A stretch of 64,000 nt of DNA from Hexactinellida sp. DTS-2022 (taxonomy: Eukaryota; Porifera; Hexactinellida): contig JAPNXP010000010.1 of assembly GCA_028753945.1 (NCBI GenBank), forward strand, positions 5,583,042 to 5,647,041, in the 5' to 3' direction. Under the pieces are notes generated by a model, which worked only from the letters and a program-made list of their open reading frames with translations, was not told where the DNA came from and ran no database searches. Position 1 is the first letter of the stretch; every line of letters starts with the position of its first letter. Of this stretch, positions 1 through 64,000 are shown one piece after another. Position numbers and translations under genes: made by a program.

Positions 1-206
1 AGAAAAAGTTCACACGATTCTGTCTCATAATAGCTAGCGGCTAATTTGAAACCGGCCCATACTAAACTTAGGAAAATAATACCACCCTCAGTTTCTTCTC
101 CTTCCCAAGTGTGTGGAAATACACCAGTCGATTTCAGTATATCATTAGCATTGAACGCATTTTCTATAACATGGTTATCAAGCGTGAGCTGTGCATTATC
201 CGACAT
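1..206 (-). CDS. Unidentified protein, N-terminal part (runs off the window)
   Basis: A minus-strand reading frame starts with ATG at 206 (MSDNAQLTLDNHVIENAF...) and stays open to base 1, giving about 68 residues. It contains a TWEGEETEGG stretch followed by a hydrophobic segment (IIFLSLVWAGF) that might be a membrane helix or a buried core. No family is recognised. The opposite-strand frame at 46-240 looks like its shadow. The rest lies left of the window. Confidence that this is coding is moderate, because only one short piece is visible. Confidence 0.4.
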   Translation of the reverse strand, partial: MSDNAQLTLDNHVIENAFNANDILKSTGVFPHTWEGEETEGGIIFLSLVWAGFKLAASYYETESCELF

Positions 207-747
207 TTTATATGAAATAGGTAAACTTCATGTTTTATAGATTTATAATTTAATAGAAATAGTATTTAAGCGCGGATTACTGTGATCTTTGCAAATAGCT
301 ATTACTCTTATCGTGAATACAATAGAAAAACTTCATTCTAATTCCAATATTGTAACACATTGTAGCTATGGGAATTCAGAAGAACTTACAGGATAAATAA
401 AAAATGCTCTCATTAGTGCAAGTAGCTCCAATAAGAGCATCGGATGCTCTTATTAGCAAATAACAAAATACTTTGTTATTGGCATATTTGGTTAATGGCA
501 AAAACAAAATATTGAAATGAAATAAGTAATGTAAATTTAATCTCAACTTCTGATTAATATTATCGTTTTTTCAGGAAAGGCCGCGAAGCGGTAGTGGTTG
601 TGTGGCGTAGAGTCAAACACAAATGACTCAATATTAGTAAATCTAAATCCCAAATAATTTTTATTAAGGATTATGAAGGAAGCGTTTAATCTCAATAAAT
701 AAATTGTTATAATAATATATTTCTAGCCAACAAGCATCAAATCACCG
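207..747. other. Intergenic, no gene seen
   Basis: AT-rich spacer between two minus-strand genes. It holds a short inverted repeat near 434-460 (AATAAGAGCATC facing GATGCTCTTATT). The same hairpin motif recurs near 28780 and 29045, so it belongs to a dispersed repeat. Nothing else is supported. Confidence 0.5.
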
Positions 748-2505
748 TTATAAAGCTCTTGAGGAAGACAAATTAAATACTTGATAGGAATCTGTTATGT
801 TAACTGGTATGAACTGGAAGCAACAAATCTCAACTGGCGCTCGCATATAGGAGTTAACTGTGTAAATATTAAAACGGCCAGAGTTGTATTTGCATACGAG
901 CATCAGGATAAGAAGGAATAAAAGCAGTGAGTATACAAACAACTTCCTTAGAATAATAAATGCTTTTTGTCTACATGAGAAATTGACATGAAATGAAGAA
1001 TTGTCGACTGTACTATCAAAATGGCTGCGATTTGCACTTATTGAGTGATAAGAATTAGAGCTTGATGCCAATAGGTTATTTCTACTCTCAAAATCTTCAG
1101 GAGGTGATGAAGTAATTCTATCATCGGTTGCATAATTCACATTGCCAACTCTCCTTATATTATCCCACTTAATACAACAGAATATTATAAAGAACAAAAT
1201 AAAAACTCGTGTTATATATCCAGACATTATTCCCAACCAATAACCGAATGTTGATAACCGCAAACCTACACTCAATCCGATTGCCAATGGAAATGCCATT
1301 GCAACAAACCCCAAAGCCATAATTAGACCGTAACCTTGTTTCCCAGCACCTCTTAGAATGCCTTGAAAAACAGACACTAGGCTATCGAAAGGATGGTACA
1401 CTGCGAGAATTAACACTACTGGCCACACCCCATTAACAACAGCAGGATCCATTGAGAACAGATTACCCCATACATGACAACCTGCTACTAATACAGTGGA
1501 CTGAATGATGGCTAGAATTACTATTGTCGTCACAACAAGTGCAGATACCTTCTTTACCAGATGCAACTTTCCCTCTCCGATTAAATTCCCAATACGAATA
1601 GCAGTCACTGTTCCCATAGACTGTGGTGTTATATATACGATATAGTCTAGATACGTCACTACTGAGTATATGCCAATCTCTATCTCTGGATGCAGGCTAA
1701 CAATACCAACAACAAAACCACCTAACTGTATACTAACTAGCTCAGACATATCACATATAAAAATTGGTAATCCATAGTACAAGTATTGGCCCCAATGTCT
1801 CCATGCATCAATACTGAATCCTTCCCACATTCGTTCCCATACGCTGGAAAAACGTATGTACAGCAAATGTGCAATTCCCAACAAATAGACTGTTATAACT
1901 TGAGCCATAGCAATACCATATACGCCTAAACCGAATGGAAATGTGAGCATATAACAAAGCGTTATTTCCATTATAATTCCCATCACCAACAGCACAGCAG
2001 AAGGTAGCACTATATCCTGCATTTGTAGCAGTCTCATTGAGGGCAGCAGAATAGCTAGCCCCGGGTTAACTAGTATGTATACGAACATGTACTGAGATGC
2101 TATGTATACTATCTCTGGGGACTGATTGAGAATAATCATTAAATTCTCTGTGTTGGCCCATATTATGGCAATGGGCAGGGCCAAGAATAAATGTATTAAG
2201 ATACTCCTTTGAAACAGAACACCTAATTCTTTGTACTTTTTAGCTCCGAAAGCTTGCGAAGCGAGCGTGTCTAAAGACTGAGAAAATGCGAAATGTGGGA
2301 AATACCCAGTTAGACTCGTGAACAGCTGACAGAGCGTGACAGCTGCTAGCACTTCGCTTCCAGTGCTAATATGACCAGCGAACATAACTGCAATGATACT
2401 AATAGACTCTGTACATAATGTAGTGAAGTAAACAGGTGATACTATCTTGAAGATGATCCAAAGCTCTTGGAAAGTAAATCTTAATATCTTTTTCACTCGG
2501 CCCAT
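748..2505 (-). CDS. MATE-family multidrug/toxin extrusion transporter
   Basis: Single-exon, 585-residue polytopic membrane protein. About twelve hydrophobic helices fill residues 15-470, in the 6+6 MATE arrangement. A family-typical first-half motif is visible (SQSLDTLASQAFGAKKY, about residues 75-92), with a second-half counterpart around residues 290-320 (GTVTAIRIGNLIGEGK) and an FQGILRGAGKQ segment near residue 385. Family members (animal SLC47, plant DTX) export organic cations in exchange for protons or Na+. A hydrophilic Ser/Asn-rich tail carries one further hydrophobic segment (about residues 535-555), as in animal SLC47 proteins with an extra C-terminal helix. ATG at 2505 is the first in frame. 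Substrate is unknown. Confidence 0.9.
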   Translation of the reverse strand: MGRVKKILRFTFQELWIIFKIVSPVYFTTLCTESISIIAVMFAGHISTGSEVLAAVTLCQLFTSLTGYFPHFAFSQSLDTLASQAFGAKKYKELGVLFQRSILIHLFLALPIAIIWANTENLMIILNQSPEIVYIASQYMFVYILVNPGLAILLPSMRLLQMQDIVLPSAVLLVMGIIMEITLCYMLTFPFGLGVYGIAMAQVITVYLLGIAHLLYIRFSSVWERMWEGFSIDAWRHWGQYLYYGLPIFICDMSELVSIQLGGFVVGIVSLHPEIEIGIYSVVTYLDYIVYITPQSMGTVTAIRIGNLIGEGKLHLVKKVSALVVTTIVILAIIQSTVLVAGCHVWGNLFSMDPAVVNGVWPVVLILAVYHPFDSLVSVFQGILRGAGKQGYGLIMALGFVAMAFPLAIGLSVGLRLSTFGYWLGIMSGYITRVFILFFIIFCCIKWDNIRRVGNVNYATDDRITSSPPEDFESRNNLLASSSNSYHSISANRSHFDSTVDNSSFHVNFSCRQKAFIILRKLFVYSLLLFLLILMLVCKYNSGRFNIYTVNSYMRAPVEICCFQFIPVNITDSYQVFNLSSSRAL

Positions 2506-2829
2506 TTAACTCAATATTATAAACTTAATTCTGATATATAATAGCAATGATTGAATGCAGTGTGTAGGCATGGATTGACAACGTGTTTTACAGTTATTCA
2601 GTAAATATCACATGTTGTCCATATGGTACTTATATTGAGTATTTTTAATTGTTCACTTTTCAATGCATGGATTGATTCTTGCAAGTAATGACATAGTATT
2701 TAACAAATGACAATAAATATAATTACAAATGCCATGTAGTATAGAATAGGATTTAATGAGGATTTGTGGTTGTTAATCATGGGGTATTACCAATTAACCA
2801 TTTAATTAGTAATATTATAATGAACTGAC
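2506..2829. other. Spacer between the MATE gene and the SF1-like exons
   Basis: AT-rich. It was read on the minus strand for a continuation of the SF1-like protein (the QIEDL-type segment and KH domain); none was seen. No clear transposon ends. Confidence 0.4.
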
Positions 2830-3289
2830 TGAGATAAATTTTGTTTTGTTCTTCGCTCAAGTTAGCAGGCACTATGGTGGGGAGACCTGGAATAATCACT
2901 TTCTGATTCTCGTCTCCCCAACGTGTTTTCTTCTTCTTTTGCTTTGGAGAATCTGGAAATAAATAATATTTTAATAATAGTTACTTATTCGGCGATCACC
3001 AACGTAACAAGAAAAATAGTCATTTGGGAAATATATCGGTTCGCAAAGGTGATTTATTATGATAAACAAATGAACAAGCCAGTTGTCGGAAATAACATTA
3101 TACGAGGTCTTGTCTGATAATACAAGTAATATAATTCTATGAAAGAATAAGTAAATACCACACATCATATACATAAGTACCCTTAAATTAAAAAATATTA
3201 TAAATCAAACCTGAAGAGAAGAGAGACTCCGCTACTCTCTTTGCTTTCTCCAAATGCATTTCTGACATTTTAGCTGAATAGCCGGACAT
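2830..3289 (-). pseudogene. SF1-like branchpoint-binding protein, N-terminal two exons only
   Basis: Exon 1 is 3289-3211 (MSGYSAKMSEMHLEKAKRV...), ending CTTCAG|GTTTGA. Exon 2 is 2952 to about 2830, after TTTCCAG. The phase is consistent (G|AT codon) and the join reads DSPKQKKKKTRWGDENQ then VIIPGLPTIVP and LSEEQNKIYLSQ. This matches the start of splicing factor 1: a basic KKxRW motif, V-I-PG-PT-x-P, then L--EQ---Y. The U2AF-interaction and KH/QUA2 parts should follow but are absent down to the window edge; the next coding stretch is the MATE gene. It is either a truncated duplicate, or a gene whose long intron hosts the MATE gene and continues left of the window. The SF1 assignment is fairly strong; pseudogene status is inference. 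Confidence 0.55.
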
Positions 3290-3526
3290 TCTGTTAACCT
3301 ATACTATATGTATATCTGATGAATTGTAGTAAACTATTAATTAAATAGAGTAATGTAATATAATAATTAATTGCTGAAAAGCATAACATTAAATATAACC
3401 TATTGAATTATTAACTACTGTACATTCAAAATACTTTCAGACAATAATTACACGTTAATTAACTACACATAAATAATTCCAAAATAAATAGTTTTTGAAG
3501 TAGCATAATATAGAAAGGCCTTTGAA

Positions 3527-4792
3527 CTAAAAGAATTGCAGACAAGCAGTATCCTTATGACACACAACTACAATCTGTCCTGTGTTGTCTAGCACTATTC
3601 CCCACGGGTTAATGAACTCCCCAATACCCTGACCATTCTTTCCAATCCTGTGTATCTCTTCTCCCTCCTGATTGAATACACACACACAGTGATTACCGTA
3701 GTCACTCATAATTATGTTGTATTCTCTGTCTATGTCGAAACAGTATGGATTGTTTGTTTGCTTACCATTGCCACGAGTTATCAGTCTGTTGGTTAGAACG
3801 TGATTTGTATCGAACACAAACATACACGGATCACTTTGGTCTAGCACCAATACTCTGTCTCGTGTAACCTTAATATCAAGTGGACAGTTAAACACACCTA
3901 TTCCTAGCATGGAATGGAACTTGAGATCCTCTGTGAAGATTTGGACTCTGTTATTGCTGCTATCACAGACATAGACATCGTTAGTTCTGTCAGAGACAGC
4001 CAGACCGATTGGACAGTTGAACTGAGCTTCTCCACTCCCTTTGCTACCAACACTCTTGATTAGTTTGCCTTCTAGCTCGTACATACTAATACAATGACCA
4101 CTGTATTGTGTAACTAGCACGCTATTATGAGTTATACAGATACCCAATGGACCATTCATCTTCTCACTGAACATGAAGAGATAGTCTCCGTTACAGGTAA
4201 ATACCTGTACTCGATGGTTGTACTCATCCGCTATGTAAATGTGTCCAGTCTTGTAATGCACTGCTATGCCTCTGGGCCAGTTGAATTCTCCAGGAGCTTT
4301 CTGTTCGCTAGACTTCTTGCAGCAGTAGGCAGTAGGCAGCCGTTTAGCCTTGTAGTCCGGTACAACAGGCTTCACTTGGGGAGAGAAGGTGCGGGTGGGA
4401 GATACGTTAGTCTGACCCTTAAGCTTAATACTCCCTAGCTGTTCAATGTCAGTCTCGAATAGACTGTCCCACTCGAACTCAATTCTACCGTCTATATCAG
4501 CTGTTAGCTCTGCTATCTTGTTGTCAATTGTAGAACGAATTATTTCAAAGGTAGTTTGATGTTCGTTATCAGTGAGGGTATCTGAGCTAACACTTTTTAT
4601 TTTATTCAAATCTTCGACTAATTTATTCATTTTTTGAGTTTTGCTATTGTGCTCTGTCTCTATGCGATCAACTCTAGAGAGGAGGCTACTCTCCCTAACG
4701 CGTAGAGCTTCATGAGACCTCTTGAAGCTTTCTTGTATCTTCTTTCGGGTCTCTTTTATTTGTTCGGGGAAATTCTTCTGTAAACTGGCCAT
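3527..4792 (-). CDS. Coiled-coil/NHL-repeat protein (TRIM2/3-like C-terminal half), copy A
   Basis: Single-exon, 421 residues. Residues 1-115 are a charged coiled coil (EQIKETRKKIQESFKRSHEALRVRESSLLSRVD). A linker ends with YCCKKSSEQKAPGE. From about residue 165 come about six NHL blades, with repeated patterns such as PRGIAVHYKTGHIYIADEYNHRVQVF, GLAVSDRTNDVYVCDSSNNRVQIF and PWGIVLDNTGQIVVVC. NHL propellers bind protein or RNA. There is no RING or B-box, so this is not a full TRIM ligase. A near-identical copy lies at 42555-43820 on the other strand. The two differ mainly in part of the coiled coil and at some blade positions. Confidence 0.88.
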   Translation of the reverse strand: MASLQKNFPEQIKETRKKIQESFKRSHEALRVRESSLLSRVDRIETEHNSKTQKMNKLVEDLNKIKSVSSDTLTDNEHQTTFEIIRSTIDNKIAELTADIDGRIEFEWDSLFETDIEQLGSIKLKGQTNVSPTRTFSPQVKPVVPDYKAKRLPTAYCCKKSSEQKAPGEFNWPRGIAVHYKTGHIYIADEYNHRVQVFTCNGDYLFMFSEKMNGPLGICITHNSVLVTQYSGHCISMYELEGKLIKSVGSKGSGEAQFNCPIGLAVSDRTNDVYVCDSSNNRVQIFTEDLKFHSMLGIGVFNCPLDIKVTRDRVLVLDQSDPCMFVFDTNHVLTNRLITRGNGKQTNNPYCFDIDREYNIIMSDYGNHCVCVFNQEGEEIHRIGKNGQGIGEFINPWGIVLDNTGQIVVVCHKDTACLQFF

Positions 4793-5105
4793 TTAATCTA
4801 ATTCCAACCACTCTAATTATTTATAGAATTAATCTCCCAAGTTTCTAAGGCAAGATATTTGATACCTTACTCATATTAATGGAGTTAGGATTGAGTATCC
4901 TATATTAAATCATTAGAGTGTATATTCGTAACCAATGTAGCACACTGAATTATAGTAAACGCAAAAATTAAAAAAACATGTCCATTGGTGACAGTATATT
5001 TTGGTGGTTGGTTGATTAATAGTGCCTCCAAAAGTAAATGCTGTCGGCACAGCTGTAATTTCAGATTTTTTATGTTAAAAAATGACATTGTAGCTGAAAA
5101 TTATA
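4793..5105. repeat. Foldback-repeat fragment upstream of the NHL gene
   Basis: Around 5020-5070 lies a copy of the GTGCCTCC...AATGCTGTCGGCACAGCTGTAATTTCAGATTTTTT repeat, seen as full hairpins at 23950-24073 and 60466-60598. The remaining bases show nothing identifiable. Confidence 0.5.
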
Positions 5106-5894
5106 CAGTACACCCTCGCTAATCCGAACACGCGATCCAAAACTATTTTCGTCTAAATTTGGGGAAATATATTATATACACTCCCGTACCAAAAGTATTC
5201 GTACTCCATAAGCATTCCCATAGAAAATAGTAATATAGTGTGTCAATAATAATGTTTATTGTACACTAAATACATGGACTATTGCAATTTAGATTTCATA
5301 TTCGTAATCTACGCATTCGAAATATACATTTAAAGAAGCTTTGAACTCTATTAGCTACTGATTAGGTTGAAAATTATCATCCTATGCCACCATGTACCAC
5401 TTATTCCCATCTTGTACCATGGGGACAAATGGAAGAAGTGGTACTACATGGTGACACCAAATGATAATTTTCAAACTAATAAATATGTAATTGAGTTGAA
5501 AGCTTCTACAATGGTCAATTCGGTGGCGTAGAATACGATTCTGAAACCAAAGTGGCGACATCTCATAGAATTTGTATACATTAGCGATAAATATTAGAGT
5601 TATATAGTACTATTTCCATAGGAAATTTTTGGGTGTACGAATACTTTTAGTAGGGGAGGGTATATGTATATTACCATGGTATTATATAAAAAATAAGTAT
5701 AATTTAGGTAGTATACTATATGTTTAGTTTGGATTAAAAGGTTTGGACAATTTTGGTTTGGTTTATCGGGGTCTCATTTTAAATATAGAGACTTATAGAA
5801 AATGCATTACTTCACTAATCCGAACGAATTTACTAATTGGGGCAAATATTTTATGAATCGGAACACCTTAGTTCGGATTAGCGAGGGTGTACTG
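5106..5894. mobile_element. Pogo/Tigger-type element with a Tc1/mariner-like insert
   Basis: Ends are CAGTACACCCTCGCTAATCC (left) and the reverse complement GGATTAGCGAGGGTGTACTG (right), bounded by TA dinucleotides as in pogo/Tigger transposons. No transposase is encoded. A second element sits inside (5179-5660). Confidence 0.75.
5179..5660. mobile_element. Tc1/mariner-like non-autonomous element, nested
   Basis: Inverted ends read CACTCCCGTACCAAAAGTAT on the left and ATACTTTTAGTAGGGGAGGG on the right, flanked by TATA/TA, as expected for Tc1/mariner insertion at TA. The interior has a CATGGTACAAG-type inverted segment near 5390-5450 and no coding frame. Confidence 0.65.
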
Positions 5895-6135
5895 TATTAG
5901 TAATTTACTGGCCGATATATTAGTACTGTATTTAATTCCTTCGAAAAAAAGTTTGTATGTAATCTGTACTAAATTTAGCAAGTGGATCCTACTCAGAATG
6001 ACTGTTCCTATAGCCATTACACGATTGTCAGTAAAACTTTGACAACAATGGGAGAAATTAATTCAGCTTACAATATAGGATATTCATTGGGTTTAATCTA
6101 ATAGCTTTTCTGACTGTTAGTTGAGCTTGCTACTA

Positions 6136-6312
6136 CAGTAGACTCTCGATAATAGGAACACCAGGGAACCACCGAAATGTGATTATATTATCCGGAAATT
6201 GGTCACTTGCATGCATTTGTATAGGCTAGCCCCCTAGGGGAATTAAACTTTGTACTCCGCCTTAACCATACAACGCATTATCTGTGTTTCTAATAACGAG
6301 AGTCTTTCTAAT
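6136..6312. mobile_element. Pogo-type MITE
   Basis: Left end CAGTAGACTCTCGATAATAGG after TA; the right half carries AACGAGAGTCTTTC. It belongs to the CTCTCGTTAATACGAACACC family found repeatedly in this window. The right terminus is degraded. Confidence 0.6.
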
Positions 6313-6602
6313 TACGAGAAATTATAAGGGAATTAAAGTGTATACGAAGGCCGTATTACATAATTACAAAGCATTTTCAATATAGTATTGATTTGTTTCT
6401 GATCAACAATAGCTAGTGATCTAACCAGTTAGCGCAAAATTACAGTTCTCTGCTAATAACAATGAGAGTAAAAAGAATCAAATTTGTCAGTTCAGGATTG
6501 TCAGGTATCTGATGAATAGATCAAAAGTTGTGGTACAAAACTAGAGTGCTATTTGTTTCATTGATTTTTGATTTAGAGAGGGGATGGAACTTGGTTTGGT
6601 AA

Positions 6603-8661
6603 TTAAGTTAATGGGAAAGATGGAAAATCGGTAAAGCTCTTACTACGTAGGAATTTCGGATGTTTAGGACGTCCAGAAATAAGGATTCCATCTGAATTTT
6701 TAGTAGGCTGTGAACTACATTTCCGTTTCGCCTCTTCCAATTGTCTCTGTAGAACTTCGTTTTTTAGTTTTTCTTCATTTAGCTCTCTCCTGAGTTGCGC
6801 AACAGAGAGCTCCTCGGTTGGACAGAGAATAGGATGCTCGACAAGTTCTTTGCTGCTGGGACGTTTCGCAGGATCCGAGCTCACCATCTGACTAAGCAGG
6901 TCATTCAGATCGGTGGAGTAGCGTTCCAATGGACCAAGTTTGTTGTCGCGTGTTGAGTGCCATTCCTGTCCGTTCTTAGGCAGTGGCCCGCCGCCTCCAG
7001 CCTCAAATATCGTCATAGCGAGAGAGAATATGTCAGCTCTCTTTATGTGTCTAGACAGGAGAGGAGATCGGAATACAGTGGTGTTCGTGTAAGCAAGTCG
7101 CATTTTGCATGAAATTTGCTTGATAATTAGCGAAATTACCTTTAGAGGAACAGAATTAGTTTGGTTGGGGACTAAAAATAACTTTCTAATAGAGTAATAT
7201 TAACCACAGTTTTGTTCTTAATTATCCTAATAAAACAGCGATTTCAACTAGATCTCGTAATAAGAATTGCTAATGAGGAATATATATTACCAAAGTTTGT
7301 GCAACCATGAATAAAACTGAAAAAAATGGGTGAAATTATTTATGTATTATTGTATTTTGAACTATTTTCTGGTTTGTAATCAGTCAATTATAATGTATTA
7401 ATATTTTTGCCTGTTAATAACCATGGCAAGCTTTTCCGGCTTATAATCTAAATACAGTTAACCTTATTTCGAATCCTTATAGAAACTCACTGGTATTTTT
7501 CCTGTAATATTTCCAACGCAAGGTACCTCACATCTCCTTCCTCTACTTTATGCGGTTTCTTAACAGACGAAACATGTCCCATATCTCCTATCTTGTACGT
7601 AGGTTTAACCTTATTTACTACGCGATTAACCACTCCCTCTTCATTTGGGGCACCAACAGAAAACTCATTTCGCTCAGTGCTGTCTCCAGACTGAGACGAG
7701 TCCTCAGAATTCCTAGAGGCTCCGGAATACCTAGAGTGTCCGTGCGATATGAATATGTTCCCTGGCTTGATATCTAAATGCACTAATCCCATTGAGTGTA
7801 TGTACTCCAGCCCTTTGGATACCTGGTAGAGGATGTCTTTCAGCTCGCTCTCGGAGAATATGCTGCCTACAGAATTGTAGTTTCAAGAATTATGTAAGAA
7901 ATATTGAGAAAAATAGAATTTCCGTTTCTGTAAAATGTCAAAAATAATAAAGAAATTGTACGTTGCTGCCTACAGAATTGTAGTTTCAAGAATTTAATAA
8001 GAAATTTTGAGAATAATAAAATTTACTTTACTACGCTAAAGTTTCGCTAAATGTTAAAAAATAAACAAATTTTACGTTGCTTCCTATAAGAATTGTAGTT
8101 TTGAAGGGAATTTTAAAATTTTACAGTAGACTCTCGTTAATACGAACACCAGGGGACTGTTCGAAAATATCCGTAATCCATTTGGATGCATTTGTTAGGC
8201 TAGTGAAAATAAACTTCATATTTCTTCACTTTACCAATGTTTCTCTTATCCGTGTTCGTATTAACAAGAGTCTTATTAAATGATAATTATAGCCTGAGAT
8301 CTAAAGAATAAAACCCTGCAAACTAACCTTGCTGTTGATTTTCAAGTATTTTACTCGAGAGACTCCCTCCATCACAATGCTCGTTCTGTATCAACATATG
8401 GTCTTCCTCAGCCCAAGCTGAATAGTACCTCACAATGTGTGGGTGTACTCCTAACACAGCGTGTGCGTACACCTCCCGCATAGCGGCCTGTTCGTCCACA
8501 GAGCCAGCCACGGGGCGGGAGCTCTTCTTCAGAGCATACGTTAGACCATCCAGTCTGTTGATCACCTGGTAGCAGATAAGTATAGGTTATGATATGCAGT
8601 CAGTTCTTTTAGTGTAACCCAATATATTTATTAATATATTTATGTGTTTGTCTGTTTGTTT

Positions 8662-8696
<35 letters not shown>

Positions 8697-11600
8697 CGTT
8701 TGTTCGTTTGTTCGTTTGTTTGTTTGTTTGTTTGTTTGTTTGATTGTTTGTTTGTTTGTTTGTTTGTTTGTTTGTTTGTTTGATTGTTTGTTTGTTGTTT
8801 GTTTGTTCGTTTGTTTGTTGTTTGTTGTTTGTTAGTTAGTACGTTCAAGGGTCCAAAAATTTAGTTCAGAAAAGAGATATTTCAATATCAAACTCAACTT
8901 AATACAAACCCTATATAAGTCGTTAATTTGGGACAATTGGGCTTGTTCATAATAAATTTATTCATATTAAGCAGGCGGAAAAAATTGTTCACAATAAGCA
9001 AACCTGACTGTACTTAATGTAGTAGTATATTAGCAAATATATAATTAAATGGCAACACGAGCGCCAGAATGCAACATTCCAAAGGGTTTCCTTAACAACA
9101 AGCAGCAGACACTCAATCAGATGGACCGTAGCAAGAAGGGCACTATAGACGCACCAATCGCAGCACTGATATATAAAATAAACGAATCTCCGAAATGCTA
9201 CACCACCAGCTCGTGTTCCGGTAGAATAATAGTTTTCTCAGAGAAAGAAGGAGAGAGTAAACAGAACTGTAAATGGATATTCACATCGCACAATGAATGC
9301 ACACTGGAGGATGTAACACAAGCGCTAAGAGATAAGGTGACATGTGAAGATAAAGTTATAACACTTAAGTTTGAGCCTCTCATACTACATATTAGCTGTG
9401 CTGACATAGAAAGTTCCAAAGCCCTTATGAAGGTGAGTGTACTCTCGTTATACGAACACGGTTAAGGCGAAATATCGGATAAGGCGTACAAAATTTAACT
9501 CCCCTATCCTATACAAATGTAATGCAACGACTCCGGTTAATACGAATTCCGGATAATTATTACGAACAAAATTTCGACGGTCCCCTGGTGTTCGTATTAA
9601 TTAACAAAGTCTACTATATTTAACTACTAGGTCATATTTAACTATTTTGAATGAAAAAATATTATGGACATAGTTAGACAAAATAATTCATATACTAATG
9701 AGCTAATCGATTCCTTATGGGAACTGCTAAATCTATCATGGGTTGTTCATAACCAGTGTGTTATTATAAATTTCTAATACAATTTGGTTGCTATTATAGG
9801 CAGCAGTGAGCTGTGGATATAGGAACTCTGGTCTCTCGATTGGCAAGAAGATAATGCTAGCAGTGAGGAGTACACAGGGCCTGGAGGTACCAATTGGAAG
9901 AGATGGAGGGATTATAGTGGAAGAAAAGTATTTGGCATTTATAATAGAACAAGCAAATGCTAAAATGAAGTTGAATTGTGAAAGAATTAAAGTCTTGGAG
10001 GAAGTGATTACAAACGAGCTATTAAAACTAACTGAGGTAGGGGCAAGAAAAGATGAGAAATTAAGTGAAAAGAGTACAGTAAATAAAGATGGATTTTTGA
10101 GTAAAAACAAAGACAAACAAGTAATTTGTGTGGACAAGTTTAGAGACGAGAATAATATTTTAGAAAGTTTATTCAGTTAACCATTAAATAAATATTTTTG
10201 ACTCCTTTTCTTTACAAATACATTTCATTAGAACTAATTACGTTATTAGTTTTTTTCCATTTATACCTGCAACCATTGTGTGCTACATGTGATATAATTT
10301 TACAATAATAAATGAGCTCAAATATTTGGCACCATATTTAAGGTAGGACTTAACGACATATATTTGGGCCAACACATTTCGTAAACAATTTTCCGGTACT
10401 GGCAAAGAGAGTTTTTTTTACATAAAAATTATAATTTGCAAAAAGGTTTTGGCCAATTTATAAGCCCCAAATTAAACTTGTATTTTTCCTAAAAAGCCGC
10501 CAAATGAGCTATTATTAGACACCAGTTTACTGAGGGTATGATTTAATAAGCTAAAAATAACAATACAATAATAACAAGCTATAATCAAAGTTATAATTAT
10601 CCTAACAAAAGATCAACACAATAACTAAAGAGCTAATAGACAAGGTAATGAACTCCGTTAGTCCACTTCATCAATGGTGGTGCTACCAGGTGCTGGCCCA
10701 CTTGGCATTCCTCCAGGCATCCCGGGCATACCTCCGGGCATACCAGGCATACCCCCGGGCATACCAGGCATACCCCCGGGCATACCAGGCATGCCCCCCT
10801 CACCACCAGGCATACTTCCAGACTGGTATAGTTTCATCATGACAGGCTGACATATCTTCTCAACATCCTTCTGTTTACCTTCGAATTCCTCTTTGGTCGC
10901 GGTTTGATTCAGGTCTAGCCAACTGACGGTTTCCTTCACAGCTTCGAGGACCTTGGCCTTGTCTTCCTCGGTGATCTTGTCCTTCACCTTTTCGTCCTCA
11001 ACAGTGCTCTTTGCCTGGAAAGCGTAGCTCTCGAGTCCGTTCTTAGCCTGGATGCGTTCGCGCTGAGCATCGTCCTCGTTCTTGAATTTCTCAGCTTCAT
11101 CAACCATGCGTTTGATTTCAGATTCCGAAAGTCGGCCTCGGTCGTTCTTGATGGTAATCTTCTCCATCTTATTGGTGCTCTTGTCAACTGCGCTCACATT
11201 CATGATACCATTCGAGTCAACGTCAAATGTGACTTCAATTTGCGGGACACCCCTTGGTGCAGGTGGGATGCCGGTGAGATCGAATTTTCCCATCAAGTTG
11301 TTATCCTTGGTCATAGCGCGCTCTCCCTCATACACCTGTATCGTGACAGCTGGCTGGTTGTCCGAGTAGGTTGTGAAAGTGTTCTGCTGCTTGGTAGGGA
11401 TGGTGGTGTTACGCTTGATAAGGTTAGTCATCACGCCTCCAGCTGTTTCAATACCGAGTGATAGAGGAGCCACGTCGATCAGTAGCACATCTTGTACAAC
11501 CTCAGAAGTGTCTCCCTTCAGTATAGCCGCTTGCACCGCTGCGCCATAGGCCACTGCCTCGTCGGGATTGATACTCCTGTTGAGTTCTTTGCCGTTGAAG

Positions 11601-14600
11601 AAGTCCTGGAGAAGCTTCTGGATCTTAGGAATGCGCGTGGAGCCGCCCACCAACACGATGTCGTGGATTTCGCTTTTGCCGAGTTTAGCGTCGCGGAGAG
11701 CTTTCTCAACCGGCTCGAGAGTCCCACGGAACAAATCCTGGTTCAGTTCTTCAAAGCGAGCGCGAGTGATGGTAGTGTAGAAATCAGTGCCTTCGAAAAG
11801 CGAGTCGATTTCAATGTTAGCCTGCGTGCTGTGCGATAGCGTGCGCTTGGAGCGTTCGCATGCGGTCCTGAGGCGACGGAGAGATCGTTTGTTGGAAGTG
11901 AGGTCCTTCTTGTTCTTGCGCTTGAATTCCTGCACGAAATGGTTGACCATTCGATTGTCGAAATCCTCCCCTCCCAAATGGGTGTCTCCAGCTGTGCTCT
12001 TGACCTCGAAAATTCCCTCATCGATAGCCAGAATGGAAACGTCGAAGGTTCCACCGCCCAAATCGAAAATAAGCACCTGTCGCTCGCCCCCAGTCCTCTT
12101 GTCGAGTCCGTAAGCGATAGCAGCGGCAGTGGGCTCATTGATTATCCGCATCACATTCAGGCCAGATATAACGCCGGCATCCTTGGTTGCTTGTCGCTGA
12201 GCGTCGTTGAAGTAAGCAGGGACGGTCACAACTGCGTCTGAGATTGTTTTGCCGAGATAGGCTTCAGCTGTTTCCTTCATTTTCAGGAGAACCATGCTCG
12301 AGATCTCCTCCGGGTAGAAGGTCTTCACTTCAGCTTTGTAGTCAACCTGGATTTTAGGGCGTCCAGCTTCGTTCACAACAGTGAAAGGCCAGTATTTCAT
12401 GTCCGACTGCACCACTGCGTCCTCGAATCGACGTCCGATGAGTCGCTTGGCGTCGAAAACAGTGTTGGATGGATTCATAGCGACCTGGTTCTTAGCGGCA
12501 TCCCCGATGAGACGCTCTGTGTCGTTGAAAGCAACGTAACTGGGCGTGGTCCTATTTCCCTGGTCGTTAGCGATAATCTCAACCTTTCCATGCTGGAATA
12601 TTCCGACACACGAATAGGTGGTTCCTAAATCAATACCGACAGCGGCCATAATATTGTAGGTTATGCGATGATAATGTGAAGATTTCTCTTTGTAGATACT
12701 GTGTTGTGAATTGATTTGGTTTTATAGTAGATTGATACAATATTCAGGAATATTCTAGAAACTAGATGCACTATTCATAGTGAATACTAGAATATTCTTT
12801 CTATTGAATTCAGTTCTATTTTAGTACAAAATTAGAATCTATAGAGCGTATTTAGCTGCTGGAATATTCTAGAACAATTCTACTAGCTAATCAAAGAATC
12901 TAATAAGTTACTAAGATTATAACATTTGTAATTGAATATATGCAACTTGTCACCGGGTAGAACAAAAGGAATGAACACGTAAAAGCAAGAGGATACATTA
13001 CTATAATGGCACACAATGGTTGCATTAATTAATTAATTAAAATATCTAAGGAATATAGTACGTACACTAGGTTTGGAAAGATGGAAATTTGTATCGAATA
13101 AATGAGTTAATAAGTATTAATAAGGGGATACGGACAGTTCGCTACACGGACACTTCGCTACGGACACTTCGCTACGGACACTTCGCTACGGACACTTCGC
13201 TACAGGACAGTTCGCTACACGGACAGTTCGCTACGGACAGTTCGCTACACGGACAGTTCGCTACACGGACAGTTCGCTACACGGACAGTTCGCTACACGG
13301 ACAGTTCGCTACACGGACAGTTCGCTACACGGACAGTTCGCTACATGGACAGTTCGCTACACGGACAGTTCCGTTCGCATATCTGCCAACTTATTTGAAT
13401 AATATCCCTGTACAGGGCTCCAATTTTCCCCTGTACATTGGCCAAAATCCCTCAGTACACCTCCCAAATTTTTTCTCGCTCGCTCGTCCAGGGATTTACT
13501 ATAGACACATATCAGATCACTTTGGAAAGGAGAAAGCATTGAATTATACTGTATACTGTACAGTGAATCCCTGTACGCTTGAATAAATATTCAGGGTTGC
13601 CAACCCTCCCGCTTTTTAGCCTTTATTTCTCCCATCCTCCCGACCTCCCGCCAAACTTTTCAAACTCCCGCTTTCTTGGAAATTTGTCCTATATTATGAT
13701 TTTATGATAATACTTGTATGCATAAGTAAATAACTAATTTTTTTGCAAAAATTAGTCTATACGTATACCGTAATAATATAATATACGAGTTCCAAGTTTT
13801 GTTCTACTCATATACTTGTAATAACCCACTTATTATTACAATGTACTAATATTATGTTAAATTCGAATTTGGAAGAAATTCTTAAAAATATCCCAAATGG
13901 CTTACATACTCCAGAAAGTTGTTATACCAGATATGATGCTGCTTTTTTCTCGTTTAGTTTATATTTCAATCAATGCAACCAAGGGTGGAATAAGCTTTAC
14001 AACACATTTACAAATTTGATGGCCTAATCGTCATGAAATTCCTCGAAATCTCTAGAAAAATGTTCATAAATGACATGAACTTTTGAAGATATTTAAATCT
14101 GCTACATATACGTATATCTACTAAAAAACTACTTTGTAAAAATTATAATTAAATAATCTACTATTTCGTTTCATTGTGTTATTGCCAGGCACGTAGCTAC
14201 GGGGGGGCGACTGCCCCCCCAAAAGTACTTCTCGCCCCCCTCCCAAGAGAATTTAGGAAGTGTTCGTCATAGTAAATAGAATGATTCGTCCACCCTTGCC
14301 CCCCCGACTCCCTGCACTTGCCCCCCCAACATAAAACTTGTCCCCCTGAATTACATACTCTAGCTACGTGCCTGGTTATTGCATACATTGGGTGAATACG
14401 AGATACGCGAGAAGAAATTTGATAGATAGAACTTGAAAAATAAGCGTTTCCTAATTGTAGATATTCAAACGTAAAAATTAATCAGATCGTATCGTTCTAT
14501 TCATGATAAATTCAAAGAAATAGCATATATTTTGAGTTTCCTGCTTTTCTTCCGATTTTTCATCTTCGACCTCCCGCTTTTTTGGTAAAACTCCCGCCAA

Positions 14601-17600
14601 AAAATGGCAAACCTCCCGATTTTGGTTTTCAGAGGTTGGCATCCCTGTAAATATATAAACCAGTTATGCCTTATGTGGTCAATGCAGAATATACTATCAT
14701 CACTGTAGACATTTTTAGGCATTATTTTACTCATGATTAGTACTATATTAAAAATTCCCTGTATAAATGGAATAAATCCCTGTACGCCTGTACAGAACAG
14801 TCAAAATGGTTAAAATACCTGTACTGTACAGGGAATCCCTGTACGGTTGGCAGGTATGAGTTCGCTACACAGACAGTTCGCTAAATCGTTGCATAAAATC
14901 TATTATTACAAACAGTAATTACTTGTAGCTAAATACGTTACATTTGCTAGTCTAATTAATGCTAAATCTGTAAGCAACTCCTTTTAAGAATTCGAGCGGC
15001 GGTCTATTTAGATACCCCTGTACTAAATTTGTTAGTGCGTCTTCATTGGCCCTATTCTTCAATCGCTTAACGGGTTTTTCTCCACCAATATACTTAGCCT
15101 GTTTAGCTTCTACTAAACCTTGCTCACGTTTCAAAGCACTAATGAATCTCCATATATTCGGATGGTGGCAGCCAATTGTTGCATTATAAGAGCGATGCCA
15201 GGCTTCGATTGCGTTAGTTGTACGCGGGATTCCAATTGGAGCTTCATGATGGTGATTCCACATCTCAATCGGAAAGAGTGGGGTTACTTGTCCTCCCCCA
15301 GGCAATGTGCGGCCCACATACGTTTGCTCAAAATATAGAGCAAGCTCGGTAGCCTCAGGGATATTAAGCTGCTCAATAACCTGTGGGAATAGCTCAGGAA
15401 CATCAAATGGCGATGCAAACGCTAATGCTGGCAGCATGCGAAGGCGAAGAGCAAGGTTTTCATCTTGCATATAATCAGCCTGTAGACCAACCTCTTGGAT
15501 CTTCCGCCATATGTTTTGAGTTAGGTGAAAGAAACATCCTTTCACATTCGTAAGAGGCCACTCCAACTCAAAACTATTAATTGCTGCCAATTCAAAGTCC
15601 ATGATCATATGTGTTGGCTGAGCTGTTGGACAAAGAAGGTGGATCTGTTCCCACATCCTGATATAGGTTGCTTCTGTCTTGTTAGGCAGAAGAACAAAGA
15701 GGCTCGGTAGAAGGTGTCCGTCTTGAAGAGGATTAGGACCACCACGAAGACCATGTATAGTGTAGACTTGGGAAAAAAGCGAGGGAGCGGTTTTGAATGT
15801 TCCATCTGCCAACCATATATGAGAGGCATTCAGCATCTCGACATTGCGCTGAGTCCCGAAAATGATTATACGCTGAGTATTAGGTCCAGAATCATAGAGC
15901 AGGAAGTTCTCTCCCTTTGCCGTCATCTGATATACTGGTGGAATGACTAATTCATCAAGGCTCTCAGGTTGGACTGGTGCTGCATCTATAGTCTGTCTCT
16001 CGCGTCTGATAGTGCGTTTTAAACTATCAAGCTTTGGTAGCTTTATGACAGTTGATTCATTTGCTGTATCTAAGCTATCCCCAATAATGTGGTGAGTGGT
16101 ATCATGTGTGTCTCGAGCTTTTCTCTTCACTCCCGCCTTCAGTACAATACACTCAATTTGCTGCTCGTCCGGTTCATGCAGATGTTCACCTGTTCGTTTC
16201 ACAATTGCCATACCATTGGTGTGAACTCTGGCCTTACATAATCCTCTCCTCTCACACTGCCAGTGAGTTGTGTCTCCTATGATTCTCTGCCTGTCATAAA
16301 CAAAGCCACCTTCTATCAACTTGTACCTTTCTTTATTACTCTTGCTTGACCTGATCAGCCGAAATTGTTGTGGTAATGGGTCAGCCATGAACAAGTAATA
16401 GATTTATTGGAAAGTTATTTCCCTTGCTTTTATAACCTAAAACTTCTTGTTATTGTCAACACAATTGATACTAGAAGTCATGCTCTCGTAAATTCAAAGG
16501 CTTTAAAAATTAATTTCTCACACATCAAGTCAGCTGTTTTAAAGTTCTGAAGATTCAAGATAGAACTAGTTGATTGATCTTAATTAATCAAAAACATAAA
16601 TTCCTTTAATCTCAATTTTTATAGAAACGAGCCTTCTGTCTTGGTATCTTGGTGACGGATTACTCATCCGGTCATACATAGTTTATATTTGAAGATAACA
16701 ACACAAAAAATTTCGTAATCAACATTTTTGATTACCTATTATAACTGTTGGTGTTGGAATTGGATTTTGAATATTACAATCAGGGGCGGCGCTAGCGCGC
16801 CACCACTGAAGGGGATAAAACGGGCTGAGTATTTCTTTATGGGGCTGACACAGAATGCTGTTCTTTTGAGCAAATAACCATTTGTACTTAATTTTTTAAA
16901 TAATCATTAAATAATCATCACACCCACTGTGGACTGATGGGGCTGACAAAATTCAGATGGGATAGCCCCATCTATTCCCATGCTAGCACCGCCACTGATT
17001 TCAATAGGCCCATGTTCGCAGCAGGGTTATATCCGTGTAGCGAACTGTCCGTGTAGCGAACTGTCCATGTAGCGAACTGTCCGTGTAGCGAACTGTCCGT
17101 GTAGCGAACTGTCCGTGTAGCGAACTGTCCGTGTAGCGAACTGTCCATGTAGCGAACTGTCCGTGTAGCGAACTGTCCGTGTAGCGAACTGTCCGTGTAG
17201 CGAACTGTCCGTGTAGCGAACTGTCCGTAGCGAACTGTCCGTGTAGCGAACTGTCCTGTAGCGAAGTGTCCGTAGCGAAGTGTCCGTGTAGCGAACTGTC
17301 CGTATTCCATTAATAAGTAAGTTTATAATGAGTTGCAAAAACGTAAAAAAAGTCAAACATTAATCCGAATTATACAACTACGTAACTATGTAGGTTGAGA
17401 ATGCACGAATTTAACTCGAATAAATGTCGTTAAAATTATATAGATTGCAAAGGCAAACAAACTCAAACTTGTAAAGAACAATCAACTAGGTTGAGAAAAC
17501 TGAAATTTGTTCGGTGTTGAAATTAATACAATGCAAAAAGGATCAAATATAAATAAACTCACTTTATACACTGAGCTATATTCTCCCTGGCCTATGAGAG

Positions 17601-20187
17601 CTTCCTCGTGAAACTCCTGTTTGTATCTCGATATATTGCTGTCTCTGAGGACCAGTTTCTTAGGCTTAGAGCCAGAATTAGAACTCGAGTCTCTGCTCTC
17701 AGTTCTCTCTTCCAACATTCCTGCTATACTGTCCTCAACTGACTTCTTAGTATCCTTCTCATGGTGTGAGCTCAGTGGGTGGTGGTTGTGTTGGATCGAA
17801 CAGCTGTGTTTGCGCGGATAAGAGACCGGGTCTGGCGTGAAGGGGTTTATGTTACGGGCGGAAGGACGGCGGTTTAGTACTCGTGAGTCTGTGAATGCGG
17901 GCTGAAGACGACTGCGGGATTTCGATCTGAATGAACTATTATAAGAGCATAATATAACGTGGTTGTTATTGTTAATTTCCTGACTGGCTAGCTTACAAAA
18001 AAGTCTACTGTGCAACAATATCTTGATATGAATATGCAGTTACTAAATAGTAAATAAAGTGAACTTTCGTAACAAAGAAGTGCTTGGGACCTGTAAATTC
18101 CTTCATTATATCCGGATATTCGTTATAAGCGGTTAATAACTAATGCATTTAGTGCTCTGGGGGAGATATCAATTTCGTTATAAGCGGATATTTCGTTATA
18201 TCCGACTTCGTTATAAGCGGGTATTTCGTTATAACGGGAGTTAACAGTACAATAGTGCACACCTTGAGCTGAACTTCTCAACCGAATAATACTCGGCATC
18301 ATCCTGAGAATGGCTGCAGTTATTATAGCTAACAGGCGTTGTGAACAGAACATTATCGTTACTCCCGCAGCTCTGACTCTCACTACTGCTGCTCTCCTGC
18401 TTCTCCTGTGCCTTCTTAAGAAGAGTATTAGGCGTCTGTGGCTGCTCTACCAGACACAGCTGACACATGTCTGAGCCCAGTTTCTGGGAAGAGGGGGGAC
18501 TCCCTATTGTGGCGGTGCCGGGGATAGGGGACTCGTCGGTTGGGGTTATCTCTACAGGGTAAGGTATACTCTATAGGGTACCTATAGTAGAATCTCGTTA
18601 GTACGAACACGGTTAATACGAATTTCCGGATAAGATGAACAAACAGTTCCACAAAATCAGGTCGCTACAATGACTATTCAATGGGTATTACTCCGGTTAA
18701 TACGAACTCCGGATAAAACGAAAAAAATTATACTGTCCGTTGGTATTCGTATTAACGAGGTTATACTGTAAATACACACCATAGAGTTTTAAGGCATATG
18801 ATATTTGAGCGTAAATTTTATAGGATTTTTTTTTCGATTACACTCTAATTTTAGTTTGCTTCGGCTACACAAATACATTAACTTAAAAGCCTAAACTATG
18901 TACCGTATAATCGATTCCCTAAAAGCACTGGGAATGTCATTTGGCTTATTGGCTTAGAGTAATTTTAATAACAATGCAATACGAATACAAATAATGTTAT
19001 TTCAAGAAGATAACTCGAAAAGTGTAATATAAACTATAGTTCGTATAATTTTTTAAAGGTATTTAGCAATGGAAGTAGGGAAAACCCATAAATCCTAAAT
19101 GAATGTATTAGCAATATTATATCCAGTGATTGGTTGGTAAGTATGGAATGTACAAATGTTACCTTTTTCCATTTCAGTGATGGAACTCTGGGAAGAGCGT
19201 CTCGAGTTTATAGATTCGCTCTTGAACTGTCTGGAGGTACGTCTGTGTTTGGAGGGAGGAGTCATACTGCTGCCTAGCAGGGGTGAAGAGTAATGATTTA
19301 TGTGATTATTAAGATAAATATATTTCGAGAAATATAAATATTTGAATGAATGTAACACAAATTTTATAAAGTTATTTAATTGCTATTTGGGTAGTGCTAG
19401 TAGGCGAACACCACTGTATATAAAAAAAATGTTTTTACTATACGAATAACCGCTTATAACGAAATTGATATTTTTCACCCAGAGCACTAAATGCATTGAT
19501 TATTATCCGCTTATAACGAATATCCGGATATAACAAAGAAATTTATAGGTCCCAAGCACTTCGTTATAACGAGAGTTCACTGTAGTAAAATCAACATAAT
19601 ATCAATTGATTTTGATGCTGATTTTATCCCAAAAAAACTATGTTATTACTATCCCTGCATTTTATTATAAAATCATGTCTTACTATCCTGTATTTTATTC
19701 TAAAATAATGTTTATTAGAAATAACTTATATGTAGACCGTCTATTTCTAGACCAGGTTTTCTTACATATAGTACAATAGTATTACCCATAGACGGCAGGG
19801 CTTTTGGTCTACAGAATTTATAGACAGTCTACAAATTTTTTTGGGCTTATTTGTATGGGCTTTTATAGACAGTCTACATATAAGGATGCTCATGTTATAC
19901 TATCCCTGCATTTTATTAAAAAAATCGTATGTTATTACTATCCCCACACCTAGCATGCTAGATCTCCGTCTGCTGTTCCTAATCTTCCTATCGTGTCCCG
20001 TACAGGAACCGAGAGTAGAAGCTGACAGGAGAAAGTCTGTGGAGGTGTTGGGGGTTATAACACTCGGGGAGAGATGCAGGAATGAATTGTCAGGGGTCAA
20101 AAGGTCAAGGTCATCTCCGGGTATATCCGTTGCATCGTCTGAAAAGTCGAGTTTTATTGGAGTTAGCTTTCCACTTAGTAATGCCAT
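6603..20187 (-). CDS. WEE1: WEE1 kinase (7 exons, hosting other genes in intron 4)
   Basis: Exons: 20187-19950, 19273-19163, 18551-18263, 17926-17563, 8565-8328, 7866-7491, 7050-6603. All junctions are GT-AG with matching phase, giving 687 residues (human WEE1 is 646). The N-terminal regulatory part has an INPFTPDP motif as in WEE1. The kinase domain follows: glycine loop [15 protein letters not shown] lysine in [26 protein letters not shown], the catalytic loop HLDIKPGN, an acidic/serine insert, KIGDMGHV in the DFG position, and ADIFSLAM. The tail ends with a coiled coil and [11 protein letters not shown]1 phosphorylates the inhibitory tyrosine of CDK1 and so restrains mitotic entry. Intron 4 is 8,997 nt and holds TYW3, an Hsp70 gene and a MULE. 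The real start could lie upstream of 20187. Confidence 0.93.
7861..8101 (-). repeat. WEE1: Triplicated segment carrying the WEE1 exon-6 acceptor
   Basis: The motif TGCTGCCTACAGAATTGTAG occurs at about 7861 and 7970, and in a diverged form near 8080 (TGCTTCCTATAAGAATTGTAG). The spacing is about 110 bp and the flanking AT-rich DNA is similar. On the minus strand the 7861 copy is the acceptor used in the gene model (TTCTGTAG|GCAGCA). The copy at 7970 keeps the same AG|GCAGCA sequence. Confidence 0.75.
8124..8275. mobile_element. Pogo-type MITE in WEE1 intron 5
   Basis: CAGTAGACTCTCGTTAATACG at the left and CGTATTAACAAGAGTCTTA at the right, preceded by TTA. Non-coding; same family as 6136 and 9436. 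Confidence 0.7.
8641..8838. repeat. Tetranucleotide microsatellite (TTTG/TTAG)
   Basis: About 200 bp of TTTG, TTAG and TTCG tetramers on the plus strand in the WEE1 fourth intron, with short blocks of each unit. Length variation between individuals is likely. Confidence 0.9.
8843..9010. mobile_element. Pogo-type MITE, left end lost, just upstream of TYW3
   Basis: Contains GTTCAAGGGTCC, AACTCAACTTAATACAAACCC and GGGCTTGTTCATAATAA, and ends CAAACCTGACTG-TA, matching the complete copies at 52408 and 57912. Its right end lies about 37 bp before the TYW3 start codon. Confidence 0.7.
9049..10180 (+). CDS. TYW3: tRNA wybutosine-synthesising protein 3 (TYW3), nested in a WEE1 intron
   Basis: Exon 1 is 9049-9432 (ends ATGAAG|GTGAGT) and exon 2 is 9800-10180 (after TATTATAG), phase 0, 254 residues. 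TYW3 signatures are clear: [47 protein letters not shown], then [13 protein letters not shown] and [17 protein letters not shown]3 is an S-adenosylmethionine-dependent methyltransferase in wybutosine synthesis on tRNA-Phe position 37. The C-terminal 70 residues are charged and longer than in human TYW3. The gene lies within WEE1 intron 4 on the opposite strand. A pogo-type MITE fills the first half of its intron. Confidence 0.93.
9436..9614. mobile_element. Pogo-type MITE in the TYW3 intron, overlapping the donor site
   Basis: Contains GTACTCTCGTTATACGAACACG near the left end and CGTATTAATTAACAAAGTCTACTATA at the right. The left terminus, aligned with CAGTAGACTCTCG, starts inside the GTGAGT donor of TYW3 exon 1. 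Confidence 0.65.
10181..10657. other. Spacer between convergent TYW3 and Hsp70 genes
   Basis: AT-rich. It has possible polyadenylation hexamers (AATAAA near 10187 for TYW3, and AATAAT runs). No transposon ends or coding frame are recognised. Confidence 0.4.
10658..12649 (-). CDS. Cytosolic heat-shock protein 70, intronless
   Basis: 663 residues. The N-terminal ATPase is standard: [52 protein letters not shown] and [11 protein letters not shown]. The substrate domain follows ([18 protein letters not shown]). The tail has five or six GGMPGMP repeats (about residues 613-650), typical of many invertebrate and protist cytosolic Hsp70s. The last residues are TTIDEVD, where EEVD is usual, so the first acidic residue of the TPR-cochaperone motif is Asp. 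The absence of introns and the upstream heat-shock elements mark an inducible copy. GC content is clearly higher than in the surroundings. It lies inside WEE1 intron 4 on the same strand. Confidence 0.96.
12720..12727 (-). promoter_or_regulatory. TATA box of the Hsp70 gene
   Basis: On the minus strand the sequence reads CTACTATAAAACC, about 75 bp upstream of the Hsp70 ATG at 12649. A strong heat-shock element lies just further upstream. Confidence 0.7.
12743..12760 (-). promoter_or_regulatory. Heat-shock element, four perfect units
   Basis: TTCAGGAATATTCTAGAA is four alternating, correctly spaced nGAAn/nTTCn units and should bind HSF trimers. It sits about 95-110 bp upstream of the Hsp70 start codon, directly behind the TATA box. 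Confidence 0.88.
12790..12797 (-). promoter_or_regulatory. Weak two-unit heat-shock element
   Basis: GAATATTC supplies two units with correct spacing, between the two stronger heat-shock elements. Confidence 0.5.
12862..12874 (-). promoter_or_regulatory. Heat-shock element, three units
   Basis: GAATATTCTAGAA gives three correctly spaced alternating units about 215 bp upstream of the Hsp70 ATG. Confidence 0.75.
13125..13378 (+). repeat. Left MULE terminal array
   Basis: About 15-16 units of ACGGACAGTTCGCTAC, with variants (GGACACTTCGCTAC three times near the tip, AGGACAG once). Unit order near the tip mirrors the right array. A piece of the same array continues at about 14858-14886, after an inserted element. 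Long in-frame peptides ([16 protein letters not shown]) arise from it and are not taken as protein. Confidence 0.92.
13592..14647. mobile_element. hAT-like non-autonomous element, third nesting level
   Basis: Starts CAGGGTTGCCAACC and ends GGTTGGCATCCCTG, with flanking TAAATATT (13584-13591) and TAAATATA (14648-14655), a 7/8 match to an 8-bp duplication. CTCCCGC/CTCCCGAC motifs are repeated just inside both ends. About 1.06 kb, non-coding. Confidence 0.75.
14186..14374. mobile_element. Small hAT-like MITE, fourth nesting level
   Basis: Termini CAGGCACGTAGCTACG and CTAGCTACGTGCCTG are flanked by the exact 8-bp duplication GTTATTGC (14178-14185, 14375-14382). The interior has runs of C and G. 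A second copy with its own exact duplication is at 62103-62314. Confidence 0.9.
14952..16394 (-). CDS. MULE transposase with N-terminal FLYWCH-type zinc finger
   Basis: 480 residues, one exon, intact. Residues 5-75 resemble a FLYWCH/WRKY-like zinc finger: [29 protein letters not shown], and HLHEP at its end. The MULE catalytic domain follows: [23 protein letters not shown] contains the first catalytic Asp (LADGTF), [15 protein letters not shown] the second (MDFE), then [17 protein letters not shown], with [12 protein letters not shown] further on carrying a likely Glu. It is terminated by a normal stop. Together with conserved ends and target duplication, this suggests a recently active, perhaps still competent element. 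Confidence 0.9.
   Translation of the reverse strand: MFMADPLPQQFRLIRSSKSNKERYKLIEGGFVYDRQRIIGDTTHWQCERRGLCKARVHTNGMAIVKRTGEHLHEPDEQQIECIVLKAGVKRKARDTHDTTHHIIGDSLDTANESTVIKLPKLDSLKRTIRRERQTIDAAPVQPESLDELVIPPVYQMTAKGENFLLYDSGPNTQRIIIFGTQRNVEMLNASHIWLADGTFKTAPSLFSQVYTIHGLRGGPNPLQDGHLLPSLFVLLPNKTEATYIRMWEQIHLLCPTAQPTHMIMDFELAAINSFELEWPLTNVKGCFFHLTQNIWRKIQEVGLQADYMQDENLALRLRMLPALAFASPFDVPELFPQVIEQLNIPEATELALYFEQTYVGRTLPGGGQVTPLFPIEMWNHHHEAPIGIPRTTNAIEAWHRSYNATIGCHHPNIWRFISALKREQGLVEAKQAKYIGGEKPVKRLKNRANEDALTNLVQGYLNRPPLEFLKGVAYRFSIN
16781..16997. mobile_element. Small hAT-like MITE in the right half of the MULE
   Basis: Ends CAGGGGCGGCGCTAG and CTAGCACCGCCACTG, with ATTACAAT (left) and ATTTCAAT (right) flanks, 7/8 matching. 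A related one-ended fragment (CAGTGGCGGCGCTGG) is at about 53640. Confidence 0.75.
17033..17308 (-). repeat. Right MULE terminal array
   Basis: Some 17 copies of GTAGCGAACTGTCCGT (the inverted 16-bp unit), including CATGTAGC and CCTGTAGC variants and GAAGTGTCC units near the tip. It ends at the target duplication at 17309. Confidence 0.92.
18585..18768. mobile_element. Pogo-type MITE in WEE1 intron 2
   Basis: Left TAGTAGAATCTCGTTAGTACG, right CGTATTAACGAGGTTATACTG-TA. It starts about 33 bp from the exon 3 acceptor. Confidence 0.75.
19400..19583. mobile_element. Pogo-type MITE (TTATAACGAA family), WEE1 intron 1
   Basis: Contains CCGCTTATAACGAAATTGA, AGAGCACTAAATGCATT, CGAATATCCGGATATAAC and GGTCCCAAGCACTTCGTTAT, and ends GAGAGTTCACTG-TA. 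The left end is degraded. Confidence 0.65.
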
Positions 20188-20701
20188 TATCTGTGGGTAC
20201 TTTCTATCTATTTGCTGGGCATAAGAGGCATGGGAATTTTAAGTGAATTGAAATTAAGAGCTAAATCATAATGTTATGAATGGGTTACATGACAACGTAA
20301 ACTGGGATATGATATGCTGGGTAGATCATTAGATATATTTATGGGTCTTAAAAAGCCCTTTGATTCTAATCGATATTAATTTTCTAAACAAATGGATTTA
20401 ATATTAGAGTATAGGAACTCGGTCAACACCTTTTCTAATGAAATTAATTAATTTTCAGCCAATGGAAGGTAATTTTTTAATTCACCTTTGCTTCACCTTT
20501 GCGAAGCCGGGTTTTTATATTGAAAGTGTTGGCTGATATATAAGAATCACTTAAATTAATAGAGACTTTTCGATCCCAAACTAACAATTAAGAGAACAAA
20601 CATACCAAAGTATACTATATTAACCATACCATATAAGATTCGTATATTATACTCTTGATAGACACAGAATAACATAGAAAGTCCAGCTTAGTAGATATGT
20701 A
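20188..20701. other. Spacer between WEE1 5' end and IFT172 3' end
   Basis: No gene. Contains a dispersed repeat at about 20425-20540 (AACACCTTTTCTAATG... GAAGCCGGGTTTTTATATTG), also seen at 43955, 48250 and 58555. Any WEE1 promoter or untranslated exon would lie here. Confidence 0.5.
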
Positions 20702-23700
20702 TTATTTGACCGGAGTGCCACACCAAGAAGTGATAAAGTGAATTACATTGTTACACTCTGCACTGTGAGTTTGTTTAGTGCCGAGAATTAACGAATTCCA
20801 ATCCTCCTTATTTGCTGAGTGGCTACCGAATTTGAAGTTGACAACATCCTTTATAGTCGGATACCCGGTTATGACGCAGGCATTAGCAGGCTTAGCTTGC
20901 GAGGGAGAAGTGAGGGAGGCTTGAAATACGCCTCGGGAGTCCTTAGGCAAGCTCTGCTCCACGCTCTGAATTGTATAAATATAAATAGAGTCACTTTAGT
21001 AAGTAGTACTGTAGTATAAATATACAAATCACCTGTTTGTAACTACAGAGTGTACGCCTAATAGCAATTGCTCTAATGCAATATATTGCTCTATTAGCAA
21101 GATATTTTCAACCCCAAGCGAGCATTTGATGTTAATTTTGTTCCTCTAATAGCAAGTTCGCCTATTAACAAGCAAATTTCGTGCAAAATGCGACTTGCTA
21201 TTACGCGAACAACACTGTAGTGTTGTTGTTGTTGGACAAATCAACTTAATTAACGATTTCCTGAGACGGTATTTATACGCCAATAGCGCCACAAAATTAC
21301 ATGTAGTATTAATTAATTGCTATATTGAATTCATAAACCATTTTTCCAACCAATTCTTTGCAAGGAGATAAGGTTAAGAGAAATCCGATAGTTAGAATAA
21401 ACCGATTGAAAACAAACAAAATTGGAATTTTTACACATTTAAAACAAATAGTCAGTTAGAAAAACTATTGTACCAAACCAAAGTACAGTCGAAACCGGTT
21501 CTTGAATAAATTCCAATTTTGTTATATTATCAATCAGTTTATTCTAAAAGAAAAAAGAAAAACCCGGTTTCGACTATAAGCTATAACTGAGTTCACTGTA
21601 TATATCACCCTATTACCACTGACCTGGTCCACAGACACAGTGAGCACCCACTCCTTGGCTTCCTCCCTCTTAGCATCCGACACAGTACACAGGTCCGGCA
21701 GGGGAATCTCGAACGGAATATCCGTATCCAGGAAATCAGTGTGATCTAATCCATCCAGGTTCTGCTCCTCAATAGCCTCACAGAGGTCCAGGAATCTGTT
21801 CAGAAACACGAATGCCATTCCCCCCCACCCCTGCTCTCTGGCTGCACACCCAGCTTCGTAGAAGCACTTATCAGCTGGTAGCAGGTCTGTGTGACGTAGC
21901 AGGGACACGGATAGCTTGGCGGAGATGGGAGTCAGCTGTTTGTGGGGATGACATGCGGACCTGGTGGCGTGCCAGTGGGAGAGATGGAGCAGCTTTGTGA
22001 AGTAGTGGCAGTCCTCCGTCTCGTCAAGGGAGGCTTTCTATCGGATTATACATATAGGAAGTACAGTAGACAACCGTTAATTCGAACTTAACTAATTCGA
22101 GAAAATTTATTTTTTCCTTGAGTGTTCGAATTAATGTTGACTGTACTTATGTATGGTACAATACCTTTCCTAGTGTAATTATAAGGCGCTGGGAAGTTAA
22201 TTTTACAACAAAAATTCACTTGTACGAAGCCGAGTTATTATATTTTAAGTGATCCCTTATACTAATTATACAGACATCAAACAGTTAATACGAATTTCCT
22301 GATAATACGAACAGATTTCGACATTCCCCTGTGTTGAGTATTCGTGGTGATTACTCAACTGTTGAAATTTAAGTTAGTCCACAGATTTGAACACATTATC
22401 CTTAACAAAAGATTTACTTTTACATCTAAACTAACCCTGAACCCGATAATGAGGTCATACAGCATGTCTCTTAGCTCAGAATAGTCAATAAACAGAGCTA
22501 TCCCTGTGAATGGCTGAGACAGAATCTCCAGAGCAATTCGTTTGTAGATATTAAAGTTCTGCGGGTTGGGAGGGGCTCCGTACTTCTTGTACAGTCTCAG
22601 AGCCTGCAAGCTGTTTCCGTCCTTGATTAGAGAGGCGGCATAGCGAGCGATGTACTTGTTGAGCAGCTGATCGTTCTTAGTGCTCTCTGCTACCTGGGGA
22701 ACACTGGGTAAACACAACAACAACAACAAAAACAACAACAACAACAAAGAACAGGATAATTAGCTACAGCAAAATGATACAAACACACGTACGTCAATTT
22801 AAGACGAACTAAAAATTGGCATAAGAAAGGCTTACTGTATATCGTCTAAAACCTTTTTAATATAAAAAACCCGGTTTAGCAATTGTGATTTTTTGCATGA
22901 AAATCAATTAGAAAAGAAGTTGGACAATATTTTTATATGAAAAGTCAATAATAATGCAATAGTATATGCTATCATTAGTGCATTTTTACTGTTTAACGAC
23001 TGATCATGGGTAATATTATACGATTTAAGGACAGCCTACTATCTGAGACACTTGTCCCATTTATGTTTTTTACATTTTTATTGTTTAATGACTGATCATT
23101 GTCCCATTTCAGTTTTTTTACATTTTTACGAGTTAATAACTTGGTATACTATACGATGTAAGGACTGCCTACTACAGTCAACTCCGCTTAATAGAGCCAC
23201 CTCGGGACCAGGTTGTTTTGACCCGATTAAGCGGAGAAACCGATTAACCGAAAATATTGTAAGCCAAACTGTAATTCTGTCCTATAAATCCTGTGAAATT
23301 TTGACCCGATTAAGCGGAGAAACCGATTAACCGGTGGCTCTATTAAGCGGAGTTGACTGCTACCTGTAGACACTTGTCCCACTTCTGACTCTCCGCATAC
23401 ATCTCCAGAGCGGCTGCTACGTCCACACTCACGATCTCATCCGGCTGCTGTCTCTCCCTCACCTTCTGTGCATAAGCGGTCTCTACGTACTCCCGGTACT
23501 GAGGAGCTCTGTCCGTGACCACCTGTCTGGCCCGCTCCCAGTGCTCCCCGGATATAAACAGCTCGAGCGCGTCTTTCGTAAGGTTAACCTGCAATTAACC
23601 AAATAGCATACAGTAGATGTCGGATATAAGAACAATATATTGGAAAGCGGTTGCCATATACCCTATATAATTTAAGCCGGTTATAAGAACATGTCGGTTA

Positions 23701-26700
23701 TAAGAAAATTATATTCAGTTCCCGACTAAGTTCTTTTATCCGGCATCCACTGTACTACACTTAAACATATTTTAAATTCAGCAATTTTACAGTGCCGACA
23801 ACTACGTAGTGGGCCAGTATTGAAACGACTTGGTTAGTTATTATTATTATTTTGGGCTAAAAGGAAATTTCCAACACACTTAGGGTCGTCCTTGATACCT
23901 TCGGAAACACGTTCCTGAAATGGTTTAACACCTTTATAGGAATGATAACATTATAAAAATCTAAAATTATAGCTGTGCCGACAGCATTTTCCTCTGGAGG
24001 CACCAACCAACCATCAAAATTTAGTGCCTCCAAAGGAGCATGCTGTCGGCACAGCTGTAATTTTAGATTTTTTGAAACGCTTTCATCTAGTTTCTCAAAT
24101 AACAAGTTTAATTCGATTAAAATTGTATTTGTTATATCTATACGAATGCTCAGTAAATCTATGTTAGTTTGTGTTTGTTTTCATTAGAGGTTCCTGTAGA
24201 ATTACCACCTAAAAATAAAGTTTATTCATCTATCATAGTTCAAACATTCTTTTTGGGTTACAAAGTGGTAAAAAAGCATGACATAAGGAGGGGGGTGTAA
24301 ATTTTCGGGGATTTTACATACATAGCGTTTGAATGGTGGCTATTGTATATACGTGTATTCTGATAGCAAATCTATCAAAGTATCACAGTACCTCTAGCAG
24401 GATCTCAGCTGCTTCTACGTACTTCCTAATCTCAGTGAGTCTGTCCGTTATCTCCAGCACCAGAGTGGGAGCTCTGCTCGGCATAAACTTAATAGCAAGT
24501 TCAGCTGCCTTACACCATGCTGACGTCAGCAGCTCTGTGTCGTCTATTATCTCTCTGTTCAACTGCAAATATATCTGGGAAGTAGACACGAGTAATAGTA
24601 GTGTAAAGGGTCATAATATGATTATAAATGTAATATATTCCTCGAATTTTGTATTTTAAAAATTGTTGGTATATAGAACTAGGGTATTAGGATCTTTTTT
24701 AATGTTATTTAGGTTCGGGCGAGCTCTTTTGGCTCAAAATAACGGAGCACCGTTAACGTATGTCTTGATTCATCACGTTATTATCAAAGGGTATTTAAAA
24801 GGATCGTGATCAGATCATAGATCTGTTAAACTAGAATCAGAATTGGGATTTCGATTTTTAGGATCGTCTAATGCCGTGCAAATATTTCCCGCTATAGACA
24901 AGTTGATAATATTAGGGAAGTTATGTGGGGACCTATTCTAAGTGGCCATTATAGACAGTTCTACTGTAAATACAGTGCAACCTCGATTATAAGAACATTG
25001 ATTATCCTGGTTCCAATCTTAGTTCAGTCTTAAATTATCCGATCAGTAGATTGTCCCAACTACTTCAGATAATCAAGCTATAACTATATTTGTTAGAGAG
25101 ACACACCTCCACAGCTCTCCCCTGGTCGCCTGCTTGCTCCCAGCTCTTGGCCTGATCCAGCATATCCCTTGCGCTCCCAGAGCTCCTAGCCAGCATCTTA
25201 TCCTTAACCTCATCCAGCATTTGCGGCACGTACTCCCTCGCTACTCTCATAGCGTCTTGCCATTGCTCTCCCTCTAGGTATATGCTAACTATAAGATCCG
25301 GTCTCTGGGCCCGTAGCAGGTAGCTCTCTCCCTGAGGGAAGCTCTTCTCTTCGAAGCATAGCTTGGCTTGTCCGATTAGCACGTCTTTAAGCGAGGCGGG
25401 GTCATGCAGCTCTGCTACTCGCTGTGCATTCTCCCATTGGTGAGTGTGTACGTACATAAGCACTGCCTCCTTAGGACGGCTGGCTTTCACGAAGTTCTCT
25501 TCAGCCTCTGTGTACCTGTGAACATTTTGTACAGTACAGTCAGGTTCTGTTATTATGTAGTATAGTACTTGTACATTCAAGGGATCAAAATGTTGGTTAT
25601 AATAGAGAGAGTTCATAATAAGAAAATAAACTTAATACACCCCTATGTAAAGTGTTAAATTGGACCAGGGGGCTTGTTCATAATAGTATAAAAAATTTCA
25701 TAATAAGCAGACAGGAAATTATCACAATAACTTGACTGTAGTATATAAATTAGTAATTTAGCTCGAAAGTTTCATTCAAAACGTTTATGAGGATCATCTC
25801 ATATAATTATTTCTGCAGATAAAGTATGTTTTTGTAACAATATTTCAATGGTCAAGCACCAACTTACAACAGTACAGCAGCATGCAGATTATATTACTTA
25901 CTTCCCTTCATCCTCTAGATGCATGGCAAACTTCAGATGTAATTCGGGTAGCTTAGACTTCACAGCACTGTTTGCTATCTCAAACGCGAAATCAAACGCG
26001 GCATGTTCCGCCGCATAATCAATAGACTCTTCCAGCATACCGAGTCTGTTCAGCAGTTTAACAGCTGACTCCCCTCCCAGATGCTTAGCCCAGGGAATCG
26101 CAACTTGTTTAGCCGAAGCAGAGCCCCCGTGTGTCTTAGCCACCCTGTAGGCATCCTCCCACATGTCCTGAGTGCGGTACATGTGGCAGACGGACTTCCA
26201 GTCTCTGGCGGAGAGATAGTGCTGCTCCGAATCTCGGAAGCTGCCTTCCGACTCCAGCTCCCGGGCCACGCGCAGGTGAGAGTCAGTCAGCAAATCCTAT
26301 TTGTATAGGAGCAGGCATAACTCAATTCTATTAGCAATTCGTATACAGTAGATGCCGGATATAAGAACACCGGTTAAGAAAACATGTCGGTTATTATAAG
26401 AAAATTATATGCAGTTCCCGACGATTTTTTTTCGTCTGTTTAAAATGAAAAGTTTATATTATGGACAAGCCGTATGGTCCCAATTTAACAACTTACAGGG
26501 TTTGTATCAAGTTGAGTTCTCTTAGAAGGGAGTATATCTCTATTATGAACAAATTTCGAGTTCCTTGAATGTTAATAAAAAAGAACCTCACGTATTGGAC
26601 CCATTAGACATAAGGGCTACATATTTTCTAATGACATTATTTGCATTAAGAACTAACCTTGTAATACACTCCAATGAGTCTTATCATGCTGTCATACTGC

Positions 26701-29700
26701 CTATGCTTCTTGTACATAGCAATTGCCTTATCGGGATCCTCTATCATGACGTAGAGACGCTCTGCTTCCTTCAACCGACCTTTCACCTCAAAGTCCTTAG
26801 CTTGGTTAGCGTACAGCATCTCCACTTCTTCTCCAGACATGCATCTAAGGGCGGACAAACGATACGTAATGTTATGTTTCCAACTTCCAAGGGTCAATCA
26901 ATGTGTGACAGAATATCCTCATTGTATTACAAAAGCGTGACATAGGGAAGGGGGTGTCTAATTTACTAACGTTTGAACGACCCATAATGTGTAATCATAG
27001 AGTATGTAATACTCAGGTTACAAAATTACAAAATTGTCCAAAGCGTGACATAGGGAGGGGATGTCTAATTTGCTGATTTTTTGCCTTACGTAACGTTTGA
27101 ATGGCCCCTTATGTGTAACAATAGTAATTAGGGGAAAATCTGTTTAGGTTTGATAGGGCTTTTGTGTGGAGAGTGGTGAATTGATCAAAATATATATTTA
27201 ATACTAATTCTGAGTATACTTAAAACTGGTTTTATACATGTGTATGTATTTTGTTGACCATAGAACGAATATTATGATGATAGGTCCTCCTGATCAATTC
27301 CTATTTCTTACTTCACAGGTTATATACTACATACGTATTGTATGGAATAACTGCTCCTACCTCAAAGCTAGCTTGTGTGCAGCCTCCCACATGCCAGCAC
27401 TAGTGTACATATCCACAGCGCTCCTTGTGAGTGCCGCCTGTTCAAAGTACTTCTCTGCTAACTCGTACTGCTTCCCTGTCTTATAATGCTCTGCTAGCTG
27501 CTTATAGAAACCGCTTGCAACTTCCCCTTCTAGCGAGTCTATTATCTGAGTTGCCTTTGTCCACTGTTTAGCTTCGATAGCGCATTCGGCGGCACTCGTG
27601 AGAGAGCCGGCCTCGATGAAGTGATTGATAGCAGAGTCGAACTGCTTCTGGTCTCGCAGGTAGTTAGCCCACTCCTCCTCTAACACCACTACGTCACTGG
27701 AGAACAGCTGACGAGCTAGCTCCACCGCCTTGCGGTAAGCTCTCCCCTTTCTGTAGTTCTCTAGTGCACGGGCAGCCATGTTAACCTAGATAACAGAGTC
27801 GGGTAAATACAGGTTTTGGGTTTATTGGGTCAAGAAACAGAATTTCTGTTTTTTGGTGCGACTCAAAATTATCGTTTAGTATCAGTTTCGTATATTTATT
27901 TAGTGTAGTAGACGAGATAGTAGTATTGTTGTAGTATTTATACTCTAGTATACTTTAATCTGAAAATTTGTTTCGAATGTGTACCTCACATAAGATTTAA
28001 AACTACTTAAAAAGAACTATTTCCAAAAAAAGATAACACATTTTAGACATGTTTCATGTAATTTTTGTTGTTGTATCAAACCGTATTTTGACTGTCCCCT
28101 GGTATTCGTACTAACGAGATTGTACTTGTAGCTATAAAGTGTATAACAAGAGAGTACCTGTTCGAACAGCTCCCCAGCTTTCTCATAGAGTCCCCCCTTA
28201 ATCAGGGCAGCCGCTATTCTCTCCACCAACTCGCTCTGGTGAGAGAGAGACGGATGTTGTAGCAATATGGAACAGGCCTTAGACGGGAGTCCGGCCCGCA
28301 TATACAGGTTGATAGCCTCTCCGTACTCCCCCTCCTGCTCCTTCATGGCCCCCGCTCTCTCCTCCTGCCCTGTGTCCACCAGGTGCTTAAGGAACCCCTC
28401 CTTGAGCTTAGGGATGTCGGAGAGTCCGTTCTCTCTGGCCACTCGCAGTGCCTCCTCCCACATGTGGAGAGTCTGGTACAACTACACGGAATGTACACAT
28501 TGTAGTATAGTGAGAACGGTTTTTCTAACACCGGGTTTTCCAACTAATCGGTTTTTCTAAGTTATCTAAATAACTATTTATTATAATTTTGTAAGAAATT
28601 CCAATTTTGTTTTATTTCCAATCGGTTTATTCTAACTATCGGTTTTTCTTACTTTACACAGAATGTGTTTATAATAGTATAGTATTAAACTCATGTAATT
28701 AATGACTATTGCATAATAACAAGTCACATTTTACACGAGATCTGCTTGCTATTAGAGGAACATAATTAACATTAATATACGAGCATCAGATGCTCTTATT
28801 ATAGCCACTGTCGCTCCAATAATACACAGAATGTACACATTATAGTATAGTATTAAACTCATGCAATAATATCCACAAATTCACTCAACTCTATAATTAC
28901 TACAGTAGAACCTCGTTAATACGAACACCAACGGACGGTAAAAAATTGTTCGCTTTATCCGGAGTTCGTATTAAGCGGAGGAATACTCATAATTTAATAG
29001 CCATTGTAGGACCTGATTTAGTAACAGTGGCTCCTTTAAGAACATCAGATGCTCTTATTGGAGCGACAGTGGCTCCTTTTAGACCAGCGATTCCCAACCT
29101 TTTTCAACCGTGGATCCCCTATAGTCATTCTGTGGACCCCAGGTTGGGATTTGGGAACCACTGTTTTAGACCGAGACGAATGGCTCGTTGTACTATAAGC
29201 CATCTATTAATAGTACAATAGCTGTAAGTATACCTCCATAGCACGCTCCACCTTCCCCTGCTCTACGTATATAATCTCCGCTAGTCTGAGGTCTCCGTTG
29301 AGAGCTGCCAGTCTGGCTTTACAAATCCAGTGGGCAGCAGCCTCAGCCGGAGGGATTATAAAGGAGTCTGTCTCGTTCTCTATCATCTCAAGAGTGTCCT
29401 GTAGATAGAAACTCTTCGTTATGTTCCCAACTGCCGCGAAACTTCTAGCCGCGACTAAGATCTCAGATCTCTCAAGTGATCGGTTTGCGAGTGTCTGCCA
29501 CATTCCTTCTGTCTCGGGTGACATCTCTAAGCTCTCTAGAAATACCACTGCTCTGCCAAAGTCTCCGTCTTCAATGGCAGTTCCGAATTCTATCAGGCCT
29601 TCGTCCAGCGTGTAGGATACAGTGTCGACTCCGCTCTGTACAACCACCTACACAGATACGTGATATAAAGTGTATACCTTATTATAGGAGATTCTCGTGA

Positions 29701-32700
29701 AAGGAAATCAAATTACAGTAGAACTCGGTTAGTACGTACCCGGTTTAGTACGTACTAACTTGTATAAACAAAAATTGTCAGTCTACATGTGAAAACTCGG
29801 TTAGTACGTACACTCGGATAATATGTACTAATTTTTCTCTCCCGAGGGGGTACGTACTAACTGAGTGCTACTGTATCCCATAATTTTATTTTGACTAAAT
29901 CTCTATTTTGATTTCTAGCGATCGGTTTTTTCAGGTTGATAAACCTTATATCAAGCCAGGCATTTCATTCAATCGCTAACACGCGTCTAAATATCCATAT
30001 CTCTCGCGCCTAGATGAAACCTCGGTTATCACATACCTCCGTTCTACCATCCATCCTCTCCAGCTCCACGATATCTCCCTTCATAGCAAACGTAGTCTGT
30101 CTCTCCGGGGAATCTATATTGTACCAAACGCACAGCGAGCCTCTCCCCTGTGCGACCACCACGTCACTCTGTGGCACCCACTGCACATAGCTACAGTACT
30201 CCAGCAGAGATGTGCGTGTGTCTGTTTGCAGGTCCAGTAAGTGCAGGCGTAACTTCTTGTCTCTGAATAGCAGCTTGCGACATGTCTCGTTAAGCTCTAA
30301 CCAATCGATGCGGCTCTCATGCGAGTGAGTGACCTCTGTGAAGTTGTTAACCAGGTCGTACACAGATATTGTCTTAGCGTCTAACAGGTACGCTATCTTC
30401 TTTATAGCATCACTGTTCCGGATCCTAAATTTGTATACAGTGAACTCCGTTATAACCAAGTCGGATATTACGAAATCAATGTATTATTAGTGAGTCTCTA
30501 AACAGTATACTTCCTATATTAGCAAGAATTTTGGCAAATGTGTTGTCAGTGCTTGTTATTAATACTAACGATCTCAAATCCTCTAAATAATGCTGGAGGT
30601 AATTACCTTAAGAACAAATCAGAAGACATAAACAAACGATATTATACCCTCGTTAATAGAAGTTAAGGAGTACAAGGTGGAATTACCCTTAGCCTATATA
30701 AATACATGCAAGTGACTCCGGTAAATACGGATCTCAGGATAATATGAATACATTTCTACGGCCCCTAGTGTTCCTATTAAGACAGTCTACTGTACGTACC
30801 TCCTCTCGTTAATCCTCAGAGACACCAGATGCGGATTTATAAACTCGGTTCTCACAGATCCCAGCACCTCATTAGTCCCATACTCCACCAGCGTGAGCTC
30901 TCCCACATTGAATATCATACAGGCAGATTCCGTCTCGAAGTAGAACTTCTCATTCCCCCCCGACTCTCCCCAGGCCACCTCGCTAAGTCGGCAGGTGGTC
31001 AGGTCCCCGAGCAGGAGCGTATCCGACGTGTGGGCAACCAGGTAGCGGTCGTTACCCATTATCTTAACCTGCAGAGAGCTACAGTAATGGCACTGTGTCC
31101 ATAACAGACATGTCTATAACAGACATGTCCATAACAGACATGTCCATAACAGACATGTCTATAACAGACATGTCTATAACAGACATGTCCATAACAGACA
31201 TGTCCATAACAGACATGTCTATAACAGACATGTCCATAACAGACATGTCTATAACAGACATGTCCATAACAGACATGTCTATAACAGACATGTCTATAAC
31301 AGACATGTCCATAACAGACATGTTTGTATTATCATAAACAATCTGTACTAAATTTCCTAAAGATAATCTAATTATTTGCCTATATAAATTGATGCAAGTG
31401 ACTCCGGTTAATACGAAATCCCCTGGTGTTCGTAACTTCATATTAACGAGAGTCTACTGTTTATTCAAAGAATGAATTTATAGGATTTTTATACCGATAT
31501 TTTGGCTCCTATTGAATGGCACAAATATATAATGTCCTTAGTACATATAGTTATCCCCATAAGAAGAACTGACCTGTTCTATCTCATAACCGTAGTGCGA
31601 CTTGAGTATAACTCTGGCTCCAGAAGTCAGGTTCTTAACAATAACCTGACTGAGCCCGACATACGTCATCTCAAACTTGTGTTTGTACACACTGCGTCTC
31701 AAACAGCAGTCGAACATGTCAGCTGATCCACAGAGCCCGCCCACTATAAGCTTACTTCCGTCCTTCTTCCAGGCGAGTGACGTCACTGTGTAGAGGTTGG
31801 CTATGGTGATGCCGCCTGTCTCGTCCCAGTGGGACTTCTTGGGAGACCAGTTGTACACCTGGAGATATGGGTACATAGTAACGGGACTGGAGATATGGAA
31901 TGTACGGATTAATTAGAATCCAATAATAACTTAGAGGTTGACTGTTGAAAAAACCGGTTTAGACTGTACAGTCAAGTCCCGTTATAACGAAATAATCGCT
32001 TATAACGAAGTCGGATATAACGAAATAACCGTTTATAAGGAATATCCAGATATAAAGAAGGAATTTACAGGTCCCAAGCACTTCGTTATAACGAGAGTTG
32101 ACTGTATATAACACATAATAGCATGTTTCCCCATAGAAACATTCCTTAGGAACAAAATAGAGATTTAGAGATTCTGCTAACTTTATATCGCAATTTTTCT
32201 TAATTTATTTCCATGCAAAGAATTGCTTAGAAAAAACTGGTTTAGACAGATATAGCACACAATAGCATATTTCCCCATATAACACGCACTCCTTACCCTG
32301 ATTCTATCGAAGCTGCCTATGGCCACAGCCTGTCCCCCCGGAGCTCCCGCCGCCACCGTAAACTCCTTCTCTTCCGCATCCATGGTATAATCCATGTTTT
32401 GTATCAACCGACCCTCCTCGCTATAGAAACACACCCGTCTGTCGTTACCGGCTGCTATAACAGCCTGTCCCACCCATGCCAACGCGTACGGCGGACAGGA
32501 ATGTCTGCAGAGCTGTCCCTGCGCCCCTATGGCTCCCTCTCCCGCCTCGAGAGAATAGTGCACAATGGAACCGTCTATGTGTCCTGATACAATAGCTTTG
32601 CCAGAGGGACTACAGGCTAGAGACACCACGTAGGATTCTGTGGCGAACAGAGTGTGGCTCTTGTTTGCCCTTACGTTAGCCAAACGGACCTACAGAGCAT

Positions 32701-34387
32701 TAGGTATACAGTAGATACCCGATATAAGAACATACCGTATATAAGAACACCGGATATTTAGTAGATATCGGATATAAGAACATTATACTGGAAACTTCTA
32801 GACTAGGGCATTAGGATCTTGGATCCATTTTCCAAGATTATGATCGGATCGTGTTCGCGTAGTAACAAATCGAATTTTCTATGAAATTTGTTTGCTAATA
32901 GGCGAACTTGCTATTAGAGGAACATAATTAACATTCAATGCTCGCTTGGTGATTGCAAATAACTTGCTAATAGAGCAATTGTTATTAGGCGAACACCACT
33001 GTATATCCTTTTGAAAACTAGGATCAGGATCGAATTCTCTGTCTAAGATTTAATGCTCTAATTAATTTCAGTCACATAGAGTAGTGTACCTTTCCTTCTG
33101 CAGTCCCAAACACGAAGTGTGACTGTTCATGAGGCCACACGAGACACGTAATAGCACTCTGCTGTATGAACTTATTGCAAATAACTTTCTTCTCTCCCCA
33201 CTGCTCTCCTATGCGATACACGAATATTATATTGTCTGTCTGTCCGACCGCTAGCTTAGTGCTGTCAGGTGAGAAACCGAGGCCTTTAACCTGAATGGGG
33301 ATACAGGGCATAAGCTATGGAACATGCTGATATAATTCAATTTGGTGTGTATAGTTACAGTCGAGTGCCTCCAAAGGAATATGCTGTCAGCACAGCTGTA
33401 ATTTTAGATTTTGACATACTTGCTTACACTCAATTTGTTATAGTCAACTATCGTTATAATGAAGACCTGATTGTAATATTCACATACAGTGGAATTGCTT
33501 TATTAGCAACACGCATTTTGCATGAAATTTGGTTGCTAATAGGCGAAGTTGCTATTAGAGGAACAGAAATAACATTAAAAGCTCGCTTGGGAACTTAAAA
33601 TAAGTTGCTAATAGGGCAATGTTGCTAATAAAGCAATTCCACTGTAATTCAATTTGTTGTGTATAGTATGACATAGGATTATGTTCATTTTTGGGACAAC
33701 TGGCAAAAACTGTCGTAGACAGATTATAAATACTATTTTTGGATACAAAATTGTGCATTTGAAGAAATGATTCTTATTTTAAAAGTTATTTAGTTATGTT
33801 TTGTTAACATAACTTGATTAGCGACGAAAAATTGATCATTGGAAAGTATTCAATACTTTGCTGACTTAATAATTTGTTGTGGAAGCTATATTATCCATAA
33901 ATACAATAAAATGAATAGTCGGGGTAATTAGTGTATCTTAGAATACAAAAGGAACCAAAATAGCTCGAATAACAAACTACACAAATACAGGGAATTATCC
34001 AGGAGCGAGAGATGCTCCTTTTGGAGTATGATTTGAGGAAAAAATTAATTAGGAGCGCGAAAAATTGGAATCTTCTCCTATACCGTAACATTAATTTGTG
34101 ATTTAGGCGTATGAAAATTGGATCAGACCAGGATTAGGAGCGTATTTACAAATGACTGCATAACAAACTACACGAATGGTAACCTGGTAGTGCTTCTTGC
34201 CTAGGGAAGGGTCGCCTGGCTTGGTAGCAAACTTGTCTCTTCTCTCCCCAATCTCGTCATAGAGATACACCACTCTGTCGGCTGTAACCACTGCTATCTT
34301 CAGATTGTTGGGAGAACAACAAATAGCAGTAATCTTACAGGGCAAGTCTCCAGCCGATATTAGAGACTTCACAAAATGTAGCTGCAT
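20702..34387 (-). CDS. IFT172: Intraflagellar transport protein 172 (17 exons)
   Basis: Exons: 34387-34184, 33290-33090, 32689-32297, 31858-31574, 31068-30800, 30424-30037, 29647-29234, 28481-28158, 27785-27361, 26844-26658, 26296-25902, 25515-25107, 24574-24392, 23588-23364, 22693-22436, 22037-21624, 20965-20702. Every junction is GT-AG and phase-compatible; the total is 1,745 residues (human 1,749). WD40 blades occupy about residues 1-600 ([53 protein letters not shown]). TPR-like helical repeats fill the rest ([45 protein letters not shown]). The C-terminus ends [14 protein letters not shown]172 is a peripheral IFT-B subunit needed for cilium assembly and the anterograde-to-retrograde switch at the tip. 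Introns are 206-893 nt and full of MITEs. CFAP44 lies head-to-tail upstream. Confidence 0.97.
21046..21217. mobile_element. Pogo-type MITE (CTAATAGCAA family), IFT172 last intron
   Basis: CAGAGTGTACGCCTAATAGC at the left, TTACGCGAACAACACTG-TA at the right, with the internal motif CCTCTAATAGCAAGTTCGCC. Relatives: 32870-33002 (partial) and 33487-33644. Confidence 0.65.
23175..23359. mobile_element. Pogo-type MITE (GATTAAGCGGAG family) beside the exon 14 donor
   Basis: CAGTCAACTCCGCTTAATAG at the left and CTATTAAGCGGAGTTGACTG at the right are perfect inverted ends, with internal CCACCTCGGGACCAGG. Its right end is 4 bp from the end of IFT172 exon 14. A shorter relative is at 47128-47200. Confidence 0.85.
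23611..23752. mobile_element. Pogo-type MITE (GGATATAAGAAC family)
   Basis: CAGTAGATGTCGGATATAAG at the left and TTATCCGGCATCCACTG-TA at the right, with internal TATACCCTATATAATTTA. Similar copies: 49188, 52739, 55101 and a deletion form at 40197-40281. Confidence 0.8.
23950..24073. repeat. Foldback repeat (AGCTGTGCCGACAGCATG family)
   Basis: Arms of about 50 bp (AATCTAAAATTATAGCTGTG... and its near-perfect inverted partner ending CACAGCTGTAATTTTAGATT) are separated by a short loop. Related full hairpin at 60466-60598, single arms at 5020, 33365 and 41520. Confidence 0.8.
25537..25738. mobile_element. Pogo-type MITE (TATTATGAAC family) beside the exon 12 acceptor
   Basis: Starts CAGTCAGGTTCTGTTATTATG and ends ATAACTTGACTG-TA, with AACTTAATACACCCC and GGGGCTTGTTCATAATA inside. 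Its left end is about 21 bp from the start of IFT172 exon 12. Confidence 0.75.
26930..27120. repeat. Dispersed repeat with TTACGTAACGTTTGAA motif
   Basis: Two partly overlapping copies of AAAGCGTGACATAGGGAGGGG... TTTGCCTTACGTAACGTTTGAATGGCCCC. The same sequence occurs near 24275, in inverted arms at 54475-54640, and at 63430-63515. It is probably a MITE family of unknown superfamily. Confidence 0.6.
29086..29165. mobile_element. Short hAT-like element
   Basis: CAGCGATTCCCAACC at the left and GGGAACCACTG at the right, containing GGTTGGGA motifs. A longer relative is at 47309-47431. Target duplication is unclear. Confidence 0.5.
29714..29873. mobile_element. Pogo-type MITE (TTAGTACGTAC family)
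   Basis: CAGTAGAACTCGGTTAGTACG at the left and GTACGTACTAACTGAGTGCT followed by ACTG-TA at the right, in IFT172 intron 6. Confidence 0.75.
30438..30792. mobile_element. Two pogo-type MITE pieces filling IFT172 intron 5
   Basis: CAGTGAACTCCGTTATAACC begins at 30438 (truncated about 30485). A CTCGTTAATA-type element runs from about 30644 and ends CCTATTAAGACAGTCTACTG at 30792. The intron (30425-30799) is only 375 nt, so both its ends are close to MITE termini (about 12 nt at the acceptor, 7 nt at the donor). Confidence 0.65.
31089..31323. repeat. 15-bp minisatellite (ATAACAGACATGTCY)
   Basis: About 15-16 tandem copies of a 15-bp unit with alternating C/T variants, in IFT172 intron 4. The unit length is a multiple of three and lacks stops, so long frames such as [10 protein letters not shown] arise on both strands; these are not taken as proteins. 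A similar unit appears at about 53571-53595. Confidence 0.95.
31968..32104. mobile_element. Pogo-type MITE (TTATAACGAA family)
   Basis: CAGTCAAGTCCCGTTATAAC at the left and GTTATAACGAGAGTTGACTG at the right with TA flanks, in IFT172 intron 3. Confidence 0.85.
33487..33644. mobile_element. Pogo-type MITE (TTAGCAAC family)
   Basis: CAGTGGAATTGCTTTATTAG and the inverted CTAATAAAGCAATTCCACTG are perfect ends with TA flanks, in IFT172 intron 1. Confidence 0.88.
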
Positions 34388-34987
34388 TAATTCTTATACT
34401 AAGAGCTATACAAGGTCAATCTTATAAAGTAAATAGTTTATTATTATGAACATTCTAGGGGCCAACAATTGTGCTCATTAATAGAGAGACATAATAAGCG
34501 AATCAACTTAATAATAACCATAGTAAAGTTGTTTAAATTGAGACCATAGGGCTTGTTCATAATATAACGTTTTCAAATTAAGCAAACCTTACTAGCTGTA
34601 TACAGTAGACTCTCGTTAATGGGAACACGGACAAGACGAAATATCGGATAAGGAGTAGGTTAATTGCCTAGCATTTACAAATGCATGCGATTGAATCCAG
34701 TTAATACGAATTTCGGATAATAAGAACAATTTCGATGATCCCCTAGTATTCGTATTAACGACTCTATATTGTATAATAAATGCATTTAGCTTTATCTAAT
34801 CCATTCAAACCAACAGGTCCCTAACAAGTAACTGGGATGAGGTATGCAAGTGGGCTATTATAGAGGAGTACATATAATTTAAATTTAACAATAAACAAGT
34901 AATAACATAATAATTCGATGAGTACACGTCTATCAATATAAGAGGTAAATATGAGTATATACTGTATATATATATATATACTGAGTG
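34388..34987. other. IFT172-CFAP44 intergenic region
   Basis: This 600-bp region should contain the IFT172 promoter. It holds a TATTATGAAC-family MITE piece at about 34433-34596, beginning roughly 45 bp from the IFT172 ATG, and a CTCTCGTTAAT-family MITE at 34606-34770 (TACAGTAGACTCTCGTTAAT... CGACTCTATATTGTA). No ciliary X-box was identified by eye. Confidence 0.55.
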
Positions 34988-37900
34988 CTATTTTTGTGCC
35001 TGCTTAGTGAAATGTGGCTGCACAATCGAAGGCGGTCTAGGTGGAGGCACATGTCCAGTCTTAAGTGAAAGAACACGAATTTCGCGATTTAACCCTTCTA
35101 TTTGTACAGCTTGCATTTTAACTAGATTAGCTATTTCTGCATTGTCAGAGGTTAAATGCGATTCTGGGCTTTGGAATTCAGAGCCAAGTTGTTTCTCTCC
35201 AGTTTCTAGTTTTGATCCATTTTCACTCATTTTTCCTAACAATTGAGTTAGCGACCTGAGTTTGCGAGTATTTAGCTGTAAAACTTCATCCAAAATATTT
35301 TTTTTCTGCTCTATTTCTTCTTGTTTCGCGGTTAATTCGTGTCTCGCTTGTTTTTCAAATAACGCGATTTGTTCATGAAGTTCTAGAACATTCTTTGGAG
35401 GTTCAACTGGGTCGAAAAAATCTAAATCTACTTTACGTCCGAATTTAAGCATCATAATCTCATCAACTTGATTTTCTAGGTCTTGTACTCGGGCGACCAT
35501 TGTCTTTTTATCGTTTGTTAAGCGGAGTTTCTTACTTTCCAATTCTTTCCTTTGCCTTCTAAGGTCGATTTGTTCCTCGCGAATTTCGCCAGCGCGAGAA
35601 TTGAGTCTGTTGAGATTTCGTTCTGAAAATACCAAAGCGGTATTAAGGTTGTTAGGTGGATCTGAGTTTGGCTTTGCAATTAGAATCTGCGAAATTCGCA
35701 GTAACACTAAAACTTCCAATTCATTCAGTCTGTGTTGTTTCTCCAGCTGGAAATTCTCAAGATCAGATTTGGCGTTTTTCACAGCATTGTCCATAACCTT
35801 AGCTTTCTTAACAGAATTATCAGAATCCTTTTTCAACAAATCGAGAGATTTCTTATCTTCATTCAACAGTTCTTCCACATCCATTCGACTTTCCCTCATT
35901 TCACAAGCTTTCTCAAACAAATGCATTTGACAGCCAGACGGACATGTACTGTCATCGAATATTTTCTCTTTAATATCCTCAGAACCTTCTTCGCTTGAAA
36001 TGTCAGATTCCAAATCTGAGTCGGATTGTTCGTCAGAGCTCTCTCCTTCGTCCTTCTTTTCGACTTGTTTAATGCGCTTTATTTTCTTCTTAAATACACG
36101 TAGGAGAAATTCTGCGAATTTATTATTCGCGATTTCCTTTTGAAAGTCTTCTTCTAGTTCTTTCATATTGTCTTGTGAATGGTGTACGAGATTCTGTCTG
36201 TTCTCAATTTGTTCTTTGAGTTTATTCAACTTTTCCTGCATTTCCAATCTGTCTCTCTGTTTCTCTTTCAGTTTGCTTATAAAACTCTGTTCGCGTTTTT
36301 CGAAGTCTTTCAAGAGAAGATATTCCTCGAATAACAGAATATGTTTCAAATCAGAAAGCTTTATTTGTGTATCAAGTATTGTTTTGAAATTAGAAAGAAA
36401 ACTAACTTTGGAATCAAAATCCCTTTTCGAAGTCTCAATCTCTCTCAACAGAGAATCGCGTTCATACCGTAACCGCATTACCATCTCATTATACAGCACC
36501 AATTCACCCGGAGTTCGCATGTTTTTCCTACCACTAACATCTTCTAAATCATCAGTTATATCCGCTATGGATCCCATTTCGCTGCCCTGGCCCTCAGAAC
36601 AAGATTCCAGATCCTCATCGTCTCTATCAGTGGCGGCACCAAACCCGCCGAACCCTCCGAACTCATCGCCAGCCTGTTTAGCTTTGGCTCTAGCTTCCAA
36701 CTTCTTCTGATAACCCTTCTCAAAACTAAGCAGATCTGTCTCAGTTAGCTCGAGTAGACTCTCGGGTATTTCCTCGGGCCGTAGCACTGGTAGCTTGGGA
36801 GGAGGGATAAGTTCGTCTTTTGGGAGGAAAGCTTGTATTTCCTTCAATCGAGAGAGACAAGAAGCAAACCTGTTTATAAGCCCCACCTTCTCATCTCGCA
36901 GTTCTATAACTTTACTATTAAATAAATCGGAACCGAATTGTATTGCTTGTCTCAGTAGCACTAATTGCATTCTTTTCTTAGTCGCATTCATTCTAAGTTC
37001 CTCTGGCACCGTATAATCATCCGATGTTTTCAGTTTGAAATCTCCCATATTAGTTTCCGCATCAAATAACAGTGCAATATCCTCCGGGTGTTGATAGCCA
37101 TCCATTGGTTTTTCACTCGCCAGCTGAGACCATTCATTCACTCTCTTTTTCCTCTGAAAACGACGTAACTCGCCCTTACTCATTTTCTCTAAATCGGCCT
37201 CATGTTTTATAGATACCTTCTTTGATACTGGTGTGGATTTATCTTCAAACACGTGTAGATTTGAGCTCGGCAACATTCTACTGCTGTAGCGAAGTGACTC
37301 GCTTGTCACAGCTCTTACGTCACTCAACAGCTCATCGTCTCTGGGTGTACGCTTCAAACAACGGAGTGTCCGTGTCATGACGTCATCGGAACTGAAACTG
37401 TACACTACAATGCTGTCACACTGCAGTTGTACTTTGTACCGAGTGAATAACTTCGAATAACCAATGTCGTATTTCTCGCGTAGCCATTGTTGCTGTAATT
37501 CTACTATTTTAAGATTCTCAATTGTTTCTCTATTGAAATCTTCCGCTGCTTGTTTGTCCATAATAAAATCATTTGCTGGGATCTGTATATGGGACGGGAG
37601 ATTAGTGTTGTGTGTTTGGAACTGTTTGAATTGCTTTCTGAGTCGATTGACTTGAGCCAGCACCTGTTTCTTCTGCTCTTCGGCTAGCTTTAGCTTTCTA
37701 TCATTCTCGGCTCGCTGTCTCGCCTCCTCGAGAGAATAGTGCTTTGGATCTTCGATATCTTTCGCGGGAGTTATATCTATGTCAGCTGAACTTTCCGTTT
37801 CCTGTTGATGCTGACTAGACGCATTCCTATCCTCCAATTTGAATGAGAAGAAATTCCCATCTTGAGTAGTAGCGAGTATAAACTGGTCATCGTACGTAGT

Positions 37901-40863
37901 GCAAACTCTATTAACCTTACTGTCCGGATCTCCCATTGGTATAGCCCAGAACTGGTCCAATGAGAGATTACCGTTAACATTAACCTTATGCACTTGTATC
38001 TGACCATTGCTTGTTCCTACCAAGATATGCTCCTTATCTTGTGTGTAGCTAAGTGACGTAATAGGCTGGATATTCCCGAATATCAGTGGTACCGGCATAA
38101 GTTTGAGAGGGCGGTCCCCTTCAGGATCTGGTCCCTCTGAACTGATCCAACATTCGTATATAAACTCACAGTCATATGAGTCCATGCAAAGCCAGAAATT
38201 ACTGGAGCGCCCATGGTAGAATGCGTGTAGAATGGGAGATGGGATTTCAGGGGGTGTGGGTATATCCGCGTATGGATCTAAATCTGTATCCTGTTCATGA
38301 GTGGTGAGAGAATGAGTAGATTGTTGGTCCTCCTCCTGTTTCAGTTTCTCAGCTCGCTCTGCTTCCAGTTCTGTGTCCCTCGCGGCTTTTAACATGTCAT
38401 ACTTGACACTTCTGAATCTGAATATCTGATGCGACACACGGGTCAGCTGATAGCTCTTGCTAATGTCGAACTCTCCTCTCAGTGGCACTGAGATTAGCAG
38501 ACAAGAAGCATTCTTTAGCGAAGCGAGGACTGTAAAGCGATCCGTAACGCTATTCGGAGCCCAAGCTAGGTTGACAACGGGAGAGGCAACTGGCATGTAG
38601 CCTAGCGGAATAAAGGTCTCATCTTTAGAACCTTCCACTCCTTTCATCATAAAGAATATACTGTCTTCTGCTGCTGAAATTAGGTTCAAATTAGAGCTAC
38701 TGTTTCCTAACAGGATGGCTGTTAGTGGCTTAGAGTGTGGCTTTAAAACCTGTTTTAGAGTAAAACTAGAGTCTTCACCTATCTCTTGAGTAGAATTAGG
38801 AGATTGTCCGTCCTCATCTGTTATATGCAGTAGCCGTATTATACCATCAGCGAACCCAGCTATAACAGACAGACCGGATGAATCGAACCAACACGGACAC
38901 CACACCACACAAGTTGCCGGCATATTGAATGTGGTTCTACCGAGGAACTTCTTACTCTCCACACAGTACAGTCTAACTCTACCGTCTACACCACACGTAA
39001 CTGCATGCAGCGAATTCCAGCTCGCATCCAGCCCGCTTATAGCGCCTGAATGGAATGTATACAAACGCTCTGGCGGTTTATGTGTGTGACTTACCTGTAA
39101 GTCAACACGCCAAATGGACCCCTTATTATCCTGTACTACCCAGTAACTGGGTGTGTCCGGGTGGTTTAGCTTTGCCAGGTGTCTAACACTTGCCCCTGTA
39201 CGTGTTGCAAGCTTAACTTCCTGTAAAGGCATTATCTCTATAAGGTCATTGTCATCTATGACATCAGCTTGATCGATTTGTTCGAAATCCCAAATACGGA
39301 TTATACCGTCCGTACCGCCAGTTATTATCTCGCCTTCGTCAAGAAATACGAATTCGATATTACCGATATGACACGGCTTTTGTCCCTTACGGCACAGCTC
39401 TACCTTAACTAGGTCGCCCTCCCATAGCAATAGGTTGCCCCATTCAGTTCCACTCAGTACCTTACCGTCAGGGAATTCCGCATACCCACTCACGTCCGAT
39501 ATTTCTCTCTTCCCGAACTTACCGATATCTCCCTGTAGTTTCAATCCTGTGAAAGTAGTCGCCATTTTCCAGAAGCGAATATGTCCTATTCCGCTAGAGG
39601 TCAGGATGCCATCATTCTCTGAGGAAAATGTAACTCTATAGAAATATAGAGTTTTATGAACTAAGTACTTTGGTGTTTGTTCGGAACAGATAATCTCAAT
39701 GTAATTATTTGATAAATTGGTAATTGCATGAAATAATGTAAACTAACTAACTAACTAACTAAATAACTAACTTACTAAATAAATAAATAAGCCAAATATA
39801 CTAAAGTGAACTCCCGTTATAACCAAGTCGGATATAACGAAATGGAGTTTGTCCCCCTGAACACTAAATGCATTTATTATTATCCGCTTATAACGAATAT
39901 CCGGATATAACAAATGAATTTACAGGTCCAAAGCACTTCGTTATACCGAGAATTGACTGTAATACAATACAGTCAACTCTCGTTATAACTTGGGACCTGT
40001 GAATTCTTTATAAGCGGAGAATAATTAATAAAGCATTTAGTAATCTGTTGGAAAATATCCATTTCGTTATATCCGACTTCGTTATAATGTGAGTTAATTG
40101 TATAAATTATTTGATATGGTACCAATTCAATAATAGCCCAAGGTCAATTGGTGTCGTACTAACGAGGTTCTACTGTATAAAGAATCCCAATATAATACAG
40201 TAGATGTAGGATATAAGAACACCGGTTATAAGCACATTAAGTGCAGTTCCCGACTATGTGCATATAACCGGCATCCACTGTAATATAATAATACAATACA
40301 CACACACAGTACCTGAATATGTCCTGGGAGAAAGCTTTAGTCCTCAGCACGATCGCCTCCTGTTTCCAGTCCCAGACAGTAAGCATGAAGTCCGGACTGC
40401 CCCCCACAGAGGCTATCTTCAGTCCCTCTCCCGACGAGAAGGTTAGTTGCGCGTAAGCCGCCTCAGTCCCGCATCGCAACACGCGGTAGAGTAATAGCGA
40501 GGGGTACGTGAATATGTTTATATCCGGGAGCCGTCCTTTCTCCGCCACGGCTATATACTGTCTAGACGGGTGTACGGCGAGTGAGCCAATCCCGAGACCA
40601 CTTGATGAGCGGAGATACGTGAGATCTCCAGTGGATAGGGTCAAGAAGTGAACCAGGTTACCGCTGATATACATAACAGTGTCATAGTCGAGTACGTATA
40701 GGTTACAGCGACGGAGTAGATCGTATCCGAATGAATGGTGCAGGGAGAGAAGTGTAGGGGACAGCTTATGAGAAGCCGGAGCGCTGACAAGAGTGGAGTA
40801 GTCGTACTCTGTCGGATGGAAAGGTTCTGGGGGTTCTAACTGAGCTGTGTCGGTCTGAGACAT
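34988..40863 (-). CDS. CFAP44: Cilia- and flagella-associated protein 44 (2 exons)
   Basis: Exon 1 is 40863-40313 and exon 2 is 39635-34988, joined at CATATTCAG|GTACTG and TTTCTATAG|AGTTAC (phase 2, giving FRVTFSSENDGILTSSGIGHIRFWKMA-type WD sequence). Total 1,732 residues (human 1,854). The N-terminal half has WD40 repeats (GTEWGNLLLWEGD, TGGTDGIIRIWDFEQ, VDGRVRLYCVESKKFLGR). The C-terminal half is long coiled coil (about residues 850-1700) with an acidic spacer (DEGESSDEQSDSDLESD). CFAP44 works with CFAP43 in tethering inner dynein arm f to the axoneme. A 4.6-kb uninterrupted second exon is striking beside the 17-exon IFT172. A MITE ends 17 bp upstream of the start codon. Confidence 0.95.
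39804..40100. mobile_element. Two pogo-type MITEs in the CFAP44 intron
   Basis: One at about 39804-39959 (AGTGAACTCCCGTTATAACC... ACCGAGAATTGACTG) and one at 39970-40100 (CAGTCAACTCTCGTTATAAC... ATAATGTGAGTTAATTG), with TA flanks. A short TAAGAACACCGG-family copy follows at 40197-40281. Confidence 0.75.
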
Positions 40864-40880
40864 TCTAGCTAGTTTGTATA

Positions 40881-41035
40881 CAGTAGTCTATCGTAGTACG
40901 ATGTAGGATATTACGAAATGGATATTTCCCCCCAGAGCACTAAATGCATTAATTATTATCCGCTTATAACGAATATCCGGATATAACGAAGGAATTTATA
41001 GGTCCCAAGCACTTCGTTATAACGAGAGTTGACTG
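40881..41035. mobile_element. Pogo-type MITE immediately upstream of CFAP44
   Basis: CAGTAGTCTATCGTAGTACG at the left, TTCGTTATAACGAGAGTTGA then CTG-TA at the right. Only 17 bp separate it from the CFAP44 ATG (40863), so transcription probably starts in or beyond it. Confidence 0.75.
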
Positions 41036-41046
41036 TAGTTTAGTTA

Positions 41047-41068
41047 CCCCCCCCCCCCCCCCCCCCCC
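41047..41068. repeat. Poly-C tract
   Basis: An uninterrupted run of about 22 C directly after the MITE upstream of CFAP44, followed by a GTTTGACGTTTAAACGGCCCC repeat fragment. Tract length may be inexact in the assembly. Confidence 0.85.
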
Positions 41069-41137
41069 GTTTGACGTTTAAACGGCCCCTTAATTATATC
41101 AGGGCCAGACCAGAGGAAGCAGTTATAAAGTGGTCAG

Positions 41138-41338
41138 CAGTGATGTTTTTGGGGGGGGGGCTCGGGGGGGCGCGCCCCCCCACTTATTTCGCTAGGGATA
41201 TCCCAGGGGGGGCGCTCCTTCCTATCAGTTATCTATAGAATTCATTATTGGGGCCCATTTTCACCTATGTTTTCTAAGAAAATCCTAAATTTGAAAATGG
41301 AGCGCCCCCCCACTTATTTTTTTGGCAAAACACCACTG
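41138..41338. mobile_element. hAT-like MITE with exact 8-bp target duplication
   Basis: Ends CAGTGATGTTTTT and AAAACACCACTG; flanked on both sides by GTGGTCAG (41130-41137 and 41339-41346). The interior has GGGGGGGGGGG, GGGGGGCGC and GCGCCCCCCC runs. Confidence 0.88.
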
Positions 41339-41561
41339 GTGGTCAGGCCACGGTTTGACCGCTTCCGCCTCCCCTGAAAGTGTTAGCACTATCTCAGAGG
41401 TTCAAGAAGTACTATTCGTAGAAGAAATCAATCGGTGGAATGGGATTGTGCCGTATCTCAGGGTGCCGCTTTGGGAGGTTTACTAACGAAATATTTACCT
41501 CTGAATTGAGTAAAAAATCTAAAATTATAGCTGTGCCAAAAGATTTGACATAAACCTACTA

Positions 41562-41665
41562 CAGTAGAACCTCGTTAATACGAACACCAACGGACGGTAA
41601 AAATGTGTTCGCTTTATCCGGAGTTCGTATTAACCGGAGTAATACCCATTGAATAGCCTTGTCCT
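41562..41665. mobile_element. Pogo-type MITE, left half
   Basis: CAGTAGAACCTCGTTAATAC, CAACGGACGGTAAAAATG and CCGGAGTTCGTATTAACCGG are present; the right half is missing. Complete relatives at 44330 and 50267. Confidence 0.65.
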
Positions 41666-41811
41666 CCTTATATTATATGTACGAAAACTTATACTAAAAT
41701 AGAGACTAGGTTATAACTTCTCAGCTGGTTTTCCGAGATTTGGGAATTTCCAATCAAAATTTTGGACATCGGTTTATCTAATACTAGACTGGGCTATTTT
41801 ACTTTTACATG

Positions 41812-42033
41812 TGTAGTATCGGGGCCGGTAGTAGTCAGGGACTACTATACCGGCAGGAGGCACGAGTGGTCGTAATGGAGACACCGTGGCGATAAGCGTG
41901 ACTACCCACAGGCGTGAGTGGAGTCATGGGGTCGAGGGTCACCCTCCTGATGAGTTCCTGCAATGGAACGAAACCCCACTAGTCAACCTTGTTGGCTAGG
42001 CTACAGATCATAGTTGATAACAACGTTATTACA
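41812..42033 (+). repeat. Left LTR of the retrozyme-like element
   Basis: 222 bp, TG...CA. Near its start is a strong hairpin (GCCGGTAGTAGTC facing GACTACTATACCGGC, about 41821-41853). The hammerhead lies at 41927-41978. Confidence 0.88.
41927..41978 (+). ncRNA. Type III hammerhead ribozyme, left LTR
   Basis: Order of parts: stem III 5' strand TGGGG (41927-41931); cleavage triplet GTC, expected cut after 41933; stem I GAGGG-TCA-CCCTC (41934-41946); conserved CTGATGAG (41947-41954); stem II TTCC-TGCAAT-GGAA, extended by a G-C pair; conserved CGAAA (41969-41973); stem III 3' strand CCCCA (41974-41978). All invariant core bases are present. Stem I is short with a 3-nt loop, so activity may be modest. 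Fold read by eye. Confidence 0.85.
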
Positions 42034-42052
42034 TTGGCGACGAAGGTGGGAT
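42034..42052 (+). promoter_or_regulatory. Primer-binding site, tRNA-Ser-like
   Basis: TTGGCGACGAAGGTGGGAT directly follows the left LTR. From TGGCGACGA onward it is complementary to the CCA-tailed 3' end of eukaryotic tRNA-Ser(GCU), with about two mismatches in 18. This would prime minus-strand synthesis. Confidence 0.75.
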
Positions 42053-42165
42053 CTGTAGGATACCATGGAAGGATACAATAAGAATGTATGGCTTCCATGT
42101 CTGCCTGTGGCTAACAGCAAAAGCCTCAGGTGGGTGCACTCACTCTGGTTCGCTATCGGGACCAC

Positions 42166-42182
42166 GGATAAGGTGAGAGGAG
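42166..42182 (+). promoter_or_regulatory. Polypurine tract
   Basis: GGATAAGGTGAGAGGAG directly abuts the right LTR. It is purine-rich with two T interruptions and sits where plus-strand priming occurs in LTR elements. Confidence 0.6.
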
Positions 42183-42405
42183 TGTAGTATCGGGGCCGGT
42201 AGTAGTCAGGGACTACTATACCGGCAGGAGGCACGAGTGGTCGTAATGGAGACACCGTGGCAATAAGCGTGACTACCCACTAGACGTGAGTGGAGTCATG
42301 GGGTCGAGGGTCACCCTCCTGATGAGTTCCTGCAATGGAACGAAACCCCACTAGTCAACCTTGTTGGCTAGGCTACAGATCATAGTTGATAACAACGTTA
42401 TTACA
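42183..42405 (+). repeat. Right LTR of the retrozyme-like element
   Basis: 223 bp, TG...CA, nearly identical to the left LTR, followed by the ACATG target duplication. Confidence 0.88.
42299..42350 (+). ncRNA. Type III hammerhead ribozyme, right LTR
   Basis: Same core as the left copy with no change: TGGGGTC, CTGATGAG at 42319-42326, CGAAA at 42341-42345 and CCCCA at 42346-42350. The expected cut after 42305 is 372 nt from the left cut, so a full transcript would release a 372-nt RNA that could be circularised. Confidence 0.85.
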
Positions 42406-42554
42406 ACATGGTTTACATAAACTAATAAATTAGGAAATAGATAGAGATAATAATATAATTCCTGAGGTACTCGTGTAACTTGACTCCATAAATATAGTAT
42501 AAATTATAAAACATATAACTAGTCCTAAATTCATACGAAATACAATTCTATTAA

Positions 42555-43820
42555 ATGGCCAGCTTACAAAACAATAATTTCCCCGAACAAATAAAAGAGA
42601 CCCGAAAGAAGATACAAGACAGCTTCAAGAAGTCTCATGAAGCTCTACGCGTTAGGGAGAGTAGCCTCCTCTCTAGAGTTGATCGCATAGAGACAGAGCA
42701 CAATAGCAAAACTCAGGAAATTAATGAGTTAGTGGAAACTCTGAATAGCATTAAAACTATCTCAAACACACTCAAATCTAATAAAGTAACAGACACACGC
42801 GAAGGAGTAACCGCGCTAGTTAACCAAAAGATAGCAGAGCTAACAGCTGATATAGACAGTAGCATTGAGTTCGAGTGGGACAGTCTATTCGAGACTGACA
42901 TTGAACAGCTAGGGAGTATTAAGCTTAACGGTCAGACTAACGTATCTCCCACCCGCACCTTCTCTCCCCAAGTGAAGCCTGTTGTACCGGACTACAAGGC
43001 TAAACGGCTGCCTACTGCCTACTGCTGCAAGAAGTCTAGCGAACAGAAAGCTCCTGGAGAATTGTATAGTCTCAGAGGCATAGCAGTGCATTACAAGACT
43101 GGACACATTTACATAGCGGATTCCAGCAACCATCGAGTACAGGTATTTACCTGTAACGGAGACTATCTCTTCATGTTCAGTGAGAAGATGAATCATCCAG
43201 TGGGTATCTGTATAACTCGTAATAGAGTGCTAGTTACACAATGGAATGGTCATTGTATTAATATGTACGAGCTAGAAGGCAAACTAATCAAGAGTGTTGG
43301 TAGCAATGGGAGTGGAGAAGCTCAGTTCAACTGTCCAATCGGTCTGGCTGTCTCTGATAGAACTAACGATGTCTATGTTTGTGATTGTAGCAATAACAGA
43401 GTCCAAATCTTCACAGAGGATCTCAAGTTCCATTCCATGCTAGGAATAGGTGTGTTTAACCAACCACGTGATATTAAGGTTACACGAGACAGAGTATTGG
43501 TGCTAGATACTAGTGATCCGTGTATGTTTGTGTTCGATTCAAATCACGTTCTAACCAACAGGCTGATAACTCGTGGCAATGGTAAGCAAACAAACAATCC
43601 ATACTGTTTCGACATAGACAGAGAATACAACATCATTATGAGTGACTACGGTAATCACTGTGTGTGTGTATTCAGTCAGGAGGGAGAAGAGATACACAGG
43701 ATTGGGAAGAATGGTCAGGGTATTGGGGAGTTCATTAAGCCGTATGGAATAGTGCTAGACAACACAGGACGGATTGTAGTTGTGTGTCAGAAGGAAACTG
43801 CTTGTCTGCAATTCTTTTAA
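42555..43820 (+). CDS. Coiled-coil/NHL-repeat protein, copy B
   Basis: Single exon, 421 residues. Organisation as in the 3527-4792 copy: coiled coil (about 1-115), then linker FSPQVKPVVPDYKAKRLPTA, shared exactly, then about six NHL blades (LRGIAVHYKTGHIYIADSSNHRVQVF, GLAVSDRTNDVYVCDCSNNRVQIF, PYGIVLDNTGRIVVVC). Most differences from copy A are in the coiled coil (about residues 65-95) and at loop positions of the blades. The gene starts 150 bp right of the retrozyme-like element. No RING/B-box; function unknown. Confidence 0.88.
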   Translation: MASLQNNNFPEQIKETRKKIQDSFKKSHEALRVRESSLLSRVDRIETEHNSKTQEINELVETLNSIKTISNTLKSNKVTDTREGVTALVNQKIAELTADIDSSIEFEWDSLFETDIEQLGSIKLNGQTNVSPTRTFSPQVKPVVPDYKAKRLPTAYCCKKSSEQKAPGELYSLRGIAVHYKTGHIYIADSSNHRVQVFTCNGDYLFMFSEKMNHPVGICITRNRVLVTQWNGHCINMYELEGKLIKSVGSNGSGEAQFNCPIGLAVSDRTNDVYVCDCSNNRVQIFTEDLKFHSMLGIGVFNQPRDIKVTRDRVLVLDTSDPCMFVFDSNHVLTNRLITRGNGKQTNNPYCFDIDREYNIIMSDYGNHCVCVFSQEGEEIHRIGKNGQGIGEFIKPYGIVLDNTGRIVVVCQKETACLQFF

Positions 43821-44329
43821 CCTTTTATTTTGTTATGACAGATTTGTTTTACATTAGAACCCAGTTTTAGTCCCCTTTTCCTGATTACGAGCCTATAATA
43901 TTCATTCATTAATAAAGCAATAATATAATATTATATATTATTATATATCTACTAACACCTTTTCAATCTAAACCCGGCTTTGCAAAAGTGTTTTTTATGT
44001 TAGAAATGACCTTTGCCCGTGACTCTCCCGAAAATCCATATTAATTATCCGGAGTCGCTTGCATGTATTTGTATAGATTCGGGGAATTTATCCTTGTACT
44101 TGTTAAAATCCTAAAACCACACTTGGGGTAAAAGGTATAAATAAAAAATCCCATTTTCACTTTCAATTTAAATTGAATTAACTTTCATTTTGACTTTCGC
44201 ATTCCGGGGCAACCAAGGGTATAACTTATTTATTAACCGATATTTCGCCTTACTGTATTCTTATTAATTAAAGAGATGCGAGAGTCTACTGTATAAGTAA
44301 TTCCTTAATTAATTAATTACAGTGGAACT
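43821..44329. other. Spacer with repeat fragments
   Basis: No gene. Contains an AACACCTTTTCAATCTAAACCC repeat piece near 43957 and pogo-type fragments near 44030-44290 (CCGGAGTCGCTTGCATG, GAGAGTCTACTG-TA). Confidence 0.5.
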
Positions 44330-44498
44330 TCGTTATAAATACGAACACCAACGGACGGACGGTAAAAATTTTGTTCGCTTTATCCGGAGTTCGTATTAAC
44401 CGAGTAATACCCAATGTAGGGACTTGATTTTGTGGATCTGTTTGTTCGTCTTATCCGGAAATTCCTATTAAATGTATCGTACTAACGAAGTTATACTG
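44330..44498. mobile_element. Pogo-type MITE abutting the DHX15-like gene
   Basis: CAGTGGAACTTCGTTATAAA at the left and CGTACTAACGAAGTTATACTG-TA at the right. It supplies an upstream in-frame ATG (44472) for the helicase frame. Confidence 0.8.
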
Positions 44499-44513
44499 TA
44501 TATTATAATTAGT

Positions 44514-46715
44514 ATGGCTAGATCTAGCTACTACACAAACTACTCATCTGAAGAAGATGATTATCTGATATATTCCAGAGAAATAACTCCCTCTGCTAAG
44601 CTACAAAATAACTCTATTTACGCATGGGGCAAACCCCCTAAGCACTGCACTAATTATAAAATGCTTTCTAAACGTAAGCTCCTGCCTATTTGGCAGTATA
44701 AGGACCATATACTTAAAATGATATGGAATTCCCAAGTAATTATATTTGATGGGGAAACAGGTTCGGGTAAGAGTACACAGATACCACAGTGGTGCTTAGG
44801 AATGCCAGGTGTTGAGTATGTAGTGTGTGTACAGCCGCGGAGAATAGCCGCGATTAGTTTAGCGCAGCGAGTAGCTCTGGAAATGGGTGTTAAGCTAGGC
44901 GAGGAAGTGGGGTATGCAGTAAGGTTCGACCATTGTGCAGGGCCTAAAACACTGTTAAAATACGTGACCGATGGTATTCTATTGCGACATGCGATGGTAG
45001 ATAGAAAGCTAACAGATTATGACGTCATTATATTAGACGAGGTTCATGAACGTCGTGTTGTTTCTGATATTCTTCTAGGCGTAGTAAAGGATTTATTGCT
45101 TGTTAGACCGGATATTAGAATTGTTATTATGAGCGCAACACTTAATGTTAAACAGTTCTGTGATTATTTCAACCATTGCCCTTATATGCATATTCCAGGC
45201 AAATTGTATCCCATAGAAATATGCTATCAACCTAGGGTGATTCAACGTGGAATATTCACTGATTTCGAAAGGCGAAAATTTCAACCGTTTGTGTTCGATG
45301 CGATTAATGTTATAATGGATATCTGTGTTATGGAGAAGAGATTGGGAGATATACTCGTGTTCGTGACAGGGAGAGATGAAATAGATTTCATTTGTAGAGC
45401 AATTAATGACATGCGAGAGGATTACATTGATAGCTTGAGGGCAATTGATATGATCCCGTTATACGCTGATCTTCCTTACTCAAGCCAGCAACGTATATTC
45501 GGTCCCTCCCCAAAATCATCTATAGGCCGTATAGGTAGGAAATGTATTGTAGCGACTAATATAGCAGAATCATCAATAACAATAGAAGGAATAGTTTTTG
45601 TTGTTGATTCAGGGAAAGTTAAGCTATCAAACTTAGTCGGTGTTCATCTGAAATCTTTATTGCCGGTTGACATTTCCCAATCGAGTGCCCAACAGAGATC
45701 TGGTCGCGCTGGAAGAACTAAACCTGGGAAATGCTACAGACTCTATTCAGAGTCTAGTTTCTTAAAGCTAGACAAGCACACTATACCGGAGATATTACGC
45801 TGCGACTTATCAAGTGTATTCCTGCATCTTAAGACAATGGGTGTAGACTTAATTCGGTTTGAAACAATAGACCAACCTACACCAGATGCACTAGATAAAG
45901 CCATACTAAACCTACAGCAATTGGGGGCACTCAATTACCATTACGAAGTCACTGCCATTGGTGCGCAAATGTCTAAATTCCCATTAGAAGTTGACATAGC
46001 TAGAATGCTAGTTGCCAGCAGGGAATACAGGTGTCAACAGGATATAGTCACGCTCGCAGCTGTGCTAAGCTGTGACAGACCAGGGGGGGTGTTTGTTATC
46101 GAAAAGGAAGAAAAAACGAAAGCGGATATCGCGAAAGCGAATTTATCTCATCCATCAGGAGACCATTTGACGTATATTAATGTGTACAATACATTTATGC
46201 GTAGTTTGGATATGGCAGAATGGTGTTACGATAACTTCATTAACTACAATCTTATGATGGACGCAATATCGATTAGGGAGCAGTTAACTTATATAATGTA
46301 TGAGCTCTATTTAATGCGACCTTATAGAGGTAGGTTTCCTATTGAACTTGGCAATACTGAGAATATCTTAAAAGCTGTATTAACTGGTATTTATGGTAAT
46401 ATTGCTAGAAACGATTCATTGGGGAAGAAAAGTAGACAACGGTTTACAACTTCTAAAGATAAGCTAAAGGTTACTCTCCATCCTTCTACCACTCTTGATG
46501 CTAGAAACAATGTATACTCTCTCCTCTGCTATAACACGTGTCTTAAAACAAATCCAACACAGAACTTTATATGTGTAGTGTCTTCTATTCAAGAGGAATG
46601 GTTACCAAATTATACTATAGCAAAACCTACATTCGTTCCACCCAACTTAATGGCACCAACTAAAATAGAGAAACGTATTGTCTCAAGGTATAGTGAATGG
46701 ACAAAAAAGACATAA
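44514..46715 (+). CDS. Divergent DHX15/Prp43-like RNA helicase, intronless
   Basis: 733 residues from ATG 44514; an in-frame ATG at 44472 lies inside a MITE and would add 14 residues, so 44514 is preferred. Helicase motifs: I GETGSGKST (about residue 80), Ia QPRRIAA, II DEVH, III MSATLN, V ATNIAESSITIEG, VI QQRSGRAGRT. The C-terminal winged-helix/ratchet/OB region is recognisable (FPLEVDIARMLVAS, WCYDNFINY, LHPSTTLD). The closest family is DHX15 (spliceosome disassembly, ribosome biogenesis). The usual DEAH motif reads DEVH, and the G-patch-facing N-terminus is short. One exon and divergence suggest an old retrocopy or a lineage-specific paralogue. Confidence 0.88.
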   Translation: MARSSYYTNYSSEEDDYLIYSREITPSAKLQNNSIYAWGKPPKHCTNYKMLSKRKLLPIWQYKDHILKMIWNSQVIIFDGETGSGKSTQIPQWCLGMPGVEYVVCVQPRRIAAISLAQRVALEMGVKLGEEVGYAVRFDHCAGPKTLLKYVTDGILLRHAMVDRKLTDYDVIILDEVHERRVVSDILLGVVKDLLLVRPDIRIVIMSATLNVKQFCDYFNHCPYMHIPGKLYPIEICYQPRVIQRGIFTDFERRKFQPFVFDAINVIMDICVMEKRLGDILVFVTGRDEIDFICRAINDMREDYIDSLRAIDMIPLYADLPYSSQQRIFGPSPKSSIGRIGRKCIVATNIAESSITIEGIVFVVDSGKVKLSNLVGVHLKSLLPVDISQSSAQQRSGRAGRTKPGKCYRLYSESSFLKLDKHTIPEILRCDLSSVFLHLKTMGVDLIRFETIDQPTPDALDKAILNLQQLGALNYHYEVTAIGAQMSKFPLEVDIARMLVASREYRCQQDIVTLAAVLSCDRPGGVFVIEKEEKTKADIAKANLSHPSGDHLTYINVYNTFMRSLDMAEWCYDNFINYNLMMDAISIREQLTYIMYELYLMRPYRGRFPIELGNTENILKAVLTGIYGNIARNDSLGKKSRQRFTTSKDKLKVTLHPSTTLDARNNVYSLLCYNTCLKTNPTQNFICVVSSIQEEWLPNYTIAKPTFVPPNLMAPTKIEKRIVSRYSEWTKKT

Positions 46716-47567
46716 TGGACAGAATAGTACTGTTGTAATTATAATTATTTGATTTGGTTTGTTGATTTCAATCATAGAAAAATTTGATTATAGCATGATG
46801 ATATTATTATTCACACTTTATTTTATGTGCTTAAAGTACTATAATTGTGATGTAATAATAAATAACTTGTAAGTAAATCTTATACCTTATATAATTCCTA
46901 TATCATGGGCTATTATTTGAGTTGAGTTACTATTTACTATTTGAGAAAATACGTTACATGCCATCAATCAATTTAATCACCAATGATGTTTGGTGGTGTA
47001 CGATAATTTATTCCCAGATTTTTCTAGTATAAGTATCTATGGTATATTTAGTCTTTATTCGCGATTATTAATAGAATATTAGAAGGTAAGATAGAAAGGT
47101 ATATTTATAAGCAAAAAATTTCGTATATAGTCAACTCCGCTTAATTATTAGAGCCACCTCGGGACCAGGTTGTTTTGACCCGATTAAGCGGAGTTGACTG
47201 TAACTTAACTTAAAATTAAGCTATTTTCCGAAAATCTCATTCATTCGCCTGTACAAACACCGTTAAGTAACGGGACATTTGTGTTACGTAACTAATGAAC
47301 TCCTTAGGCAGTAGTTCCCAACCTGGGGTCCACAAGATCTCAAAATATGTATTACAATCAATGGGAGGGAGTCCACATAATATCTAGTATTTACTATAAG
47401 GATCCATGGTTTAAAAGGTTGGGAATCGCTGCCTTATAGCATTGATTATTATCTCATTTCCCAAACTAAGCTTAGCATTTGTTATGCATAATCTGATTGT
47501 CCTTGACCATACTAACCAACACAAAATCTATTTGTATATTAACACACGCGAGTAATCACCCATAATA
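46716..47567. other. Spacer with two MITEs
   Basis: A pogo-type MITE at 47128-47200 (AGTCAACTCCGCTTAATTAT... AAGCGGAGTTGACTG-TA) is a short relative of 23175. A hAT-like element at 47309-47431 has CAGTAGTTCCCAACC and GGTTGGGAATCGCTG ends. AATAAA-type signals for the helicase gene lie near 46856. Confidence 0.6.
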
Positions 47568-48029
47568 ATGTCAAAAGTATCAAAGAAGAAATTTGTACAT
47601 AGAGAGGTTATGGAAGAATTCATTCTCCCCACTGGCAACCAAACAATTGCGATGATCGTACACGGTTGTGGTAATAATCTTCATAAAGCAACGCTTCCAA
47701 CAAATGAAGAAGTGCTTGTTAGTATGCCCAAGAAATTCCGCGTAAATGTGTATGTAAAACGCGGCAGTTTCGTAGTATTAGAGCCTATTCTTGAAGGTGT
47801 TAAGGTTCGGTTTGAAGTTGTCAATATCCTATATCCAGAGCAGATACAATACATACAGGAGCATGGTTTGTGGCCTATTGAGTTTAAACCTGTGGAAAGG
47901 ATTAAGAGTAAATGCAATGATGACACGAGTGGGTATTCAGATGTGTATGCTGGGATTGAAAGTGATGGGTCTTCTAGTGAGAATGAGGATGATTTGGGTG
48001 GGATAGATGGAAATAAAATCAGTGATTAA
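47568..48029 (+). CDS. EIF1AD: Eukaryotic translation initiation factor 1A domain protein (EIF1AD)
   Basis: 153 residues, single exon. An S1/OB-fold eIF1A-like domain spans about residues 5-105: KKKFVHREVMEEFILP, GNNLHKATLPTNEEVLVSMPKKFRVNVYVKRGSFVVLEPI, EHGLWPIEF. The acidic Ser-rich tail (GSSSENEDD) is typical of EIF1AD, a nuclear protein distinct from eIF1A itself. The absence of introns is unusual for an animal copy. Confidence 0.92.
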   Translation: MSKVSKKKFVHREVMEEFILPTGNQTIAMIVHGCGNNLHKATLPTNEEVLVSMPKKFRVNVYVKRGSFVVLEPILEGVKVRFEVVNILYPEQIQYIQEHGLWPIEFKPVERIKSKCNDDTSGYSDVYAGIESDGSSSENEDDLGGIDGNKISD

Positions 48030-48520
48030 ATTGCCTATATATGCATGGTATTATTGTGTGTGTTTATGTCTCGTTTGAACTCTTGTTTTCTTGTATACAT
48101 TAACTGATCCCTGTTAATTTATAGTTTTGGTATTATAATTACTCTAGTTTTTATAAGTTGAGAAAGTTTTTCTGTTAATTTAATGAATGGGGAAAATAAC
48201 ATTTGGCTTTATTATTTTCGGTTAATTGGTTTTTAATGGAATTACTTATATATCTGCCAACACCTTTTCTAATGTAATTTTCAGGGCATTGGTTATTTTA
48301 GCATAATAAATTCACTTTTGCGAAGTCGGGTTTTTATATTGAAAAGGTGTTGCCCGATTTATTAATAAGCCCGCTTAATTGGGCTAAGTGTTCCAAATAA
48401 GCAGAGTCTTTTGTATATTATTTAATTTCAATTTTCAAGGTTTATGGGACCTGTTTCCTATCAGATCCTATCAGACAGTTAATACACTCCGCATACCATT
48501 CGCACTATCCGGTTACCAAG
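48030..48520. other. EIF1AD-LSM1 spacer
   Basis: Contains the AACACCTTTTCTAATG... AAGTCGGGTTTTTATATTGAAAAGGTGTTG repeat at about 48258-48355; its ends are inverted. No gene. Confidence 0.55.
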
Positions 48521-48913
48521 ATGACAACAGACCAAGAAGAACAAGAACCATTCGATATTCTCTCACTTGATCCCGAGGGTTTAACTAGTGTAGCAATCCT
48601 AATTAGATTCGTAGATAAGAAGGTAATGGCAGAATTAAAGGATGGGTCAATTTACATAGGATTTCTACGTACATTCGATCAATATGGTACAATAGTACTT
48701 CATAAAACAATAGAGAGGATTTATATAGACTCTGAATATGGTGAAATTCCATTGGGCGTTTTCTTGATACGAAGTGAAAATATAGTTTTAATTGGAGAAA
48801 TAGATTCAGTAAATGAATATCCAGATAAATTGAATCTTATACCAAAAGATGATATTCTGAAAAAACGAGCAGAAATTAAGGAAGCTTCCAATAATTTCAT
48901 TGGAGATGATTAG
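48521..48913 (+). CDS. LSM1: LSm1, Sm-like protein of the mRNA-decay ring
   Basis: 130 residues, single exon. Sm1 motif: VDKKVMAELKDGSIYIGFLRTFDQYGTIVLH, followed by KTIERIYIDSEYGEIPLG. Sm2: FLIRSENIVLIGEID. The C-terminal helix extends to NNFIGDD. LSm1 belongs to the cytoplasmic LSm1-7 ring that binds oligoadenylated mRNA ends with Pat1 and promotes decapping. Length matches the family (human 133). Confidence 0.95.
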   Translation: MTTDQEEQEPFDILSLDPEGLTSVAILIRFVDKKVMAELKDGSIYIGFLRTFDQYGTIVLHKTIERIYIDSEYGEIPLGVFLIRSENIVLIGEIDSVNEYPDKLNLIPKDDILKKRAEIKEASNNFIGDD

Positions 48914-49187
48914 TGTTTATATAACTTAGATTATCTATTGATTAATATTAAATGATTTTTAATTTGTTATTTATAAATCGTTAAACAATACTTTTATTGT
49001 ATAATCGACTCAAATCTATTCTTTTATAAAGCAATTTCTCTTTGTAAATATGGGTGACAACTTATTTTATGGTTACAAATTTTTGTGAATTCAAGTATAT
49101 ACCAAGGTTAAGTTCTTTAATTATTAAATATAATTTGATCACTAGTGGTGTTACGTACAATCTGGACATGTCTCTGTATTATATATA

Positions 49188-49325
49188 CAGTGGATGCCGG
49201 TTATAAGAACATCGTCGGGAACTGCATATAATGTTCTTATAACCGGTATAATTATATAGGGTATATGGCAACCGTTTTCCAGTAGAATATCATATAACCG
49301 GTGTTCTTATATCCGGTGTCTACTG
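49188..49325. mobile_element. Pogo-type MITE (GGTTATAAGAAC family), complete
   Basis: CAGTGGATGCCGGTTATAAG and the inverted CTTATATCCGGTGTCTACTG, TA flanks. The inner segment GTCGGGAACTGCATATAATG is shared with other copies. Confidence 0.85.
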
Positions 49326-49597
49326 TACCTTCACTATTTGTCTGAGGATCTCATTCCTTGGCTTCCCCCGGTTTATGACAGAACTTCGATTTGGATCATT
49401 CAAATTCGCTTGCGATAGCAACAAAATCCCCTGCGTCCAATAAATTATTTCAGTTACTAGTCTCAATTTACCTTACAATAGCTCTATAATATACTTACTG
49501 TATTATCGATATTATAGATTCTAAATTTAGTTTATAATCTATTTATATCTCCCTAATTAACTCCACACTTATATACTATAAATAGTTCTATTACAGT

Positions 49598-49735
49598 GTT
49601 CGCCTAATAGCAATTGCAAGTTATTTTCAGTCCCCAAGCGAGCATTTAAGCTGAGTTCGTATATTCTAAAGTCTTTCTATAATGAACACAATTTTTGTTT
49701 CCTTGAATGTTCATAATAAAAGAACCTGACTCACT
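49598..49735. mobile_element. Composite MITE: two different pogo-type halves
   Basis: The left half is CAGTGTTCGCCTAATAGCAA (TTAGCAA family). The right half is ATAATGAACACAATTTTTG... CATAATAAAAGAACCTGACTCACTG (TATTATGAAC family). The join is around 49660. It ends about 48 bp before the RPLP1 start codon. Confidence 0.65.
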
Positions 49736-49784
49736 GTATGTATATTTATCACTAGAACCTATTAGAATATCAACCATCAACTAA

Positions 49785-50132
49785 ATGGCTAAATCTGAGC
49801 TCGCGACCGTCTACAGTTGTCTAATTCTCCACGACGACAAAATCGAGATAACGCCAGCTAAAATAACAACGCTATGTAAAGCGGCTAATATCGACATAGA
49901 ATCCTTCTGGCCGGATATAATGGCTAAGACGCTAGCAGGATTAGACATAGGAGATCTGTTATCTGACATCGGCTCTATTACAGCCGCTGGGCCCCCGGTG
50001 GCTGCTGGCTCAGGAAAAACAGAAGAGAAAACCGAGAAAACTGAGGAAACAAAAGCAGATAATGTAGATGATGATGACGCGTCAGATTCTGGAGATGATA
50101 TGGGGTTCGGTCTGTTTGATGACGATGATTGA
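49785..50132 (+). CDS. RPLP1: Large ribosomal subunit acidic protein P1
   Basis: 115 residues, single exon. The N-terminal helical dimerisation domain is MAKSELATVYSCLILHDDKIEITPAKI, then AAGPPVAAG hinge, a Glu/Lys/Asp-rich stretch, and the conserved tail DDMGFGLFD. Three extra Asp follow the usual terminal FGLFD. P1/P2 dimers form the stalk that recruits and activates translation GTPases. The hinge is acidic/lysine-rich rather than the usual alanine-rich type. Confidence 0.95.
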   Translation: MAKSELATVYSCLILHDDKIEITPAKITTLCKAANIDIESFWPDIMAKTLAGLDIGDLLSDIGSITAAGPPVAAGSGKTEEKTEKTEETKADNVDDDDASDSGDDMGFGLFDDDD

Positions 50133-50266
50133 GTTAGGCCTGTATTAGAATATTGTAGTGTTATGTAGTTTGTTAGTTGGCATTGATTGTATTGGTGCTA
50201 TTTGTATTGGATACTACTACGTGCTATAGTTTATATGCTCAAATATTCTAATGTTCTTATTAACTA

Positions 50267-50447
50267 CAGTATAATCTAGTTATTACGAACACCATAGAAA
50301 GGAAAAATTGTTCGCTTTATCCGGAGTTCGTATTAACCGGAGTAATATCCATTGAATAGCCATTGAGGGACCTAGTTTTGTGGAACTTTTTGTTCGTCTT
50401 ATCCAGAAATTCGTATTAACCGTGTTCGTACTAACGAGGTTCTATTG
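50267..50447. mobile_element. Pogo-type MITE (CGTATTAACC family), complete
   Basis: CAGTATAATCTAGTTATTAC at the left, CGTACTAACGAGGTTCTATTG-TA at the right, with internal GCTTTATCCGGAGTTCG. It is followed by a degraded TTATAACGAA-family piece to about 50630. Confidence 0.8.
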
Positions 50448-50701
50448 TACTAAGAAACAGCTCTATAGTAAACTCCCGTATAATTCGGATATAATTAATA
50501 ACCAATTATAACAAAATTATGTATTCTCCAGTTACTAACGAGAATTAGAGCTGTTTGATTTCACTCTGCTTAAAAATGCTTGGGATCTGTAAATTCCTTC
50601 GTTATATCAGAATATTCGTTATAATCAACATATCTAGACAAAAAATAGACAATAAATAATACACGAATACACGAATCCTGATATTAACCTATAGGATTAA
50701 C

Positions 50702-52234
50702 CTACATCACATCATCTGCTTTGGGACAGTGCCCCTTATTCCTAACACAGCAGTTTCTACTCATTACAGGGCTCCCATGCCAATCTACCTTCCACGCCTC
50801 CATCTCGTAGAACCACGGCATCATAACCGGTGTAGCTGGAGCCTGAAACTGAACAACACTATGTCTACCGTTATGTGGCCACACCCATTGACCCGTGTCA
50901 TCGAACAGTCGCCACCAGTTCTGGCACCATCCCTGGAACCGATTGACTTTACAGCCCTGATTAGCGCCGCCTTGTTTCCCAGGAGAGGCGCCTCCCCATT
51001 TGTCTGCTTGGCAGTTGGGAATGAATAGGGCACAGTACGGGTTTGTGTCGTCACAGGGTGGTCCGGTATTTGTCGGTCTCTGAGTAGGTCGAGATGGGAG
51101 TGAGCAGTCAGCTGTTTTCCTTGAGAGCCCAGGCCAAATGCTATCGGTTTTCGAAGCCGGGATTCTGTATATGTAAGTTCCAACTCGATCCACCACTGCA
51201 GCGAATATATACGGTTCCTTCTGGTTCGGTTTTGTACCGAGGAAATAATTATTCGAAGCAACTTTATTTGTAAACCACCCACCATCCGCATTACAAGTTG
51301 ACCCTGATTCCCCAATGAAAGACCGTCCAACTTGATTCCATTGCGTAGCATACAACCGTCTATAGTCGTCTATGGCACCTGCATTAACTGTCCACGGAGA
51401 TTCTAGGAAATCTATTTCCCCCGAATTACCCCATGACCAACAGTTATTGCTATTACCATTATCGCACTTATTACTCGGGTATTCATAAGCAGGCCCTCTA
51501 TCTAACGTTTCCTGGTTTAGCATATACCAAGCCATGTTCCATACGCTCTCAACTGACAGCACGAACAGCATACCGGGGGGCCCTGCCCCCTTAACACCTG
51601 CGGGATAATAACCGAATGCCCAATTAGATGCCGCCCCTGGCTGAGGCTGCAACCAAGCATTGTCACGACTCAAACCTCCGTTAGGCTTAATTGTGTCGAA
51701 CGCAGGTTTCGATCCGTTTGTGTTGAAAGAGGAATCGGGTAGGATTACCCAATTCCTATTATTTGAGTTCCATTGGTATGTAGCAACGTAGTTCAGTATA
51801 AGTTTAGAACCTAAATCCTTGTATTTCTGAATGCTAGTTGCGTAGTTGTAGCCTCCACAATTCATGCCTTTGCAAACCCCGATTATCCAATTAAACTGTG
51901 GAGGCGACCAGCAGCCCTCCCCAGGACAACAACACCCGAATGTTGGTGAAGAGGTGTTAAAGTGGCATAGCGGGTTAATGCCACTCCCGACTGTACAGTT
52001 GTTAGCGTAGTACTTTGCTCCCTGAGCTCTAGTGTAGGTGGGACAGGGCCATAGCTTCCCTTTGTTAATCAGATCGTAGTAGGAAGGTGTGACCGGACAG
52101 GATTGATACGCGACTGGCCAGGGACAGGGCGAGCTGTCTCCGGGCCCTGGCATGTGTCCCCTCCAGCCACACCCGATATGCAGGCCTACATTAATGCAGG
52201 CAGATAGCAATAGGAGCAGTAGGGATATGTGCAT
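50702..52234 (-). CDS. Secreted Cys-rich protein with a GH16-like ExDxxE active site
   Basis: 510 residues, one exon. The N-terminal signal peptide is MHISLLLLLLSACINVG. About 30 Cys are spread through the protein (for example FGCCCPGEGCW), with many Trp and Pro. Residues 272-278 read GEIDFLE, the ExDxxE catalytic signature of GH16-type beta-glucanases/laminarinases and relatives (E273 nucleophile, E278 acid/base by family knowledge). Surrounding beta-strand-like, Trp-rich stretches (MLFVLSVESVWNMAWYML, EPYIFAAVVDRVGTYIYRIP) suit a concanavalin-like sandwich. The remainder is not recognised. Substrate, and whether it is an enzyme or a matrix/lectin protein, are unknown. Absence of introns leaves horizontal acquisition possible but unproven. 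Confidence 0.6.
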   Translation of the reverse strand: MHISLLLLLLSACINVGLHIGCGWRGHMPGPGDSSPCPWPVAYQSCPVTPSYYDLINKGKLWPCPTYTRAQGAKYYANNCTVGSGINPLCHFNTSSPTFGCCCPGEGCWSPPQFNWIIGVCKGMNCGGYNYATSIQKYKDLGSKLILNYVATYQWNSNNRNWVILPDSSFNTNGSKPAFDTIKPNGGLSRDNAWLQPQPGAASNWAFGYYPAGVKGAGPPGMLFVLSVESVWNMAWYMLNQETLDRGPAYEYPSNKCDNGNSNNCWSWGNSGEIDFLESPWTVNAGAIDDYRRLYATQWNQVGRSFIGESGSTCNADGGWFTNKVASNNYFLGTKPNQKEPYIFAAVVDRVGTYIYRIPASKTDSIWPGLSRKTADCSLPSRPTQRPTNTGPPCDDTNPYCALFIPNCQADKWGGASPGKQGGANQGCKVNRFQGWCQNWWRLFDDTGQWVWPHNGRHSVVQFQAPATPVMMPWFYEMEAWKVDWHGSPVMSRNCCVRNKGHCPKADDVM

Positions 52235-52407
52235 GTTGTAGTGTAATGCTGTAGTAAGGACTGTTTTGTAGCTGTATAGGATAGGGTTAATTAAGTCCTA
52301 TTTGTACTCTGGTAACACAATATAATGAGGTTGTATAGCATGATAATGTAATTGTCACTTGATCAATACAAATATATGTAAGGTAGGATGGCTATAAGTT
52401 ATAACTA

Positions 52408-52594
52408 CAGGCAGGTTCTTTTATTATGAACATTCAGGGGACCAAATATTGTGTTCATAATAGAGAGACTTCATAATAACAAACTCTAATTAATACAAAC
52501 CCTAAGTTGTTAACTTGGGACCATAGGCTTGTTCATAATAAAGAGTTTTCATTGAAGCAGACAAAAAATAGTTCACAATAAGCAGACCTGACTG
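52408..52594. mobile_element. Pogo-type MITE (TATTATGAAC family), complete
   Basis: CAGGCAGGTTCTTTTATTATG at the left and AATAAGCAGACCTGACTG-TA at the right; internal GGACCATAGGCTTGTTCATA. Confidence 0.85.
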
Positions 52595-52738
52595 TACTTT
52601 TAATTAATAAATTAATAATTATCGCTTCGTTGCCAAGTGAAAGTTAAAGTTAGTTGAATTTCAATTTTAAAGTGAAAATTAAAAGTGGGTTTTTTTAGTT
52701 TTAATTTGCATTATAACCGAGTTCTACTATAGTTCGTA

Positions 52739-52896
52739 CAGTAGATGCCGGATATAAGAACACCGGTTTTAAGAACATTCTACTGGAAAACGATTGCCAT
52801 ATACCCTTATAATTTACACCTGTTATAAGAACATTATAGTGGTTAACATTTGCCATACATATACCCTACCCTATATAATTATTCTGTGTTATACTG
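52739..52896. mobile_element. Pogo-type MITE (GGATATAAGAAC family) abutting RPS13
   Basis: CAGTAGATGCCGGATATAAG at the left; the right terminus ATTCTGTGTTATACTG-TA is degraded. Only 19 bp lie between it and the RPS13 ATG. Confidence 0.7.
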
Positions 52897-52915
52897 TAGT
52901 TCGTAGCAGCTCATT

Positions 52916-53371
52916 ATGGGTCGAATGCACACCCCTGGTAAGGGGATATCTTCCTCTGCCATTCCCTACCGTCGCTCGGTTCCCAATTGGCTCAAGATGC
53001 CGCCGGAAGAGGTGAAGGAGCACATATACAGACTGGCTAAGAAAGGGATGCATCCATCTCAGATCGGTGTTATTCTCCGAGACTGTAATGGGATAGCTCA
53101 AGTGAAGAATATCACTGGGAACAAAATATTGCGAATTCTCAAGGCTAAAGGTTTGGCACCTAATCTACCCGAGGATCTGTACTATCTGATCAAGAAAGCT
53201 GTGAATATTCGCAAACATCTCGAGAAGAATAAGAAGGATAAAGATTCCAAATTTCGTCTTATTCTAGCGGAGAGCAGACTGTATAGATTAGCTCGCTACT
53301 ATAAGACAACTCGTATTCTGCCTCCGAATTGGAAATATGAGTCTTCAACCGCTTCTGCTCTCATAGCCTAA
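52916..53371 (+). CDS. RPS13: Small ribosomal subunit protein S13 (uS15), intronless
   Basis: 151 residues, the exact family length. [67 protein letters not shown] and [19 protein letters not shown] match animal RPS13 along the full length. It is a ribosomal protein of the 40S subunit. Animal RPS13 genes usually have several introns, some hosting the U14 snoRNA; here there are none. GC and codon use look like the host. Confidence 0.97.
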
Positions 53372-53847
53372 CTAGCAACGGAACTGTAGGATTGGTATGC
53401 TTTAGTTGTTACTGTCTATTATTTGTATTAGGTAATTGTGTTAGTTTATAAGTTAATATAACTGGTATCCATTATTAGTCCCTTTAAAATACCAAAACAT
53501 AACATAGGATTATGTTCAAATTGTAATCTAATTCGATCACTGTTAGATCATGTCACTACAATCACATTGTTATGGACATGTCTGTTATGGACTGTTATGC
53601 TGGTGGATGGTGTTACGTACAATCTGGAAGTGTCCCATTCAGTGGCGGCGCTGGGAGCTTCTTTTGGGGGGCGGTCTTGGAGAACCGGGTTCGACACCCT
53701 AGTATTAATTGCAAATACAATAAAAACCTTGGGATATTTTGGGATTTTTTGGGGGGGGGCGACCGCACGTTGACATTGATTAGCTATAATTGCTTATTCC
53801 AATGACTTAGCTAGCTAGTTGACTCGGTTGTTCATTAGTTAGGTTTA
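53372..53847. other. RPS13-kinase spacer
   Basis: Holds GGTGTTACGTACAATCTGGA (shared with 49147), a short piece of the GACATGTCTGTTATGGAC minisatellite unit (53571-53595) and a one-ended hAT-like fragment from about 53640 (CAGTGGCGGCGCTGG, with a GGGGGGGGG run near 53751). No gene. Confidence 0.55.
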
Positions 53848-56306
53848 ATGCTAGGAAAGCGCAAAGAGACCAGTCAGGATAATGAAGATACGAATAAATC
53901 TCCGGACAAGTACAAACGTATAAAACCCTCTCAATCTCCAAAGAAACCATTTTCACCACCTAATTGCAAGCTAATAATTATAGAAGGCAATATAGGTGTA
54001 GGCAAGACAACCCTATCACAAAAATTATCCTCACTCCTAAACTACAAGCTATTTTTAGAACCCACTTCTAAAAATCCGTATTTGGAGAAATTCTACGCTG
54101 AACCGAAGAAATACGCACTCAAATTGCAACTGTGGATATTCCAACAGCGTCTGCATATCTATATACAGGCAGTCAAACATATATTCGAGACTGGACAGGG
54201 GGTATTGCTTGATAGGTAAATATTAAATCCCGTGACATTCTAATCAAACTTGATGCGTGAAATATTTATTCCCGTGAAATTTTGAATACTATTTGGATGC
54301 GTGAAATTTGAATCCTGTGAAATTTGAATGCCCTTATTAAGTAATCATTCATTTACACAAATAATACATTTGATGCTTCCATAATTATTTTGAATATTTT
54401 TCGGATTCTCGTATACATGCATTTGACAGAGCAATTACTGATATTGTAATCGAAAAAATCTCAATTCGCTTATAGGTGCCGTTCAAACGTTACGTAACGC
54501 AAAATCCAGGAAAATTTGTCACAAAATATTTACGGTCTTTTGACTTGTTTACAATATAAGAAGGATTGTATGTCACACATTAGTTGACCCCCTCTCTCTT
54601 CGAAGCCTTACGTAACGTTTGAATGTCCCCTTATGTTACCAATCCAATAATGGCCCATCAATTCAAAATTTCACTTCACCCATGATTATATTCAAATTTC
54701 ACTCCTTTAATTTCCCATTCACCAGGTCAGTGTTCAGTGATAAAGTATTCGCGGATGTCGGTTTCTCCGACAAGAACATTACACCAGAAGGCTATGCCTT
54801 CTACATGGGGCTGCGCTCCCGAGCCTTGAAAGGGCTCCCGATCCCACACGTGACTCTGTATCTGGACACCGAGCCTCAGGTTTGCCAGCAGCGCATTAAG
54901 ACCAGAGGCAGACAATGCGAGAAGGGAATCCCAGTCAGCTATCTACAGAGTCTGCATGATGCCTACCAGGAGTTTATAGGGGAGATGGGTTGCATGGGGT
55001 CTAATGTGCATAAACTGGACTGGACACACTTTAGAGAAGCTAACCTTATACAGGTAGAGCATCCTGGGAATATATATAATATCTATTCGTTGTCATAGTA
55101 CAGTAGATGTCGGATATAAGCACATCGGTTATAAGAATATATCGGATATAAGAACACTATGTTGGAAAACGGTTGCCATCTACCCTATATAATTTATGTC
55201 GGTTATAAGAACATTAAGTGCAGTTCCCGACGATGTGCTTATAACCGGCATCCACTGTATTACTCCCGTTATAACGAAGTCGGATATAACGAAATGCTCG
55301 CTTTAACGAAGTTATATACAGTAGATCCTCGTTAGAACGAACACCCGGGGACCGTCAAAATGCGTTCGCCTTATCCGGAATTCGTATTAACCAATGTGAT
55401 TTGTATTGATAAAGCTTTGCAGGGCACCACTGAAATAGTGTATAAGTAGATACAGTAGAACCTCGTTAATACGAACACTATTTCAGTTCTTTCAAATCTT
55501 TTCAATACAAATGACACCGTTAATCAGGGTTGATAAAAATCATGATTTTTTTAAAAAAATCAAAAAAATCCGATTTTTTTGATTTAAATCAGATTTTTTT
55601 GATTTAAATCAGAATTTTGATTTTAATTGTTTTTTTTGCAATCTATATCACACTGGCGTATATTATTTGGCTAATAGGTTAATTACATTGTTAATGACTC
55701 ATTATCAATGTAATTTGATTCATTATCAATGTATTTCTTTTCTTTTTTCGCAAAAAACAATAGACATAAAAAATCTGATTTAAATCAAAAAAGTTTGATT
55801 TAAATCAAAAAAGTCCGACTTTATTGATTTAAATCAAACTTCTTTGATTAAAATCAGATTTTTGATTAAAATCATGATTTTTATTAATAAAAATCATTGA
55901 TTTAAATCATGATTTAAATCAATGATTTAAATCACTTGATTTAAATCAAACAACCCTGCCGTTAATACGAATTCCGGATAAGGCGATCGCATTTTGAGGG
56001 TCCCCTGGTGTTCGTACAAACGAGGTTCTACAGTAATATTAACGATCTTATGCCAATGTATAGGAGGAAATCCAGAAGTCAGTTGAAGTAATTTGGAATG
56101 AGTTAGTGCAGGCAGATTTCAGAGAGTTTTGTAATTCCAGCTTAGCACCGTTAGAACAAGTTCTATGCAAGAGATTGCAAACTAACAAGGATAAAGAAAA
56201 TATAGGCCCTGACCTATGCAAGCTACAGGAAGAAGAATTGAAAGCTTTTGAAAAGGAAAAAGCAGAAAATGGCGTTATAGATGATAAAGTACAATCAGAG
56301 AAATAA
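53848..56306 (+). CDS. Deoxynucleoside kinase (dCK/dGK/TK2 family), 3 exons
   Basis: Exons 53848-54215, 54726-55053, 56064-56306; junctions GATAG|GTAAAT, ACCAG|GTCAGT, ATACAG|GTAGAG and TATAG|GAGGAA; 312 residues. P-loop IIIEGNIGVGKTT is at about residues 47-59. The catalytic DRS (ERS in many relatives) spans the first junction. Then come LYLDTEPQVCQQRIKTRGR, the LID-type arginines (RGRQCEKGIP), and YLQSLHDAYQEFIGEM. The enzyme phosphorylates deoxynucleosides from salvage. The basic N-terminal 40 residues (KRKETSQDNEDTNKSPDKYKRIK) look like a nuclear signal rather than a mitochondrial one. The charged C-terminus is longer than in human dCK. Substrate specificity is not deduced. Confidence 0.92.
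54475..54640. mobile_element. MITE with GTTACGTAACG inverted ends, kinase intron 1
   Basis: GTGCCGTTCAAACGTTACGTAACGC at the left mirrors CCTTACGTAACGTTTGAATGTCCCC at the right. It is the paired form of a repeat found single-ended at 24275, 26930, 27040 and 63430. Superfamily unclear. Confidence 0.65.
55101..55257. mobile_element. Pogo-type MITE (GGATATAAGAAC family), kinase intron 2
   Basis: CAGTAGATGTCGGATATAAG and TTATAACCGGCATCCACTG with TA flanks; immediately followed by TTATAACGAA-family and CTCGTTAGAACGAACACC fragments to about 55400. Confidence 0.8.
55453..56033. mobile_element. Pogo-type MITE interrupted by a hAT-like element
   Basis: Left end CAGTAGAACCTCGTTAATAC, right end GTACAAACGAGGTTCTACAG-TA; interrupted at CCGTTAAT by the 434-bp element at 55525-55958. 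Confidence 0.75.
55525..55958. mobile_element. hAT-like MITE made of AAATCA/TGATTT repeats
   Basis: Ends CAGGGTTGATAAAAATC and GATTTAAATCAAACAACCCTG; exact 8-bp target duplication CCGTTAAT (55517-55524, 55959-55966). The interior is rich in TTGATTTAAATCA palindromes that could form alternate hairpins. Confidence 0.9.
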
Positions 56307-56906
56307 TCACATTTAGTTTGTTACAATTAGTACTCCAATATTCACTAGTTATGAAGTATGTTTTGTATCTTAGTCATTTCTGAAGTTTGTTCAAGTTCAA
56401 AGCACTTGCTTATCATTTCAGTTAGAATACAAATTCCTTTCTCATTAACAGACTTGTTTTCATTTCTGAATGTTTTAATTAATTCAGTTATAACAAGAAC
56501 TAAATGAGTATTTATTTGAGATCAAAGCATCACTCATATAATATTTTTCTCCTGTTTAGATACAATAAACAAATAGTGTTTTCACCTAAAAAAATTTGCA
56601 TTAAAACACTCCCATTCGTCTAGCCTAAACTATTATATAAACTCAAAAAATCAATCCTATTGTTTCTATTTCGAATACTTTATATATTTTCCACTCCATA
56701 TACTCCCGTTACTAGCTAAACAACGTGTCAACTATTTATACGATAATAGCTATCTATATTTCTCTTCTATATCTCTCTCTTCTATATTTCTCTTTTCTAT
56801 ATTTCTATATTTCTATATTTATGTCTTCTTTATTTCTCATCTATATTTCTATATACACGTATATCTATATTTCTATATTTCCCCCATAAGAATCCCCTAG
56901 CATTGG
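56307..56906. other. Kinase-gelsolin spacer
   Basis: AT-rich, ending in a TTTCTATAT-type pyrimidine-rich tandem stretch (about 56755-56882) just before the gelsolin-family start codon. No transposon ends recognised. The tract may include the promoter. Confidence 0.5.
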
Positions 56907-59601
56907 ATGGCAGGTCTCGTCAAGGCAACAGAGTACGACTGGAAGGACAGCAACATAGCGCTCATAGGCTCCGACCTAGACAGACAGGTCAAGAAGGAAT
57001 CTGCTCAGACAGAGCCCGCCTGGAAAGGAGCAGGCGAATCCGTTGGAGTGCAGATTTGGCGAATTGAGAAATTCAAGGTAAAGCATTGGCCGAAAGAGGA
57101 CTATGGGTCATTCTTCAATGGAGACAGCTACATTGTTCTCAACACTTATAAGGAGGAGCAAAGCGATGCTTTGCTGTACGACTTGCATTTCTGGATTGGC
57201 AAGCATTCCACACAGGTTATATATACGGCATAGCTTTGTGTTAGACAAATAGATTGGCCTATAATTCCCAAATATTCAGGGCTTCATTTAGGGCATTGCG
57301 GGGGATCCATCCCTTGTTATTCTTGAAACCTTGTCGTTCATTCTTTAATCATTCTTTAATTAATCCTCGCCATCCCTTATTCCTGATAACCATAATTTTG
57401 CCATCCCTTGAGTCAATGTCTAAATGAAACCCTGCATCATACACAGGCTCCTATTTAGACATTGACTTAAGGGATGGCAAAATTATGGTTTTCAGGAATA
57501 AGGGATGGCGAGGATATGACCGCGCGCGGAAGCACGCTATAAGGTAGGGGTGGGAGCCATTCCTCGCCATCCCCTAAATGAAGCCCAGATACAATTTTGA
57601 ACTCCACTGTATAAGTACGTATAACAATTGCTTATTATAATCAGGACGAGTACGGGACGGCTGCCTACAAGACCGTAGAGCTGGACACGCTGCTTGACGA
57701 TAAGCCCATCCAGCATAGAGAGGTGGAGGGCGAGGAGAGCTCTCTTTTCAAGAAATACTTCGAAACTCTAATTCTAATGGAGGGAGGGGTAGACACTGGG
57801 TTCAGACATGTAGAGCAGGAAAAGTATTATCCTCCTCGCCTGTTTCATTTCCATGGTGACAGGAAGTGTATAGAGATCAAACAGGTAACCGAGTAATTCG
57901 AAATGGTAATACAGTCAGGTTCTTTTAATATGGACATTCAAGGGACCAAAAATTGTGTTCATAATAGACTTAATAATAAGCGAACTCAACTTAATACATA
58001 CATACCCTATGTAAGTTGTTAAATTTGGACCATAGGGCTTGGCTTGTTTATAATAAAAATCTTCACATTAAGCAGACGAAATCTTGTTCATAATAAGCAG
58101 ACCTGACTGTATCCAGTTTGATAAATACAGTAAAAACTCTCTATAGTGATCGAGGGTTCATTTACAAGAGTTCATGTTACAATTTTGAGATATTCGATCT
58201 GAAACTTTTGCTCACTACAGTCGAAATCGGGTTTTTTTGCCACGGGTTTTTTTGCTTATTGGGTTTTTTTGCCTCCTTTTGTCGTGCAAAAATGTGATAT
58301 CTTAATGTGTTTTCCATCGGGTTTTTTTGCTTATTGGGTTTTTTTGCCTCCTTTTGTCATGCATTTTGGGGGGCAAAAAAACCCGATTTCGACTGTAATC
58401 ACAGTAGAGAGGTTGGACTGTAAATCTGTTAAATTGTTGAGTTTACTTAGTTCAAGGAATTATTAAAAAATTTGGATATTAAAGAAATCTCTCAATCAAT
58501 CATCCATCCTTATAAGAAATAATAATTCGTTTTTTTAGGAATACTTTATTTCGGCGACACCTTTTCTAATGTAATCTTCAGGCCATTTTTTTCAAAAAGT
58601 TACTTTCCCGAAATGTTTTTTAACCGAAAAGTTCACGGGGTTTTTATATTGAAAATGGTTGGATGATAAGTTGGCCCTTATTATCCCCATTTGCCCATAT
58701 GTTATTATTGTATTCTCTCCCAGGTTGCTTTGAAGAAAGGTATCCTTGATAGCTCAGATGTGTTCATACTCGATTTGGGACTCCAGATATTCCAGTATAA
58801 CGGGAAGACCTGCAATAAGGACGAGAGATACAGAGCTGTACAGTACCAACAGGCTCTCAAATCTCAGCGACCCAAGGCGCAATGCGAAACTCTAGAGGAA
58901 GATGAGTTGGTGAGAAACATTGATTATTTTAAATCTAATATCCCAGAATATTCTAACCGAATCTAACGTAACATAGAACAGGGTACATAGAACAGTTCCC
59001 GACGATGTGCTTATAAACGATATCCACTGTAGCTGTATAATACACTGCCGAATACGAATACTGATAATATTCGGTCGGGAGACCGAAAACCGAATAGTGA
59101 TATATCAGGTTGGCAACAGAATACCAACTATTCGGCAAATAATATTCGGTTCAACCAAATATATCAGTATTCGGTTTCAACCTTGGTTTAACTCTATTTA
59201 TTTATTATTTCCATTAGACGAAAGGTCACGAATTCATGAAGGCACTTGCTGACGCTGCGCCAACTGAATCTGAGAAAGATTCGAAAGATCGCAAGAGCAA
59301 GCTGAAGAGGACTGCCCCGCTTGTGTATAAGGTATCAGATGAATCCGGCACCTTAGCCATCACCCAGATATGTGACGGAAAGGTCACACGGGAGATGTTG
59401 GATCCAAATGATGTGTTCATCATTGACATCGGAGATATTTGCTTTGTGTGGATAGGAAATGGTGCTTCGAATGCTGAGAAACAGAATGCCATGGCTTATG
59501 CACATAACTATTTAGTTAAGACGGATCATCCACTTGCGCATGTCATTGTTGTCAAGCAAGCTTCTGATTGTCATTGTCATGACTTTATGGCTTTATTCTA
59601 A
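56907..59601 (+). CDS. Severin-like three-domain gelsolin-family actin-binding protein (4 exons)
   Basis: Exons 56907-57215, 57645-57884, 58724-58909, 59218-59601; all phase 0 with GT-AG borders; 372 residues. G1: VGVQIWRIEKFKVKHWPKEDYGSFFNGDSYIVLNTY then [25 protein letters not shown]. G2: RLFHFHGDRKCIEIKQV, DSSDVFILDLGLQIFQYNGKTCN, KDERYRAVQYQQAL. G3: PLVYKVSDESGTLAITQI, DPNDVFIIDIGDICFVWIGNGASNAEKQNAMAYAHNYL. Length and three domains match severin/CapG-type proteins, which cap or sever actin filaments in a Ca2+-dependent way. Introns of 308-839 nt carry MITEs. Confidence 0.95.
57278..57587. mobile_element. Repeat with CAGGGCTTCATTTAGGG ends, gelsolin intron 1
   Basis: CAGGGCTTCATTTAGGG at the left and CCCTAAATGAAGCCC at the right are inverted. 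Inside, two more TAAATGAAACCCTG/TATTTAGACATTGAC junctions and repeated AAGGGATGGC show several rounds of insertion or foldback. A clean target duplication was not found. Confidence 0.6.
57912..58109. mobile_element. Pogo-type MITE (TATTATGAAC family), complete
   Basis: CAGTCAGGTTCTTTTAATATG at the left, AATAAGCAGACCTGACTG-TA at the right, in gelsolin intron 2. Confidence 0.88.
58218..58395. mobile_element. Pogo-type MITE (GGGTTTTTTTGCC family)
   Basis: CAGTCGAAATCGGGTTTTTT and AAAAAACCCGATTTCGACTG are perfect inverted ends with TA flanks. The interior repeats GGGTTTTTTTGC four or five times. Confidence 0.88.
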
Positions 59602-59974
59602 TGCCATAAGCAATTAGCCCCCTTCTAATGATAGGTCTATTTTCTTATATTCTCACTTATTTTACACTTCTAACAGTATTATAGATTCGATATTACGTAT
59701 ATAAGTTATCTCTTAGGTATTCAATTATATATCTTTATTTCGATATCTTGTTATTTTTCGGTGTCCCAATTTCCATCATCCGAACACCCTTGTCTGACTC
59801 AATGTTGTTGCATATAAAGTTCAGCCTTGTTTTACTCGTCCCAATCTAGGCTGCATTGTATTGAATTTGACTTCAAATTGAATACATTTGAAAGACCAAA
59901 AATTACTTGTATACAAAGGCCGCGAAACTGGTTTTTAAGAGGATAACTGCTAAGCGACTAGCCAAGTAGATATA
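59602..59974. other. 3' flank of the gelsolin gene
   Basis: AT-rich; no coding frame or repeat end recognised before the palindromic MITE at 59975. Confidence 0.4.
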
Positions 59975-60240
59975 CAGTAGAACCTCGTTAGTACGAATAC
60001 CAGGGGACGTCATAATACGAGAACTATTCCAGTCCCCTTCAAAGCCTTTTCAATATAATTGACACCGGTTAGTACGAATTCAGGACAAGGCGAAGACGTT
60101 TTGCAAAATGTCTTCGCCTTGTCCTGAATTCGTACTAACCGGTGTCAATTATATTGAAAAGGCTTTGAAGGGGACTGGAAAAGTTCTCGTATTTATCGGA
60201 ATTTCGTATTAACCGTGTTCTTACTAACGATGTTCTACCG
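59975..60240. mobile_element. Palindromic pogo-type MITE with arms of about 85 bp
   Basis: CAGTAGAACCTCGTTAGTAC at the left; TTACTAACGATGTTCTACCG-TA at the right. From about 60018 to 60190 the sequence is an almost perfect palindrome centred on GTTTTGCAAAAT (60098-60109): GACACCGGTTAGTACGAATT on one side and its exact complement on the other. Confidence 0.85.
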
Positions 60241-60465
60241 TATACTAACTCGTATGACATGCATCTGTTTGTAATTGCAGAAAATCCCAATGGAGCTTGA
60301 ATGGTTTTGTGGGAGGTAATTTGGATCAACAATCAGTAATGAATGGCATTAAACTCAAGATGGTTTAAGATAGAAACAAACTTCCAATTTACCAATCGTT
60401 CCTTGTAGCTCATGACCACTTGACAAATGTGTAATAACACCCTGACGTGATGGTGACATGGTGAA

Positions 60466-60598
60466 AAAATCCAAAATTGCAGCTGTGCCGACAGCATGTT
60501 CCTTTGGAGGCACTATTCAATTTACTAATCAGTAGCACCAAAAGAGAGTGCCTCCAAAAGAACATGCTGTCGGCACAGCTGCAATTTTGGATTTTTTC
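60466..60598. repeat. Foldback repeat (AGCTGTGCCGACAGCATG family), complete
   Basis: Left arm AATCCAAAATTGCAGCTGTG... GGAGGCACT; right arm AGTGCCTCC... CACAGCTGCAATTTTGGATT; loop about 37 nt. Arms are nearly perfect complements. Confidence 0.85.
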
Positions 60599-61757
60599 TC
60601 CGTAGACGGTGCCCTGGATACACCTTAATACATTGAGGGCTGAAACTTGGCATGTAGGTGCGGAGTGACCGTATGATTTGCACCTGGGGTTACTATTTTT
60701 AATCAAATAATTTTAACATCCATTTAAACCTTATGGCTCATAAGTTATAACATTAAATAATTATTAGTGAGCTTGATAAATTTTACATATTTGGATAGAT
60801 AATTAAATTCTACACCTTTTGGCAAATCACAAATGTTCAATTTGGCCTAGGTTTAATAATCAAATCAGCGATATTCATCACAAACATTGGTCTAAACTCT
60901 AAAGATGTTGATCGTATCAGATGGAGACCCCCTTCATTTTCTTTCACTTTACTTTGATATTATTTGCATGATTGCATCACATCAATATTAATTTTGTTCA
61001 GAGTTCTGCTTCCGGTGGCAAACAGAGTGGACCATGGGTCAACATTTGTGACCCATCGACCCATCGTATTTGTGACTCATTGACCCATCGTATTTGTGAG
61101 TCCCATTGACCCATCGTATTTGTGACCCATTGACCCATCGACCCATCGTATTTGTGACTCATTGACCCGTCACACAATTTACTACTAGGAACCCTTGGTT
61201 TGTTATAAAACTTATCTGAAACAAAGGCTTATAAACAATCATTATGGTTGTAGATGAATAGATTTTTGAAACTTTAAACTAGAACCATAACATAATCTGA
61301 GTTTACTGATATAAGGAGTAGCTTGGTTAGTTTAACTTTGCTTTACTTAAACTTTACAACTTTTCAAAAACTAAAACTACAGGTAAGTTGGCTCTATGCC
61401 TTGGTGTCTATCCGATGCCTTATTTAAAAATAAAGTATTTTGTTTATCTCTGTTAGATTGAGATAACAACATTTGTCTTTTTTATCTTCACTATAACCTA
61501 TGGGATTTGCTCAGGACACACCTAAAGCTGCAAAATTATCAATATTAATTATGTATATGTGATTGGAATTACTCATTTGTCGGCCGCTATAAATAAGAAT
61601 CAGCTCGGCTGATTCATGATTTCCTCTAATACTCCTCCATAAGTCACTTTTAATAGTTCCAATTTTTGGTTCGCTCCCATCTTTGTTGCAAGGTTCTTTT
61701 CCTCTAATTTGTCCAATTCTAGATTAATTCCTTTTTGTTGCGCGACATTTGCTTATA
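60599..61757. other. Gene-free stretch with a short tandem repeat
   Basis: AT-rich. At about 61041-61170 there are five or six copies of a 24-bp unit (CGTATTTGTGACTCATTGACCCAT) with variants. No gene or transposon end recognised elsewhere. Confidence 0.55.
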
Positions 61758-61888
61758 CAGTCAGGTCTGCTTATTATGAACAAGATTTCGTCTGCTTAAT
61801 ATGAAGATTTTTTATTATGAACAAATCCTACGGTCCCAATTTAACAACTTACATAGGATTTGTATTAAGTTGAGTTCGCTTATTATGA

Positions 61889-62900
61889 CAGGCTTGCCGT
61901 GGAGATGAAAAATCGCATCCATATCCAGACCATATTTTGTGGATATCCATTGAATATTGATATATTTCTAACACCTAATATCAACAAAATATCCAGAAGA
62001 TTTAGGTCCTATAATTTATATATATTTATTATTTATCAACTAAATCTTGTACTACTATATAATCAAACTTCGTCAATATCGCTATCTTCTGCTAGATTAT
62101 TGCAGGCACGTAGCTACGGGGGGGCGAGGGGGGGCGACTGCCCCCCAAAAGTACTTCTCCCCCCCCCCCCCCTCCCAAGATAATTTAGGAAGTGTTCGTT
62201 ATAGTAAATAGAGTTATACGTCCCCCCTTGCCCCCCGACTCCCTGCACTTGCCTCCCCCCCCCCCCCCAACATAAAACTTGCCCCCTGAATTACATACTC
62301 TAGCTACGTGCCTGGATTATTGCGTTCGATAACAAATCCTAGCTTTTTGAAGAGTCCATCGCGACAATTTTTTTGGAATTTCATTGTCTATTCTATGGTT
62401 AATCAATAAGCTAAAGTATAGTAAGTAGGATAAACGAAAAGCAAAATAAAAATCATAGCAAGTAAATTCAGGAGTGACGTGAAAAAATTAATGAGATAGA
62501 CAGGTCAATCTCAGGAAATATAACAAAGTCCACATTTCTTGTATTAGCATTCCTAAATATACTTTACATGCAAGGTTTCCTAATGTGAAAGAAAAATTCG
62601 ATTCGGTCACTATAATGACCTTTTTGACGTCACTAAAGGTCAAAATCACCTTATTTTAGAATAATAAGGCTAGTAAATAATTTTATTAGTTGAAATAAAT
62701 TAGGAGTGTAAATAAAACTAAGACTACTTTATTTTTACACTTATTTTTAGTACCCTGGTTTGAAATATTTTCGTAGTCAAATTTGAAATGGATATCCACC
62801 ATATCCATGGATATGAAAAAAACTCGATATCCATCCATGGAGATCTCCATGGATATATCCATGGATATCTCCATGGATATCCATATCCACGGCAAGCCTG
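61889..62900. mobile_element. hAT-like non-autonomous element with ATGGATATCC subterminal repeats
   Basis: Ends CAGGCTTGCCGTGGA and TCCACGGCAAGCCTG; exact 8-bp duplication TATTATGA (61881-61888, 62901-62908). GGATATCCAT/CCATGGATAT motifs repeat inside both ends, about ten at the right, as expected for transposase-binding sites. Contains the small MITE at 62103-62314. Confidence 0.9.
62103..62314. mobile_element. Small hAT-like MITE, second copy
   Basis: CAGGCACGTAGCTACG and CTAGCTACGTGCCTG with exact 8-bp duplication GATTATTG (62095-62102, 62315-62322). Longer G and C runs than the copy at 14186. Confidence 0.92.
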
Positions 62901-62971
62901 TATTATGAAGTCTCTCTATTATGAACACAATTTTTGGTCCCTTGAATGTTCATAATAAAAGGACCTGACTG

Positions 62972-64000
62972 TATGTCGGCGGCTGCCAAATAACTTAAAA
63001 GCCGTATTAAATTATGCCGGTTATAAACATCATATGCAGTACCCGACGATGTTCTTATATAAACCGGCAGGTACTATTCAGACTAATATTGTATTATCTA
63101 CTAAGTACAGTGAACTCCCGTTATAATGAATGGAAAATTTCCCCAGTGCACTAATGTATCAATTATTTATCATCCGCTTATTACGAAGGGATTTACGTTA
63201 TAACGAAAGTTCACTGTATATAATATACAGTTAGATTTCTTTATTATGAACATTCAAGGGGTCAAAATTGTGTTCATAATATACAGTTAATAAAATTGTA
63301 GATTATAATTGATAAAACTGTCTAGTTTGTCTGTATTATGGACCAGAAGAAGGATCGGAATTGATTGCTAGAAATCTACGACTGAAAATAGATTGAAATA
63401 TGCCTTATTGACAGACCATCCTTTTGTATTAGAAATGGTAAAAAACCTTCAAATAGGGAGGGGAGGGTGTCTAATTTTCATGAATTTTGCATTACGTAAC
63501 GTTTAAACAGGCCGTTAAGTTGTTAAAATACTGTATAAGATAATTTGAACCGGGAAAAGCATTCACTATAACGATGTGTCTGTTTAAGAGGTTTTATTGT
63601 AGCTTATTCCAGCTAACAGTTATATTCAGAGAACATCGCGCTACTGATTGTATAAACGATTAAAAGTAAATAATAAATTAAGAAATTACTTATATAGAGC
63701 TCAGCTCTAGTAGAGTTCAGTTTTTCACTATGTGTATTCAGGCACTGAGAAAGGTCAGTTTTTTCCAGAGTTTGAAATTGACCTTTAGAAAGTAAGCCTG
63801 GGCTTTTAGTATGGGAAAAAATCTGAACTCTACAAAGCTCAGCTCTAAGGATTCTCATAAATTAATAATAATAAACGCTAATGATCGCTTGCTAGTTTTC
63901 TTATTTTTAATAATGTATAAAATCCTCATTTGGTCTGTAATATTATCTTACTAGTAAGTGTACACTATTTTAGCAGAGCTATAAATCTAGTTCAATGGAT
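62972..64000. other. Gene-free right end with MITE pieces
   Basis: Contains a GGTTATAAAC-family fragment (about 62995-63075), a TTATAACGAA-family MITE (about 63107-63215, AGTGAACTCCCGTTATAATG... CGAAAGTTCACTG-TA), a TTACGTAACGTTTAAAC repeat (63430-63515) and an inverted-repeat element at about 63696-63848 (AGAGCTCAGCTCTAGTAGAG facing TCTACAAAGCTCAGCTCTAA). No gene seen. Confidence 0.6.

Follow-up and report, generated by a model that had tools for sequence, protein, structure and literature searches.

A non-autonomous LTR retrozyme with type III hammerhead ribozymes in the genome of a hexactinellid sponge

Retrozymes have been sorted by host: a review of December 2024 (PMC11722881), in its available text, describes the LTR retrozymes with type III hammerheads as plant elements and animal retrozymes as non-LTR elements with type I hammerheads. 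The 64,000-nucleotide stretch of sponge DNA analysed here (the window) raises the question of whether this division holds, as it contains a 594-bp LTR element (41812-42405) that a first-pass annotation had read as a plant-style LTR retrozyme in an animal genome. We conclude that the element is very probably a non-autonomous LTR retrozyme of a hexactinellid sponge, one that would form circular RNA and be mobilised by a gypsy element through the mechanism proposed below.

The duplication ACATG, the LTRs of 222 and 223 bp, the primer-binding site (PBS), the purine tract and the 149-bp interior all lie where the first-pass annotation had placed them (Table 1). The LTR termini, TGTAG...TTACA, are of the TG...CA type, and the 223-column alignment of the two LTRs has 220 matches, 2 mismatches and a single gap. 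None of the stop-to-stop frames of at least 250 aa overlaps the interior; the retrozyme is non-coding and non-autonomous, and its interior is too small for a sizeable protein. Ribozyme, PBS and polypurine tract (PPT) are all on one strand, so a sense transcript would contain all three. When the joined flanks of the insertion were searched against the genome, no empty site was found; apart from themselves they had just two matches, both weak and confined to the 3' side.

Table 1. Features of the LTR element and its predicted RNA (window positions)
Feature	Position	Strand	Basis
5' target-site duplication ACATG	41807-41811	.	sequence; same insertion also read as L060
5' LTR, 222 bp, TGTAGTATC...AACGTTATTACA	41812-42033	+	sequence comparison
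Type III hammerhead in 5' LTR, predicted cut after C41933	41926-41979	+	Rfam RF00008, helices
RNA unit of 372 nt predicted from self-cleavage; as a circle it would join 42305 to 41934	41934-42305	+	inferred from cut distance and fold
Interior, 149 bp	42034-42182	+	between LTRs
PBS TGGCGACGAAGGTGGGAT, 18-nt complement of tRNA-Ser(GCT) 3' end plus CCA	42035-42052	+	
Polypurine tract AAGGTGAGAGGAG; its six terminal bases, GAGGAG, recur in the C15 gypsy element	42170-42182	+	
3' LTR, 223 bp	42183-42405	+	
Type III hammerhead in 3' LTR, predicted cut after C42305	42298-42351	+	Rfam RF00008
3' target-site duplication ACATG	42406-42410	.	sequence

The genes around the element identify its host. The best named match of the DHX15-like neighbour (44472-46715) is Oopsacas minuta at 64%, ranked below six ENA proteins of 63-88%; CFAP44 (34988-39742) shares 79% identity with its Oopsacas minuta counterpart, and a ribbon worm, at 40%, supplies the next named match. 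Since Oopsacas minuta belongs to the glass sponges (PMC10282587, available text), the host is, on the basis of protein similarity, hexactinellid. On the strength of these neighbours we reject a plant origin or contamination of the window; a plant-derived window was among the outcomes that the first-pass annotation had itself named as fatal to its reading. Two similar 421-aa open frames, read as NHL-repeat proteins, are also present in the window (3527-4792, minus strand; 42555-43820, plus strand), the latter beginning 150 bases past the retrozyme. Positions 41560-41660 belong to a dispersed repeat, about 100 bp long, that has several other copies in the window at 75-92% identity (28898, 18770, 50263 and 44318, for example).

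Each LTR does contain a complete hammerhead, as had been claimed: both copies score 57.9 bits against RF00008 (Hammerhead_3; E 2.9e-10, gathering score 48.5) and are the sole Rfam matches at gathering level within the 64-kb window. Their predicted cuts, after C41933 and C42305, are 372 nt apart. A strict hammerhead pattern 34 places long (ACCCTCCTGATGAGTYCYTNNNATRGRACGAAAC) occurs at 204 exact sites in the genome, distributed over several LTR families, and at none when reversed. The Rfam model search of the genome gave at least 64 matches over the cut-off from the best 68 of 12,319 candidates scored, a list that is far from complete, since the window's own two hammerheads are absent from it. 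The type I hammerhead model had no matches in this genome, nor in the control genomes, which deprives the negative of weight; the hammerhead pattern had none in IMG/VR, a set that says nothing on animals. Several hammerheads at C1:13001772-13359832, all on the minus strand and with equal or close scores, are 35-100 kb apart, a spacing that looks like that of a larger repeated unit.

The window-type hammerhead has a helix I of 5 bp with a triloop and a helix II loop of the form U-GNRA-U (UGNRAU in 32 of 34 distinct rows of a 49-row alignment), and its fold is supported by covariation among the aligned copies. Over the distinct rows 97.2% of cells are paired, a figure inflated by the selection of most of the 49 rows by Rfam score or LTR match and by the finder's demand for at least three pairs per helix. 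The double changes are less affected: they occur at six pairs, helices II and III covary, and 44 doubly changed cells were observed versus 14.9 in shuffles, with none of 500 shuffles as high. Slid-alignment controls were 46-64% paired, and the +3 slide also showed double changes (3 pairs, 20 cells). Helix I lacks double changes because it hardly varies. In a pairing-free test on core contexts (CTGATGAG...CGAAA), all three helices were intact in 47 of 53, a non-random sample in which many loci were chosen by Rfam score; the other six (L013, L014, L015, L021, L023 and L025) failed. At L018 the ribozyme is lost and only the LTR start remains. Most type III hammerheads have a helix I loop of 6-8 nt (PMC7936874, available text); the triloop departs from this, which makes the speed of the ribozyme in vivo uncertain.

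The first-pass annotation had proposed a genome search for the LTR and the hammerhead, and had named a single-copy element without full relatives as an outcome against its reading; the family proved instead to be dispersed and multi-copy. Searched with the whole element, the genome (112.4 Mb, 18 contigs) has at least 46 matching places, from the best 40 of 216 candidates scored. Three copies have two LTRs (the window copy and those on contigs C14, at 98%, and C11, at 92%). A fourth, on C12 (L011), keeps the interior and an exact 5-bp target-site duplication (TSD), its 5' LTR having been cut to 27 bp without a ribozyme. The remaining matches are LTR only, and include solo LTRs with 5-bp duplications. 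Among the fetched loci, a script listed 20 insertions with exact TSDs: 11 of 5 bp, all in families A and B (L009, L010, L011, L013, L014, L017, L019, L026, L027, L028 and the window), and nine of 4 bp, the TSD length of family C. Two of the nine (L035 and L049) were discounted, their lengths of 706 and 488 being unlike those of their family. The same script found no exact TSD at L012, L016, L020, L021, L022, L025 and L033, among others. A separate scan of 50 sites under a 5-bp, one-LTR rule gave 10 candidates, five with family termini (L011, L013, L019, L027 and L028); the five without them were taken as chance.

Beyond families A and B, hammerheads are found in LTRs of other sequence. At most loci retrieved for their ribozyme score (L029-L058), the match to the window LTR is confined to the ribozyme stretch, approximately positions 114-168; the exceptions are L033 and L055, each with an additional A/B copy close by, and L036, whose match takes in the LTR start as well. 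Family C (L017:605-1438, L076, L046 and L047) has a 325-bp LTR with a palindrome across the LTR end in place of a visible tRNA primer site, and could be self-priming. Two of its insertions have empty sites elsewhere in the genome (L044 versus L056, 97.9%; L056 versus L025, 90.8%), with the target bases present once at both. Five family C LTRs, among the matches listed, are 100% identical over their whole length, which indicates that copying was recent.

Some insertions have an unusual layout. At C1:7627723-7629906 (L076, L080) a single 2184-bp insertion with TSD CTAT contains five family C LTRs, 99.7-100% identical, arranged as LTR-interior-LTR, a 35-bp palindrome, and then three inverted LTRs with two interiors. 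This would fit multimeric cDNA; recombination after insertion fits too. Inverted pairs of hammerhead LTRs a few hundred bases apart (L022, L024, L032 and L046) look far commoner than independent insertions would predict. At L010:2002-2610 a chimera joins a subfamily B 5' LTR and 8 bases of an A-type LTR end to a subfamily A PBS, interior and 3' LTR, the whole bounded by one TSD, ACATG. At L067 (C1:9873718 region) the 5' end of the retrozyme falls within the hammerhead, some 10 nt beyond the predicted cut, as it might in a run-off copy of cleaved RNA.

The primer sites tie the elements to tRNA genes of the same genome. CCA is added to tRNAs, and the 18-nt matches given here count it. Over all 18 nt the window PBS agrees exactly with the 3' end of a tRNA-Ser(GCT) gene plus CCA. 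Without TGG, the site (14 nt, CGACGAAGGTGGGA) has seven exact places in 112 Mb, comprising four retrozymes, one tRNA-Ser(GCT) gene and the gypsy-like elements L059 and L065, and none for the reversed pattern. The PBS of the sister subfamily is an 18-nt match to tRNA-Gly(GCC); TGCATTGGCCGGGAA is found at eight places, one a tRNA-Gly(GCC) gene and seven following hammerhead LTRs or LTR parts. At one of these seven, L068, the hammerhead is more distant, and its 39.8 bits fall short of the gathering score.

One of these gypsy-like elements, on contig C15 (L065 and L075), is the candidate partner. Its two 169-bp LTRs are 100% identical, its frames contain RVT_1 (2.7e-21) and RT_RNaseH (4e-35 and 6e-32) domains, and the nearest solved chains are those of Ty3 reverse transcriptase (3.9e-33). 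Its junctions, GAGGAG/TGTAGTA and ...ACGTTATTACA/TTGGCGACGAAGGTGGGAT, are letter for letter those of the window retrozyme. The sharing is limited to the LTR tips, the end of the purine tract and the tRNA-Ser primer site: blastn at E 1 found no similarity between the LTR bodies, and RF00008 had no match in L059 or L065 at E 0.01. No Pfam family matched the L059 piece read as gag-like or the 147-aa frame of L075 read as an integrase tail. The C15 LTR has six matches in the genome. With a TSD that agrees at only 4 of its 5 bases and with interrupted coding frames, this particular C15 copy may not be active. To judge from the matching ends, Ty3/gypsy elements of the C15 type probably mobilise the retrozymes.

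The proposed mechanism is as follows. The LTR would drive transcription of the retrozyme, and the hammerheads in both LTRs would cut after GUC to release a 372-nt unit carrying every signal once. A host ligase would close this unit to a circle, or the linear RNA would serve instead. A tRNA-Ser at the PBS would then prime reverse transcription by a Ty3/gypsy enzyme, and the integrase of the same gypsy element would insert the DNA, generating the 5-bp duplication. The predicted unit has a GC content of 51.6%, versus 38.8% for the window. Its circular fold has an energy of -141.3 kcal/mol (z -5.0 versus 200 dinucleotide shuffles) and pairs 68.8% of the bases, modestly above the 63.2% of the shuffles. 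The minimum-energy fold of the linear form contains helices I and II, and the two RNA ends close helix III; in the circular one the ribozyme is outside its active fold, as is the case for plant retrozyme circles in the available text of PMC4918200. The mechanism is least secure at the passage from circle to DNA, of which the five-LTR insertion on C1 offers a hint.

A rival account, which we consider possible and clearly less probable than the retrozyme mechanism, is that of a TRIM-like element moving by ordinary linear-RNA retrotransposition, its hammerhead being active but serving only to trim transcripts or to release the element from read-through RNA, and no circle acting as template. A near-identical LTR pair with PBS and PPT is the expected outcome of ordinary strand transfer, which can also yield a two-LTR cDNA from linear RNA, and the L010 chimera resembles template switching. 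However, cuts in both LTRs would delete the terminal redundancy needed for strand transfer, unless cutting were incomplete, and the three LTRs in one run within the five-LTR insertion could come from rounds on a circle, or again from later recombination.

That the ribozyme is instead a decayed relic with no present function we consider improbable: helices are broken in some copies, but the high share of intact core contexts, albeit in a non-random sample, the recent copying in family C, the compensatory changes in helices II and III and the presence of the same ribozyme across LTR families otherwise little alike all speak against it, the last two pointing to selection. Very improbable, and the least probable of the three, is foreign DNA, either contamination or a very recent transfer, with a plant, an alga or a symbiont as the source. 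The published LTR retrozymes come from plants only, in the portion of the literature examined, yet this family is dispersed over many contigs beside hexactinellid host genes, and its primer sites and LTR tips match tRNA genes and a gypsy element of the same genome. An old horizontal transfer is possible.

Comparison with known systems places the retrozyme of the preferred reading in its class. Plant LTR retrozymes (PMC4918200, as far as its available text describes them) are likewise non-coding, with a type III hammerhead per LTR, PBS, PPT and TSD, have Ty3/gypsy similarity confined to the LTR ends with PBS and PPT, leave many solo LTRs and have a well-folded predicted unit RNA. According to the same text they differ in primer (tRNA-Met, versus tRNA-Ser or tRNA-Gly in the sponge), TSD (4 bp, versus 5 bp in the window family and 4 bp in family C), LTR length (about 330-350 bp, versus 222 bp) and RNA length (about 600-800 nt, versus a predicted 372 nt). 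Helix I is mostly 6 bp with a 6-8-nt loop in the plant elements for which descriptions were available, versus 5 bp with a triloop here; loop II is 4 nt versus U-GNRA-U, and GC between the ribozymes is above 55% in the plant lineage versus 51.6%. The label plant-style thus holds for the LTR retrozyme design and fails for the primer tRNA, the TSD length and the ribozyme loops.

Metazoan non-LTR retrozymes (PMC7229834, available sections) share the animal host and the small non-coding hammerhead element, and their circles of 170-400 nt span the 372 nt predicted here; they are, however, tandem repeats of low GC with type I hammerheads and no LTR, PBS or PPT, whereas the sponge has type III hammerheads in LTRs, with PBS and PPT. 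The TRIM/SMART-like elements Helenus and Ajax, in the accessible text of PMC10886601, are also small and non-autonomous, with no LTR-body homology to an autonomous element, and unlike the sponge element are without a ribozyme. The type III hammerheads of HDV-like circular RNAs and insect genomes, in the corresponding part of PMC7936874, are animal-linked like those of the sponge, but have a long helix I, an extra hairpin and a loop pseudoknot, and are outside LTRs. We found no description of LTR retrozymes in animals, sponges included, in retrozyme and hammerhead literature that, in the portions available, took in a minority of the subscription papers.

With hammerheads in its LTRs, TSD, PBS and PPT, no coding capacity and gypsy likeness at the tips only, the sponge element belongs to the LTR retrozymes, and the first-pass claim of an animal member of that class, in a host whose genes are closest to those of the glass sponge Oopsacas minuta, is upheld. 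It represents an animal lineage of LTR retrozymes, set apart from those of plants by its primer tRNA, the length of its TSD and the loops of its ribozyme. On a larger reading, for and against which we find the case evenly balanced, glass sponges would have their own LTR-retrozyme radiation, independent of plants: several LTR families, a single and distinctly built hammerhead moving between them (helix I with a triloop, loop II of U-GNRA-U), primers that are tRNA-Ser, tRNA-Gly or perhaps a self-priming hairpin, different integrases (5-bp and 4-bp TSDs), and multimeric insertions recording rolling-circle reverse transcription.

The sponge LTR retrozymes break the split in which plants have the LTR/type III form and animals the non-LTR/type I form. 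Either the design has two separate origins, or it is much older, or more mobile, than had been supposed. With a matching-ended gypsy element in the same genome, trans-mobilisation of the retrozyme is directly testable, and sponge retrozymes offer a new place to seek viroid-like RNA circles in animals.
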